50,835 nt of DNA, taken from Bacteroidaceae bacterium (GTDB lineage Bacteria > Bacteroidota > Bacteroidia > Bacteroidales > Bacteroidaceae). The notes under the pieces are model-generated. The model worked only from the letters and a program-made list of their open reading frames with translations, ran no database searches and was not told the origin of the DNA. The stretch spans positions 1 to 50,835 of the forward strand of contig JAGBKI010000065.1 in assembly GCA_017933995.1 (NCBI GenBank), read 5' to 3'. Within the stretch, counting starts at the first letter, position 1. Each line of letters begins with the position of its first letter. Positions 1 to 50,835 of this stretch are shown in pieces. The position numbers and the translations under genes are program-made.

Positions 1-152
1 CTGGAAGCGTCCCCCACGACGGGCTAAAACTAACTATATTCGCGAGTGGGGCACGCTTTCAGCGTGCGTTCGGTGGTACCCAGCCACCGCAGGTTCGCTC
101 CGTTCCACTACGCGAACCCGCAGTTACAGAGGGGAAGACGCTTCCAGCGTCT
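1..152. repeat. REP/BIME palindrome unit (RAYT-1 family), cut by window start
   Basis: Two hairpins of the type GACGCTTCCAGCGTC flank a central inverted pair (GCAGGTTCGC and GCGAACCCGC). The same architecture is repeated around the IS200-type transposase gene at 3898-4350. The first bases of the window are one arm of a further unit. A solo hairpin of the same family follows at about 279-300. Confidence 0.75.
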
Positions 153-220
153 GTCGCGACGTAATTAACGGAGGCGTAAAGGTGTCTTTCACGCCGTTAT
201 CCTCAATACCATCTGCGCCG

Positions 221-252
221 GTCGCAGGCGGGACGCCTGCGCTCCAACTGGC
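221..252. repeat. Palindromic repeat, GCAGGCG-GGACGCCTGC family
   Basis: A short hairpin (GCAGGCGGGACGCCTGC) followed by GCTCCAACTGG and, shortly after, by GCGAAACGTAACTA. Three further copies with the same flanking words lie at 50621-50791, so this is a dispersed family distinct from the GACGCT...AGCGTC repeats beside it. It has no coding content. Confidence 0.7.
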
Positions 253-369
253 GTGCGACCGGGGCGAAACGTAACTATGACGCTTCCAGCGTCTGTCGCG
301 CCTCCGGCCGTCTTTCGCGGCACACCGCACCCCCGCCCGCCGTTTTATCCCGTTTTTGACGGGAAACCG

Positions 370-377
370 TATTTTTG
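370..377 (+). promoter_or_regulatory. Putative -7 box (TATTTTTG) for nagA
   Basis: TATTTTTG matches the Bacteroidota -7 consensus TAnnTTTG and lies about 40 bases before the nagA start. No convincing -33 TTTG at the expected distance was found. Confidence 0.45.
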
Positions 378-418
378 TTTGTAAGTTTGCGGGCGGAAAC
401 CCCAAAACAGCTATATCC

Positions 419-1573
419 ATGAAACAAATCCTTAACGGCCGCATCCTGACGCCCGAAGGCTGGCTCTGCGGCGGCTCCGTCGTGGTCGACGGCGGCAAAA
501 TCCTCGAAGTGTCCAACAACGCACTGCCCGTGGAGGGCGCGGAGCGCATTGACGCGCGCGGCGGCGACATTGTGCCGGGCGGCATCGAACTCCACATCCA
601 CGGCGGTGGCGGGCGCGACTTCATGGAGGGCGAGGAGGAAGCCTTCCGCGTGGCCGTCGACGCCCACCTGCGCCACGGCACGACGGCCATCTTCCCCACG
701 CTGTCGTCGTCGTCGCCCGCCATGATACGCGCCGCCGTCGAGGCGTGCGGCAACCTGATGAAGGAAGAGGGCAGCCCCATTATGGGACTCCACCTCGAAG
801 GTCCCTACTTCAACACGGCGATGGCCGGTGCACAGATGCCGGAATACATCACACCGCCTATTCCCGCCGACTACGAGCCGCTGCTCACCGAGAGCAACGT
901 CATCAAGCGCTGGGACGCCGCGCCCGAACTGCCGGGTACGGAGGAGTTCGGACGCTTCTGCACCGCCCACGGCTGTCTGCCCGCCATCGCCCACACCAAG
1001 GGCGAGTACGAGGACGCCATCCGCGCGCTGAAGGCCGGTTTCACCCACCTGACGCACTTCACCAACGCCATGAGCACGATGCACAAGGAGCGCGAGTACA
1101 AGAAAGTGGGCATCGTCGAGGCCGGATACGAGCAGGAGGCGTTCACCGTGGAGGTCATCGCCGACGGCATCCACGTGCCCGCGCCGCTGCTGTCGATGAT
1201 ATACAAAATCAAGGGCGTGGAGCGCATGGCGCTCATCACCGACGCGCTGGCCGTGGCCGCGAGCGACGCGACGGAGGCGTTCGACCCGCGCGTCATCATC
1301 GAGGACGGCGTGTGCAAACTGGCCGACCGCTCGGCACTGGCGGGCAGCATCGCCACGATGGACCGATTGGTGCGCACCGCCGTGCAGCAAGCCGGCATCC
1401 CTGTGGCCGACGCCATCCGCATGACCAGCGAAACGCCCGCCCGCATCATGGGCATTTACGACCGCAAGGGTTCGCTGCAAAAGGGCAAGGATGCCGACAT
1501 CGTCATCTACGACGCCGACCAGACGCTGCGCTTCGTGATGCAGAACGGCCAAGCAGTCGTAAACGAGCTTTGA
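419..1573 (+). CDS. nagA: N-acetylglucosamine-6-phosphate deacetylase
   Basis: A 384-residue cytoplasmic amidohydrolase that removes acetate from GlcNAc-6-phosphate, giving glucosamine-6-phosphate for glycolysis or cell-wall synthesis. Visible family motifs are the N-terminal metal-site strand PGGIELHIHGGGG, the LHLEGPYF motif with the metal-binding Glu, AHT and THLTHFTNAMS (His ligands and substrate loop), DGIHVP, and LITDALAVA carrying the catalytic Asp. The start was taken at the ATG before KQILNGRIL; the frame stays open upstream, but that part lies in the promoter and matches nothing. A strong terminator follows 55 bases after the stop, so it appears monocistronic; no nagB is adjacent. 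Confidence 0.95.
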   Translation: MKQILNGRILTPEGWLCGGSVVVDGGKILEVSNNALPVEGAERIDARGGDIVPGGIELHIHGGGGRDFMEGEEEAFRVAVDAHLRHGTTAIFPTLSSSSPAMIRAAVEACGNLMKEEGSPIMGLHLEGPYFNTAMAGAQMPEYITPPIPADYEPLLTESNVIKRWDAAPELPGTEEFGRFCTAHGCLPAIAHTKGEYEDAIRALKAGFTHLTHFTNAMSTMHKEREYKKVGIVEAGYEQEAFTVEVIADGIHVPAPLLSMIYKIKGVERMALITDALAVAASDATEAFDPRVIIEDGVCKLADRSALAGSIATMDRLVRTAVQQAGIPVADAIRMTSETPARIMGIYDRKGSLQKGKDADIVIYDADQTLRFVMQNGQAVVNEL

Positions 1574-1626
1574 GCCGCCCCGCGCCGCCACTCCCCTACC
1601 CCACCCCACCGGGCGGGAAAAAGACG

Positions 1627-1668
1627 AAAAGAAGTCCGTTGCAAAACGTTTTGCAACGGACTTCTTTT
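1627..1668. terminator. Perfect 42-bp palindromic bidirectional terminator
   Basis: A fully self-complementary sequence, with 16-bp core arms GAAGTCCGTTGCAAAA and its complement around CG, extended by AAAA on the left and TTTT on the right. It can terminate transcription from nagA and also from the opposite strand. Confidence 0.85.
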
Positions 1669-1709
1669 TCGCCCCACGCCCTGCAAAAACCTCCCAGTGG
1701 CTTTCAATT

Positions 1710-1877
1710 CTGCAAATTAAGCCTTAATTTGTACAAACTAAGCCTTGATTTCGCCAAACTTAGGCTTAATTTGTAAAAACTTAGGCTTAGTTTGGAGATT
1801 TACTTGGGAGGCGGAGCGATTTGTGTGCCTGCGGGCGCGATTCTTGCGGCTTGCGGCGCGATTTACTTGGGAAGCGC
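1710..1877. repeat. 21-bp minisatellite, eight units in two subtypes
   Basis: Four contiguous 21-base AT-rich units at 1710-1793 (sharing the core TTAGGCTTA/TAAGCCTTA) are followed with no gap by four GC-richer 21-base units at 1794-1877 (core GATTTACTTGGGA). The period of exactly 21 bases keeps any frame open and gives 7-residue repeats on either strand (for example RFTWEAx on plus, KPKFxxI on minus). No credible gene uses it: the inositol-phosphate synthase homology begins downstream. Confidence 0.8.
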
Positions 1878-1945
1878 CGCCCGCCGACAAGGCGTGCAAA
1901 AAGTCAAAAAACACGGAATATGCGGCGCGCCACGAAAGAAAAGCG

Positions 1946-1953
1946 TATTTTTG
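1946..1953 (+). promoter_or_regulatory. Putative -7 box (TATTTTTG) for the inositol-phosphate synthase gene
   Basis: TATTTTTG matches TAnnTTTG and lies about 60 bases before the chosen start codon. It lies after the minisatellite, which supports the view that the repeats are not translated with the gene. Confidence 0.45.
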
Positions 1954-2014
1954 CGCGATAATACGCCTCGACAAACCACATTGCGACAATGCGGCAGCGG
2001 GCGCAACTCGAAGA

Positions 2015-3334
2015 ATGCAAACACAAAAGGAAATGAAACCTGCAAACGGGAAACTCGGCGTGCTCTGCGTGGGCCTCGGCGCCGTTTCCACCACATTCAT
2101 AGCGGGCGTGCTGTCGCTCCGCAAGGGGCGCGGCCTGGCCGGAGGCTCCGTCACACAGATGGCAAAGATACGCGTGGGGCGCGGCAGCGAGCGCCGCTAC
2201 CTGCCCGTGGCCGAACTCGTGCCGATGGCGCGGCTTGACGACATCGTCTTCGGCGCGTGGGACATCTTCCCGCAGGACGCCTACGCCGCCGCCTGCCAGG
2301 CAGCCGTGCTGCAGCGCGACGACCTCGACCCCGTCCGCCCCGAACTCGAAGCCATCCGCCCCATGCCCGCCGCCTTCGACCCCGCTTTCGTCACCCGCCT
2401 CGCCGGGCAGGGCGGCAACCTCAAGAGCGGCACGCGCAGCGAGTTCGTCGAGCAACTGCGCGCCGACATGCGCCGCTTCAAGGCCGACAACGGCTGCGAC
2501 CGCCTGGTGGTCATCTGGGCCGCAAGCACCGAGAAATTCATCGACTACCAGCCTGGCATCCACGCCACTGCCGACGCCTTCGCCGCCGCCCTATCCCGCG
2601 ACGACCGCGAGGCCGTCAGCCCCTCTATGTGCTACGCCTGGGCGGCCCTGCAGGAGGGTGTGCCGTTCGTGATGGGCGCGCCGAACCTCTGCATCGACAT
2701 CCCGGCGATGTGGCAACTGGCCGAGGAAAAACAAGTGCCGATAGCCGGAAAAGACTTCAAGACCGGACAGACGCTGATGAAGACCGTACTCGCCCCCATG
2801 CTGCGCACGCGCTGCCTGGGGCTGGACGGCTGGTTCTCCACCAACATCCTGGGCAACCGCGACGGCGAGGTGCTCGACGCGCCCGAGAACTTCCGCACCA
2901 AGGAAGTCTCCAAACTCGGCGTCATCGACACCATCCTGCGTCCCGACGAGCAGCCCGAGCTCTACGGCGACGTCTACCACAAGGTGCGCATCAACTACTA
3001 CCCGCCGCGCGGCGACAGCAAGGAGTCGTGGGACAACCTCGACATCTTCGGCTGGATGGGCCGCCGCTACGGGATGCAGATCAAGGTGAACTTCCTGTGC
3101 CGCGACTCCATATTGGCCGCGCCCGTCGTGCTCGACCTCGTGCTGAGCATCGACCTGGCCGCCCGCGCCGGGCTGTGGGGCAACCAGCCGTGGCTCGCCT
3201 TCTTCCTCAAGAGCCCCATGCACGACGCCTCGCGCGGCGAGCAGCCCCTCAACGATCTCTTCCAGCAGTACACCGTCTACAAGAACCGCCTCCGCGAACT
3301 CGGCGGCTACGAGCCTGACGAGGAGTTGGAGTGA
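2015..3334 (+). CDS. Inositol-3-phosphate synthase (MIPS family)
   Basis: A 439-residue NAD-dependent enzyme converting glucose-6-phosphate to inositol-3-phosphate, in Bacteroidota the entry step to inositol lipids. The N-terminal Rossmann segment GKLGVLCVGLGAVSTTFIAGV, the central CDRLVVIWAASTE and GAPNLCIDIPAMWQLAEEK, the lysine-bearing AGKDFKTGQTLMKT and the DGWFSTNILGNRDG segment are characteristic; the length is usual for the Bacteroides-type protein. Start at 2015 (MQTQKEMKPANGK), with 2033 as alternative; the frame extends upstream only through the minisatellite. The phosphatase and CDP-alcohol transferase that often accompany it are not in this window, so its link to phosphatidylinositol is inference from the family. 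Confidence 0.9.
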   Translation: MQTQKEMKPANGKLGVLCVGLGAVSTTFIAGVLSLRKGRGLAGGSVTQMAKIRVGRGSERRYLPVAELVPMARLDDIVFGAWDIFPQDAYAAACQAAVLQRDDLDPVRPELEAIRPMPAAFDPAFVTRLAGQGGNLKSGTRSEFVEQLRADMRRFKADNGCDRLVVIWAASTEKFIDYQPGIHATADAFAAALSRDDREAVSPSMCYAWAALQEGVPFVMGAPNLCIDIPAMWQLAEEKQVPIAGKDFKTGQTLMKTVLAPMLRTRCLGLDGWFSTNILGNRDGEVLDAPENFRTKEVSKLGVIDTILRPDEQPELYGDVYHKVRINYYPPRGDSKESWDNLDIFGWMGRRYGMQIKVNFLCRDSILAAPVVLDLVLSIDLAARAGLWGNQPWLAFFLKSPMHDASRGEQPLNDLFQQYTVYKNRLRELGGYEPDEELE

Positions 3335-3402
3335 GGGGGAGAAAGCGCGAGGGCGTGTATGTATGGTTGTGCGAGACCCGCAAACGCTGTTCCCACTCCG
3401 CA

Positions 3403-3511
3403 AGACGCTGAAAGCGTCTCCCCCTCAGTAACCGCGGGTTCGCGCAGTGGAACGGAGCGAACCTGCGGCAGCCGCCCACACTGGAACGGACGCTGAAAGC
3501 GTCCCCCACGG
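3403..3511. repeat. REP/BIME unit 1 upstream of RAYT-1
   Basis: The unit runs hairpin GACGCTGAAAGCGTC, then CTCAGTAACCGCGGGTTCGC, a central inverted pair, CCGCCCACACTGGAACG and hairpin GGACGCTGAAAGCGTCC followed by CCCACGG. It is nearly identical to the next two units. Confidence 0.85.
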
Positions 3512-3572
3512 ACGGCAAACGAAATATGATGGCGCTGTTGTCACCCCGCTCGTCGCTGTTATCGTTCCGCAA

Positions 3573-3680
3573 GACGCTGAAAGCGTCTCCCTCTCTGTAA
3601 CCGCGGGTTCGCGGAATGAAATGGAGCGAACCTGCGGCAGCCGCCCACACTGGAACGGACGCTGAAAGCGTCCCCCACGG
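3573..3680. repeat. REP/BIME unit 2 upstream of RAYT-1
   Basis: Same structure and orientation as the unit at 3403-3511, starting 170 bases later. The main difference is in the central loop (GGAATGAAATGGAGC in place of GCAGTGGAACGGAGC). Confidence 0.85.
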
Positions 3681-3762
3681 ACGGCAAAGGTAATATGATG
3701 AAGCTCTTACCACACTGCAAATAGCCGTTTCCACCCTGCACGACGCTGTTTCCACTCCGCAA

Positions 3763-3870
3763 GACGCTGAAAGCGTCTCCCCCTCTGTAACCGCGGGTTC
3801 GCGGAATGAAATGGAGCGAACCTGCGGCAGCCGCCCACACTGGAACGGACGCTGAAAGCGTCCCCCACGG
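3763..3870. repeat. REP/BIME unit 3 upstream of RAYT-1
   Basis: Practically identical to unit 2 and starting 190 bases after it. It ends 27 bases before the transposase start codon. Confidence 0.85.
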
Positions 3871-3897
3871 GCGCACCAAGGACTATAAATATAATAT

Positions 3898-4350
3898 ATG
3901 GCCTACACCCGCCTCCTCTACCACGTCGTTTTGCGCACGAAGCACTCGCGCCTCGCTATCAACGAGGAAAACGAGCGCGCGTTCTACACGTTCGTGCTGG
4001 GCTATATGCGCAACCACGACTACACGCTGGTGCGCATCGGCGGGATGCCCGACCACGTGCATCTGCTCGTGGGGCTGCCGCCGACGGTGGGTGTCGCCAC
4101 GTTCGTACACGACCTCAAGATAAGCACCAACGTCTTTTTCAAACAGCACAACAAGGAGTTCCCGTTCTTTGAGGGCTGGACGCGCAGTTATGCGGCCTTC
4201 ACGTGCAGCGCCAAGGACAAGGCGGGTGTAGTGGAATACATCAAGACGCAAAAGGAACACCACAGCCGCACGCCGCTTGCCGACGAACTGCGCCGCCTGC
4301 TGGCGGAGAACGGCGTGGAATACAATGAAAAGTATCTCTTGGATGATTAG
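3898..4350 (+). CDS. REP-associated tyrosine transposase (IS200-type Y1 HUH protein), RAYT-1
   Basis: A 150-residue single-domain Y1_Tnp protein, the usual size of IS200/IS605 TnpA. It shows MAYTRLLYHVVLRTKHSR at the N-terminus, the HUH metal-binding pair in GMPDHVHLLVGLP (about residues 50-62), and the nucleophile region VVEYIKTQKEHH near residue 105, whose Tyr is the expected catalytic residue; all key residues are intact. Three REP units precede it and an inverted unit follows 31 bases after its stop, with no TnpB gene and no IS ends, which fits a domesticated RAYT acting on these palindromes. The 3' end overlaps the earliest plausible starts of the next gene. Confidence 0.85.
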   Translation: MAYTRLLYHVVLRTKHSRLAINEENERAFYTFVLGYMRNHDYTLVRIGGMPDHVHLLVGLPPTVGVATFVHDLKISTNVFFKQHNKEFPFFEGWTRSYAAFTCSAKDKAGVVEYIKTQKEHHSRTPLADELRRLLAENGVEYNEKYLLDD

Positions 4351-7114
4351 AACCGTCAATCATATAGGCTTTTCGCGCTCGTGGGGGACGCTTCCAGCGT
4401 CCGTCATCCCACCCCCGGCAGCCGCAGGTGCGCTCCGTTCCACTGCGCGCACCCGCGGTTACAGAGGGGGCGACGCTTCCAGCGTCGAAAGGCGCGACAG
4501 CCGAAATCTGCTACGCGCGGCCATAATCCCCGCCCGCCACATCCTCTTCCTCCTTCTCCTCCTTTTCCTCTCCCTCCCCGCCCTCGCCCAGGACAGCATA
4601 CGCGGGCGGGTGCTGGACGCGTCGACGGGCGAGCCGGTCGAGATGGCGAGCGTATACTTCACCGGCGGCGACGTGACGCTGACGGGGCGCGACGGACGCT
4701 TCGCCGTGCCTTTCCAGCGCGGCAAACTCCACGTCGCCATCGTGGGCTACACGGCCAAAATCATCACCATTCGCCGCCAGCGCGAACTGGAGGTGGAACT
4801 CGCGCCCTTCGAAAGCGAGATGGGCACCGCCGTCGTCCGCGCCAAGAAGCAGCGCTACAGCCGACGCGAGAACCCCGCCGTCGAACTGATGCGCAAGGTC
4901 ATCGCCGCCAAGCGACAGACCGACCTCCACACGCACGACTACTTCCGCTACGACCGCTACCGCCGCATGACGTTCGCCCTCGACGAGGTGACGCCCACGA
5001 CGTTCGACCTCATCACGCTGCGCCCCCTCGCCTTCCTCAAGGGCAGCGAGGAGGTGTGCCCGGAGACCGGCACCGTCATCCTGCCCGTCACCGTCGACGA
5101 GACCACCGAGACGCAGGTGTGGCGCCGCCAGCCCAAGGCCGAGAAGACCATCGTCACCGGCAAGCGCAACATCGGCGTGACGCAGCTCCTCTCCACGGGC
5201 GACAACATGACGCAGATGCTCGCCGAGTGCTTCACCGACGTGAACATCTACGACAACGAAATCATGCTCCTGCGCCACCAGTTTATGAGCCCCATCGCCA
5301 ACGGCGCGATAAACTTCTACCGCTTCTTCCTCAACGACACCACCGACATCGGCGGCGACCGCTGCGTCGACGTCACCTTCACGCCCAACAACGCGCAGGA
5401 CTTCGGCTTCAGCGGCCACCTCTACGTCGTAGTGGGCGACTCGTCGTGGCGCGTGCGCCGCGTCGAGATGGGCATACCCCACGGCTCGGGCGTGAACTGG
5501 GTGACCAACATGAGCATACGCCAGCAGTTTGTCCAGCTCTCGACGGGCGAGCCGGTGATGGAGGAGGACGACATGATTGTGCAGCTCAACCTGCTCGACC
5601 TGATGGGCAAGTGGATGATACGCCGCACGACGGCCTACTCGCACTACGATTTCGGCGAGATACCCGCGCGCACCTTCAAGTTCGAGGGCAACACGCGCAC
5701 CGAGGCGCAGGCCGCCGTGCGCGACGAGGCATACTGGGACCGCTACCGCCCCGGCTCCATCACACAGACCGAGGAGGGCGTAAAGGGCGTGATGTCGCGC
5801 ATACGCGGAATGAAGGGCTACCGGCTCTATATGGTCGCCCTGCAAGCCTTTGTCGAGAACTTCATCGAGACGGGGCGCGAGGGCAAGCCCGGCAAGGTCG
5901 ACATAGGCCCCATCCTCAGCATCGTCTCCACCAACAAGGTCGACGGCCTGCGCCTGCGCGCATCGGCGCAGACCACCGCCCACCTCAACCCCAACCTCTT
6001 CTTCAAGGGCTACCTGGCCTACGGCTTCAAGGACGGGCGGTGGAAAGGCCAACTGGAGACCACCTACTCCTTCGTGCCGAAGACCTACCGCCCGCACGAG
6101 TTCCCGCGCCACGACCTGACGCTGACCTACACCGACGACGTCTTCTCGCCCAGCGACCGCTTCCTCGGCGCCGACAAGGACAACACGTTCAAGGCGCTGA
6201 AATGGTCGGAGAGCGACCACATGTACTACCTCCGCGCCCTGCGCCTGCACTACCACCGCGAGTGGGGCAACGGCCTGCAGGTGTGGGCCGAGGCCAGCCG
6301 CGAGCGCTCCACGCCCACGCTCTCCATGTTCTACCAGCCGCTGTCCACCGGCGACGTGTCGCAGGACGCCGCTTTATACAAGAAGCACCTCAACCGCGCC
6401 GAACTCCAGCTGGGCCTGACCTACCAGCCCGGCGTCACGTGGATGAACACCAAGCAGCGCCGCTTCCCCACCAACCACGACGCCCCCATCGTCAGCCTCA
6501 GCCACACCGTCGGCGCGGCGGGTTTCCTGGGCAGCGACTACACGAGCAACCTCACCGAACTGATGCTCTACAAGCGTTTCTGGGTGGGTTCGTGGGGCAA
6601 GATTGACCTCCGCCTCAACGGCGCCGTGCAGTGGAACCGCGTGCCCTACCCCTTCCTCATCACGCCCGCCACCAACCTCTCCTACTTCCACGCCGACAAC
6701 TCCTTCTCGCTCGTCGACAACATGGAGTTCGTGGCCGACCGCTCCGTGCAGTTCTTCGGCCAGTGGGACACCAGCGGCAAACTGCTCAACCGCATCCCCC
6801 TCATCCGCAAACTGAAGTGGCGCGAACTCTTCGGCGTGAACGTCTTCTGGGGCGCGCTGTCCGAGCGCAACAACCCCTACCACAACCCCGGCGAGGCCCG
6901 CCTGTTCCACTTCCCCGGACGCTGGAACGCCGACGGCACCTTCGCCGCGCTGTCCCACCCCATTGACTACTCCCGCCCCTACGTCGAGGTATACGCCGGC
7001 GTCTACAACGTCTTCAAGGTGTTCCACATCCAGTACGTCCGCCGTCTCTCCTACCTCGACAACCCCAAGACCAAAAAGGGCGGCATACGCGTCGGCTTCG
7101 AGTTCCGCTTCTGA
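4343..7114 (+). CDS. DUF5686 / carboxypeptidase-regulatory-like outer membrane protein with disturbed start
   Basis: A large secreted protein (about 870 residues from the signal peptide) with hydrophobic stretch HILFLLLLLFLSLPALAQ, then a CarboxypepD_reg-like beta-sandwich (DSIRGRVLDASTGEPVEMASVYF to about 90 residues later), then the long DUF5686 region, predicted beta-barrel, ending in Phe (GFEFRF). The role is unknown; the family is common in Bacteroidota outer membranes. No ATG, GTG or TTG lies in frame between the REP unit and the signal peptide. The nearest are at 4343 and 4325 inside the transposase gene; using them puts about 50 REP-encoded residues before the signal sequence. The start given is therefore only the nearest ATG. 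Initiation at a rare codon (CTG 4508, ATA 4523) or loss of the native start are alternatives. The SH3 gene follows 27 bases after the stop. Confidence 0.7.
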   Translation: MIRTVNHIGFSRSWGTLPASVIPPPAAAGALRSTARTRGYRGGDASSVERRDSRNLLRAAIIPARHILFLLLLLFLSLPALAQDSIRGRVLDASTGEPVEMASVYFTGGDVTLTGRDGRFAVPFQRGKLHVAIVGYTAKIITIRRQRELEVELAPFESEMGTAVVRAKKQRYSRRENPAVELMRKVIAAKRQTDLHTHDYFRYDRYRRMTFALDEVTPTTFDLITLRPLAFLKGSEEVCPETGTVILPVTVDETTETQVWRRQPKAEKTIVTGKRNIGVTQLLSTGDNMTQMLAECFTDVNIYDNEIMLLRHQFMSPIANGAINFYRFFLNDTTDIGGDRCVDVTFTPNNAQDFGFSGHLYVVVGDSSWRVRRVEMGIPHGSGVNWVTNMSIRQQFVQLSTGEPVMEEDDMIVQLNLLDLMGKWMIRRTTAYSHYDFGEIPARTFKFEGNTRTEAQAAVRDEAYWDRYRPGSITQTEEGVKGVMSRIRGMKGYRLYMVALQAFVENFIETGREGKPGKVDIGPILSIVSTNKVDGLRLRASAQTTAHLNPNLFFKGYLAYGFKDGRWKGQLETTYSFVPKTYRPHEFPRHDLTLTYTDDVFSPSDRFLGADKDNTFKALKWSESDHMYYLRALRLHYHREWGNGLQVWAEASRERSTPTLSMFYQPLSTGDVSQDAALYKKHLNRAELQLGLTYQPGVTWMNTKQRRFPTNHDAPIVSLSHTVGAAGFLGSDYTSNLTELMLYKRFWVGSWGKIDLRLNGAVQWNRVPYPFLITPATNLSYFHADNSFSLVDNMEFVADRSVQFFGQWDTSGKLLNRIPLIRKLKWRELFGVNVFWGALSERNNPYHNPGEARLFHFPGRWNADGTFAALSHPIDYSRPYVEVYAGVYNVFKVFHIQYVRRLSYLDNPKTKKGGIRVGFEFRF
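4381..4487. repeat. Inverted REP/BIME unit downstream of RAYT-1
   Basis: The reverse complement of the upstream units (GTGGGGGACGCTTCCAGCGTCC at the left end, GGGCGACGCTTCCAGCGTCG at the right end), so the transposase gene is bracketed by units in opposite orientation. It lies between the start candidates and the signal peptide of the next gene. Confidence 0.85.
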
Positions 7115-7141
7115 AAACACTAACCTAAACCCCATACCGCT

Positions 7142-7660
7142 ATGAAAAAGACACTCCTACTGCTCACCGCCCTGTTACTGGCGCTGCCCATGGCCGCGCA
7201 GCGCTGGGGACTTATCAAGGACGAGGGCGGGCAGACCAACATCCGCCGTGGCCCTGGCACGAACTACGCTGTTGTGGACAAGTTTCCCGACGGCAGCATG
7301 GTATACTATCTGCCCAGCGGCACACGCGGCTGGCACACCGTCTACACCAGCTACACCGACGGCAGCAAGCAGGATATTATCGGCTACGTCAGCGCCTCAA
7401 AAGTGGTAACACCGCCGCGCAAGGGCGAGTGGAAAGAAGTGGCCTTCGTGATAGAAGAAGGCGGCTACACCAACATACGGCGCGGAGCTGGTACGAATTA
7501 TGCCATCGCCAGCAAAGTGAAGGACGGTAGCTACATACTATGCAGCAGTGCCGACCTCTACAATGACAAGGCGTGGATAAGGGTATACACTCAGAATGCC
7601 ACCCTGCGCGGCTACATCAGCCGCAGCAAGATAATGCCATTGGAATCGCCGCAATTCTGA
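7142..7660 (+). CDS. Secreted protein with two bacterial SH3 domains
   Basis: A 172-residue exported protein with signal peptide MKKTLLLLTALLLALPMAAQ and two SH3b repeats. Each has the GG.TNIRRG.GTNYA signature, the first near residue 30 and the second near residue 112, followed by a Tyr- and Trp-rich strand. SH3b domains usually bind cell wall or peptides; no enzymatic domain is present, so it may be an adaptor or periplasmic binding protein. It follows the DUF5686 gene closely and probably shares its transcript. A bidirectional terminator comes directly after the stop. Confidence 0.8.
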   Translation: MKKTLLLLTALLLALPMAAQRWGLIKDEGGQTNIRRGPGTNYAVVDKFPDGSMVYYLPSGTRGWHTVYTSYTDGSKQDIIGYVSASKVVTPPRKGEWKEVAFVIEEGGYTNIRRGAGTNYAIASKVKDGSYILCSSADLYNDKAWIRVYTQNATLRGYISRSKIMPLESPQF

Positions 7661-7663
7661 AAG

Positions 7664-7697
7664 GCAAAAAGGCACGCCGATGGGCGTGCCTTTTTGC
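7664..7697. terminator. Bidirectional terminator between SH3 gene and mtgA
   Basis: A 15-bp perfect stem GCAAAAAGGCACGCC / GGCGTGCCTTTTTGC with a GATG loop. The A and T runs on the two arms let it serve both converging genes; it ends right at the mtgA stop. Confidence 0.85.
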
Positions 7698-8390
7698 TCA
7701 GAAGTCGCGCATCCAGACACGGACATTGCGCATTTCTCGAAGAATTTTGTGCTGCCGCCGTTGCATATAAGCGGAAAGGCGGGCGGAGTTGAACTTCACG
7801 GGATTGGGCAGCGAAACTGCTATCAAGGCGCACTGCTCCTGCGTGAGCTTCGCAGCTGTAGTTCCAAAGTGTTGCTGCGCAACGGCCTCGGCGCCATATA
7901 TGCCGTCGCCCATCTCAATACTGTTGAGATAGACTTCCATAATGCGCCGCTTGGACCAAATGGCTTCTATCAGCACCGTGAAATAAGCCTCCAGCCCCTT
8001 GCGTACCCACGTTGAGCCAGGCCACAGAAAGACGTTCTTCGCTGTTTGTTGCGAAATGGTACTGGCTCCTCGCCTACGCTTTCCTCGTTCAGCCTCCTCA
8101 ATCGCCGCCTGGATAGCACCCATATCAAAACCATGGTGCTTCAAGAAATTCTGATCCTCGGCGGCGACAACGGCGACAGCAAGGTGTGGCGACATTTCTT
8201 CAAGCGGTTTCCATTGATGAACCAGCTTTGGCTTTTCCCCGCTTCCCACCTTGTCAACACTGCGAAGCACCATGAGTGGTGTCACGCCCACAGGAATGAA
8301 GCGGTAGGCCAACACCGCAAGAACGCTGCTGGCAAAGAATAGGACGAGTGCCCAAACCAAAAGTTTGCGCAAAAAGCGTAGAAAAAACAC
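7698..8390 (-). CDS. mtgA: Monofunctional peptidoglycan glycosyltransferase
   Basis: A 230-residue GT51 enzyme that polymerises lipid II into glycan strands at the cytoplasmic membrane. One N-terminal membrane segment ([20 protein letters not shown]) is followed by the catalytic domain with [15 protein letters not shown] (catalytic Glu), the substrate-binding [15 protein letters not shown], and the conserved [20 protein letters not shown]. There is no transpeptidase domain, so it is MtgA rather than a class A penicillin-binding protein. Length is normal. It is transcribed towards the SH3 gene. The 191 bases upstream (8391-8581) hold no recognisable gene. Confidence 0.93.
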
Positions 8391-8581
8391 TTGGCAGACG
8401 CGGCGGCTTACAAAAAGGGTTAGGGTGAAGGATTGCCAGGATTTTTCTGCCCCGAAGGCATTGTCGGCATTTCCTATACCCTAATCCTTTCGGTTATTAT
8501 TCTTTGAACGGAACGGCACTTGGCCAGCAGTGTTTTCCTGCCTGCACAAGCGTCCGAACAGAAGTTACTCCTTATTATATA

Positions 8582-8989
8582 TTAAAAAGGAAGGTCGTCC
8601 TCCTCGCTCGCAGCGGGAGCAGACGGAGCGGGAATAGAGGACGCGGCAGGGGCAGGTGCGGCGGCAGGGGCAGGTGCTGCCTGAGCAACAGGCTCGGCTT
8701 GAGCGGCGGCAGCAGCGTCGCCACGGACAACGCGCCAAGCACTGATGTCGTTATACCAACGACCCTGGTACTCGCGGGCGTCGATATCGAACGACACCGT
8801 GAGTTCCTCGCCCGCCTGGATGTTCATGTTCTTGATTTTTTCTTCGCCGAAGACACGGAAACAGCACTTGCGGGGATACTGCTCGTGGGTTTCGATGACA
8901 TATTCCTGGCTCATCCAGGTATTTCCTGTGCGGGGGGATGTACCGCTACGCGGTTCCAGCACCGCGATAATCTTTCCAGAGATTTCCAT
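8582..8989 (-). CDS. DUF3127 OB-fold protein with SSB-like acidic tail
   Basis: A 135-residue protein. Residues 1-85 (MEISGKIIAVLEPRSGTS to WYNDISAWRVVRG) form the DUF3127 domain, an OB-fold related to single-stranded-DNA-binding proteins. A low-complexity Ala/Pro linker follows, then the tip EEDDLPF, which matches the protein-recruiting C-terminus of SSB. DNA or protein binding is inferred; no experiment is implied. The start was set at MEISGK because family homology begins there; the frame runs 12 codons further upstream. It is the last gene of the minus-strand cluster that begins at 11200, 25 bases after the PqqD-like gene. Confidence 0.8.
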   Translation of the reverse strand: MEISGKIIAVLEPRSGTSPRTGNTWMSQEYVIETHEQYPRKCCFRVFGEEKIKNMNIQAGEELTVSFDIDAREYQGRWYNDISAWRVVRGDAAAAAQAEPVAQAAPAPAAAPAPAASSIPAPSAPAASEEDDLPF

Positions 8990-9014
8990 AAGGCTTTTGT
9001 ATTTATTTGGATTG

Positions 9015-9287
9015 TTAATCTTCAATCAGTCCGACCTCTTTCCACTGTGCTAAGAGCGCCTTGACATCATGCAAGGCCACTTCGCGCTCCACGTCGTACT
9101 CACCAAGCAGCGCCTCAACCAGTTCGTCGGTCTCGAATGGTGCATCTTCGGGCAGTTGCTCCCAGATGAAAGCAGCCGTCTCATTGAGGTTTATCATCTT
9201 GCTGAAGTCAAGGTTTTGCAGGCCGTGGGCAATGATGAGTTTTTCACCACACACGTCGCGCAACTCAAAGCCAGGTTTCTTTTTCAT
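9015..9287 (-). CDS. PqqD family protein (RiPP recognition element-like)
   Basis: A 90-residue PqqD-like winged-helix protein: FELRDVCGEKLIIAHG, the typical LNETAAFIWEQL helix, and a C-terminal ALLAQWKEVGLIED helix. In PQQ and many RiPP pathways this fold binds the leader peptide of a precursor and presents it to modifying enzymes. Here it sits 52 bases after an S26-type peptidase gene and behind an HPr-kinase-like gene. No precursor, radical SAM or cyclase gene is near, so the client peptide is unknown. Confidence 0.8.
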   Translation of the reverse strand: MKKKPGFELRDVCGEKLIIAHGLQNLDFSKMINLNETAAFIWEQLPEDAPFETDELVEALLGEYDVEREVALHDVKALLAQWKEVGLIED

Positions 9288-9339
9288 AGGGAATATGGGG
9301 ATTGGTGTGTTAGGGGTTCTAAGTTTTTATATAAGCATT

Positions 9340-9858
9340 TCAGCGCCTATTCCATGCGGGCGGCTCTTTGTCCTGAGCCACGTCGCGCATTTTTACGGGA
9401 AACACACGCAGCCAGATGCGGCGGTAAGCGGCAAGCAGATAGCGCCGCAGCGGACGCAGACGCACCCATAGCCAAGAATAGCTGCGCCACTTCCAGCCCG
9501 TAACAAGGTCTGCGCGGCGGCGGCCTTTGCGGTAGAAACCCACTGCCTGGGCTACGACATCGCCGACAGTGCAGGTCTCGATTCCTTTCACGTTGCCGTC
9601 ACCTTTCAGCACAAGGTCATCACCGCTCTTTATAATAATACGGTGTAGCACATAGTGTTTCGGAGCCACTTCGGCCAACACAACATCGCCCACCTCCACT
9701 TCGCCAGGAAGCACCAGTGCCACACAGTCGCGCTCATTCTCCAGAAACGGACGCATACTGTTTCCCCGCACGCGAAAGGTCACAAACTGCTGACCTTCTT
9801 CGAGGAAAGCGCGCACCTGCGGCACAAAGATTTCGTTGGGCAGGCTTACAGTTCTCAT
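9340..9858 (-). CDS. S24/S26 family serine peptidase of the Ser-His type
   Basis: A 172-residue protein with the catalytic Ser in FRVRGNSMRPFLENERDCVAL (around residue 35), followed by EVEVGDVVLAEV, then HYVLHRII and LKGDGNVKG. The His in VLHRI and the KGD.N motif are the pattern of archaeal/ER-type (S26B) signal peptidases, in which His replaces the Lys general base of LepB. No clear transmembrane anchor is visible, but the C-terminal 60 residues are rich in Arg, Trp and Leu (GWKWRSYSWLWVRLRPL) and may bind membrane. It overlaps the HPrK-like gene by 4 bases (ATGA), indicating translational coupling. It likely matures a peptide handled by this cluster; that is inference. Confidence 0.75.
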   Translation of the reverse strand: MRTVSLPNEIFVPQVRAFLEEGQQFVTFRVRGNSMRPFLENERDCVALVLPGEVEVGDVVLAEVAPKHYVLHRIIIKSGDDLVLKGDGNVKGIETCTVGDVVAQAVGFYRKGRRRADLVTGWKWRSYSWLWVRLRPLRRYLLAAYRRIWLRVFPVKMRDVAQDKEPPAWNRR

Positions 9859-10751
9859 TGGCGCGAAACGGTGTCGTAGGAAAGACGCGCTGCTGCCTCA
9901 TCGGGCAGGCAGCGTAAGTAATATATCGGCACTGCGGAAATAATAGCAGTCGCTGTGTCGCATATTTGCGAGTAGCTGCCCTTGTCCCACATCATTGTGC
10001 TGCACGACGAAAGGACACTGGCAAAGGCGCGTGTCACAGGCTCGCGTGCTATACTGTTTTCGGGTGCCTGCTCCAGGCGCACGAAAGCGCCTACGGGCAC
10101 GCTGCGGTTCACATAGCAGGGGGTTTTTCCGCTCCACGGCGTACCATAAACAGTGACCTGGCCTTCGGTTGAAACACAAACCGCAGGGTTGTCGTCGTTG
10201 AGCAACCAGCTGCCACGCAGATGGCGTATCCAAAGTTGCGAATGCGTGCTTTTGCCCGTGCCGCTCTTGCCCAAGAAAAGATAGCCGCGCCCGTCCCTTA
10301 CCGCAACGCTGGCATGGAGAAGCACAGTGCGATGATAGGCTGCGCAGTATGCGAAGCAAATCATCAGCGTGTTGTTTAAGCCATAAGCACGTTCGGACTC
10401 CTTTCCCGCAAGGCTCACTTTCACGCGGCTGAAACGCTCGTCGGTGCGCACAGCGGCGGTTATCGTGCCCACATAGTTACGAAGTTGAAACTTGAAACCC
10501 TTGTCGGGCAGGCGGAACACACCGTGGACAGCCCCGCCGCAATCGAACTGTCCCAGCTCTTCGCCTTCGGGTGCACTGTCCACAAGCCCGTCCATGACCG
10601 TGACCTCCATATCTACTCTACCTTCATAGTCGGGCAGATGAAAGTGCTTATAGGAAGGCATCAAGTGGCGCAGACTGCCCTCGCCATAGTAGGTCACGCC
10701 AAAAACAAGTTCCGCTACACGAAAGCAAAGCCTCGTTGGATTCATCGTCAT
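9855..10751 (-). CDS. HPr kinase / PEP carboxykinase-like P-loop protein
   Basis: A 298-residue protein with P-loop GYLFLGKSGTGKSTHSQLW (about residues 150-170), then LLNDDNPAV and YGTPWSGKTP, the pattern of HprK-like serine kinases lacking the HPr-specific N-terminal domain. Relatives in RiPP clusters phosphorylate Ser of a precursor peptide; PEP-carboxykinase-like ATPases share the fold. The N-terminal 140 residues resemble nothing I recognise. Start at ATG 10751; a TTG at 10760 and an ATG at 10745 are alternatives. It follows the secreted hypothetical gene by 17 bases and is coupled to the peptidase gene by a 4-base overlap. Confidence 0.75.
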   Translation of the reverse strand: MTMNPTRLCFRVAELVFGVTYYGEGSLRHLMPSYKHFHLPDYEGRVDMEVTVMDGLVDSAPEGEELGQFDCGGAVHGVFRLPDKGFKFQLRNYVGTITAAVRTDERFSRVKVSLAGKESERAYGLNNTLMICFAYCAAYHRTVLLHASVAVRDGRGYLFLGKSGTGKSTHSQLWIRHLRGSWLLNDDNPAVCVSTEGQVTVYGTPWSGKTPCYVNRSVPVGAFVRLEQAPENSIAREPVTRAFASVLSSCSTMMWDKGSYSQICDTATAIISAVPIYYLRCLPDEAAARLSYDTVSRQ

Positions 10752-10768
10752 AGGATTCAAGACAAAAT

Positions 10769-11200
10769 TTACGGCTTTGACAAAGAAATGTAGGGAACTG
10801 CTTTGAAGCGGAAAACGTCACCAGCAATCTCTACAACGTGCGCCGTCCCACGCTCTTTCTGCATACGTCGGCGGAGTTTGGCGTAGCGTTTCTCCACGCC
10901 GCTGCGCGTTTTCCCAAAAAAGACGCAACACATCTCGCCCGTCTTTCCCTGGCCGACCAAATGCTGGTAAAGCTGCTCGCTATAGGCATAGCGCATAAGC
11001 AACATCTTTTGGGAGGCATCCAAAGAAACACTATCTACACGCTGCACGGAAGAAAGATAAACCGTGCTGTCGGCAAAGCTCTGCCCAACGCCGAACATAT
11101 AGACCGTCGTGGACTTAATCTTCTGCGCTTGGGCGCCAAGCGTAAAGAAAAGGAGCAGCACAAACAGCGTATGCTTTATATGTAGTTTCATCATAGACAT
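10769..11200 (-). CDS. Hypothetical secreted protein
   Basis: A 143-residue protein with a signal peptide (LFVLLLFFTLGAQAQ) and a mature part beginning KIKSTTVYMFGVGQSFADSTVYLSSVQ, with a basic segment KRYAKLRRRMQKE near the C-terminus. Proteins of this type seem common in Bacteroidota, but I know no function. It is the first gene of the minus-strand cluster and the only obvious exported product in it. ATGs at 11200, 11194 and 11191 are all possible; the last gives the best signal peptide. Confidence 0.65.
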   Translation of the reverse strand: MSMMKLHIKHTLFVLLLFFTLGAQAQKIKSTTVYMFGVGQSFADSTVYLSSVQRVDSVSLDASQKMLLMRYAYSEQLYQHLVGQGKTGEMCCVFFGKTRSGVEKRYAKLRRRMQKERGTAHVVEIAGDVFRFKAVPYISLSKP

Positions 11201-11301
11201 CTATTTATATAGAAACGGAGAGTGTGTGTGAGTCGGCGGCGACAAAAAAGCGGCGGCGCGCATTTCCAGCGCAGAGACTGCACCTTTCTTCGCTTCAGCG
11301 G

Positions 11302-11309
11302 CAAAGATA
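11302..11309 (-). promoter_or_regulatory. Putative -7 box (TATCTTTG) for the HPrK/PqqD cluster
   Basis: On the minus strand TATCTTTG matches TAnnTTTG about 100 bases before the first gene. A TTTA lies 19 bases upstream of the box, near where a -33 TTTG would be expected. Confidence 0.5.
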
Positions 11310-11455
11310 GCGCAAGGCGTTCGGAATGTAAAGAGAATCAAGCTTTTTTCTTCCATTCCCACGCCGCTGTCCATCCACCACACGCTGCTGAAAAGTGAAT
11401 GTAGGAAGGGTTCAGAAACAGCGCTAAGCGTTTTGCACAATGTGCTCTCTATTGG

Positions 11456-12490
11456 TTAGAGTCCCAGCTGGCGGCTGATGTCGAGCATCCGTTCGATGGG
11501 GCGCAGGGCGCGGGCGGCGACGGCGGGGTCGACATCCACCTCGGGCCATTCGTAGCGCAGCGTGTTGTAGACCTTCTCCAGCGTGCAGAGGCGCATGTAG
11601 CGGCACTCGTTGCAGGCGCAGGCGGCGGGGGCGGAACTACCCTCGGTGGCGGCCTCGTCGACGGCGTCCTCGGGCGGCACGGGGATGAAGGTCTTGTCGG
11701 GGCAGGCGCGCTGCATCTGGTGCAGGATGCCGCTCTCGGTGACGACGAGGAACTCGCGGCAGTCGCTCTCCTGCGCGTGGCGCAGCAGGCGGGCGGTGCT
11801 GCCCACGACGTCGGCCAGTTTCACCACGGCACCCCGGCACTCGGGGTGCACCAGCACCTGGGCGCCGGGATGCTCGCGCTTCAGGGCGACGAGTTTTTCG
11901 ACGGAGAAGCGCTCGTGCACGTGGCACGCGCCGTCCCACAGCAGCATCTCGCGCCCGGTGAGGCTGTTGATGTAGTTGCCCAGGTTCTTGTCGGGGCCGA
12001 AGATGAGGGGCTGGTCTTTGGGGAAACTCTCAACGATCTCGCGGGCGTTGCCGCTGGTGACCACGACGTCGGTGTGGGCCTTGACGGCGGCACTGGTATT
12101 GACGTAGCTGATGACTTTGTGGCCGGGGTGGGCGGCTACGAATTCGGCGAAAGCGTCCGCCGGACAACTCTCGGCGAGCGAGCACGAGGCGTTCAGGTCG
12201 GGGATGAGCACCTTCTTCGCGGGGCAGAGTATCTTGTCGGTCTCGGCCATGAAGTGCACGCCGCACATCACGATGATGTCGGCATCGGTGGCTGCGGCCT
12301 TCTGCGCCAGTGCGAGGCTGTCGCCCACGAAGTCGGCGATGTCCTGCAGGTCGGCGATGGTGTAGTAGTGGGCCAGCACCACGGCGTTCTTCTTCTTGCA
12401 CAGGCGGCGTATCTCGGCCTTGAGGTCGATGCCTTCCGGCACGGGTTCGTCAATGTAGCCGAGGGCTTTCCAGGTGTCTTTGACGGGCAT
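11456..12490 (-). CDS. nadA: Quinolinate synthase
   Basis: A 344-residue NadA, which condenses iminoaspartate with dihydroxyacetone phosphate to quinolinate in NAD biosynthesis. Visible motifs are VVLAHYYTIADLQDIADFVGDSL, CGVHFMAETDKILCP, DLNASCSLAESCPAD, the HPECRG segment and CNECRYMRLCTLEKVYNTL. The three Cys positions expected for the [4Fe-4S] cluster are present. Length is usual. It begins 19 bases after the stop of the calycin-like gene, so both could share a transcript; nadB and nadC are not in the window. Confidence 0.95.
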   Translation of the reverse strand: MPVKDTWKALGYIDEPVPEGIDLKAEIRRLCKKKNAVVLAHYYTIADLQDIADFVGDSLALAQKAAATDADIIVMCGVHFMAETDKILCPAKKVLIPDLNASCSLAESCPADAFAEFVAAHPGHKVISYVNTSAAVKAHTDVVVTSGNAREIVESFPKDQPLIFGPDKNLGNYINSLTGREMLLWDGACHVHERFSVEKLVALKREHPGAQVLVHPECRGAVVKLADVVGSTARLLRHAQESDCREFLVVTESGILHQMQRACPDKTFIPVPPEDAVDEAATEGSSAPAACACNECRYMRLCTLEKVYNTLRYEWPEVDVDPAVAARALRPIERMLDISRQLGL

Positions 12491-12509
12491 GGCGGGCGCG
12501 CGTTTGCTG

Positions 12510-13550
12510 TTAGAATTTCACTTTTTTGCCGCCCACGATGTAGATGCCGTGGCGGGCGGGGGCGGTGACGCGGCGGCCCTGGAGGTCGTAGATGATTGAC
12601 CATTGACCACCTGCCAATACCGAAACACCGTTACCCAGGCCGGTTTCGACGACGGGGAGGCCGACGTGCACGTAGATGTACTCGCCCATGGCCTGTACGG
12701 GCACGTCGATGTAGAGCTGGCCCTCGGAGACGTAGCTGGTGGTTTCGTCAATCTTCACGTCGGCTGTGATGGCTCCTCCGGCCAGGCTGACGGGCTGCGG
12801 CTCGTTGGCGCCGAAGCGGTAGGTGCCGTCGTCGTCCTTGGTGACGGGGATGCCGCGCAGCTCGATGTCGCCCAGCGAGTTCTCGCCGTCGAGCGAGAAG
12901 TCCTTGAGGGCGAAGGTGACGGTGTTGGCGTCCTCGGCGGTGATGCTGATTTCGGCGTCGGTGAACTTCTCGGTCTCGCTCGTCACGGGCGTGCCCAGCG
13001 AGATGTAGACGGGGGCGTTGTAGGCACCGCTGATGTCGGTGGCGGGGCCGTCGGGCACGGCGGGCAGCTCGGGCTCGTAGTCGGGGTTGTCGCCCACGAA
13101 GCGCACGTAGATGTTCACGTTGCTGAACAGGATGCGCGTGGTGACGAGCACGTCGACGTAGGCGTGGCCTTCCTTGACGTTGCTGGTGGTGTGGTCGATG
13201 TTCACCTGCGCGGTGGCGATGCTGACCTTGACGCTCTGGGGGCTGTTCTCGCCGAAGCGGACGGTGCCGTCGGCCTCTTGGTAGACGGGGATGTTGTTGA
13301 GCACGATGTCGCCCAGGTTCATCGAGCCGTACTTGAAGTTGGGCAGGGTGAACTTGACGGTGCCCTCGCCTTGGGCTTCGAGGGTGATGGTGGCGTCCTG
13401 GCTGTCGGTGGCGTCGGTCACGGGCGAGCCCATGCCGATGTAGAGCAGGCCGCTGTAGGTGCCGGCGGCTTCTTCAGCGGGCGTTCTGTCGGCCAGTGCG
13501 GCGGTCGTGCCCAGCACGAGGGCGAAGAGGAGGAGTAAAGGTCTTTTCAT
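12510..13550 (-). CDS. Secreted protein with two calycin-like domains and sorting-type tail
   Basis: A 346-residue exported protein. Signal peptide MKRPLLLLFALVLGTTAALA is followed by two related domains of about 125 residues (AGTYSGLLYIGMGSPVT... and SGAYNAPVYISLGTPVT...), each with GDI.L..IPV and a later (H)TTS.V.EG...DV motif, as in calycin-like proteins of Bacteroides. The tail IIYDLQGRRV...GIYIVGGKKVKF resembles a sorting or structural C-terminal domain. Start at MKRP; the open frame continues upstream through the repeats at 13556-13798. GGQWSI just before IYDLQG is encoded by the same 7-bp word (TCAATGG) that makes up those repeats, suggesting a repeat inside the gene. Function unknown. 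Confidence 0.75.
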   Translation of the reverse strand: MKRPLLLLFALVLGTTAALADRTPAEEAAGTYSGLLYIGMGSPVTDATDSQDATITLEAQGEGTVKFTLPNFKYGSMNLGDIVLNNIPVYQEADGTVRFGENSPQSVKVSIATAQVNIDHTTSNVKEGHAYVDVLVTTRILFSNVNIYVRFVGDNPDYEPELPAVPDGPATDISGAYNAPVYISLGTPVTSETEKFTDAEISITAEDANTVTFALKDFSLDGENSLGDIELRGIPVTKDDDGTYRFGANEPQPVSLAGGAITADVKIDETTSYVSEGQLYIDVPVQAMGEYIYVHVGLPVVETGLGNGVSVLAGGQWSIIYDLQGRRVTAPARHGIYIVGGKKVKF

Positions 13551-13555
13551 AAGCG

Positions 13556-13798
13556 TTTGAGGTTTATTGAACATTGACCATTGACCATTGCCGTCCGGCA
13601 CAGTCTCGGCACGTAGCCAATGTTTCTTGGTTATTGTTTTGAGGTTTATTGAACATTGACCATTGCCGTCCGGCACAGTCTCGGCGCGTAGCCAATGTTT
13701 CTTGGTTGTTGTTTTTCTTTTATTATTTAGCAGTCCGGCACATTTTCGTCGCGTAGCCAATGGTCAATGGTCAATGGTCAATGGCCAATGGTCAAAAG
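13556..13798. repeat. Tandem about 80-bp repeat with TTGACCA / TGGTCAA 7-bp arrays
   Basis: Two near-identical blocks (13556-13636 and 13637-13717) read GAGGTTTATTGAACATTGACC, GTCCGGCACAGTCTCGGC and CGTAGCCAATGTTTCTTGG. A third, partial block at 13731 runs into an inverted array of the 7-base word TGGTCAA (about five copies). The array ends inside the stop codon of the outer-membrane barrel gene. Blocks differ mainly by one 7-base unit. Confidence 0.8.
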
Positions 13799-14595
13799 AC
13801 GTAGTTCAGCCCAATGCGCCCGTAGATGGGGTAGAGGCTGAAGGTGACGCTGGTGAAGTGGGAGGGGAAGATGCCGCTGAGGCCCCAGTCGAGCTGTGCC
13901 TCGGCTTCAAGGTGGCGCGAGGCGCGGTAGGCCGCCCCCACCTGCACGCCCCACGCCCAGCGGCGCAGGTCGTCCGAGAAGTCGTAGGTGGCGTGGGTGA
14001 CGTAGGCTTTCTCGCCCGTGGGGTCGTGGTGGCGCAAGTATCCGTCGTATGCCTCGCCGTCGAACACGCCGTCGAGCAGCAGGCTGACGTAGGGGCCGAC
14101 TTGCACGCTCCAGCGCCCGGACAGGCGCAGGTGGGCCAGCAGCGGGAGGGTGAGGTAGGAGTTGCGCACGTGCGTCTCCACCATTCCCGTCCAGTCGCCT
14201 TCCATATAGCCGCCGTCGTCGGCAGTCATTTCCATGTGGTAGCCCTTCACGCGGGCCTTTGTCTTCATACCCTTCTGCTCGAAGCGCAGGCCGAGGCTCA
14301 CGGCCCAGCGTCCGTCATCGATCAGGTCTTTCTTGGCCTGGAGGCCGAGCGAGAGGCAGAGCAGCGGGTTGTAGCGCTTGATGTCGCGTATCTCGCGCGG
14401 CAGGGGCAGCGGCGCCGTGCCGCCTATCTGGAAACCGGCTCCGGCGGACAGTTCCCAGCCTTGCAGGAAGGCCGGGCGCAGGTCGCAGCAGGGCATAGGC
14501 TGTGCCACCCGAGTGCTGTCGGCATCCTGCGCCGAGGCGGAGAGGGCGGCGAGCGACAGCAGGAGGGCTGTGAGGGAGGTGCGTATCGTCTTCAT
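13792..14595 (-). CDS. Outer membrane beta-barrel protein
   Basis: A 267-residue exported protein with signal peptide MKTIRTSLTALLLSLAALSASAQ and alternating aromatic/hydrophobic strands typical of PorT-like small barrels, for example WELSAGAGFQIGG, SVQVGPYVSLLLDGVF and the final SLYPIYGRIGLNYVF ending in Phe. Its start overlaps the stop of the PCMD lipoprotein gene by 4 bases, indicating coupled translation and possibly a shared role at the outer membrane. The TGA stop lies at the edge of the TGGTCAA repeat array. No specific function can be assigned. Confidence 0.75.
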   Translation of the reverse strand: MKTIRTSLTALLLSLAALSASAQDADSTRVAQPMPCCDLRPAFLQGWELSAGAGFQIGGTAPLPLPREIRDIKRYNPLLCLSLGLQAKKDLIDDGRWAVSLGLRFEQKGMKTKARVKGYHMEMTADDGGYMEGDWTGMVETHVRNSYLTLPLLAHLRLSGRWSVQVGPYVSLLLDGVFDGEAYDGYLRHHDPTGEKAYVTHATYDFSDDLRRWAWGVQVGAAYRASRHLEAEAQLDWGLSGIFPSHFTSVTFSLYPIYGRIGLNYVF

Positions 14596-15767
14596 TGGGC
14601 TGTGTTCTTCCAGTTGATTTTCAGGTTGTCCACACAGAGCGTGCTACCTACCGCGCCACGGAAGAAGGCGCCCTCGCGGCTGCTCGACATCACGATGGTG
14701 AGGGCGTAGCCGCCGCTGCGCAGGCGTTCGGTGGAGAAGGTCTTGCCCTCCACCGTGCGGAACGGCAGGTCGAAGTGCGTCCACTCCGTCGGCTCGCCCG
14801 CGTCGCCTATCTCGGCAATGCTGACGATGCGCGCGTTGGTCTTCACGTCGTCGCCGAAGAGGGGCACGACGTCGGCGGGATCGACCTCGTAGAGCACGGC
14901 GTAGATGTCGCAGGCGTCGCGCTCGGCGTCGCTGCCGCCCGTCATCACGTCGCCCGCCGTGTAGCGGTACCAGCCCTCAAGGCTCTGCGGCTCGTCCTTG
15001 ACAATCTGCAGGCCGAAGCGCGTGGCGCGCAGCGGGTCCATCACGGCGTTCTGCACCTGGAACTCGCCCAGGAACAGGTTGCCGGCGGCGATGGGCATAC
15101 CCACGAACGTGCCGAAGACGCCCGTGGAGAGTGTGCGCAGGCGTGCGTAGCGTCCGTCGAGCGACGTCTCGTCCTCGATGAAAGTGGTGGGGAAGTCGAG
15201 CGGCGTGGCGGCCTGGCCCGTGAATGCGTAGCCCGCGTTGCCGCTGTCCCAGATGTTGGCGTTCAGGCTACCGTCCGTCTGCCGCTGCAACAGGCGCTGG
15301 TACTGCCCCTCGTCGTTGTAGGTGAAGTCCTCGAAGCCGCACTCGTCCGTGGGCTGCGGGTAGGCAAAAGACACCTCGTAGTCCTTCGACCAGGCGCCGT
15401 CCTCGCTCACCACGCGGTAGGTCTGCGGCAGCGTGAAGTCGCGCGTCCGTTCGGTGTTGTAGGGTGTCGCCGTGCCGTCGGCCTCGACGAAGAAGAGCGT
15501 TGCGCCCGGCGTGATTTCAAACTGCGGCGCCACGGCGGTGACGTCCGCCCCCTCGGTGACCATAAAGGTGACGGTGCGGTTGCGCACGATGGGATTGCCT
15601 ACCAGGAAGCCCGACGGGAGCGACTGTAGCCATTCGGGGCTGACGGCGGTGATGTCGCACTCTTTGCCGAGTGCCTCGTCGCGGATGCAGGACAGCGTTC
15701 CCGCCAAGACAAAGGCAAGGCTGAGGAGCACAAGTCCTTTTCTGTATAACTTATTGCCCATTTTCAT
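14592..15767 (-). CDS. PCMD-domain lipoprotein
   Basis: A 391-residue lipoprotein. The signal ends in lipobox LAGTLSC, followed by an Ig-like segment (residues about 30-130, ITPGATLFFVE..., SEDGAWSKDYEVSF) and a C-terminal domain with ANIWDSGNAGYAF, GTFVGMPIAAGNLFLGEF and GSTLCVDNLKINW, the pattern of the putative carbohydrate-metabolism (PCMD) family. The first open ATG (15785) falls inside the -7 box, so the start was placed at 15767. It is the first gene of a coupled pair with the barrel protein, which hints at a surface complex for a glycan ligand (inference from the family). Confidence 0.75.
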   Translation of the reverse strand: MKMGNKLYRKGLVLLSLAFVLAGTLSCIRDEALGKECDITAVSPEWLQSLPSGFLVGNPIVRNRTVTFMVTEGADVTAVAPQFEITPGATLFFVEADGTATPYNTERTRDFTLPQTYRVVSEDGAWSKDYEVSFAYPQPTDECGFEDFTYNDEGQYQRLLQRQTDGSLNANIWDSGNAGYAFTGQAATPLDFPTTFIEDETSLDGRYARLRTLSTGVFGTFVGMPIAAGNLFLGEFQVQNAVMDPLRATRFGLQIVKDEPQSLEGWYRYTAGDVMTGGSDAERDACDIYAVLYEVDPADVVPLFGDDVKTNARIVSIAEIGDAGEPTEWTHFDLPFRTVEGKTFSTERLRSGGYALTIVMSSSREGAFFRGAVGSTLCVDNLKINWKNTAQ

Positions 15768-15782
15768 CGTATTGTTCCGCTG

Positions 15783-15790
15783 CAAAAATA
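15783..15790 (-). promoter_or_regulatory. Putative -7 box (TATTTTTG) for the PCMD lipoprotein gene
   Basis: TATTTTTG on the minus strand lies about 16 bases before the ATG at 15767. It overlaps the upstream ATG at 15785, which argues against that codon as start. Confidence 0.5.
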
Positions 15791-15955
15791 CGGAAAGTGG
15801 GCGACAAACTCCCGCCGGGTGCTGGTTTTCAATCGTTTTGGCTCATTTTGTCGGCTGAAAGCCACCATTTTGAAAACTCCCGTTTGCGCCGCGCGGATTC
15901 TTGCGGGACATAGGAAACCGCGTGGACGTATGCTGCAAGCCGCCTCCCCCAGTGT

Positions 15956-16420
15956 TCAAAAACCGAGTTGTCTGAAAACCAACTCTGGCTCATACCCTCT
16001 GCGCAACGCTGCTGCGGCCACCTTTTCGCGTCCTTTCCTCTCGTCGGTTTCAGCGGGCAGGGATTTGCTTTTGGCTTTAAGGAATGCGCACAAGTTGGCC
16101 TCGTATTGCTCCTCGTCGACAGTGTCGAGCGCAGCGCGAATGTCGCTGTCGCTGATGCCTTTCTGACGCAGGGCGGCGCGGATTTTCACGCGTCCCCAAT
16201 GGTCGTAGGCCACTTTGTCGTGGACAAAAGCGCGGGCATAGCGGTTCTCGTCGATATAACCCTCTGCTTCAAGACGGGCGGCCACGCTTTCGGCCTCGTC
16301 GAGAACGAGTCCCCAGCGAAGACAAGCCGCGACAATATCACTGACGCAGCATTCCTGAGCGGCGCATTTGGCTGCAGCGCGGTTGAGCGCCTGTTCGGCG
16401 GTGAGCGGTTGCTTGGACAT
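15956..16420 (-). CDS. recX: Regulatory protein RecX
   Basis: A 154-residue all-helical protein of the RecX family, which inhibits or modulates RecA filaments. Recognisable repeats are CLRWGLVLDEAESVAARLEAEGYIDENRYARAFVHDK and WGRVKIRAALRQKGISDSDI, with RRGYEPELVFRQL at the end. Length is normal. It is the last gene of a minus-strand run gmd-fcl-rmuC-recX, 23 bases after rmuC. Confidence 0.88.
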   Translation of the reverse strand: MSKQPLTAEQALNRAAAKCAAQECCVSDIVAACLRWGLVLDEAESVAARLEAEGYIDENRYARAFVHDKVAYDHWGRVKIRAALRQKGISDSDIRAALDTVDEEQYEANLCAFLKAKSKSLPAETDERKGREKVAAAALRRGYEPELVFRQLGF

Positions 16421-16443
16421 GGATTTTTATGGCAACAATGGGT

Positions 16444-17772
16444 TCAATCGCTTTTGGCAAGTTGCGGCGCGTCAGCTTCTTCGGCCTCGCCAGGAAGTTT
16501 TTTGGCCGACTTCGCCCCAAGCTCCACTAATCGGCGGGCAGGCACAAGCAGGCTCTGACGCCCAGAAAGAAGTGTGCGGCGCGCATCGGTGTATGCCTCT
16601 GCTGCACGGTCGAGGCGGCGACCAATCTCCTCGTAGCGGTCGCAGAAGAGCGAAACGCGGCGCAGCAGTTCCTCGGCCTGCCCAATGATTTTGCGCTCGT
16701 TTTCGCGCTGTCGCTGTCCGCGCCAAGCCAGTTCGATGATGCGCAGGGCGGCTATGAGCGTTTGTCCGCCCGCAATGAATACACCCCGCTCGAATGCCTC
16801 GCGCCACAGGGAGGGAGCGGCACTGAGCGCCAGCGAGAGGGCGTTTTCCTGAGGCACAAACATAATGACGTAGGAGAGCATTTCGTGGTCGGCGTAACAA
16901 TAGCGTTGGTAGCCTTTGGCCGCTAATTCGCGCACATGTGCGCGCACGCTTTCCACATGGCGCACAAGGGCGTCTTGGCGCGCCGCCTCGTCGGCGGCTT
17001 CGGCGTAGTCAAGAAAAGCCGAGAGCGACACTTTTGAGTCGATGACCACATCCTTTTTGTCGGGAAAGTGCATCAGCACGTCGGGCACCATGCGGCTGCC
17101 GCTTTCGTCGCTCTGCAAGGCGCGCCCGCGCGTGTCGCGAAGGGTGGCCTGCGGTGTGAAGTGCACGCCAGGCTGCAAGCCTTGGCTTTGCAACAGTTCG
17201 CTGAGCACCAGTTCGCCCATGTTGCCTTGCAGCTTGTGGTTGGAGCGCATAGCCTCAGCCAGATTGTCGGCGCGCTGGCCTATCTCCGCTGCTTGGCGAA
17301 GCATGTTCTCGACGCTCTTCTCCACCTGCGCCACGCCGCGCGCCGACTGTTCGCGCATTCCGTCCACACTGCGGCGCATTTCGCCCAAGCTGGTCTGTAG
17401 CGGCGAGAGTATCTGGGCAATCTGAGCCGTGTTGGCCTTGCCGAGTGCCTCGGTACGTTCGTTTAGAAACGTGCTGGCCACCTTTTGCAAGCGCCCCTCC
17501 ATCTGCTGCAAGGCTTCCGCGAGCCGCTGCCGCCCCTCCTCGCGTTCGCGTCGGGCGTGTTGCAACTCCACGTCGAGTTCGGTCTGCAACGCGGCGCGCG
17601 AAGCCTCAAGTCCCTTTACCTGTTCGCGCAGCGCGTCGGCCTCCAAGCGCCCGGTCTCTACCTCTTGGCGCAGCCTTGCAGCCTCCGCCCTCAGGTGTCC
17701 GGCGGTGGTGAAGAAACGCATGGCCAGCACGCAGGCGACGGCAAGCAATATGGAAAGCGCTATCGGCAGCAT
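16444..17772 (-). CDS. rmuC: DNA recombination protein RmuC
   Basis: A 442-residue protein with an N-terminal membrane segment (LPIALSILLAVACVLAMRFF), a coiled coil of about 90 residues (HLRAEAARLRQEVE...), and the RmuC core. The core shows NHKLQGNMGELVLSELLQSQGL, DVLMHFPDKKDVVIDSKVSLSAF, the strand YVIMFVPQENAL and FIAGGQTLIAALRIIELAWR. RmuC is a nuclease-like factor linked to suppression of inverted-repeat rearrangements, of interest in a window so rich in palindromes. It begins 20 bases after fcl and is followed by recX. Confidence 0.92.
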   Translation of the reverse strand: MLPIALSILLAVACVLAMRFFTTAGHLRAEAARLRQEVETGRLEADALREQVKGLEASRAALQTELDVELQHARREREEGRQRLAEALQQMEGRLQKVASTFLNERTEALGKANTAQIAQILSPLQTSLGEMRRSVDGMREQSARGVAQVEKSVENMLRQAAEIGQRADNLAEAMRSNHKLQGNMGELVLSELLQSQGLQPGVHFTPQATLRDTRGRALQSDESGSRMVPDVLMHFPDKKDVVIDSKVSLSAFLDYAEAADEAARQDALVRHVESVRAHVRELAAKGYQRYCYADHEMLSYVIMFVPQENALSLALSAAPSLWREAFERGVFIAGGQTLIAALRIIELAWRGQRQRENERKIIGQAEELLRRVSLFCDRYEEIGRRLDRAAEAYTDARRTLLSGRQSLLVPARRLVELGAKSAKKLPGEAEEADAPQLAKSD

Positions 17773-17792
17773 AACGAAAGGATTAAAAGGCT

Positions 17793-18887
17793 TTAGCGTC
17801 CGTTCAAATCGTCAATATACCAGCGATAAAGCCGCTGCACGCCTTCGGGAAGGTCAATGCGATGGTGCCAACCCAAACGGTGCAGTTTGCTCACGTCGGT
17901 GAGTTTGCGCGGTGTGCCGTCGGGCTTGGTGCTGTCCCACACGGTCGCGCCCTTGAAGCCCACGGTTTGGGCCACGAGGGCGGCAGCCTGACGTATGGTG
18001 TGCTCCGTGCCCGTTCCCACGTTGATGTGACAGTTGCGCACCTCGTCAGAACCGTCGGCAAACGTATCGCGAAAATCCACATTGAGCAACACGTGTACGC
18101 TGGCGTCAGCCATCTCTTCGCTCCAAAGGAATTCGCGCAGCGGCGTGCCCGTTCCCCACAGCGTCACTTCGCCGGGGCGCACGCCATAGCGGGCAAGGAC
18201 GTTAAGAATTTCGGTTTCGGAGGCCGCACCGCCCACTCCCTCAACCGGGCGGCGCGACAAGTCGCGGCGCACTCCATTCCAATCGCCACTTTCCAGCAGG
18301 TGGGCCAGGTGGGTCTTGCGCAACATTGCGGGCAACACGTGGCTGCGTTCGAGGTGGAAGTTGTCGCGCGGACCGTAAAGGTTCGTGGGCATCACGGCGA
18401 TGTAGTTGCAGCCATATTGCAGGGAGAAACTTTCACAGAGTTTCAGCCCAGCAATTTTCGCAATGGCATAAGGTTCGTTGGTGTACTCCAGCGGCGAGGT
18501 GAGAAGGGACTCCTCGCGCAACGGCTGTGCTGCCGCGCGCGGGTAAATACACGTTGAACCGAGGAAAAGCAGCTTCCGCACATCGTGTCGATAACTCTCG
18601 CCAATCACGTTTTGCTGAATCTGCAAATTGCGGTAGATAAAGTCGGCCCTGTACTTGAGATTGGCCATGATGCCGCCCACATGGGCAGCAGCAAGTACCA
18701 CGGCATCGGGGCGCTCATCGTCGAAAAAGCGCTTCACAGCACCTGCGTCGAGCAAATCAAGCTCACCGTGCGAACGCCCCACCAAGTTGGTGAAGCCACG
18801 GCGCATCAAGTTGTTCCAAATGGCCGAACCGACCAGCCCGCGATGGCCTGCTACGTAGATCTTTGAGGATTTGGAAAGCTTTTCCAT
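17793..18887 (-). CDS. fcl: GDP-L-fucose synthase
   Basis: A 364-residue short-chain dehydrogenase that epimerises and reduces GDP-4-keto-6-deoxymannose to GDP-L-fucose. The NADP site IYVAGHRGLVGSAI, the region LFLGSTCIYPRAA and the catalytic Tyr-Lys pair in EPYAIAKIAG are present. It is about 45 residues longer than the E. coli enzyme owing to a segment around SGDWNGVRRDLSRRPVEGV, which is usual in Bacteroides homologues. It lies 16 bases after gmd, which supplies its substrate, and both serve fucosylated surface glycans. Confidence 0.95.
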   Translation of the reverse strand: MEKLSKSSKIYVAGHRGLVGSAIWNNLMRRGFTNLVGRSHGELDLLDAGAVKRFFDDERPDAVVLAAAHVGGIMANLKYRADFIYRNLQIQQNVIGESYRHDVRKLLFLGSTCIYPRAAAQPLREESLLTSPLEYTNEPYAIAKIAGLKLCESFSLQYGCNYIAVMPTNLYGPRDNFHLERSHVLPAMLRKTHLAHLLESGDWNGVRRDLSRRPVEGVGGAASETEILNVLARYGVRPGEVTLWGTGTPLREFLWSEEMADASVHVLLNVDFRDTFADGSDEVRNCHINVGTGTEHTIRQAAALVAQTVGFKGATVWDSTKPDGTPRKLTDVSKLHRLGWHHRIDLPEGVQRLYRWYIDDLNGR

Positions 18888-18903
18888 GGTATTGTTCGGG
18901 AGT

Positions 18904-19968
18904 TTACTGGTAGAGCCGTGCCACTTTCTTCATATCGTGTTGCACCATGATGCGTATCAGCTCGCGGAAACCCGTTTTCTGCGGATTCCAGCCCAGCAGC
19001 GTCTTGGCCTTTGTGGGGTCGCCCAGCAATTGATCGACCTCAGCGGGACGGAAATACTTGGGCGAAACCTCCACAAGCACGCGCCCGCTGGCCTTGTCCA
19101 CACCTTTTTCGTCCACGCCCTCGCCCTGCCATTCCAGCTCGAAGCCCAGCTCGGCAAAAGCGAGTGTGGCAAACTCGCGCACCGTGTGGTATTCGCCTGT
19201 GGCAATGACAAAGTCCTCGGGCGTGGGGTGCTGCAACATCAGCCACATACACTCCACATAGTCGCGGGCATAGCCCCAGTCGCGCAAAGCGTTGAGGTTG
19301 CCCAGATAGAGCTTGTCCTGATGACCCTGGGCAATACGGGCGGCGGCCAGCGTGATTTTGCGCGTGACGAAGGTCTCTCCGCGCCGTTCGCTCTCGTGGT
19401 TGAAAAGGATGCCGTTCACACAGAACATGCCGTAGCTCTCACGATAGTTCTTCACAATCCAAAACCCGTATTGCTTGGCCACGCCATAGGGCGAACGGGG
19501 ATAGAACGGCGTGGTTTCCCGCTGCGGCACTTCGAGCACCTTGCCATAGAGCTCGCTTGTCGAAGCCTGGTACACGCGGCACGACTTCTCCAGTCCGCAG
19601 ATGCGCACGGCCTCCAGCAGGCGCAACACACCGAGTGCGTCGGCGTCGGCGGTGTATTCCGGCACGTCGAACGACACCTTGACGTGGCTTTGCGCGGCCA
19701 GGTTGTAGATTTCCGTGGGTCTGACCTGCCCGATGATGCGGATGAGCGACGACGAGTCGGTCATGTCGCCCCAGTGGAGGTTTATCAAGCGCGACTTCTT
19801 CATATCGCGCACCCACTCGTCAAGGTACAAGTGTTCGATACGCCCAGTGTTGAACGACGAGCTGCGGCGCAAAATGCCGTGCACCTCGTAGTGCTTGGAA
19901 AGCAGGAACTCTGCCAGAAAGGAGCCGTCCTGTCCCGTGATGCCTGAAATCAATGCAACTTTTTTCAT
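18904..19968 (-). CDS. gmd: GDP-mannose 4,6-dehydratase
   Basis: A 354-residue SDR enzyme making GDP-4-keto-6-deoxy-D-mannose from GDP-mannose. The NADP site [44 protein letters not shown] and the catalytic pair in [13 protein letters not shown] identify it. It is first in the gmd-fcl-rmuC-recX run and has its own promoter-like box upstream. Length is normal. Confidence 0.96.
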
Positions 19969-19989
19969 CTTCTATGATATTAAACGCGG

Positions 19990-19997
19990 CAAAGATA
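19990..19997 (-). promoter_or_regulatory. Putative -7 box (TATCTTTG) for gmd
   Basis: TATCTTTG on the minus strand about 20 bases before the gmd ATG; matches TAnnTTTG. Confidence 0.5.
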
Positions 19998-20085
19998 CCA
20001 ATAAAATCCCGAACCGCCGCCCTTCCCTTTATATGCCATGGCGTACAACTTGGAAGGGATATGCGCGCGACTACCACGGGTTTCA

Positions 20086-20169
20086 GAATTTTTCTTTGAG
20101 CCAAAGAAAATTTTATTTAGGCCAAAGAATTTTTTCTTTGGCTCAAAGAAAAATTTCCACGGGGCGAAA
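20086..20169. repeat. 21-bp minisatellite, four units
   Basis: Four contiguous 21-base AT-rich units built around TTTCTTTG...CCAAAG. Units 1 and 3 are alike, unit 2 is diverged and the last is degenerate. Adjacent units can pair as hairpins. The period of 21 yields 7-residue repeats (RIFSLAQ, RKFYLGQ) in the open plus frame, but no gene is supported. The array lies between the divergent gmd and hisA promoters. Confidence 0.75.
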
Positions 20170-20246
20170 AAAAATTAAAAGGAAGGGCTCGGCGACATTT
20201 TTCAAGGTATTGGGCTGCGACAAAGTGCGCTTTGGCAGAAAAAGGC

Positions 20247-20254
20247 TACCTTTG
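20247..20254 (+). promoter_or_regulatory. Putative -7 box (TACCTTTG) for hisA
   Basis: TACCTTTG lies about 35 bases before the hisA ATG and matches TAnnTTTG. Confidence 0.5.
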
Positions 20255-20288
20255 CACGGATTCTACCACCACTTACGAAAAGACCAAC

Positions 20289-21029
20289 ATGCTACCCATC
20301 CCTGCCATCGACCTCATAGGAGGCAAGTGCGTGCGCCTGACCAAAGGCGACTACGCTACAGAAAAGACATACCGCGACAACCCCGTGGACGTGGCCAAGG
20401 AATTTGAGGCGCTGGGCTTTCCGCGCCTGCACCTCGTGGACCTCGACGGCGCGAGGGCGGGACATGTAGTGAACTGGGACGTGCTGGAGCGCATCGCGCA
20501 GCAGACTAAACTCGTGCTCGATTTCGGCGGCGGATTGAAAACAAGCGACGACGTGCGCACCGTCTTCGAGAGCGGTGCGCAGATGGTGACACTGGGAAGC
20601 ATCGCCGTGCGCTCGCCAGAACAGGTGGAGGCATGGGGAATGCAGTACGGCCACGACAAAATCATCATCGGCGCCGACGCGCTCGACGGCACGGTGCGCA
20701 TCGGCGGATGGGAGCAGGAGAGCGGCATTTCCCTGGCGGACTTCATCGGCGACTACTACGCCAAAGGGTTTCGCCGTGTGCTCTGCACCGACATCAGTCG
20801 CGACGGAATGCTCGGCGGACCGGCCACGGAACTTTATGCCAGCATCCTCGACCGATTTCCTGGCCTCAAACTCATTGCCAGCGGGGGTGTAGGCAGCATG
20901 GCCGACCTCGTGCGGCTCAGCGAAAAGAGCGTGCCCGAATGCGTCTTTGGCAAAGCCATCTACGAAGGCAAAATCGACTTGAAAGAAGTGGCCGCGCAGT
21001 TTCTTTCCCCGCATTTCGGAACGCTTTGA
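20289..21029 (+). CDS. hisA: ProFAR isomerase
   Basis: A 246-residue TIM barrel for the fourth step of histidine synthesis. The two catalytic Asp regions are visible: PAIDLIGGKCVRL near the N-terminus and CTDISRDGMLGGP in the second half. Phosphate-binding motifs LDFGGGLKT and IASGGVGS are present, matching the half-barrel duplication. Start at MLPIPAIDL. No other his genes are near, so it stands apart from a his operon here; family sequence favours HisA over HisF. aroQ follows by 78 bases. Confidence 0.92.
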   Translation: MLPIPAIDLIGGKCVRLTKGDYATEKTYRDNPVDVAKEFEALGFPRLHLVDLDGARAGHVVNWDVLERIAQQTKLVLDFGGGLKTSDDVRTVFESGAQMVTLGSIAVRSPEQVEAWGMQYGHDKIIIGADALDGTVRIGGWEQESGISLADFIGDYYAKGFRRVLCTDISRDGMLGGPATELYASILDRFPGLKLIASGGVGSMADLVRLSEKSVPECVFGKAIYEGKIDLKEVAAQFLSPHFGTL

Positions 21030-21077
21030 CCCCAAACACGCCTGCCTGCAAGCGGCCTTAGAATCACGATTATTGAC

Positions 21078-21085
21078 TACCTTTG
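21078..21085 (+). promoter_or_regulatory. Putative -7 box (TACCTTTG) for aroQ
   Basis: TACCTTTG lies 22 bases before the aroQ ATG and matches TAnnTTTG, so aroQ may have its own promoter. Confidence 0.5.
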
Positions 21086-21107
21086 CGGCGACAAACACTA
21101 CAGCATT

Positions 21108-21530
21108 ATGAAAATCCTTATCCTCAACGGCCCCAACCTCAACCGCCTCGGACGGCGCGAGCCGGGCATCTACGGCACTGGGACTATGGACGACTGCCTC
21201 GCCAACCTGTGCGCGGCCTATCCCGACGTGGAGTTCGCATACGCCCAAAGCAACTGCGAAGGTGCGCTCATCGACCGCCTGCAACAGGCTGCCGACGACG
21301 GCACAAAGGGTGTCGTATTCAACGCAGGGGCTTACACCCACACCTCCGTGGCTCTGCTCGACTGCATACGCAGCCTCGACATCCCCGTTGTGGAAGTCCA
21401 CCTGAGCAACGTCCACGCCCGCGAAGAGTTCCGCCACAAGAGCCTCATCTCCGCCGCCTGTCGGGGCGTCATTGCTGGTTTCGGGCTCGACAGCTACCGC
21501 CTCGGCGTGGAGGCACTGGTGAAACAATAA
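21108..21530 (+). CDS. aroQ: Type II 3-dehydroquinate dehydratase
   Basis: A 140-residue enzyme of the shikimate pathway forming 3-dehydroshikimate. ILNGPNLNRLGRREPGIYG carries the flexible lid and catalytic Tyr and Arg; FAYAQSNCEGALIDRLQ, NAGAYTHTSVAL and VEVHLSNVHAREEFRHKS carry the substrate-binding Asn, His and Arg. Length is normal. It is downstream of hisA in the same direction, but the link is only amino-acid biosynthesis in general. Confidence 0.95.
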   Translation: MKILILNGPNLNRLGRREPGIYGTGTMDDCLANLCAAYPDVEFAYAQSNCEGALIDRLQQAADDGTKGVVFNAGAYTHTSVALLDCIRSLDIPVVEVHLSNVHAREEFRHKSLISAACRGVIAGFGLDSYRLGVEALVKQ

Positions 21531-21550
21531 ACGTTAAGCGATAAACATTA

Positions 21551-21604
21551 AACCCAAAATCGGTCATTAGACCGACGGGAATGTTTCTATGTTTGTCTTT
21601 TTGC
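21551..21604 (+). repeat. Solo left end of the MITE-like element found at 32057-32247
   Basis: About 48 of 54 positions match the left end of the element between uvrC and apt, from AACCCAAAATCGGTCATTA to GTTTGTCTTTTTGC. No right end was found. CGGTCATTAGACCG within it can form a small hairpin. The element ends 3 bases before the methyltransferase ATG, so it forms the whole 5' leader of that gene. Confidence 0.65.
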
Positions 21605-21607
21605 TTA

Positions 21608-22222
21608 ATGGATTACGTTCTTTCCCACACCACTCCCCAGCACGACTACCTGCGTCGTCTGGAGCGCGCCGCCCACCTCCACCTGCTTCGCCCCGCTATG
21701 CAGTCGGGCCACCTGCAAGGCTCGCTGCTGCGGATGCTCACCGCGTTGATTCGCCCGCAGCGCGTGTTGGAAATAGGTACGTTTTCGGGCTACGCCACAC
21801 TCTCCATCGCCTCCGCCCTGCCCACAGGCGGACGCATCGTCACGTTCGAGGTGAACGACGAACAAGAGGAATTTACGCGCCCGTGGCTCGAAGGCTCGCC
21901 CTGGGCCGACAAGGTAGAATTTGTTATAGGAGACGCGCTCGAACTTCTGCCCCAGCGCACGGAGACATACCAGATGGCTTTCATCGACGGCAACAAGCGC
22001 GACTACGCTGCCTATTACGACCTCGTGCTGCCCCGCATCGACGCGGGCGGCCTGCTCATCTTCGACAACACGCTGTGGAGCGGGCGCGCCGCCGACCCGT
22101 CCTATCACGACGCGCAGACCCTCGGCATCCGCGCCTTCAACGACCGCGCGGCCACCGATCCCCGCGTCGAGACCCTCATCCTCCCCCTGCGCGACGGCCT
22201 CACCCTGCTCCGCAAAAAATAA
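21608..22222 (+). CDS. O-methyltransferase (class I, SAM-dependent, family 3)
   Basis: A 204-residue SAM-dependent methyltransferase. VLEIGTFSGYATLSIASALP is the SAM-binding glycine loop, VTFEVNDEQ the acidic strand, and FIDGNKRDYAAYYDLVLP with LLIFDNTLWSGR the metal-binding Asp/Asn motifs of the catechol/caffeoyl-CoA type. The substrate is not predictable. Start at ATG 21608, immediately after the repeat end at 21551-21604. Confidence 0.88.
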   Translation: MDYVLSHTTPQHDYLRRLERAAHLHLLRPAMQSGHLQGSLLRMLTALIRPQRVLEIGTFSGYATLSIASALPTGGRIVTFEVNDEQEEFTRPWLEGSPWADKVEFVIGDALELLPQRTETYQMAFIDGNKRDYAAYYDLVLPRIDAGGLLIFDNTLWSGRAADPSYHDAQTLGIRAFNDRAATDPRVETLILPLRDGLTLLRKK

Positions 22223-22241
22223 ACGGGACAAGCCACGAGGC

Positions 22242-22303
22242 AAGAACCACTTCCGCAAGAGCGCTATAGGCACAACGTCCCCGCTCCCGCGCAAGTGGTT
22301 CTT
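22242..22303 (+). terminator. Possible terminator after the O-methyltransferase gene
   Basis: AAGAACCACTT and AAGTGGTTCTT can form an 11-bp stem, but the loop is about 40 bases and the T run is interrupted. It lies between converging genes. Weak candidate. Confidence 0.35.
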
Positions 22304-22333
22304 TCTGTTTGTTGTTTCCTCCGGAAACAAGAA

Positions 22334-23359
22334 CTACTCGCAAAGGCGGGCAGCCATGGCGTTGAGGGAAAGGCACTGGGTGCGGGTAACGGTGGTGCGC
22401 TTGTTGTGGTGCTGCCAAGGGGCGAGGAGCAGCAGGCGGCCAGCGGCGCAAGCATCAAAACGCTTTCCGCCAGGTTTAGCCATATCGGTGAAACCGTTTT
22501 CCTGCAAAACGATAATTGGGTGTCCCTCCTCAAAAGCGGCACGCATCACGGCACGTTCGCCGGGACTGATGCTCGGCGATACCAGCACGGCACCACGACG
22601 CGCGGCAAGCAACTTTTCCTCCACCTCGCGGGCGATGTCGCCGTCGTCCATACGGCGCGAGCACTGCACTTGCAGGCGCAAGGGTCGGTCGAGCAGGAAG
22701 CGGTTGCCGATGGTCGAGAACGTCAATCCGTTGCACTCCACGTTGCGCTGCACACGGAACAGGTCGGGATTGGCGCGCTTCACAGCCAGACGGCGCGGGT
22801 TGTCTTGCAGGTAGCGCAGCCAGCGTTCCATCTGGCCTTCAAACTGGAGGATGCGATCGTTGTAGCCCTTAGCCCAAAGATAGCCTGTAGCACGAGGAAC
22901 AGCGGCCAATAGTTGTGTTTGTTGCTGCATTGCAGCCGCTCGGCTTTGCCGCTTGTCTCTGACAAGAACTTTGGGTAACAATTCACGGAACGCCTTGTTG
23001 CACCCCGTCTTGAAGCCGATGACCACCTTGCCAAGTGGCTTGTCCATCTGCTCGCTGACGTAGAGGATGCCGTGAATGTGGTCGGGCATTAGGCAGAACC
23101 CAAGGGATTGTATCTGCGGGTGGCGCAAGGGGAATTCCTGCCAACAACGCGCCACAGCCTCGCCCAAGGTCGTTGGAATCACATGGGCGTCGTCAGGCGT
23201 GCCTTGGAGTACGCCAAGGAGCGGACGGCGACCCTCGACAGTGAACGTGAGGAGGTACATCCTACGAGCCGTGTAGTCGTGACCCAGGCAACGACGAAGC
23301 ATCGACGGCTTCTTGTTGCCCGCAAAGGGACGGGCGGCGGCGTAGGTTTCTTTGTCCAT
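22334..23359 (-). CDS. RAYT-like Y1 transposase fused to a DprA/Rossmann-like C-terminal domain (RAYT-2)
   Basis: A 341-residue protein. The N-terminal half (residues about 25-200) is a Y1_Tnp HUH domain: LLTFTVEGRRPLLG, GFCLMPDHIHGILYV with the HUH pair, GYLWAKGYNDRIL and WLRYLQDNPRR with the presumed catalytic Tyr. The C-terminal third (about 220-320) reads RGAVLVSPSISPGERAVM, then HPIIVLQENGF and GKRFDACAAGRLLLLAPW, like a DprA/LOG-type nucleotide-binding fold; I infer this from pattern only. Residues about 139-149 (AAAMQQQTQLL) are encoded by a REP-like palindrome also found just upstream of the gene. Start at MDKETY; it lies downstream of polA in the same direction. Confidence 0.75.
   Translation of the reverse strand: MDKETYAAARPFAGNKKPSMLRRCLGHDYTARRMYLLTFTVEGRRPLLGVLQGTPDDAHVIPTTLGEAVARCWQEFPLRHPQIQSLGFCLMPDHIHGILYVSEQMDKPLGKVVIGFKTGCNKAFRELLPKVLVRDKRQSRAAAMQQQTQLLAAVPRATGYLWAKGYNDRILQFEGQMERWLRYLQDNPRRLAVKRANPDLFRVQRNVECNGLTFSTIGNRFLLDRPLRLQVQCSRRMDDGDIAREVEEKLLAARRGAVLVSPSISPGERAVMRAAFEEGHPIIVLQENGFTDMAKPGGKRFDACAAGRLLLLAPWQHHNKRTTVTRTQCLSLNAMAARLCE
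22911..22945. repeat. REP-like palindrome inside the RAYT-2 coding sequence
   Basis: AGTTGTGTTTGTTGCTGCAT followed by TGCAGCCGCTC matches, with few differences, the copies at 23372-23407 and 47740-47775. It sits in frame between the HUH and Tyr motifs. Confidence 0.75.
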
Positions 23360-23371
23360 AACTAAGAACTG

Positions 23372-23407
23372 GAGGGTTGCTGCAATGCAGCAGCAAACAC
23401 AACAACT
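23372..23407. repeat. REP-like palindrome upstream of RAYT-2
   Basis: GAGGGTTGCTGCAATGCAGC followed by AGCAAACACAACAACT. It lies between the polA stop and the RAYT-2 start, in orientation opposite to the copies at 22911 and 47740. Confidence 0.8.
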
Positions 23408-23437
23408 AAAACAACAACACAACGGCGAGACGCGGGG

Positions 23438-26341
23438 TCAGTGCGCTTCAAGCCAGTTGGCGCCTTGGCCGCAGTCGGCGACGAGGGGTACGGAGAGGGC
23501 GAGGACGTGCTCCATTTCGTGTACTACGAGTTCGCGCAGGCGGGGCAGTTCGGCGGCTGGCACGCTGAAGTTGAGTTCGTCGTGGACTTGCAGCACCATC
23601 TTGGCTTGCAGCTTCTCCTCCTCCATACGCCGCGCGATGCGCACCATGGCCAGTTTGATGATGTCGGCGGCGGTGCCCTGGATGGGCGCATTCACGGCGT
23701 TGCGCTCGGCATAGCCGCGCACGGTGCCGTTGCGCGAGTTGATATCGGGCAGGTAGCGGCGGCGACCGAATAGGGTCTCGATGTAGCCCTGCTGCCGAGC
23801 CTTTTCGATGGCCTGGTCGATGAAAGCGCGGACGCCGGGGAAGGTGCGGAAGTAGTTGTCAATGAGTTCCCTGGCCTCCCCACGGCTTACTTCCATACGC
23901 TCGGCAAGGCCGAACGCACTAATGCCGTAGATGATGCCGAAGTTGGCGGTCTTGGCCTGACGGCGCTCGTCACGCGAAATGTCGGCGATGGGCTTCTTGA
24001 AAATCTTGGCGGCGGTGGCGGCGTGCACGTCCTCGCCCTGGCGGAACGCCTCAATCATATTCGCGTCGCCGCTGAGGTGAGCCATCAGGCGCAACTCTAT
24101 CTGCGAATAGTCCGCACTGAAAAAAACACAGCCCGGCTCGGCAGTGAACGCCTTGCGGATTTCCTTGCCGTCGTCGCCGCGCACGGGGATATTCTGCAGA
24201 TTGGGGTTGGACGAGGAGAGACGCCCGGTGGCCGTGACGGCCTGGTTGAACGACGTGTGGATGCGCCCCGTCTGCGGGTTGATGAGTTTGGGCAGGGCGT
24301 CGATGTAGGTGCCGATGAGTTTCTTCAACGCGCGGTGGGCCAGTATCTTACCGACGATGGGGTGTTTGGGCTTGAGGCTTTCGAGCACGGCCTCGGAGGT
24401 TTGGTACTGCCCCGTCTTGGTGCGCTTTACCTTGTCGGTGATTTTCAATTCGCCGAACAGCACCTCGCCGACCTGGCGGGGCGAGGCAAGGTTAAAGGGA
24501 TGGCCTGCCAGTTGATACACCTCAGTTTCGAGGGCGGCCATACGCTCCTTGAACAACCGGCCTGTCTCGTCGAGCGCACGGGTGTCGAGATAGACGCCGT
24601 CGCGTTCCATCTGCGCCAGCACGGGCATCAGCGGCATTTCCACCTCGTCGAACACGCGGCGCACGCCCGTCCGCTCCATCTCGTCGGCCAGTGGCTGCAT
24701 CAGACGCAGCGTCACGTCAGCATCCTCGCAAGCGTAGTCGCACAAGTCGGCAGGGGCGAGGTCGGCCATATTGCGCTGCCCCCTACCCTTTTCGCCGATG
24801 AGTTCGTCGATGTGGATGGTGCGGTAGCCGAGGTAGGCTTCGGCCAGACTGTCCATGCCGTGGCGCAGTTCGGGCTGGATGACATAGTGGGCCAACATCG
24901 TGTCGAACATCGGGAAGGCGAGCCAGATGCCGTAGGAAGCCAGGACGGTGAGGTCGTACTTGACGTTTTGCCCCACCTTGAGAATTTTTGTGCTTTCGTA
25001 GACTGGGCGGAAAATTTCCACCATCGCGCGGGCTGCTTCGAGGTCGGTGAGCGACACGGCGACGTACCACGCCGTCCCGGGGGCGGTGGCAAAACTCAAA
25101 CCCACGAGTTTTGCCGTCAAAGCGTCAGTGGACGTAGTTTCGGTGTCAAAGGCCACCGTCCCGCAAGTCAAAAGTTTTGCGCAAAGCACACGGGCTTCCG
25201 CTTCATTTTCAACGAGTTTATAATCGTGCGGCGTGGATTTCAGGTCTGCGAGAACGCGATTTTCTGCGTTTCCCGTGCCGACGGGCGGAAATATCGCAGT
25301 CTCGGCGGGTTTCGGAAGGGGCATCTCCCCTACCCCGGCGAACAGGTCGCCCATCTCGGGGGCGGCGGACGGAATGGGCTGCGGAGCAGGTTCGGCTGGA
25401 GCGGGAGCAAAAAGGTCGAGCATCCCCGAGGGCGACGCCGGTTGCGCAACTGCCGCAGACTGACTTTGCGACGCGGCGGGCGAAAGTTTGGAAAGGAACG
25501 AGCGGAACTCCAGCCGCTCGTAAATCTGCCGCAGCGCATCGTTGTCGGGCTGTGAAACCTTGAGATCGGTAATGGCACAAGGCAGCGGCACGTCGGTGCG
25601 TATCGTCACCAAGTCCTGCGCCAGCCGTATGCTCTCCACAGCGTTTTCCACCTTCAGCCTCAGCGCGCCCTTTATCTCGGCTGTGCGTTCAAGCAACTGG
25701 TCGATGGAACCGAACTGCTCAAGGAGTTTCTGCGCCGTCTTTGGTCCCACTCCGGGGCAGCCGGGGATGTTGTCGGCGGTGTCGCCCACCAGGGCGAGGT
25801 AGTCTATCATCTGGCGCGTCGAAGTAAAGCCGTACTTGGAGCAGACCTCGCTCTCGCCAAGGCGTTCCCAAGGTTTTGCGCCGTTACCTGGGCGCAACAT
25901 CTGCACGCTCGGCGACACGAGTTGAGCGTAGTCCTTGTCGGGCGTCACCATCACCACCTGCATCCCCTCGGCAGCCCCTTTCGCGGCAAGCGTGCCTATC
26001 ACGTCGTCGGCCTCGTAGCCCGCCACTTCGACCAAAGATATGCGGTACGCCTGCACAATGCGCTTGATGAACGGCACGGCCCAGCGTATGTCCTCGGGCG
26101 TGGCCTCGCGCTGCGCCTTATATTCGGTGTAGACCTCATTGCGGAAAGAGCCGCCTGGTGGGTCGAAAGCCACGGCGATATAGTCGGGCTGCTCCTTGCG
26201 CAGCACGTCGTCAAGGGTGTTCACGAAGCCGTAGACGGCGGACGTATTCTCGCCGTGGGAGTTGATGCGCGGGGCGCGGATAAGGGCGTAATAGGCGCGG
26301 TAAATCAGCGCGTAGGCGTCAAGCAGACAGAGTTTGGGCAT
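23438..26341 (-). CDS. polA: DNA polymerase I
   Basis: A 967-residue enzyme for gap filling and Okazaki processing. Residues 1-300 form the 5'-3' exonuclease (LLDAYALIYRAYYALI, EVAGYEADDVIGTLA, GDTADNIPGCPGVGPKTA). A Pro/Ala-rich linker follows. The 3'-5' exonuclease is intact, with FDTETTSTDAL, GQNVKYDLTVL and YACEDADVTL, so proofreading is expected. The polymerase has motif A FFSADYSQIELRLMAHL, motif B RRQAKTANFGIIYGISAFG and motif C VLQVHDELNF. Length is normal. No RNA gene lies in the 195 bases shared with the divergent prenyl synthase gene. Confidence 0.97.
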   Translation of the reverse strand: MPKLCLLDAYALIYRAYYALIRAPRINSHGENTSAVYGFVNTLDDVLRKEQPDYIAVAFDPPGGSFRNEVYTEYKAQREATPEDIRWAVPFIKRIVQAYRISLVEVAGYEADDVIGTLAAKGAAEGMQVVMVTPDKDYAQLVSPSVQMLRPGNGAKPWERLGESEVCSKYGFTSTRQMIDYLALVGDTADNIPGCPGVGPKTAQKLLEQFGSIDQLLERTAEIKGALRLKVENAVESIRLAQDLVTIRTDVPLPCAITDLKVSQPDNDALRQIYERLEFRSFLSKLSPAASQSQSAAVAQPASPSGMLDLFAPAPAEPAPQPIPSAAPEMGDLFAGVGEMPLPKPAETAIFPPVGTGNAENRVLADLKSTPHDYKLVENEAEARVLCAKLLTCGTVAFDTETTSTDALTAKLVGLSFATAPGTAWYVAVSLTDLEAARAMVEIFRPVYESTKILKVGQNVKYDLTVLASYGIWLAFPMFDTMLAHYVIQPELRHGMDSLAEAYLGYRTIHIDELIGEKGRGQRNMADLAPADLCDYACEDADVTLRLMQPLADEMERTGVRRVFDEVEMPLMPVLAQMERDGVYLDTRALDETGRLFKERMAALETEVYQLAGHPFNLASPRQVGEVLFGELKITDKVKRTKTGQYQTSEAVLESLKPKHPIVGKILAHRALKKLIGTYIDALPKLINPQTGRIHTSFNQAVTATGRLSSSNPNLQNIPVRGDDGKEIRKAFTAEPGCVFFSADYSQIELRLMAHLSGDANMIEAFRQGEDVHAATAAKIFKKPIADISRDERRQAKTANFGIIYGISAFGLAERMEVSRGEARELIDNYFRTFPGVRAFIDQAIEKARQQGYIETLFGRRRYLPDINSRNGTVRGYAERNAVNAPIQGTAADIIKLAMVRIARRMEEEKLQAKMVLQVHDELNFSVPAAELPRLRELVVHEMEHVLALSVPLVADCGQGANWLEAH

Positions 26342-26500
26342 AGGAAATACTATGTGTTTCTATTAAGGGTTGTAGAAGATGTTTCGGCTTTATGCAATAA
26401 CGATATAAAACCTTGCTGCAAACAACAGCCACTCAGGCCACAACCAGCGTCTTTTGGGCGTAAAGTTAGACAAAATCCGTTATTATCGGCAATAAAGTAG

Positions 26501-26508
26501 TAATTTTG
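26501..26508 (+). promoter_or_regulatory. Putative -7 box (TAATTTTG) for the polyprenyl synthase gene
   Basis: TAATTTTG matches TAnnTTTG and lies 28 bases before the ATG. Confidence 0.55.
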
Positions 26509-26536
26509 CACGCTGAATTAGGAAAAACACGCACGG

Positions 26537-27523
26537 ATGGCCGCCTCCCCCACCCCACTTGAAATCATCTCAAAACCCGTCCACGATGAGTTGCAGACTT
26601 ATCGTGAACTGTTTGACAGCACACTGACACATCCCGAAGCGCTGCTCTCGGAAACCCTGGCCTATATCAAACAGCGGCAGGGCAAGATGATGCGCCCGAT
26701 GCTGGTGCTGCTGATGGCGCGCGAAGCGGGCGGGGTAAACCAAAAGGCACTGCTCGCCGCCGTCGCCCTCGAAATGCTCCACACGGCCAGCCTCGTCCAC
26801 GACGACGTGGTAGACGAGAGTGCGCTGCGGCGCGGTATGGCCTCCGTCAACCAGCAATACGGTAACAAAGTGGCCGTCCTGCTGGGTGACTACCTGCTTT
26901 CGCTACTGCTCTGCAAGGCCGCCGAAACGGGCGACAGCCGCATCGTGGAACGCATAGCACGGCTGGGCGGCACATTGTCAGAGGGCGAGATTTTCCAACT
27001 CAGTACGGCGCGCGAGCAGATGGCCGATGAAGAGGCTTATTTCCGCATCATCCGCCGCAAGACTGCCGCCCTTTTCGCTGCCTGCGGGGAAATCGGGGCA
27101 CTGGCGGCGGGCGGCGACGACGCATTGGCGCAACAGGCACGGATATACGGCGAATGTGTGGGCGTGTGCTTCCAGATACGCGACGACATCTTCGACTTCT
27201 ACGCCGACAAGAACATCGGCAAACCGACGGGCAACGACCTGTTGGAGGGCAAATTCACGCTGCCCGCTATCTATGCGCTGCGCACCGCCCCCTCCCCCAC
27301 CCTGCTGCCCTTGATTGAGCGCGTGAAACGCTGCGAAGCCACGCCCGACGACGTGCAGACGCTTGTGGAATATACCAAGGCGCACGGTGGCATCGACTAC
27401 GCCCTCGGTGTGATGGACGAATACCGCCTGAAAGCGCACGCCGCCCTCGCCGGATTCCGCGACGCAGCGGTGCGCGACGCCCTCACGGCCTACGCCGATT
27501 ATGTGGCGGCACGCGAGTTCTGA
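26537..27523 (+). CDS. Polyprenyl diphosphate synthase (probably long chain, for menaquinone)
   Basis: A 328-residue trans-prenyltransferase condensing isopentenyl diphosphate onto an allylic diphosphate. The first Asp-rich motif is LVHDDVVDES and the second QIRDDIFDFYADKN; GKMMRPMLVLL carries the substrate Lys/Arg and GNDLLEGKFTLPAIYAL the later conserved Lys. No bulky residue is seen just before the first DDxxD, so the product is probably longer than C20, as for a menaquinone side chain (inference). It is monocistronic, with a promoter and a terminator. IspB would be the nearest name but chain length is unproven. Confidence 0.9.
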   Translation: MAASPTPLEIISKPVHDELQTYRELFDSTLTHPEALLSETLAYIKQRQGKMMRPMLVLLMAREAGGVNQKALLAAVALEMLHTASLVHDDVVDESALRRGMASVNQQYGNKVAVLLGDYLLSLLLCKAAETGDSRIVERIARLGGTLSEGEIFQLSTAREQMADEEAYFRIIRRKTAALFAACGEIGALAAGGDDALAQQARIYGECVGVCFQIRDDIFDFYADKNIGKPTGNDLLEGKFTLPAIYALRTAPSPTLLPLIERVKRCEATPDDVQTLVEYTKAHGGIDYALGVMDEYRLKAHAALAGFRDAAVRDALTAYADYVAAREF

Positions 27524-27548
27524 CGCCGCTACTTCCTATAAATTCGTA

Positions 27549-27578
27549 AAAAGCCACTGGTTTTCACCAGTGGCTTTT
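27549..27578. terminator. Bidirectional terminator after the polyprenyl synthase gene
   Basis: A 12-bp perfect stem AAAAGCCACTGG / CCAGTGGCTTTT with a TTTTCA loop, serving the converging genes. Confidence 0.85.
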
Positions 27579-27658
27579 GATTTTGAACTGTAGCAAAAAT
27601 GAAACACAAAAACTTTATTCCATAAGCGTATATAGGGGATTTACGTGTACAAGCAGGC

Positions 27659-28153
27659 TTAATCCTTCCAATTGAAAACACGTCCGCCAAGAATGGCGGC
27701 ATTGTTCTGAGCATCATAATTGATAAGTGTGCTGTCGAGCATACGGTAACCTCCATCATTCTGTAGGTCGGCGTATTCGCGTACGCTGACACGTTTCAGC
27801 GGTATGGAAAGACGCACGTCGTCAAGGCGGTATCCGTTCTTTTCAACATAGACATTGCGCAAAAGCGACAGGCCATTGGCACGATAAATGAAAATATAGA
27901 ACTGCGCCTTTCCGCCTACACTGTGACTCCACACGCCCACAACTTCCTCATCGGGGGCAGCGGCATTGATGGCTTCGTGGAGCGACTTAAACATTAAGCT
28001 CTGTTCTACTTCCGACAAATCGTCGGTTTCGCCAATTAATTGGTCAGAAGCCTGTAGCGTGTCTCGCTGTTCAGACTTTTTACTTGTCTGACCTGTGCAG
28101 GCCGCAAACGCAAACCCCGCAAGTGTAATTAAAAATAGGGAAAAATGTTTCAT
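27659..28153 (-). CDS. Lipoprotein of unknown function
   Basis: A 164-residue lipoprotein with signal MKHFSLFLITLAGFAFAAC, a Ser/Lys/Asp-rich linker, and a compact C-terminal domain (VVGVWSHSVGGKAQFYIFIY, KNGYRLDDVRLSIPLKRVS, YDAQNNAAILGGRVF). I do not recognise the family. The start codon overlaps a parS-like sequence (28146-28161). It lies 19 bases after deoC on the same strand and may share its transcript. Confidence 0.75.
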   Translation of the reverse strand: MKHFSLFLITLAGFAFAACTGQTSKKSEQRDTLQASDQLIGETDDLSEVEQSLMFKSLHEAINAAAPDEEVVGVWSHSVGGKAQFYIFIYRANGLSLLRNVYVEKNGYRLDDVRLSIPLKRVSVREYADLQNDGGYRMLDSTLINYDAQNNAAILGGRVFNWKD

Positions 28154-28161
28154 GTGGAACA
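28146..28161. promoter_or_regulatory. Second, imperfect parS-like palindrome
   Basis: TGTTTCATGTGGAACA differs at two positions from TGTTTCACGTGAAACA. It covers the start codon of the lipoprotein gene. Only 4.7 kb separates it from the perfect site at 32904-32919. Alone it would be weak evidence. Confidence 0.4.
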
Positions 28162-28172
28162 GGATAAGAGGC

Positions 28173-29096
28173 TTAAAATGGCTTGATATCCTCGCCCGTG
28201 ACGCGCTGCACGAGGAGGTTGGCCAAGCGACTGGTGCCGAGACGGAACAGACCCTGCTTGATCCACTCCTCACCCAACACCTCGCACACGATGGTGTAGT
28301 AGGCCAGGGCGTCGTCCACGGTCTGTAGACCGCCTGCGGCCTTAAAACCGATGCGCACACCCGTCTGGTCGTAGTATTCGCGGATAGCCTGGCACATCAC
28401 CAGGGCAGCCTCGGGCGTGGCAGCGGGAGAAATTTTGCCAGTACTGGTCTTGATGAAATCAGCGCCCGCATAGATGGCGAGGATGGAAGCTTTCTTGATG
28501 TTCACAGCCGTCTGCAGCGCACCTGTTTCGAGGATAACCTTGAGGGGACGCCCATCGCAGGCGGCCTTAATCTCGCTGATTTCGTCTGCACACGTCTCGT
28601 AGTCGCCGCTAAGGAATGTGCCTACACTCAGCACGCAGTCCACCTCTTCAGCACCGTCGTGAACGGCGAGGGCGGTCTCGACGGTCTTGACCTCGGCAAA
28701 GGTCTGCGAACTGGGGAAGGCACCACTGACAACGCAGGCAGCGGTCTTCTCGACTTCGAGACTCTGGCTGACGATTTTGGCGAAACGCGGATAGACGCAG
28801 ATGGTGGCTACGGGCGGCACATCGGGGCGGTCGGCGTAGAACTTGTTCACGCGCTCCACCAGTGCCAGCACGCTTTCGTCGCTGTCGGTCACCTTGAGCG
28901 TGGTCAGTTCGACGGCTTCGAGCAGTTGGCGCATCACTTCAGGCGTGTCGTACTGGGCGCTGTGTTCGGCCACGAGGCGGCGCACCTGTTCGGTGACAAT
29001 CTCGTCGTGGAGGTGGAGGTCGTGCTTGTCGAATGCCTGGCTGTACTTGTCGTTGCTGTGCTCGTGGTGGCAATGTTCGTGGTTGTGGTCGTGCAT
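28173..29096 (-). CDS. deoC: Deoxyribose-phosphate aldolase with His-rich N-terminal extension
   Basis: A 307-residue class I aldolase cleaving deoxyribose-5-phosphate to acetaldehyde and glyceraldehyde-3-phosphate. The Schiff-base Lys is in GADFIKTSTGK; VVSGAFPSSQT, KVILETGAL and RIGFKAAGG supply the remaining active-site residues. The first 16 residues (MHDHNHEHCHHEHSND) contain six His and one Cys and are absent from the homologues I know. A second His group (KHDLHLHDE) follows near residue 25. This could bind Ni, Zn or Cu, but that is speculation. The start might instead be further in, but no other ATG lies before the family homology. Confidence 0.92.
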   Translation of the reverse strand: MHDHNHEHCHHEHSNDKYSQAFDKHDLHLHDEIVTEQVRRLVAEHSAQYDTPEVMRQLLEAVELTTLKVTDSDESVLALVERVNKFYADRPDVPPVATICVYPRFAKIVSQSLEVEKTAACVVSGAFPSSQTFAEVKTVETALAVHDGAEEVDCVLSVGTFLSGDYETCADEISEIKAACDGRPLKVILETGALQTAVNIKKASILAIYAGADFIKTSTGKISPAATPEAALVMCQAIREYYDQTGVRIGFKAAGGLQTVDDALAYYTIVCEVLGEEWIKQGLFRLGTSRLANLLVQRVTGEDIKPF

Positions 29097-29114
29097 AACT
29101 TTAAGGGGAGTTTG

Positions 29115-29240
29115 GAGGAGTTAAAAGGAATTATAGAGGAGTTAGAGGCCGAATGGCGAACTAACAAAAGTGCGGTAGAGGAGTTAAAAGGAGTTATAGG
29201 GGAGTTAGAAACCGAATGGCGAACTAACAAAGACGGAGTA
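29115..29240. repeat. 21-bp units in two 63-bp tandem copies
   Basis: Six 21-base units in the order A-B-C-A-B-C, so the same three-unit block occurs twice (29115-29177, 29178-29240). Unit A starts GAGGAGTTAAAAGGA, unit B starts G(A/G)GGAGTTAGA, unit C starts CGAACTAACAAA. The plus frame would read EELKG.I/(E,G)ELE.EW/RTNK as 7-residue repeats. No gene is supported. It lies upstream of deoC and after the MazG-like gene stop. The words GGAGTTAAA and GGAGTTAGA are shared with the uvrA insertion. Confidence 0.8.
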
Positions 29241-29280
29241 GGGTGGGGGAGGAGGAATCCGGAGGTATTGCTGCCTGATA

Positions 29281-29613
29281 TTAGACCGGGGTTTGGAGTT
29301 TGGGGTTGTCCTTATGCCGATGGCTGTCGCGGGCGGTTTTCTTTCGGAACGAGGCTTCGAGAGCGGCGGTGAGGTCGGTGTCGGTCTGGTTGGCCAGGCA
29401 GAGCAACACCCACAGCACATCGGCCATTTCCTCGGCCAAATCGAGCGTTTCGCCGGCCTTGGCCGACTGGTCGCCGTACCTGCGGGCCACGACGCGGGCC
29501 AGTTCGCCGACCTCCTCGGTGAGGCAGGCCATATTGGTGAGTTCGCTGAAATAGCGCACGCCGTACTGCTTTATCCAGGCGTCCACGCGCTGCTGTGCTT
29601 CTTTGATGGTCAT
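29281..29613 (-). CDS. MazG-like nucleotide pyrophosphohydrolase
   Basis: A 110-residue all-helical NTP-pyrophosphohydrolase. The two metal-binding helices are seen as LTEEVGELARVVARRY and LDLAEEMADVLWVLLCLANQ, which together give the EExxE...ExxD pattern. It probably cleans non-canonical or damaged nucleotides. The C-terminal 15 residues (RHKDNPKLQTPV) are poorly conserved. It begins 4 bases after the dtd stop, so the two are co-transcribed. Confidence 0.85.
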   Translation of the reverse strand: MTIKEAQQRVDAWIKQYGVRYFSELTNMACLTEEVGELARVVARRYGDQSAKAGETLDLAEEMADVLWVLLCLANQTDTDLTAALEASFRKKTARDSHRHKDNPKLQTPV

Positions 29614-29617
29614 CAGT

Positions 29618-30070
29618 TCACTCCTTGTTTTTGGTGTCCATACATATCGTCACAGGGCCGTCGTTCACAAGCGACACCTGCATATCCGCGCCAAAACGGC
29701 CAGTCTGAACGGGACGTCCGATTTCCTGCTGCAACTGCGCCACAAACGCTTCGTAGAGCGGCACGGCGACATCAGGGGCGGCGGCGCGGATATACGAGGG
29801 GCGGTTGCCTTTCTTATAGGACGCCATCAGCGTGAACTGGCTCACAACTATCACGTCGCCGCACGCGTCCATCACGGAACGGTTCATCACGCCGTCTGCG
29901 TCGTCGAAAATGCGCAGGCGGGCTATCTTGGCGGCGAGCCAGGCCACGTCGTCGGGTGTGTCGTCGGGCTGCACACCGAGCAACAACAACATTCCGCCGC
30001 CGATAGCGGCCACGGTGTCGCCCGATATGGCGACGGAGGCACGGGATACCCGTTGGATGACTGCGCGCAT
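29618..30070 (-). CDS. dtd: D-aminoacyl-tRNA deacylase
   Basis: A 150-residue enzyme hydrolysing D-amino acids from mischarged tRNA. The family motifs VSQFTL and SLVNDGPVTI (in place of NxGP(V/F)T) are present, along with the N-terminal MRAVIQRVSRASV. Length is normal. First gene of the dtd/MazG-like pair, both of which act in quality control. Confidence 0.94.
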   Translation of the reverse strand: MRAVIQRVSRASVAISGDTVAAIGGGMLLLLGVQPDDTPDDVAWLAAKIARLRIFDDADGVMNRSVMDACGDVIVVSQFTLMASYKKGNRPSYIRAAAPDVAVPLYEAFVAQLQQEIGRPVQTGRFGADMQVSLVNDGPVTICMDTKNKE

Positions 30071-30126
30071 GGGGTTCAGAATTTGAAATAAAGCGATAGG
30101 GTGGGGGAGTGCCGCCCCTGCGATGG

Positions 30127-30134
30127 CAAAAGTA
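30127..30134 (-). promoter_or_regulatory. Putative -7 box (TACTTTTG) for dtd
   Basis: TACTTTTG on the minus strand lies about 57 bases before the dtd ATG and matches TAnnTTTG. Confidence 0.45.
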
Positions 30135-30209
30135 GGGTTTTATTTTGAGTTATAAGGTTTGCGGCAGGGCAAAAAGCGAAACACGGCGGAAGGACGCGCC
30201 ACATAAAAT

Positions 30210-32051
30210 TCATTCGCCGTTGCCTGCGCCATCATTTCCGACTTCGTGTAATCCCTTGTACACGCTTGCGCCGCGCTTCTCGCCGAGAGCCTCTTGCAAC
30301 TGCTCTTGCGTGGCCTCGCGGATGCGCTTCACGCTGCCGAAACGGCGCAGCAGGAGTTCCTTGGTCTTGTCGCCGACGCCCGCTACGGTATCGAGGAAAC
30401 TGGCGCGCTGACGACGGCTACGCTTGTCGCGGTGGAAGGTGATGGCGAAGCGGTGCACCTCATCCTGCATAGCGGTCAGGGTGCGGAACAACTGGCTGTC
30501 GGCCTTCATACCGACCGACAGGGGCGGCGAGCCGTAGAGCAGTTCGCGCGTGCGGTGGCGGTCGTCCTTGGCCAGACCCGCCACGGGGATGTGCAGGCCC
30601 AGTTCGTCCTCGACGATGGCGCGGATGGCTTCCATCTGCCCGCGCCCGCCGTCGGCTATGATGAGGTCGGGCAACCGCTCGCCCTCGTCGCGGAGACGCG
30701 AGTAACGCCGCAACACCACCTCGCGCATCGAGGCGTAATCGTCGGGGCCGACAACGGTCTTGATGTTGTACTTGCGGTAGAGTTTCTTGGCGGGGCGCAA
30801 CTTCTCGAACACGACGCAGGCGGCCACAGCGTCCTCGCCGCTGATGTTAGAGTTGTCGAAAAGTTCGATGCGATAGGGTAGGGTGGGGAGGGAGAGGTCA
30901 CGCTGGATTTCCTTCATCAGGCGCACGGCTTTCTGCTCGGGGTTGAGTTTTTCGGCCTGCTTCAGGCGGTCGAACTTGTACTGCTTGACGTTGAGGCGCG
31001 AAAGGTCGAGGAGTTTGCGCTTGTCGCCCTTCTGCGGCACGGTTTGCACAGCGATGTCGTCGGGCAGGTCAACGGGGAACGGCACCACCACCTCGCGGGC
31101 GTCGCTGCCGTAGCGGCTGCGCATCTCGACGATGCCCAGGGCGAGGAGTTCGGCGTCGGTCTCGTCGAGTTTTTTGCGGAACTCAAAGGTGAATGCTTGC
31201 GTGATGGCCCCGGACACGACGTGCAGGAAGTTGATGTAGGCCGTGCGCTCGTCGCTCTCGATGTTGAACACGTCGAGGTTGTGGAGCGTGGCAGAGACGA
31301 CTTCGCTTTTCTCCTTATAGAGTGTGATGGCGTCGAGCTGGCGTTTCACCTGCGCGGCCTCCTCGAAGCGCAGTTCGTCGGCCAGCTGCTCCATCCGCTC
31401 GCGCAGGGTGCGGGCTACGCCAGCCACGTTGCCTTTGAGGATTTCGCGGCATTGCTCGATGGCCTGCAAATAGTCGTCGTGCGACTGCCGCCCCACGCAC
31501 GGCGCGTGGCAGCGGTGGAGGTGGTACTCCAGGCAGACGTCGTACTTTCCCTGTTCCACACCCTCCTGCGTCAGCGGTTTGTGGCAGGGGCGCGGTTTGT
31601 AGAGTTCGCGGCACAGGTCCAGCAAGGCGTAGAGCGTGGGCACGTGGCTATAGGGGCCGAAGTACTGCGCGCCGCGACGGCTGCGGTCGCGCGTCTTGAA
31701 GATGCGGGGCAGGTACTCGCGGCTGACGGCGATACTGGGATAGGTTTTGTCGTCCTTCAACAGGACGTTGTATTTCGGCTTGTACTGCTTGATGAGGTTG
31801 TTCTCCAGCAGCAGGGCGTCGGCCTCGGTCTTGACCACGACGTAGCGTATGTCGCGTATCTTCGAGACGAGCAGGCGCGTCTTGGCCGACACCTGCTCCT
31901 TGACGAAATAGGAGGCGACGCGGCGGCGCAGGTTCTTGGCCTTGCCGACGTAGATAATCGTGCCGTCCGCGCCCACGTACTGGTAACTGCCGGGGCTTTC
32001 CGGCAGGTTGCGGACGATGTCCATCAAGCGTGTGCGCAGTTCGGCTTCCAT
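30210..32051 (-). CDS. uvrC: Excinuclease ABC subunit C
   Basis: A 613-residue nuclease that makes both incisions in nucleotide excision repair. The N-terminal GIY-YIG domain reads PGSYQYVGADGTIIYVGKAKNLRRRVASYF; a UVR motif (QLADELRFEEAAQVKRQLDAI) lies near residue 220; the RNase H-like endonuclease shows RIELFDNSNISGEDAVAACVVF, LIIADGGRGQM and HRDKRSRR; the helix-hairpin-helix FLDTVAGVGDKTKELLLRRFG is near the C-terminus. Length is normal. A MITE-like element starts 6 bases upstream of its ATG, so its promoter must lie within that element or beyond. Confidence 0.97.
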   Translation of the reverse strand: MEAELRTRLMDIVRNLPESPGSYQYVGADGTIIYVGKAKNLRRRVASYFVKEQVSAKTRLLVSKIRDIRYVVVKTEADALLLENNLIKQYKPKYNVLLKDDKTYPSIAVSREYLPRIFKTRDRSRRGAQYFGPYSHVPTLYALLDLCRELYKPRPCHKPLTQEGVEQGKYDVCLEYHLHRCHAPCVGRQSHDDYLQAIEQCREILKGNVAGVARTLRERMEQLADELRFEEAAQVKRQLDAITLYKEKSEVVSATLHNLDVFNIESDERTAYINFLHVVSGAITQAFTFEFRKKLDETDAELLALGIVEMRSRYGSDAREVVVPFPVDLPDDIAVQTVPQKGDKRKLLDLSRLNVKQYKFDRLKQAEKLNPEQKAVRLMKEIQRDLSLPTLPYRIELFDNSNISGEDAVAACVVFEKLRPAKKLYRKYNIKTVVGPDDYASMREVVLRRYSRLRDEGERLPDLIIADGGRGQMEAIRAIVEDELGLHIPVAGLAKDDRHRTRELLYGSPPLSVGMKADSQLFRTLTAMQDEVHRFAITFHRDKRSRRQRASFLDTVAGVGDKTKELLLRRFGSVKRIREATQEQLQEALGEKRGASVYKGLHEVGNDGAGNGE

Positions 32052-32056
32052 AGTTT

Positions 32057-32247
32057 TAACCCAAATCGGTCATTATGCCGACGGGTATGTTTTTATGTTT
32101 ATCTTTTTGCAGGATAATGGCTTTTCTTTTGGTGTCTTTTGACTGATGCCCGCTCGGCATAGCCCGCTATGCCTTCGCGAACATCAGCCAAAAGACCCTC
32201 AAAATAAAAACCATTCTCCTACAAACCCTAATGACCGATTTGGGTTA
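32057..32247. mobile_element. MITE-like 191-bp element with 19-bp perfect inverted ends
   Basis: Left end TAACCCAAATCGGTCATTA and right end its exact complement. The interior is also largely self-complementary: ATGGCTTTTCTTTTG...GACTGATG on the left pairs with CATCAGCC...CCAT on the right, and GGCATAG-CCCG-CTATGCC closes the centre. No open frame, so it is non-autonomous. The right end covers the stop codon of apt. A related solo left end occurs at 21551-21604. Confidence 0.75.
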
Positions 32248-32778
32248 TCGCGTCACTTCTATGAGCGTTGTCACCTCCTCTTCCTTCAATGCCTCGCGCC
32301 CGTCGAGGCCCTCCATACGGAGTTCGAGGATGAAGTTCACAAAAACGCCCTTGGGACTAAACGAGCGCACCAGTTGGCAGGCGGCGAGCATAGAACCGCC
32401 GGTGGCCAGCAGGTCGTCGTGGATGAGCACCACGTCGTCGCTCTTGATGGCATCGTCGTGCAGTTCGATGCAGTCGTAGCCGTATTCCTTTTTATAGGAA
32501 GCCTTGCGCGTCATTCCGGGCAACTTGCCGGGCTTGCGGCACATCACGAAGCCTGCGCCGAGACGCGCCGCCAGGATGGCACCAAGCACGAAACCGCGCG
32601 ACTCGATACCCACCACCTTCGTGATGCCTTTGTCCTTGTAAAGGCCATAGAGTTCATCGGAAAGCATACGCAGGCACTCGGCGTTTTTGAACACGGTGCT
32701 GACGTCCTGAAACTGGATGCCGGGCTTCGGGTAGTCGGGGATGTTGCGCAGGTTGTCGAGCAGGAATTGTTTGTCCAT
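32245..32778 (-). CDS. apt: Adenine phosphoribosyltransferase
   Basis: A 177-residue type I phosphoribosyltransferase salvaging adenine to AMP. The PRPP-binding loop is VVLIHDDLLATGGSMLAA, and VVGIESRGFVLGAILAARLGAGFVM carries the base-binding loop. The start MDKQFLLDNLRNIPDYPKPGIQFQDVS is typical. Length is normal. The stop codon lies in the right inverted end of the MITE-like element. Confidence 0.95.
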   Translation of the reverse strand: MDKQFLLDNLRNIPDYPKPGIQFQDVSTVFKNAECLRMLSDELYGLYKDKGITKVVGIESRGFVLGAILAARLGAGFVMCRKPGKLPGMTRKASYKKEYGYDCIELHDDAIKSDDVVLIHDDLLATGGSMLAACQLVRSFSPKGVFVNFILELRMEGLDGREALKEEEVTTLIEVTR

Positions 32779-32903
32779 AAGGGTGGAAGGAGTTGATAAG
32801 TTTATGAGTTAATCAGTTGATAAGTTATTTGTGGGAAACGACGGCAAAGCACAAAGGAAAACGGATTTGCTAAAAGAAAGGCCACCAAGCGCGAAACGCG
32901 CAA

Positions 32904-32919
32904 TGTTTCACGTGAAACA
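32904..32919. promoter_or_regulatory. parS centromere-like site
   Basis: TGTTTCACGTGAAACA is a perfect 16-bp palindrome (18 bp with the flanking A/T) identical to the ParB-binding parS consensus of many bacteria. It directly abuts the mnmG stop codon. parS sites usually cluster near oriC, and mnmG (gidA) neighbours oriC in many genomes, so this part of the chromosome may be origin-proximal (inference). No parA, parB, rsmG or dnaA lies in the window. Confidence 0.75.
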
Positions 32920-34812
32920 TCAACGCCCCATCAGCACCATAAGGACGCTGATGTCGCTGGGCGAGACGCCGGGGATGCGGCTGGCCTGCCCGAGCGTTTC
33001 GGGGTTGATGGCGGTGAGTTTCTGGCGCGCCTCGGTGGAGATGTCGTTGAGGCTGTTGTAGTAGAACACGCCCTTTATGCGGATTTCCTCCAGGCGCGTC
33101 ATCTTTTCCGCCGCCTGCCGCTCGCGCTCGATGTAGCCCTCGTACTTGACGGCTATCTCCGCGCTCTCCACACTCTCAGTGTCGTTATTCGCTTGTTTTT
33201 CAATTGTTTGCGCGAGAATTGGTAGAGACTCGGCCAAGGCGTTGATGCCTACGTTGGGGCGGCGCACAAGGTCGGCCAACTTGGCTCCGCCTTGCAGCGG
33301 CGCGCTGCCCACGGAGGCGAGGAAGCCGTTCACTTCGAGGCCGCGCACGGTGGTTTGGCCGAGGTAGTCCACCAGTGCGGCGACGGCCTTTTGCTTGCGC
33401 TCGAAGCGGGCGGCACGCGCGGCGGTGGCGAGGCCGTATTTGATGGCATAGGGCGTGAGGCGCGCGTCGGCGTTGTCCTGCCGCAACAGGATGCGGAACT
33501 CGGCGCGCGAGGTGAACATACGGTACGGCTCGTCCACACCTTTCGTCACCAGGTCGTCAATCAGCACGCCAATGTAGGCTTCGTCGCGGCGCAGCACAAA
33601 GGGCGGCTCGCCGCGCACCAGCAGGGCGGCGTTGATGCCCGCCACAAGCCCCTGCCCGGCGGCTTCCTCGTAGCCTGTCGTGCCGTTCACCTGTCCGGCC
33701 AGGAACAGGCCGCGCACGCGTTTGCTCTCCAGCGAATGGGTCAGCCCCGTGGGGTCGAAGAAGTCGTACTCGATGGCGTAGCCGGGGCGGTATATCTCCA
33801 CGTCGCGCAGGGCGGGGATTTGCCGCAGTGCATCCATCTGTATCTCGACGGGGAGGCTCGACGAGAAACCGTTGAGGTACATCTCGCGGGTGTCCGTACC
33901 CTCGGGTTCGAGGAACAGCAGGTGGCGCTCGCGCTCGGCGAACGTCACAATTTTGGTCTCTATGCTGGGGCAGTAGCGCGGGCCGATGCTCTGTATCTGG
34001 CCGTTGTAGAGCGGCGAGTCGGGCAGGCCGCGCCGCAGCACATCGTGGACGGCGGGGTTGGTGTAGACCTGCCAGCACGGCAGTTGGGGTAGGGGAGATG
34101 CGTCGCCGACGAAGGAGAAACGGCTGGGCGTGGCGTCGCCGCGCTCCTCGTCCATCTCGTCGAGGTGCACACTGCGGCGGTCGATGCGTACGGGTGTGCC
34201 GGTCTTCATCCGCGCGGCGGTGAGGCCGAGGCCGACGAGGCTTTGCGTCAGGTGGGTGGCGGCGGGTTCGGCGGCGCGCCCGCCGGGCATCGTGCGACGT
34301 CCGATGTGCATCAGGCCGCCCAGGAATGTACCAGCGGTGATGACGACGCAGCGGGCGAGCAGCTCCAAGCCCCATACGGTGCGGACGCCTGTCACGGCGC
34401 CGCCCTCGGCCATCACCTCCGCCACCTCGTCCTGCACGAAATGCAGCCCCGGCAGGGCTTCGAGCCGCTCACGCCACTGGCGGATGAACTTGGCGCGGTC
34501 GCACTGCGCACGCGGACTCCACATTGCCGGGCCCTTCGAGCGGTTGAGCATACGGAACTGCAACGTCGTGGCATCCGTCACCTCGCCCATCATTCCGCCC
34601 AGCGCGTCAATCTCGCGCACAATCTGCCCCTTGGCTATACCACCCACGGCGGGGTTGCACGACATCTGCGCCAGTTTGTCGAGGTCGAGCGTCACGAGGC
34701 ACGTCCGCATCCCCATCCGCGACGCAGCCGCAGCCGCCTCGCAGCCCGCGTGTCCCCCGCCCACCACAATAACGTCGTAGGAGGAGAGGGGATAGAATGT
34801 AGGGGTTGGCAT
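32920..34812 (-). CDS. mnmG: tRNA uridine-5-carboxymethylaminomethyl modification enzyme MnmG
   Basis: A 630-residue FAD enzyme that, with MnmE, modifies U34 of several tRNAs. The FAD site [23 protein letters not shown] is followed by [53 protein letters not shown] and the C-terminal helical [15 protein letters not shown]. Start at [15 protein letters not shown]; the upstream frame passes through an inverted repeat and is not conserved. Its stop codon abuts the parS-like site. MnmE is not in the window. Confidence 0.96.
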
Positions 34813-34829
34813 AGGGGTGGAGGTTTTTA

Positions 34830-34900
34830 GGTTTTTAGGTTTGTGCGTTATGGCGTAGTTGGGACTATGTTTCTCGCGATAACGCAAAAACCTAAAAACC
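34830..34900. repeat. Long inverted repeat upstream of mnmG
   Basis: Arms at 34830-34851 and 34879-34900 (22 bp with one mismatch; arms begin GGTTTTTAGGTTT and end AAACCTAAAAACC) around a 27-base loop. It lies between the mnmG start and the stop of the ATPase gene and could act as attenuator or terminator; no T run of standard length follows. Confidence 0.55.
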
Positions 34901-34921
34901 CAAGAACGCAAAAATCTAAAT

Positions 34922-36088
34922 TCACGGCATAAAACTGCGCCAGTTATACAGCGGCGTCGCGGCATTGGGGTTTTCGAACTCGCCGTTATAAATCACGCCG
35001 CGCCGTCCCACGTCACCGCTGATATAGTCAGGCATCTTTTCAAGTTGCGCGGAAAAACTCGGATGGAACGTGGCGGCGGACTTAATCTCGTAGCCGTCCA
35101 CCTGCCGCCGGGTCTGACAAAGCAAATCTATCTCGTTCTTGTTGGAATCGCGGTAGAAGAACAGGTTGGCCGCCTTGCCCGCGTGGTAGCGGTGCTTCAA
35201 GGCTTCCGTCACCACAAAGTTCTCGAACAAATGGCCGCGCATCTTGTCGCGCTGCAACACCTCGGGCGACGTGATGTCAAGCAAGTAGCAGGCCAGCCCC
35301 GTGTCGCAGAAATAAAGTTTCGGAGTCTTCACCAGCCGCTTGCGCGTGTTGGCGAAGTAGGGCGGCAACAGGTATATGATGTAGGAAGTCTGCAAGATGG
35401 AAAGCCACGAGGATATTGTCTTGGAGTCCACCCCTACCTCGTTGGCCAGTTCCGAGGCGTTGAAGAGCGAACCTATCCTGCTGGCGCACAGACGGAGGAA
35501 CGTGTTGAACTGCATCAGGTTGCGCACCTGCAAGATATCGCGCACGTCGCGCTCCAGATAAGTTTTCACATAACTGGGATAGAAATACTTGGCCACGTTC
35601 TTGCCCGCGCACACAGCGGGATACAGCCCGTTCCAAAGCAGTTCGTCGAGCGAGGTGCCGGCCATCTGCGCCTTAACCTCGCTGAAAGCCATCGGCAGCA
35701 GTTCGAACATCCCCGCGCGTCCGGCCAGCGACTGCGACACACCGCGCAGCAACGAGAAATTGGAACTGCCCGAAAGCACGAAACGCCGCTCGGGATGGCG
35801 GTCGACGATGCCCTGGATGTAAGAAAGCAGGTCGGGCACGCGCTGCACCTCGTCTATAATCATCCCGCCCGACGCCGAAGCCTGGTCAAGGAAACCCCTC
35901 GGGTCGGCCATCGCTGCGGAACGCACATCGACGTCCTCCAAAGTGAACTGGGTGTAGTCGGAAAAAAGGTGGTTCACCAGCGTGCTCTTGCCCGACTGGC
36001 GCGGCCCCGTGACACACAGCACGGGAAAATAGCGGGCGGCCTCCGTCAGCGTCGCCTCCAAGTCCCTGCCAATGTAGTTCTCCTCCAT
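34922..36088 (-). CDS. AAA_14 / DUF4143 ATPase
   Basis: A 388-residue P-loop ATPase. Walker A is [20 protein letters not shown] and Walker [28 protein letters not shown] is the sensor region. The C-terminal DUF4143 part contains [44 protein letters not shown] (winged-helix-like) and NEIDLLCQ....EIKS, a PD-(D/E)xK-like pattern. Such proteins are widespread, often variable between strains and of unknown role. Start at [11 protein letters not shown], because the earlier ATG lies 4 bases from the -7 box. Confidence 0.85.
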
Positions 36089-36115
36089 TTTTATGCAAAT
36101 TTGGAATTGCACTGC

Positions 36116-36123
36116 AAAATTAC
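36116..36123 (-). promoter_or_regulatory. Putative -7 box (TAATTTTG) for the DUF4143 ATPase gene
   Basis: TAATTTTG on the minus strand about 27 bases before the chosen ATG; matches TAnnTTTG. Confidence 0.5.
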
Positions 36124-36183
36124 ATAAACATCCCGTTTCCGCAAGACTATGAGCGCGTTATTCGCGGCATCAAGTTACAAAAA

Positions 36184-36216
36184 CCGCCCCGGCACGCAAC
36201 AAGGCGACCGGGGCGG
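36184..36216 (-). terminator. Terminator of the BspA-type repeat gene
   Basis: A 9-bp GC stem (CCGCCCCGG / CCGGGGCGG) with a 15-base loop, followed on the minus strand by TTTTTG. It lies 21 bases after the stop. Confidence 0.8.
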
Positions 36217-36237
36217 CTAATGTTTGTTGTTGAACTT

Positions 36238-39033
36238 TTAATGTACTAACATCTTACGGCTCGTACCGTCAGAGTAGCGCACGATGACGATGCCTCGTTG
36301 AGTCTGAGCGAGCCGCTGGCCTTGCAGGTTGTAATAGCCTACGATGGTCGGGGTGGCACTATTGCCTGTCTCTTCGTTGATAGTCACGTGTCCGATGCCC
36401 GTCACCTCGCCCGTGCGGAAAGTCTGTATCTCGCCGTAGAACGTCTCGCCCTCACTGGTGGTGACAAAGGCCACGCAGCAGTAGTCGCTGTTGGTGTCCA
36501 GGTCGGTGAACGTGGCAGTCATCACCTGTCCGCTGGCTTTGACGGTTATCGCATCTTCGGGTACGTCCACATCCATCAAGCGTGCGCCGCTGCTCGAAAT
36601 CTTCCAATACTTGAAGCCTTGCAGCGTCACGTTGTCCGTGCCGCGCATCGCGTAGCCTTTCACACTCACCGTGTTGCCGTCCACATTCACTGTGGCGTAG
36701 GTGTGTACGGTCGGCTCAAAATACGACGTGTTTGTCGGGTCAAAGCCCACCCACTCGCCGAAGTATTCATCGCCGTTTTCACTCTCGTAGTACGGGCGGT
36801 ATCTCCAAAACGCATTTTGGTAGATGCCACGGATGTAGCCCTCAATGTGGCCGTCATAAACCACAGCCTGCGCTCTGTTGGAGGCCATATCATCAGTCCA
36901 GTCTGTGCGCCGCCACTCGAAACCTACGTTGGTTTCGGCTTCATCCACATTGGTCTCGGCGGCAATGATAACGTTGCCCGCGCTAATCACCTTGGGCTGC
37001 AACGTTTCCAAGAGAAGCGTCTCTGTTGTTACAGATGTTCCCCATGATTCTATCGTGTCGCCGTTGGCCACAATGGAGTAATATACGGTGTAGTTGCTAC
37101 CGGGCGTCAGCCCCGTGAACGTGTTGGGCTTGCCGCTTTGCACAGGTTGCTCCGTCTCCAATTCGTAGTATTTTATGCGCATGAACTGTGCGGTGACATT
37201 GGCGTCGCCGTGTATGTACGACGACTCAAGCGTGACGGAAGAGGCAGTGCTTGCAACCTGCGTGGCTACGGGCGAGATGGGGGCTGTACTGAAAGTGACG
37301 CTACCTAACTGATACCAATTCTCGCTTCCTTTCATAGCCACATAAAAAGGTTCATCCTTATATTGCGCTTGTGGCTTGAGACCAGTAAGTTTGATGTTAT
37401 TCGTATTGCTTACAACCTCATCGTGCAATTTATAAATGTAGTTCTCATCATAGTTGTCAATCTTGAGCCTTGCGGTGGTTTGCGTGACATTTTCAACTGA
37501 ATGAACCTCTGGCTTCACTAACAGTTCAGATGTTGAAACATCGTATGCCGAGAAACCGCTACACCATAAAGCCAAGGCCGCAACACTTCCTTTATTGGTA
37601 TAGAGTTTTGTGGATGAGGGAAATGCACGGCTACCTATATTGGAAATAGTTGGTGGAATGGTAACACTCGTTATATTTGTTTCATAGAATGCATAGTTTC
37701 CGATGCCGGTTAACGAACTGGGCAAGGAAATACTCGTTAGTCCAGTACAACCATAAAACGCACTATTACCAATGCTTGTCACTGAAGCAGGAATATCAAT
37801 GCTTGTTAAGGTAGTGCATTCACTGAATGCATTTGCTGCAATTGCCGTTGTGCCGTCCTTTAATGTTATTGATGTGTTTTCGGGCATTGTACCTTTATAT
37901 CCCGTAGCTATATTGCCCACATACACAACTCCTTCGTCTTGCTCTTCATACTGTGTGTTATACCAAGCGGTTCCGTCAAACGCCTTATATCCTATAATGG
38001 TAGAGTTGGGGATGGTGACGGTCGCTAATTCTTTACAATTAGCAAATGCATAGTCACCAATATTGGACACGGAGTTTGGGATGGTGACGGTCGTTAATCC
38101 TGTTTCATAAAACGCATAACTGCCGATGGTGGCTATAGTATTTGGAATCTCAAAACTTGTTATGTTTGTGCAGCCGTAGAACGCATTGTTTCCGATGGTA
38201 GTAACATCACTTCCCAAAACATATTCTTTTACTTGTTCACCAAATATACTTTTGAGATTTTCTGAAGATGTATATTCCTTTGAGACAATGGCGTCGCTAT
38301 TCAGTATTACACGTGTTAATTCTGGGCAGTAAGCAAAGCAACATTTTCCTATGCTATTCACAGAATTGGGGATGATAATATTGGTCAGCTCCGTGCAACC
38401 ACTGAAAGCCCAATTTCCGATGGTCTTTACAGAATTGGGGATAGCAACACTTGTCAGTTCTGTGCAACCAGAGAATACATAATGTCCTATTTTGGTTAGA
38501 GAATTTGGAATCTCTACTCTTTTTAACCCTGTACACTCCCAAAACAAAGAATTTCCAATATTGACCACAGAATTAGGGATTTCAATGCTCATCAGCCCTG
38601 TACAACCCCGGAACGCAGCCCCACCAATGCTGATTACAGATTTAGGGATTATTATGCTTGCCAATCCCTTTTGAGACCAAAATACATAATTTGCAATCAC
38701 TGTTATACCATCTTTAATAGCAATTGATGTGTCTTCAGGCATTGTTCCTTTATAAACATAGGCTATATGATTTAAGTATACCATTCCATCGGGTTGATTA
38801 TTGTACCAAGCAGTTGCATAAAAGGCATGGTATCCAATGGAGGTAACAGATTGTGAAATAGTGACTTTTGTTAACTTATGGCAAAATGCAAAAGCCTCCC
38901 CTCCAATGCTATTCACGGAGTTTGGGATGTCAATACTTGTTAGTCCCGTGCAAAGAGAAAACGCATTATATCCAATGTTCTTCACAGAGTTTGGTATATC
39001 AATGCTCGTTAATCCTTTACAATAAAAACGCAT
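36238..39033 (-). CDS. BspA-type leucine-rich-repeat surface protein, main part after a frameshift
   Basis: An open frame of 931 residues. About 20 LRR_5 (Treponema pallidum/BspA type) repeats of 23 residues ([23 protein letters not shown] and variants) fill residues 1-480, including segments of the Y.GT.PE.TSI.(L/I)KDG type. Fibronectin-type stretches follow ([20 protein letters not shown] and later), then a sorting-like tail [21 protein letters not shown]. The frame lacks a signal peptide and its first residues (MRFYCKG) begin in the middle of a repeat: the true N-terminus is the separate frame 39017-39352. Base composition in the repeat region is clearly AT-richer than the neighbours, which suggests acquisition or repeat expansion. 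A role in adhesion is known for BspA-like proteins, not shown here. Confidence 0.75.
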
Positions 39034-39352
39034 AGTCTTTTATGTCAACCACGGAATTGGGAATAACTATACTTGTCAAATCTTTGCAATCCCAAAATGC
39101 GTTTTCTCCTATACTATTCACAGGGTAACTCGTCCCTTTATATGTTACAGAGGCAGGAATGGTGATATTTCCTTTGTATGCGGCAGAGGATGAATTATAA
39201 TCAGCGTTAAAAGAGTCACCCGTATACGTCACACTGGCAGTCTTGGTTTCATCATCAAACTCATAGTATATTCCACCAATCAACGTGCCATTTGCTCGCG
39301 AACTGAGGGAGAAGAGAGGTAGGAGGAGAATAAGAAGTAGTCTTTGTTTCAT
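39017..39352 (-). pseudogene. N-terminal fragment of the BspA-type protein (frameshifted)
   Basis: A 111-residue frame with signal peptide [20 protein letters not shown], a short domain ([20 protein letters not shown]) and the first repeats ([20 protein letters not shown]). It ends AFLL-stop, where the other frame continues [16 protein letters not shown]. The switch lies in a run of five A (39024-39028, T on the coding strand). Removing one T joins both frames; the combined protein would have about 1,040 residues. Sequencing error, mutation or slippage cannot be told apart. Confidence 0.75.
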
Positions 39353-40297
39353 AGATTTGTGAGTTTTTATGAGTAATTGATTGTGTATGTTGTTGAACCT
39401 GTGTCAACAAGCGGGTAGCCCGGTGAATGGGGAGCGGGCTAAGCGGGGCAAGAAAGGGGCGGGGGATGGGGCATAGGCAAGGGCGTTTGGGGTTGGACAT
39501 AGGTGTGTGGGCTATATACAAAAAAGCGTGGAACTTATGTTACTCGTTCCACCTTTCAGGCCTTAGCATTGCCCATATCGTCAGAAACGAGCAACGCAGA
39601 AGCCCACGCCAATATGATATACTACTCCAATATATAAAGGAGTGGGGATATATAATACCACACAGGGACATCTACCGTTGCCTTGTTCTGTGACGATGTA
39701 AGGAAGTTGCTAAGTTCGAAGAGTCAAGAACAAAGCGTCGAAGTAAACGCCTTATATGTATTGTCGTTCCCGCCCACCCACGGCAGGCTTCTGCGCAGTG
39801 TGGGGCGGGGAGACGGGGCAAAAGTAACACATTCCCTTTGGCGGGCAAAACTAACGCGCATTTTTTGATTGATAATGGGTTTGACGATTCGCGGTTAAGG
39901 GGGGGTAACTTGGAATGCCCCGAGTAAAAATCGTCAATTTCGTACTGCCAAATGGCGATTCTTCCAGAAAAACGTAGTCTTTACTGGCGATTTTTCCGAT
40001 TTTGGGATGCAAGGGTAGGGAAACGGGGGCGGGAGAAGGCTTATAGAACGGTGATAATCGGAGACTTATTCCTTAATATTCAACGGATGTTTCCGAAAAT
40101 AGTACGGTGCATTGTGCAGTTTGACGGGATTTTAGTGTTTAAATCAAGTGCAAGTTTGTAACAAATTGAAAAAATAACGTACTTTTGTGGGAGTTTTAGA
40201 TTTGTCGGTTTGTAAGTTCTTGCTTTATTCCACAACCCTCGAAACCCATCAAACCCACGAGCCAAAAGACCTAAAAAACGCAAACGCACTCCCGACT
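39353..40297. other. Long intergenic region before the CotH-type gene
   Basis: No gene is supported in about 800 bases. The frames present are short, without homology I recognise or start context. It holds a small inverted repeat (GTGGAAC at 39528, GTTCCAC at 39546) and, at the right end, the promoter of the next gene. The stretch has mixed base composition and could hold remnants of a degraded gene or an unrecognised RNA. Confidence 0.45.
40155..40187 (+). promoter_or_regulatory. Promoter of the CotH-type gene
   Basis: TTTG at 40155-40158, a 21-base spacer, then TACTTTTG at 40180-40187. This is the clearest -33/-7 pair in the window. It implies a leader of about 100 bases before the ATG at 40298. 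Confidence 0.65.
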
Positions 40298-42331
40298 ATG
40301 CACCCCCGTTTCCTCCTGACCTGCCTGGCGCTGTGGCTCGGTCTGACGCTACAGGCGCAGACACAGCTGACAAACCTGCCGACGGTGTACATCAACACCT
40401 TCGGGGGCAAGGACGTAACAAGCAAGACGGAGTACCTCTTCGCCGACTTTACGATGGTCAGCGGGCTGGACACGCTGCGCTGCGACAGCCTGCGCATACG
40501 CGGGCGCGGCAACGCCTCGTGGACGAGAATGAACGCCAAGAAGCCCTACAAAATAAAGTTCTCCCGCAAGGTGAAACTGCTGGGCAAAGGTTATGCCAAC
40601 GCGAAGAATTGGATACTGCTGGCGCAAGCCGACGACAAGAGTTTCATCCGCAACGCCGTAACATGGGAGATGACACGCTTCCTTGAAATGCCCTACTCGC
40701 CGGGCTACACGTTCGTGGACCTCTACCTGAACGGCGAATACCGGGGCAACTACATGCTCTGCGACAAAATTGACATCCGCAAGCACCGCGTGGACATTTA
40801 CGAGCAGGAACTGCCCGTAGCCGACAACTCAGACGAAGACATCAGCGGCGGCTACCTGTGCGAGGTGGACGGCTACACGGATGCGGGCGACACATATTTC
40901 CAGACGTCGCACGCCGTAAACGTGCGTGTGCACAGCCCCGAGGAAGACGTGGTGAGCCAGCGGCAGGTGGACTACATTCGCTCCGTTGTGCAGCGGTTCG
41001 AGGATGCGCTCTATTCCACTACACCAACCGACTACCGCCAGTTTGTCGATATGCCGTCGTTCCTGGCTTGGTACATCGCGGGCGAGGTGTCGGCCAACAT
41101 CGATGCCTACTGGAGCGTCTACTTCTTCAAGGAACGGCTGAATCCGCTGCTCTACTGGGGGCCGCTGTGGGACGAAGACCTGGCCTACAACAACACGACG
41201 CGAATGGGCGACGTGACCGAGGAACTAATGGCCGACGTGGGCCACGGGCGTCGCTTTGCGGGCAAGTGGATTGACCAGCTGAAGGACGGCGACACGGGCT
41301 TTTGGCCCGACGTGGCCACGGCTTACCGCACGTTCTACAATGCAGGTCTGACCGACCTGATGGTGCGCAAGGCCGACTCGCTGGCCACACTGCTGCGACC
41401 CTCGGCAATGAAAAACTTCGAGGTGTGGGACATCGGCGAAAAGGTGTTCGAGGAGTTCGACATCTTCAACACCTACGACGAATACGTTGATGCCATCAAG
41501 CGTTTCGTCACCGCCCACAACGCCTACCTGCTCGCGGAATTCGACCGTCGCGCGGGTTTCGCGTCCGCCGAGCCTCTGCCGCTCGACACGGCCTTCTTTC
41601 AACGCCTGCACATTTTAGGCGATGAGAACTACGTGCTTTCACTCACCGAGGCCAAGGAGGGTGAGGCGCCCACAGCTTGCATACGCCTGACCGACGACAC
41701 CGACTGGCGGCAGCAGTGGCAGGCGCGCCAAACTGGCGGCGGCAACTGGCTATTCATAAACCGCGATACGGGTCTGGCACTCTCTGACTACAGTCTCTCC
41801 ACACCCTATTCCTACCAGCTCGTGGCCTATCCCGCCGACACCACCGACACGCGCCAGCAATGGCAACTTTCCGATGGAAAAAACGAGGGCTGCTACAACC
41901 TGGTGAACTCCGCCACCGCCCGTGTCGCCGACAACCGCCACAGCAAGTATGCCGACTTTAACGAAGTCATAAGCTACACCGCCTCGTCGTCGGACGACAG
42001 CGCGCCCAACCGCCTGTGGTGTTTCGAGGCGACGGAGCGGCGCGGCAACGACGACATCACCTCCCTGCGCGACGCCGCAGCCACCCTGCAAAGTGCCGCA
42101 TCCGCCGACTACCAGTTGCGCTTCTCCCCCACCACGGGTCGCCTGCGCTTCGTCGCCGCTGACCCCGCAGCCCTCACCTTCACCGTTAGCATCCACGACG
42201 TCACTGGCCGCCTCGTGCGCACCTTTCTTGCCTCAGAGGGCTGTAGCGTGGCCGACCTGCCCGTCGGCACCTACATCGCCTCCTGGTCGTTCGCCGCCAG
42301 CCGCCACAGCACCAAGTTCCGGATGAAATAA
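40298..42331 (+). CDS. CotH kinase family surface protein with lectin-like and sorting domains
   Basis: A 677-residue exported protein. Signal peptide RFLLTCLALWLGLTLQAQ leads into a CotH domain (residues about 25-420) with IRGRGNASW, KKPYKIKFSRK, DLYLNGEYRGNYMLCDKIDI and LLYWGPLWDEDLAYNN, motifs of the atypical kinase CotH. A ricin/beta-trefoil-like stretch follows (WRQQWQARQTGGGNWLFINRDTGLAL, QQWQLSDGKNEGCYNLVN). The C-terminus (VSIHDVTGRLVRTF, GTYIASW, STKFRMK) is a sorting-type domain. In spores CotH phosphorylates coat proteins; in Bacteroidota the target is unknown. Start at MHPRFLL, as the earlier frame overlaps the promoter. Confidence 0.85.
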   Translation: MHPRFLLTCLALWLGLTLQAQTQLTNLPTVYINTFGGKDVTSKTEYLFADFTMVSGLDTLRCDSLRIRGRGNASWTRMNAKKPYKIKFSRKVKLLGKGYANAKNWILLAQADDKSFIRNAVTWEMTRFLEMPYSPGYTFVDLYLNGEYRGNYMLCDKIDIRKHRVDIYEQELPVADNSDEDISGGYLCEVDGYTDAGDTYFQTSHAVNVRVHSPEEDVVSQRQVDYIRSVVQRFEDALYSTTPTDYRQFVDMPSFLAWYIAGEVSANIDAYWSVYFFKERLNPLLYWGPLWDEDLAYNNTTRMGDVTEELMADVGHGRRFAGKWIDQLKDGDTGFWPDVATAYRTFYNAGLTDLMVRKADSLATLLRPSAMKNFEVWDIGEKVFEEFDIFNTYDEYVDAIKRFVTAHNAYLLAEFDRRAGFASAEPLPLDTAFFQRLHILGDENYVLSLTEAKEGEAPTACIRLTDDTDWRQQWQARQTGGGNWLFINRDTGLALSDYSLSTPYSYQLVAYPADTTDTRQQWQLSDGKNEGCYNLVNSATARVADNRHSKYADFNEVISYTASSSDDSAPNRLWCFEATERRGNDDITSLRDAAATLQSAASADYQLRFSPTTGRLRFVAADPAALTFTVSIHDVTGRLVRTFLASEGCSVADLPVGTYIASWSFAASRHSTKFRMK

Positions 42332-42672
42332 CCGCACCAGCCGAAATCCATCGGCGACGGCAACAATGTCCTTGCACACCCGTCCGCCTATCCCTATCTT
42401 TGCCATAGAAAGAGGCAGGCACAGGCCGACCCTGCTCGAATAGGTCGGAACAAAACCCACAATAGAAAAAACGGGCAAGCCAACAGAATTTTCCATTGGC
42501 TTGCCCGTTTTTCCTATCTCCACAGCGGTGGTATTGAAGTCGGAAACTGACAATCTGAGGTCGGTATCGAGCTATAGAAAACGCACAATCCCGCTTCCAA
42601 ACCCCAAATTTCAAAAAACAACCGCGCAATGCGAGGCGCGGTTGTCCCGCTGGGGACGGGGCAGGTTTGCGG
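42332..42672. other. Intergenic region after the CotH-type gene
   Basis: Contains a strong terminator at 42468-42513 and a small hairpin (CCGACC at 42428, GGTCGG further right); no gene is supported. Both flanking genes converge on it. Confidence 0.6.
42468..42513. terminator. Bidirectional terminator between CotH-type and C1 peptidase genes
   Basis: A 17-bp perfect stem AAAAACGGGCAAGCCAA / TTGGCTTGCCCGTTTTT around a 12-base loop. Confidence 0.9.
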
Positions 42673-43764
42673 TCAGAAACCGTTGGTGCGCATCGCCTTC
42701 TGCAACTTGCGGGGCAGGGCGCGGCGGTTGAGGAAGAGGTAGGTGGTGTTGAGGGCCATATAGTCGCGCGACATATACCAGGTGCCGCCGTACCCGGCGG
42801 GGCGGCCCCAGGAGTTCTTCACCATATAGTACGTGCGGCCCTGCGCGTCGCGCGCCTTTCCGTAGACGAGCATCACGTGGTCGTAGGTGAACGTCCAGTC
42901 GTCGAACTCGCGCTGTCGCTGCTGCTGCGTGGGCTGCACGCCGTCGGCCACGTCGGCCATGCCGTTGTAGAGGAACCCGCCGCTGACATCACCGCCCCAC
43001 GCCACGCAGTAGCCCCGTTCCAGGGCGCGGTCGAGCACGCCGAGCAGTTGGTCGAGCGGGATGTTGTAACTCGGCTTCAACCGCCACTTATAAGGCGCCT
43101 CAATGACGAACCATCGGTCGAAAGGGTGGTGGGTGTAGCTCGTCAGGCTCACATAGTCGTCCCAGTCGAGACCCAGCGCGTCGGCGAAGGAGCGGGGCGT
43201 GTAGGTGCGACCCTCATACTCGAACGTCTCGGGGCAGCGTCCCACGTGGGCGTCGATGACGGCCTGCACGCTGTCGCGCCACGCGGCGGCGGGGTGCTTG
43301 TCGCCTTCGCCGAACGAGCGGCGTATCGTCTCGTGGAGCAGCGGCACGAAACGCTCGAAGTTGGCCAGCGTGTCGCCACAGAGCGTGCCGGGCGCGGGCA
43401 TAGCCTCCTCGGGGCAGATGCCGTGCGTGCGCAACACGTCGAGCACGTCGTCGGCCGAGCCGCCCTCCGTCAGTTGGCTGTAGCCGTGCATACGCACAAA
43501 GTGGGTGGCGCAGTCCATATAGTCCTTGTTCACCACGAACATCTCGCACAGGTCGAGCGCGCGCCCCGACGTGCGCAGCACCTCGCTCTCGAAGAAGCCC
43601 AGCGTGGCGAAGTCCCAGCAGGTGCCGCTGCGGTGCTGGTCCTTGACGGCGGTTATGGGGTTCTGGCACACGACGGTAAATCCCGGCGGCACGGGCGTCG
43701 TCTGCGCCCATACGGCGGTGGCCAGCAGGGAAAGGAGCAGGAGAAGAACACTTTTCGCTTTCAT
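42673..43764 (-). CDS. Secreted C1 (bleomycin hydrolase type) cysteine peptidase
   Basis: A 363-residue exported peptidase with signal peptide SVLLLLLSLLATAVWAQ. The catalytic Cys lies in DQHRSGTCWDFAT with its preceding Gln, the His in FTYDHVMLVYG and the Asn in YMVKNSWG, in the order of the C1B bleomycin hydrolase/PepC family. Such periplasmic aminopeptidases process peptides in Bacteroidota. Start at MKAKSV (43764). It lies 61 bases after the DUF4294 gene on the same strand. Confidence 0.88.
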   Translation of the reverse strand: MKAKSVLLLLLSLLATAVWAQTTPVPPGFTVVCQNPITAVKDQHRSGTCWDFATLGFFESEVLRTSGRALDLCEMFVVNKDYMDCATHFVRMHGYSQLTEGGSADDVLDVLRTHGICPEEAMPAPGTLCGDTLANFERFVPLLHETIRRSFGEGDKHPAAAWRDSVQAVIDAHVGRCPETFEYEGRTYTPRSFADALGLDWDDYVSLTSYTHHPFDRWFVIEAPYKWRLKPSYNIPLDQLLGVLDRALERGYCVAWGGDVSGGFLYNGMADVADGVQPTQQQRQREFDDWTFTYDHVMLVYGKARDAQGRTYYMVKNSWGRPAGYGGTWYMSRDYMALNTTYLFLNRRALPRKLQKAMRTNGF

Positions 43765-43825
43765 ATATTTGAGGATTTGCAATTGTTTCAGACTGTAAAT
43801 ATACCCAATTCCGCCGCCCCCCGGT

Positions 43826-44440
43826 TCACAACTGCCCGCTCTCCACCAGCCGGACGACGCGCTCGGTCATACGGTCGTCGCCAACGGGATCGTAGCGTTT
43901 CTTGAGGTTCTGGCCGAAAAGTTTGGCGATGCCCTGGTACATCGTGGCCTTGAACGAACCGATGAAGGCGCGCACAATGTCGTAGCCCGTCTGGTTGCAC
44001 TCGCGGTCAATCAGTTTGACGAGCAACTGGCCCTCCTTGCGGCTCATCTTGCGGATGACCTTGCCATACTGCTCGTTGAGTTCGGCCTTGACGCGGTTGA
44101 TGTGGGCCTTGCGCTCGCTCTGCGGCAGTGTCTCCAGCACCATGTAGGTCTCCAGCACGATGTAGCGCACCTGCACAGCGTAAGGCAGCACTTTTTTGAC
44201 GCGCCGCACCAGTAGGCCGTACTCCTTCCGCTCGCGCTCGCTGTTGAACACCAGCGGCGGGTATTTCTGCACCGTGGGCACCGTGATGCTCAGGTAGCGG
44301 CCCGAGGCGTCGCTGACGGTGTCGATGCGCAGTTCGGGCGCCACGGCCACGTCGGGCACGTCGCTCTCCTCCACGTCCTGCGCAAGGGCGGCGGGCACGG
44401 ACAGGCACACGGCAAGCAATATGTAGAGCAGCCTTTTCAT
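43826..44440 (-). CDS. DUF4294 secreted protein
   Basis: A 204-residue exported protein ([21 protein letters not shown]). The DUF4294 domain covers most of the mature part, with [47 protein letters not shown] and the [22 protein letters not shown] helix. The function is unknown; the family is restricted to Bacteroidota. Start at 44440, downstream of a -7 box at 44465. It precedes the C1 peptidase gene and may be co-transcribed with it. Confidence 0.82.
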
Positions 44441-44464
44441 CGGGCGGAAGCGGTAGTACGGGCG

Positions 44465-44472
44465 CAAAAATA
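44465..44472 (-). promoter_or_regulatory. Putative -7 box (TATTTTTG) for the DUF4294 gene
   Basis: TATTTTTG on the minus strand lies 25 bases before the ATG; matches TAnnTTTG. Confidence 0.5.
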
Positions 44473-44568
44473 GGAAAATAGTTGTGTACAGACGCCCCAT
44501 AACACCCCGCTTTAACTTCCTTTTGCGCATATTTCGGCTGAAACGCGCGTTTGTTGCCGCCGATGGCT

Positions 44569-44576
44569 TATCTTTG
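44569..44576 (+). promoter_or_regulatory. Putative -7 box (TATCTTTG) for uvrA
   Basis: TATCTTTG lies 37 bases before the chosen ATG, with TTTG 15 bases upstream of the box, a spacing shorter than usual. It rules out an earlier ATG at 44484 as start. Confidence 0.5.
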
Positions 44577-44612
44577 CTCCCTATCCCAAGCAGGCGGCTC
44601 TCGTTTTTATCT

Positions 44613-47600
44613 ATGAAGAAACCCACACTGCGCCCTGCGGCAGCCGCCACTGCGGCAGCCGACGACGGGCAGACCATCCAAATAAAAGGCGCGCGCGTAA
44701 ACAACCTGAAGAACATCGACGTGCGCATCCCGCGCGACAAACTCATCGTCGTGACGGGTCTCTCGGGCAGCGGCAAGTCGTCGCTGGCCTTCGACACGCT
44801 CTATGCCGAGGGACAGCGGCGCTACGTGGAGAGCCTCTCGGCCTACGCCCGCCAGTTCCTGGGGCGTATGAAGAAGCCCGACTGCGACTACATCAAAGGC
44901 ATACCGCCCGCCATCGCCATCGAGCAGAAGGTGACCAACCGAAACTCGCGCTCCACCGTGGGCACGTCCACCGAAATCTACGACTACCTGCGCCTGCTCT
45001 TCGCCCGCATAGGCCACACCATCTCGCCCGTGAGCGGACAGGAGGTGAAGCGCCACACCGTGAAGGACGTCACCGACTGCATCGCCTCCTATTCGCCCGG
45101 CACGCGCTTCACGGTGCTGGCCCCGATGCGCATACGCCACGGGCGCACCCTGCGCGAGCAACTGGAGGTAGACCTCAAGCAGGGACTTACGCGCCTCGAC
45201 ATCGACGGCGAACTGGTGCATATAGAGGACGTGCTGAAAGGGGAGGTAAAGTTAAAGGAGTTAGAGGGAGTTAAAGGGGAGTTAGAAGGAGTTAAAGGGC
45301 CGATAGTCGCGGCGGACGAAACTGCGGCAAACAAAACAGCACCTGACGAAACTGCGGCGGACGAAACTACGGCTAACAGTAACGGCTCTATAACTCCCCC
45401 TAACTCCCCCTTAACTCCCCCTAACTCCCCTAAAATCTACCTCCTCATCGACCGCCTCTCCGCCGGCACCGACCGCGAGACGCTCTCGCGCCTGGCCGAC
45501 AGCGTGCAGACGGCCTTCTACGAGGGCGACGGGCGCATGATGCTACGCATATACCCCGCGCGCACGCTCCACTTTTTCTCGGGCAGTTTCGAGGCCGACG
45601 GCATCACGTTCGAGGAACCCACCGACCAGACCTTCTCCTTCAACTCGCCGCTCGGCGCCTGCCCCCATTGCGAGGGCTTCGGCAAGGTCATCGGCATTGA
45701 CGAACACCTCGTCGTGCCCGACACGTCGCTCAGCGTCCACGACGGCGCCGTTGTCTGCTGGCGCGGCGAGAAGATGAGCCAGTGGCGACGCGAATTCTGC
45801 CGCCGCTACGCCCTGCGTGGCTTCCCCATCTTCAAGCCCTACGCCGACCTGTCGCGGCAGGAGAAGGACGCCCTCTGGCACGGCGATGACGAAGAGCGAC
45901 GCCTGCCGCGCGAGGAGCAGGTGTCCGTCGACGCCTTCTTCGACTACGTGCAGTCGCAGCAGTACAAGATACAGTACCGTGTGATGCTGGCGCGCTACCG
46001 TGGCAAGACCGTCTGCCCCCACTGCCACGGCTCGCGCCTCAAGCCCGAGGCGCTCTACGTCAAGGTGGGCGGACGCCATATCGGCGAACTCGTCGAGATG
46101 CCCGTCAGCGACCTCGCCCGCTGGTTCGACGCCCTCCAACTCCCCGAGCACGAAGCCCGCGTGGGCGAACGCCTGCTGGCCGAAATCAAGAGCCGCCTCA
46201 AGTTCCTGCAAGACGTCGGCCTGGGCTACCTGACCCTTTCGCGCCAGTCGTCCACCCTGAGCGGCGGCGAGAGCCAGCGCATCAACCTGGCCACCTCGCT
46301 GGGCAGTTCGCTCGTCGGCTCGCTCTACATCCTCGACGAGCCCAGCATCGGCCTCCACAGCCGCGACACCGCCCGCCTCATCTCCGTCCTGCAGGCCCTG
46401 CGCGACGCCGGCAACACGGTGCTCATCGTCGAGCACGACGAGGAGATTATGCGCGCCGCCGACTATGTGATTGACATCGGCCCCGAGGCCGGCACCGGCG
46501 GAGGCGAGGTCGTCCTCAGCGGCACGCTCGACGAGATAAAGGCCATGTCGCCCCAGCAAATCAGCCAGAGCCGCAGCCACACGGCCAAATACCTCAACTG
46601 CCTGGAGCGCATATCCGTACCCGCCACGCGCCGCCCCTGGAACCGCTTCATCGAGGTGAATGGCGCGCGCGAAAACAACCTGCGCGCCATCGACGTGCGC
46701 TTCCCGCTCAACGTCCTCACCGTCGTGACGGGCGTCAGCGGCTCGGGCAAGAGCACACTGGTGCGCGACATCCTCTACAATGCCCTGATGCGCCACTTCG
46801 ACCTCACCGGCGCCCAGCGGCCCGGCCAGCACACCGCCCTCGGCGGCGACCTCGACGCCATCAGCGCCGTCGAGTTCGTCGACCAGAACCCCATCGGCAA
46901 GTCCACACGCTCCAATCCCGTCACCTACGTCAAGGCATACGACGAGATACGCGCCCTTATGGCCGCGCAGCCACTGGCCAAACAGCAGGGTTTCACGCCC
47001 GCCTACTTCTCCTTCAACACCGACGGAGGCCGCTGCGAGGAGTGCAAGGGCGACGGCACCGTAAAGGTCGAGATGCAGTTCATGGCCGACCTCAACCTGA
47101 CGTGCGAAGCCTGCGGCGGAAAGCGTTTCAAGCGCGACGTCCTCGAAGTGCGCTACGAGGGCAAGAACATCCACGACATCCTCGAAATGACCGTCGATGA
47201 AGCCCTTTCGTTATTCGGGCAGCACGGCCAGCAGCGCGTCTGCCGCCTGTTGCAGCCCCTGCAGGACGTCGGCCTGGGCTACGTCAAACTGGGTCAGTCG
47301 TCGTCCACCCTCAGCGGCGGCGAGAACCAGCGCGTCAAACTGGCCTACTACATCGGCACCGAGACCGCACGCCCCACGCTCTTCATCTTCGACGAACCCA
47401 CCACCGGCCTCCACTTCCACGACATCAGCCGCCTGCTGCGCGCCTTCGACGCCCTCATCGCGCGCGGCCACTCCATACTCATCATCGAACACAACGCCGA
47501 AATCATCAAGTGCGCCGACTGGTGCATCGACCTCGGCCCCGAGGGCGGCGAACAGGGCGGACGCCTCGTCGCCCAAGGCACCCCCGAGCAACTCGTCGCC

Positions 47601-47672
47601 CAAAACAAAGGCTACACCGCCCGCTTCCTCGCCGAAAAACTCACCGCCCCCGCCACCTGTAACCGCCAGTAG
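44613..47672 (+). CDS. uvrA: Excinuclease ABC subunit A with an in-frame repeat insertion
   Basis: A 1019-residue damage-recognition ATPase of excision repair. First ATP site: [20 protein letters not shown] and signature [18 protein letters not shown] with [10 protein letters not shown]. Second site: [31 protein letters not shown] and [10 protein letters not shown]. Zinc-binding Cys pairs are in [26 protein letters not shown] and CEACGGKRF. Residues about 209-274, between VHIEDVL and KIYLLIDRL, are foreign to the family: heptads (KGELEGV), an Asp/Glu/Thr/Ala stretch and PNSPLTP repeats. This segment lies in or next to the UvrB-binding domain. The start is downstream of the -7 box. Confidence 0.96.
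45241..45432. repeat. 21-bp repeat array inserted in uvrA
   Basis: The G-rich left arm (units built of GGAGTTAGA and GGAGTTAAA, 45253-45299) is followed by about 95 bases with GACGAAACTGCGG repeats. The right arm has two 21-base units of TAACTCCCCC words (45391-45432). The arms are partly complementary and could form a long hairpin. All units keep the reading frame open. The left arm words recur at 29115-29240. Confidence 0.8.
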
Positions 47673-47701
47673 TGACGCCTGCGACGAGGGCTGAACGTAA
47701 C

Positions 47702-47737
47702 TACACTTTTAACTTTTACTTTTTAACTTTTAACTGA
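47702..47737. repeat. 7-bp AACTTTT array upstream of the DUF4836 gene
   Basis: Imperfect copies of AACTTTT with a period near 7 bases. A second short array of the same words lies at 47800-47833, up to the start codon of the DUF4836 gene. The two flank a REP-like palindrome. Confidence 0.6.
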
Positions 47738-47739
47738 AA

Positions 47740-47775
47740 AGTTGTGTTTGCTGCTGCATCGCAGCAGCCCTCCCA
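47740..47775. repeat. REP-like palindrome of the RAYT-2 family
   Basis: AGTTGTGTTTGCTGCTGCAT followed by CGCAGCAGCCCTCCCA. Its reverse complement matches the copy just upstream of RAYT-2 at 23372-23407, 24 kb away. The central hairpin is GCTGC-ATC-GCAGC. It lies between uvrA and the DUF4836 gene. Confidence 0.75.
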
Positions 47776-47833
47776 CAGCCCCCACTGCTTAAACGTAACT
47801 CAACTTTTACTTTTTAATCTTTAACTTTTAATT

Positions 47834-49417
47834 ATGAAAAAACTTCTTTTCGCCGCCCTCGCCGCCACGCTGCTGCTGGCCTCGTGCGGCTCGGAGGCCG
47901 ACTACGCCAAGTTCATCCCCAAGGACGCAGCCGTCGTAGGCCGCGTAGACGTCAAGCAGATGGCCGAAAAAGGCGGCTTCGACGCCGACGGACAGGCCGG
48001 ACAACTCTTCAAGAAGGCCATCAATTCCAGCAACCTTTCGCAGAAAGGCAAGGCCATGGCCGAGAAAATCATCGCCGACCCAGCCCTTGCCGGCATCGAC
48101 CTGCGCAAGCCCGTCTACTTCTACAGCAAGCCCGACAGCGTAGGCACCCACTTCGGCATCATCGCCACCGTCCTCGACAAGGACAACCTCAACAACTTCC
48201 TCAACTTCATATCCGAGGAGAACCGTATGCCCGCCGTCCAGGAATACAACGGCGTGACCTACATCGCCGGCCACGACGCCATCATAGCCTTCACCGACCA
48301 ATGGCTCGTGATTAAGGACGGCATCAACGACAACGCCCAGGAAGCCATCAACGCCCTGCTCGCCGCCGAGGGCCAGAGCAGCGACCTCACCATCGAGAGC
48401 AACCCGGGCTACCAGCGCATGACCGAAATCGACGGACTGGCGCAGGTTGTCGTGCGCGGCAGCGTACTCGCCGACATCCTCACCTACGGAGACTACGTGC
48501 CCAACATCGGCAACGCCCGCAGCCAGATGGCCGACTTCGACTACATCTTCGACCTCAAGAGCGACAACGGCTCGCTCTCGCTGGGCTGCGAACTCATGGC
48601 CGAAAACGAGCAGGGACGTGTCAAGATGACCGAAATCCGCAGTTACATCGACGAAATCAACTGCGACTACGCCGACCTTGTGGACGCCAACGCCCTGCTC
48701 GGCTTCATCACCAACATCAAGGGCAAGGATATTTCGAACTACTTCGCCAATGCCGGCCTCACCGCCGAGCAGATTGCCGCCATCAAGCCCTACTTCGAGG
48801 CCCTCAACGGCGACGTGGCCTTCACCATCAACGCCGCCACCAAGGACTTCGACAACCTCGACCTGCGCCTCGTAGCACGTTGCAACAACCCCAAGCCTTT
48901 CACCGATATATTCAACAACCTCCAGGGGTTTGGCTTCACGCCCGGCGGCACCGACCAGTACAGCCTTGAGTTGGGCAACGCCGCCGAAATGGCCGCGCTG
49001 ATTGGCCTGGCCGACTCCGTCTACAACGACAGTCCCGCCACCCTCACCGCCTACGCCGGCATCAACAACGGCAATAGCGCATACCTCGCACTCTCCACCG
49101 CCAAGAAACCCTTCGACGCCGTGGCCAAACCCATCGACAAGGGCAACCTGCACGGACGCACAAGTTATGTACGCCTCAACGTCACCGCAGCCCTCGAACT
49201 CATCAAGGTATACCTCGCCAACGAGCAGAGCGTGGGACGCGCTAACGACATTGAAACCAGTATTTTCCTCCACGTGCTCGACAACTTCGACTACGCCGAA
49301 GGCTACACCACCACCGACGCCAAGACGCGCCTCAACCTCTACACCAAGGACAAGGACAAGGAAGGACTGGCCGTCATCGTGAACCAAATCGCCACGCTCA
49401 TCAACGTCTTCGGATAA
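47834..49417 (+). CDS. DUF4836 lipoprotein
   Basis: A 527-residue lipoprotein (LFAALAATLLLASCGSEADY) of the DUF4836 family. The N-terminal part begins YAKFIPKDAAVVGRVDVKQMAEKGGF, a repeated motif type for such large periplasmic or surface lipoproteins; DLRKPVYFYS and WLVIKDG are further recognisable segments. The role is unknown. The permease gene starts 10 bases after its stop, so the two are probably co-transcribed. Confidence 0.82.
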   Translation: MKKLLFAALAATLLLASCGSEADYAKFIPKDAAVVGRVDVKQMAEKGGFDADGQAGQLFKKAINSSNLSQKGKAMAEKIIADPALAGIDLRKPVYFYSKPDSVGTHFGIIATVLDKDNLNNFLNFISEENRMPAVQEYNGVTYIAGHDAIIAFTDQWLVIKDGINDNAQEAINALLAAEGQSSDLTIESNPGYQRMTEIDGLAQVVVRGSVLADILTYGDYVPNIGNARSQMADFDYIFDLKSDNGSLSLGCELMAENEQGRVKMTEIRSYIDEINCDYADLVDANALLGFITNIKGKDISNYFANAGLTAEQIAAIKPYFEALNGDVAFTINAATKDFDNLDLRLVARCNNPKPFTDIFNNLQGFGFTPGGTDQYSLELGNAAEMAALIGLADSVYNDSPATLTAYAGINNGNSAYLALSTAKKPFDAVAKPIDKGNLHGRTSYVRLNVTAALELIKVYLANEQSVGRANDIETSIFLHVLDNFDYAEGYTTTDAKTRLNLYTKDKDKEGLAVIVNQIATLINVFG

Positions 49418-49427
49418 CATCGCGCCG

Positions 49428-50615
49428 ATGCTCCTCTACAAATTGCTGCGCCTCCAACTCAGCCCCTGGCAGCTGGCCGGTTTCGTGCTGGCCAACTGCC
49501 TGGGGCTGGTGGTGGTGCTGTTCGGCGTGCAGTTCTACAGCGACGTGGCGCCCGTCTTCACCGCAGGCGACAGTTTTATGAAAGAGGAATACGTCGTCGT
49601 CACCAAGGAGGTGGGGCTGGCCAACATGATGGGACGCGGCGCACCCGTCTTCACCGACGCCGAGGTGGCCGACATCGCCGCACAGCCTTTCGTGGACGGC
49701 TGCGCACCCTTCACCGGCGCCACGTTCTCCGTCGTGGCCGCTGTCAGCAGCCCGGCGGCTGGCGTGGGCTTCCAGACCGAGATGTTTCTCGAAGCCCTGC
49801 CCGACAACTACGTTGACACCGACCTGGCCCGCTGGCACTACACGCCCGGCAACCCGCAGGTGCCCATCGTCATTCCCCGCAACTACCTCAACCTCTATAA
49901 TTTCGGCTTCGCCTCCGGGCGCGGCCTGCCCGCCGTCTCCGAGGGGATGGTCGGCCTCGTGCCCATCCGCCTCTACCTCTCCGGCGCTGGCGGCAGCGTC
50001 GTCGTCGAGGGGCGCGTCACGGGCTTCTCCAACCGGCTGAACACCATCCTCGTGCCGCTCGCGTTCATGCAGTGGGCCAACGACACCCTCTCGCCCGGTC
50101 TCGCGCCCAAAGCCACCCGCCTCTGCATCGACGTCAGCAACCCCGCCGACCCACGCCTCGGCCAGTTCCTCACCCAACGCGGCTACCGCACCGAGGGCAC
50201 AGGCGGCGACGCCGGGCGCATGGCCTTCTTCCTGCGTGTCGTCTGCTACAGCGTCGTGCTGGTCGGCGTCGCCATCTGCCTGCTCGCCTTTTTCGTGATG
50301 CTGCTCAGCGTCTACCTGCTGCTGCAAAAGAACCTGGAGAAAATCCGTACCTTGCGCCTCGTGGGCTACAGCGTGCGCGCCGTCAGCCTGCCCTACCTGC
50401 TGCTCATCTGCGCCGTCTACGCGCTCGGCCTCCTGGCCGCCTCGCCCGCCCTGCGCGCCCTGCGCGGCCTCTATATGGAGCAAATAGGCGTCTTCACCGG
50501 CAACTACGCCACCGGCCTCGCGCCCGCCGTCGACGCCACCGCCCTGCTCCTCACCCTCTTGCTCACCCTCCTTTCCGCCGCCGCCACCCTCACCCGCGTC
50601 CGCCGCTGCTTGTAA
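49428..50615 (+). CDS. FtsX-like ABC transporter permease
   Basis: A 395-residue inner-membrane protein. One N-terminal membrane helix (LAGFVLANCLGLVVVLFGVQF) is followed by a periplasmic domain of about 230 residues and three C-terminal helices (VVCYSVVLVGVAICLLAFFV, LPYLLLICAVYALGLLAA, ATALLLTLLLTLLSAAATL), the MacB/FtsX layout. The cytoplasmic loop LLLQKNLEKIRTLRLVGYS resembles the coupling helix to an ATPase. No ATP-binding partner is seen before the window ends; it may follow. The neighbouring lipoprotein may act with it, but that is inference. Confidence 0.75.
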   Translation: MLLYKLLRLQLSPWQLAGFVLANCLGLVVVLFGVQFYSDVAPVFTAGDSFMKEEYVVVTKEVGLANMMGRGAPVFTDAEVADIAAQPFVDGCAPFTGATFSVVAAVSSPAAGVGFQTEMFLEALPDNYVDTDLARWHYTPGNPQVPIVIPRNYLNLYNFGFASGRGLPAVSEGMVGLVPIRLYLSGAGGSVVVEGRVTGFSNRLNTILVPLAFMQWANDTLSPGLAPKATRLCIDVSNPADPRLGQFLTQRGYRTEGTGGDAGRMAFFLRVVCYSVVLVGVAICLLAFFVMLLSVYLLLQKNLEKIRTLRLVGYSVRAVSLPYLLLICAVYALGLLAASPALRALRGLYMEQIGVFTGNYATGLAPAVDATALLLTLLLTLLSAAATLTRVRRCL

Positions 50616-50620
50616 CCACC

Positions 50621-50791
50621 AGTTGGAGCGCAGGCGTCCCGCCTGCGACCAGCGCGAAACGTAACTAAAGTTTGCGATAGCCCTTGTCGCAGGCCAGTTG
50701 GAGCGCAGGCGTCTCGCCTGCGACTATTGCTAAACGTAACTTTATTTTGGGATAGTCCTTGGCGCAGGCGGGACGCCGGCGCTCCAACTGG
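50621..50791. repeat. Three copies of the GCAGGCGTCCCGCCTGC palindrome family
   Basis: Two direct copies (50621-50650 and 50696-50724, beginning AGTTGGAGCGCAGGCGTC) and one inverted copy (50762-50791). Each is followed by the word AAACGTAAC. Matches the copy at 221-252. The downstream end of the window lies in this cluster. Confidence 0.8.
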
Positions 50792-50835
50792 CCAGCGACC
50801 CAAGCGAAACGTAACATGAGAACGGCCGGAAAGGC

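Follow-up and report, generated by a model that had tools for sequence, protein, structure and literature searches.

A dispersed palindromic element as the probable source of an in-frame insert in the UvrA_inter domain of a Bacteroidaceae UvrA

Why does a predicted UvrA carry a 65-residue repetitive segment between VHIEDVL and KIYLLIDRL, and where did that segment come from? The gene lies in the window, the whole 50,835-nt stretch of DNA analysed here, which belongs to a metagenome-type draft assembly (2.48 Mb in 66 contigs, 83.7% complete). By reading frame and by family model uvrA is a complete gene: its product scores 1079.8 bits against the 729.8-bit cut-off of TIGR00630 (UvrA, NCBIfam), matching in two stretches, and 1105.6 against PRK00349, under that model's cut-off of 1147. 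The Pfam model UvrA_inter (PF17760), which we take to be the UvrB-binding domain, matches residues 149-209 and covers only positions 2-62 of its 109, so that the match ends where the insert starts. A first-pass annotation had proposed, from the letters alone, an in-frame repeat insert in the UvrB-binding region, and both parts hold: the insert (45241-45433) falls in UvrA_inter, and the frame stays open from 44613 to 47672. The features are as follows.

44613..47672, + strand: uvrA, ATG at 44613 to stop at 47672, 1019 aa, no internal stop, with an in-frame interruption in the UvrA_inter domain.
45237..45433, + strand: the whole repeat element within uvrA, boundaries approximate, with a degenerate outer unit at 45237-45251.
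45252..45299, + strand: G-rich arm, GGAGTTA units at 10/11-nt spacing, encoding 14 residues.
45297..45390, + strand: core, starting GGGCCGATAGTCGCGGCGGACGAAACTGCGG and extended by 15-nt tandem units.
45391..45433, + strand: C-rich arm, TAACTCCCCC units complementary to the G-rich arm, encoding 13 residues.
29103..29243, + strand: another site of the same repeat, intergenic, two copies of the G-rich arm plus partial core, 63 nt apart.

The insert is built as an inverted repeat. Its arms (45252-45305 and 45380-45433, 54 nt each, 74 nt between them) are 83% complementary, in agreement with the partly complementary G-rich and C-rich arms first described. In each arm the units are spaced by 10, 11 and 10 nt; two 21-nt units at 45257-45298 are 95% alike, and the TAACTCCCCC units occupy 45391-45430. 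The 7-residue period ascribed to the segment applies to these arms only, the middle (45319-45378) consisting of 15-nt units, that is five codons. The DNA has strong hairpin potential: when 45236-45436 was folded as a single strand, z was -6.85 for RNA and -5.96 for DNA, and in either case none of 200 shuffles was equally stable.

UvrA matches were found in all 61 genomes searched, and the expectation that related proteins carry only a short loop was confirmed by aligning 29 same-genus orthologues, in which the linker from HIE to LLIDR spans 11-31 residues (median 18) versus 71 here. In the closest relatives (G012 and G019, 82% and 79% identical past the insert), the linkers lack the repeat and measure 28 and 30 residues. 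Beside the insert that native linker can no longer be recognised, which points to replacement or erosion and not to a clean interruption. Sequence alignment to the solved UvrA 2r6f (3uwx has an identical chain sequence) places the insert between chain residues 208 and 223, and the predicted loop gains about 50 extra amino acids from the palindromic repeat. A second UvrA is encoded in the same genome (on contig C51); it is 46% identical, has a short linker without insert and matches the UvrA family across the 737 residues tested, so the insert in uvrA may be buffered by redundancy. An altered UvrB contact, which the first-pass annotation had raised for an exposed loop, is at most a possibility.

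The uvrA insert represents a dispersed repeat, which we call family A. A 260-nt query from the uvrA site finds 39 matches in its own genome at E<=0.001 (self-match counted); the seven best others show 83-89% DNA identity across 63-77 nt. The pattern GAGTTAN{4,5}GAGTTA occurs 68 times and its reversed control 0 times. The left-arm words had earlier been linked to one intergenic array at 29115-29240. This link is real, since two 54-nt copies lie there, 63 nt apart and 93% alike, with the arm words and part of the core of the uvrA insert; its restriction to one site is not, since matches reach many places in the genome. Minus-strand genes flank that array on either side, one with a MazG domain and one of the DeoC family, and no C-rich arm was seen at 29103..29243. 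Other repeats in the window include tandem repeats of about two copies at 13573-13715 and 50619-50769 (75-bp units, differing in sequence) and palindromic TTTTCTTTGGCCAAAGAAAA-type repeats with a 21-bp period at 20090-20157.

Eighteen family A arrays were read, a sample taken from the window and 14 of 15 fetched stretches rather than from the whole genome; 16 of them lie outside any open coding frame. The elements tested are inverted arrays of 132-201 nt, and among unit spacings of up to 16 nt, 68 of 71 are 10 or 11 nt. A core of ~45 nt is shared by seven segments picked by eye (two from the uvrA middle, five from other sites), and a shorter relative of it is present twice at the 29-kb site; the middles of arrays on contigs C52, C2, C62 (two arrays) and C57 look unlike it. 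Neighbours identified by Pfam include FtsA, a deoxynucleoside kinase and DPP IV; from N-terminal resemblance we presume that ClpP, ClpX, LpxA and the small subunit of carbamoyl-phosphate synthase are others. The remaining fetched stretch (L053, contig C27) was excluded: its GAGTTAGAGGCA repeats were judged the ordinary spacer repeat of what is presumably an HsdS-like specificity subunit. In that gene (L053:2333-3529) the ELEA spacer repeats perhaps make a length-variable specificity subunit.

How widely is the repeat distributed? In one same-genus genome, G028, the two-unit pattern is matched 23 times (reversed control 0). The pattern is absent from 31 of the remaining 35 same-genus genomes and occurs 1-3 times in four, close to control level; 24 genomes of other families give 0-6 matches versus 0-13 in controls. 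Twenty copies from G028 were read. Compared pairwise, the first 14 (91 pairs) are at the median 85% identical and their upstream flanks 44%; all 55 unit spacings are 9 or 10 nt. Many of these copies (L171-L190) come after a TTCAACTTTCGGAAGC-like stretch and enclose a nested hairpin, TCGCAGCCTATGGCTGCTGA. Further afield, the unit pattern is present in at least 117 stretches; among the 80 records listed, 79 are titled Bacteroidales or wider Bacteroidetes groups (Minthosoma is one title) the exception being an Acidaminococcaceae MAG. These family A-bearing records include matches of up to 71% to proteins of this genome, and on both counts we place the genome in the Bacteroidales. A GACGATAG/CTATCGTC motif is present in some of the named genomes, and ten viral contigs (L282-L291) hold a three-unit family A pattern, L283 and L284 more than once.

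Three orthologous sites were compared with relatives: the clpP-clpX spacer, the uvrA linker and the linker of a 4Fe-4S protein. The clpP-clpX spacer, with ends extrapolated from alignments, measures 179 bp here and is filled by a family A element, versus about 16 bp in G012 and about 13 bp in G019; in the 28 relatives measured (20 same-genus, 8 from other families) it ranges from -20 to 105 bp. The element-filled spacer, set against those of the closest relatives, supports a gain of the element at this place, where no target-site duplication was recognised by eye.

A second in-gene copy lies in that 4Fe-4S protein (contig C6; NapH-like, far under the NCBIfam cut-off). It reads KGEQRGGKEELEGIKGSNVVANETAANGNGTITPPNSPITPLNSP, in the same frame as in uvrA, and the inserted peptides of the two proteins are very similar. 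Apart from itself, the uvrA copy matches this one best, so the two may not be independent. The ideal 21-nt unit of family A has one open frame per strand, and only two of eight intergenic elements tested have any open frame. A coding-frame score over the 18 arrays put two in one continuous open frame (uvrA and the 4Fe-4S protein), four in the same frame with stops and 12 in differing frames; uvrA, the 4Fe-4S protein and four of the six family B genes given below were in the training set of the coding model, which makes the score partly circular for these, and the family matches are independent of it. Across 189 arrays (own genome, 20 stretches from G028 and 117 named stretches), five are open (>=60 and 40 codons either side), and only the uvrA and 4Fe-4S copies among them are convincing. 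Two read-through frames were dropped, one at window 29118, antisense to the spacer between two minus-strand genes, the other in L079, judged weak. A crude simulation of random unit spacings left 2.9% open and is given no weight.

The 4Fe-4S protein led to an unrelated repeat. Its alignment shows other repetitive linkers at the identical point in two further genomes, G016 and G031, and the linker DNA of G016 is a different dispersed repeat (family B), with 57 matches at E<=1, several of them adjacent inverted pairs, and a commonest same-strand spacing of 21 nt. An 80-nt family B consensus has matches in four of the 61 genomes: G016 (21), G031 (18), G026 (4) and G022 (1). The survey of G016 covered the best 40 of 203 first-look candidates, which gave 40 distinct places and 41 arrays. 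Six of the 41 lie in frame in family-supported genes (the 4Fe-4S protein, LpxK, a LysM protein, an HU-like/LysM protein, a sulfatase and BirA). Five of these copies read GKTSTTT; the BirA copy reads NKYYDR, and its use of another frame rules out that family B is always read in one. Ten arrays had scored as same-frame-open and four were dropped, L308 and L316 because the array precedes the start of the UbiE and tRNA-synthetase matches, L310 and L387 for want of a family match. A peptide-directed search in G016, which is frame-biased, adds IspG, which exceeds the PRK02048 cut-off and matches either side of the insert, together with an MG2-domain protein and two further proteins without family support.

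L292, L295, L315, L356 and L361 of G016: in-frame family B loci in the 4Fe-4S protein, LpxK, BirA, sulfatase and IspG genes.

In G031, the 4Fe-4S linker shares only an 18-nt match with family B (E 0.42) and is at most a candidate copy. In-frame stretches in a sulfatase and a DUF805 protein of the same genome are 76-79% identical to family B, and neither is reported by a DNA profile of the G016 copies; a single event shared by G016 and G031 may account for the sulfatase site in both. Five of the six frames of the family B unit are open, so the lean to the hydrophilic frame hints, in small numbers, at selection on the protein. The first-pass annotation had also argued that a period divisible by three lets a repeat enter genes without breaking them. 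This suits family B, with its 21-nt units and mostly open frames, better than family A, whose ideal unit offers one open frame per strand and which has only two of its 18 arrays in a coding frame that is open. For the in-gene copies of family A, selection after insertion is at least as good an account as the period alone.

Together, we consider it likely (a probability of roughly four in five) that the uvrA segment is a copy of a dispersed palindromic element, a Bacteroidales counterpart of the Rickettsia palindromic elements, kept where frame and loop allow. In support stand the dispersal of the family, the additional element at an orthologous spacer, the unbroken frame, another in-gene copy read in that same frame, and a relative in which an unrelated family does likewise. 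The element, in which inverted arrays of 10/11-nt units enclose a core (~45 nt in several copies), would spread to new places, probably through an enzyme supplied in trans. One copy would have come to lie in the hypervariable linker of the UvrA_inter (UvrB-binding) domain and been retained thanks to the match between its one open frame and that of the gene. Selection would presumably remove insertions that break genes, and in-gene copies would persist given an open frame and a permissive loop, the gene then encoding a flexible hydrophilic insertion. Unit number varies, and the uvrA middle may have been lengthened by local duplication. The extra peptide is probably a tolerated flexible loop; there is no sign that the insertion benefits the cell.

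Alternatively, the arrays might be selected regulatory elements (a terminator, an mRNA-stability hairpin or a protein-binding array), their in-gene copies being accidental. Several observations lend this some weight: the best-scoring flanks of 13 of 16 non-genic arrays are co-directional (several flank scores are weak), an ATG start stands 6-22 nt past the array in six cases, the uvrA hairpin is strong, and the 10- or 11-nt spacing is near one helical turn. Pairing within copies points the same way without reaching significance. In this genome, a copy's own arms pair slightly better than swapped arms (nine elements, 284/2000); adding four named genomes with two or more elements gives 498/5000 (18 elements), not significant, and the named genomes alone 1265/5000 (nine elements). 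Pooling with G028, where arms are poorly delimited, gives the opposite direction (4975/5000), and swaps among different named genomes (29 elements, 0/2000) are confounded by genome differences. Against regulation, the orthologous clpP-clpX spacers of relatives hold no element, the window has no Rfam match, and the spacings of 9 or 10 nt in G028 spoil helical phasing, which is thus weakened as a rule. We regard a regulatory origin as doubtful, though not far-fetched.

Are the arrays instead REP sequences moved by a RAYT (Y1 transposase)? The genome has five PF01797 matches, one of them a RAYT-like gene within the window, and REPs in uvrA of other bacteria are reported in PMC3733652. None of the five has a GAGTTA/TAACTC unit in its fetched flanks; the RAYT of the window and the single PF01797 match of G028 sit amid other repeats, the latter with one lone GAGTTA nearby; G012 has PF01797 matches without the family A pattern; and inverted unit arrays are unlike REPs of 20-40 nt. 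A RAYT was rejected as mobiliser for lack of adjacency to family A in G028 or in this genome, where at 83.7% completeness one may be missing; our search for a mobilising gene, which covered Y1 transposases (PF01797), found none. We therefore hold this explanation to be unlikely. At window 3378-4490, the RAYT-like gene (3898-4350, + strand) has GACGCTGAAAGCGTC-type repeats on both sides, with a TRF unit of 169 bp on the upstream one; gene and repeats make up a REP/RAYT-like pair that is distinct from family A.

It is very improbable that the native UvrA linker simply grew by slippage, its intergenic resemblance being a low-complexity coincidence. Linker length does vary in the genus, and the 15-nt repeats of the uvrA middle resemble local duplication; slippage is nevertheless largely refuted by the non-repetitive core common to five other sites, and the high identity of the seven best other matches, the excess of pattern matches over the reversed control and the very similar peptide in an unrelated protein also oppose it. 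An assembly artefact, conceivable in a repeat-rich region of a 66-contig draft, is scarcely credible given a frame kept across about 195 nt inside a contig and a pattern that recurs in another gene and, with another repeat, in another species.

Beyond the dispersed-element reading, we tentatively raise a broader possibility: Bacteroidales could hold a class of modular inverted-array elements whose sequences differ between species and whose unit length is often close to 10.5 or 21 nt, and these elements could enter the same protein linkers in frame time and again. Since 21 nt correspond both to seven codons and to roughly two turns of the helix, a single array could serve as intergenic DNA repeat and as coding linker alike. 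If so, selfish DNA would be a regular source of new disordered linkers in Bacteroidales.

As far as our searches reach, families A and B, the array architecture in Bacteroidales and the occurrence of two unrelated families in one linker are new: in the open-licence literature searched, mostly by listings, we found no earlier description of these families, and a paper with 26 occurrences of family sequence words was set aside, the part available containing 16S amplicon sequences, an unrelated match. Within the same bacterial order, the BrickBuilt MITE of Porphyromonas gingivalis is also a dispersed element of tandem units (19 copies in one strain); it is described (PMC4596501) as always intergenic, a single tandem array with short inverted ends that resemble IS ends. 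Its 23-nt unit, AGAYCATARTATCCTCTCRTRTG, is not matched by the units here, our families also lie in genes, and family A is two inverted arrays rather than one tandem array. As for MITEs in general, inverted ends are seen in family A, and the clpP-clpX site gave no recognisable duplication by eye.

The GTAG/CGTC REPs of PMC3733652 are hairpins of 20-40 bp that carry one of these two tags, and transposase genes are associated with the GTAG type; the REPs are mostly intergenic palindromes near gene ends, also found inside genes, including uvrA of Opitutus terrae and Thioalkalivibrio, and repair genes are remarked on there. Palindromes in uvrA are hence not new, and family A is likewise mostly intergenic and also inside uvrA; it differs in being an array of about 130-200 nt with no RAYT found beside it. 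The closest likeness is to the Rickettsia palindromic elements, described in PMC10969869 and PMC3733652 as dispersed palindromes of about 150 bp, many lying in frame in unrelated genes and each encoding a conserved peptide. Family A is also a palindromic repeat in many copies, and the elements lie in frame in conserved genes with both flanks intact (uvrA and the 4Fe-4S protein for family A, 6 of 40 places in G016 for family B). The likeness is one of mechanism and description. Rickettsia belongs to another phylum; here each arm repeats a unit, of 10/11 nt in family A and 21 nt in family B, a variable number of times, and most family A copies read lie outside genes. Rickettsia is the best-known source of in-frame palindromic elements, and REPs supply further cases in other bacteria (PMC10969869, PMC3733652). 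A Bacteroidales genus in which two unrelated families lie in frame in genes, both of them in one 4Fe-4S linker, provides a study group outside Rickettsia, suited to asking whether insertions are neutral, whether DNA repair is altered by them and how the elements move. The finding also warns that core proteins, UvrA, IspG and LpxK among them, will turn out to contain repeat-derived loops.
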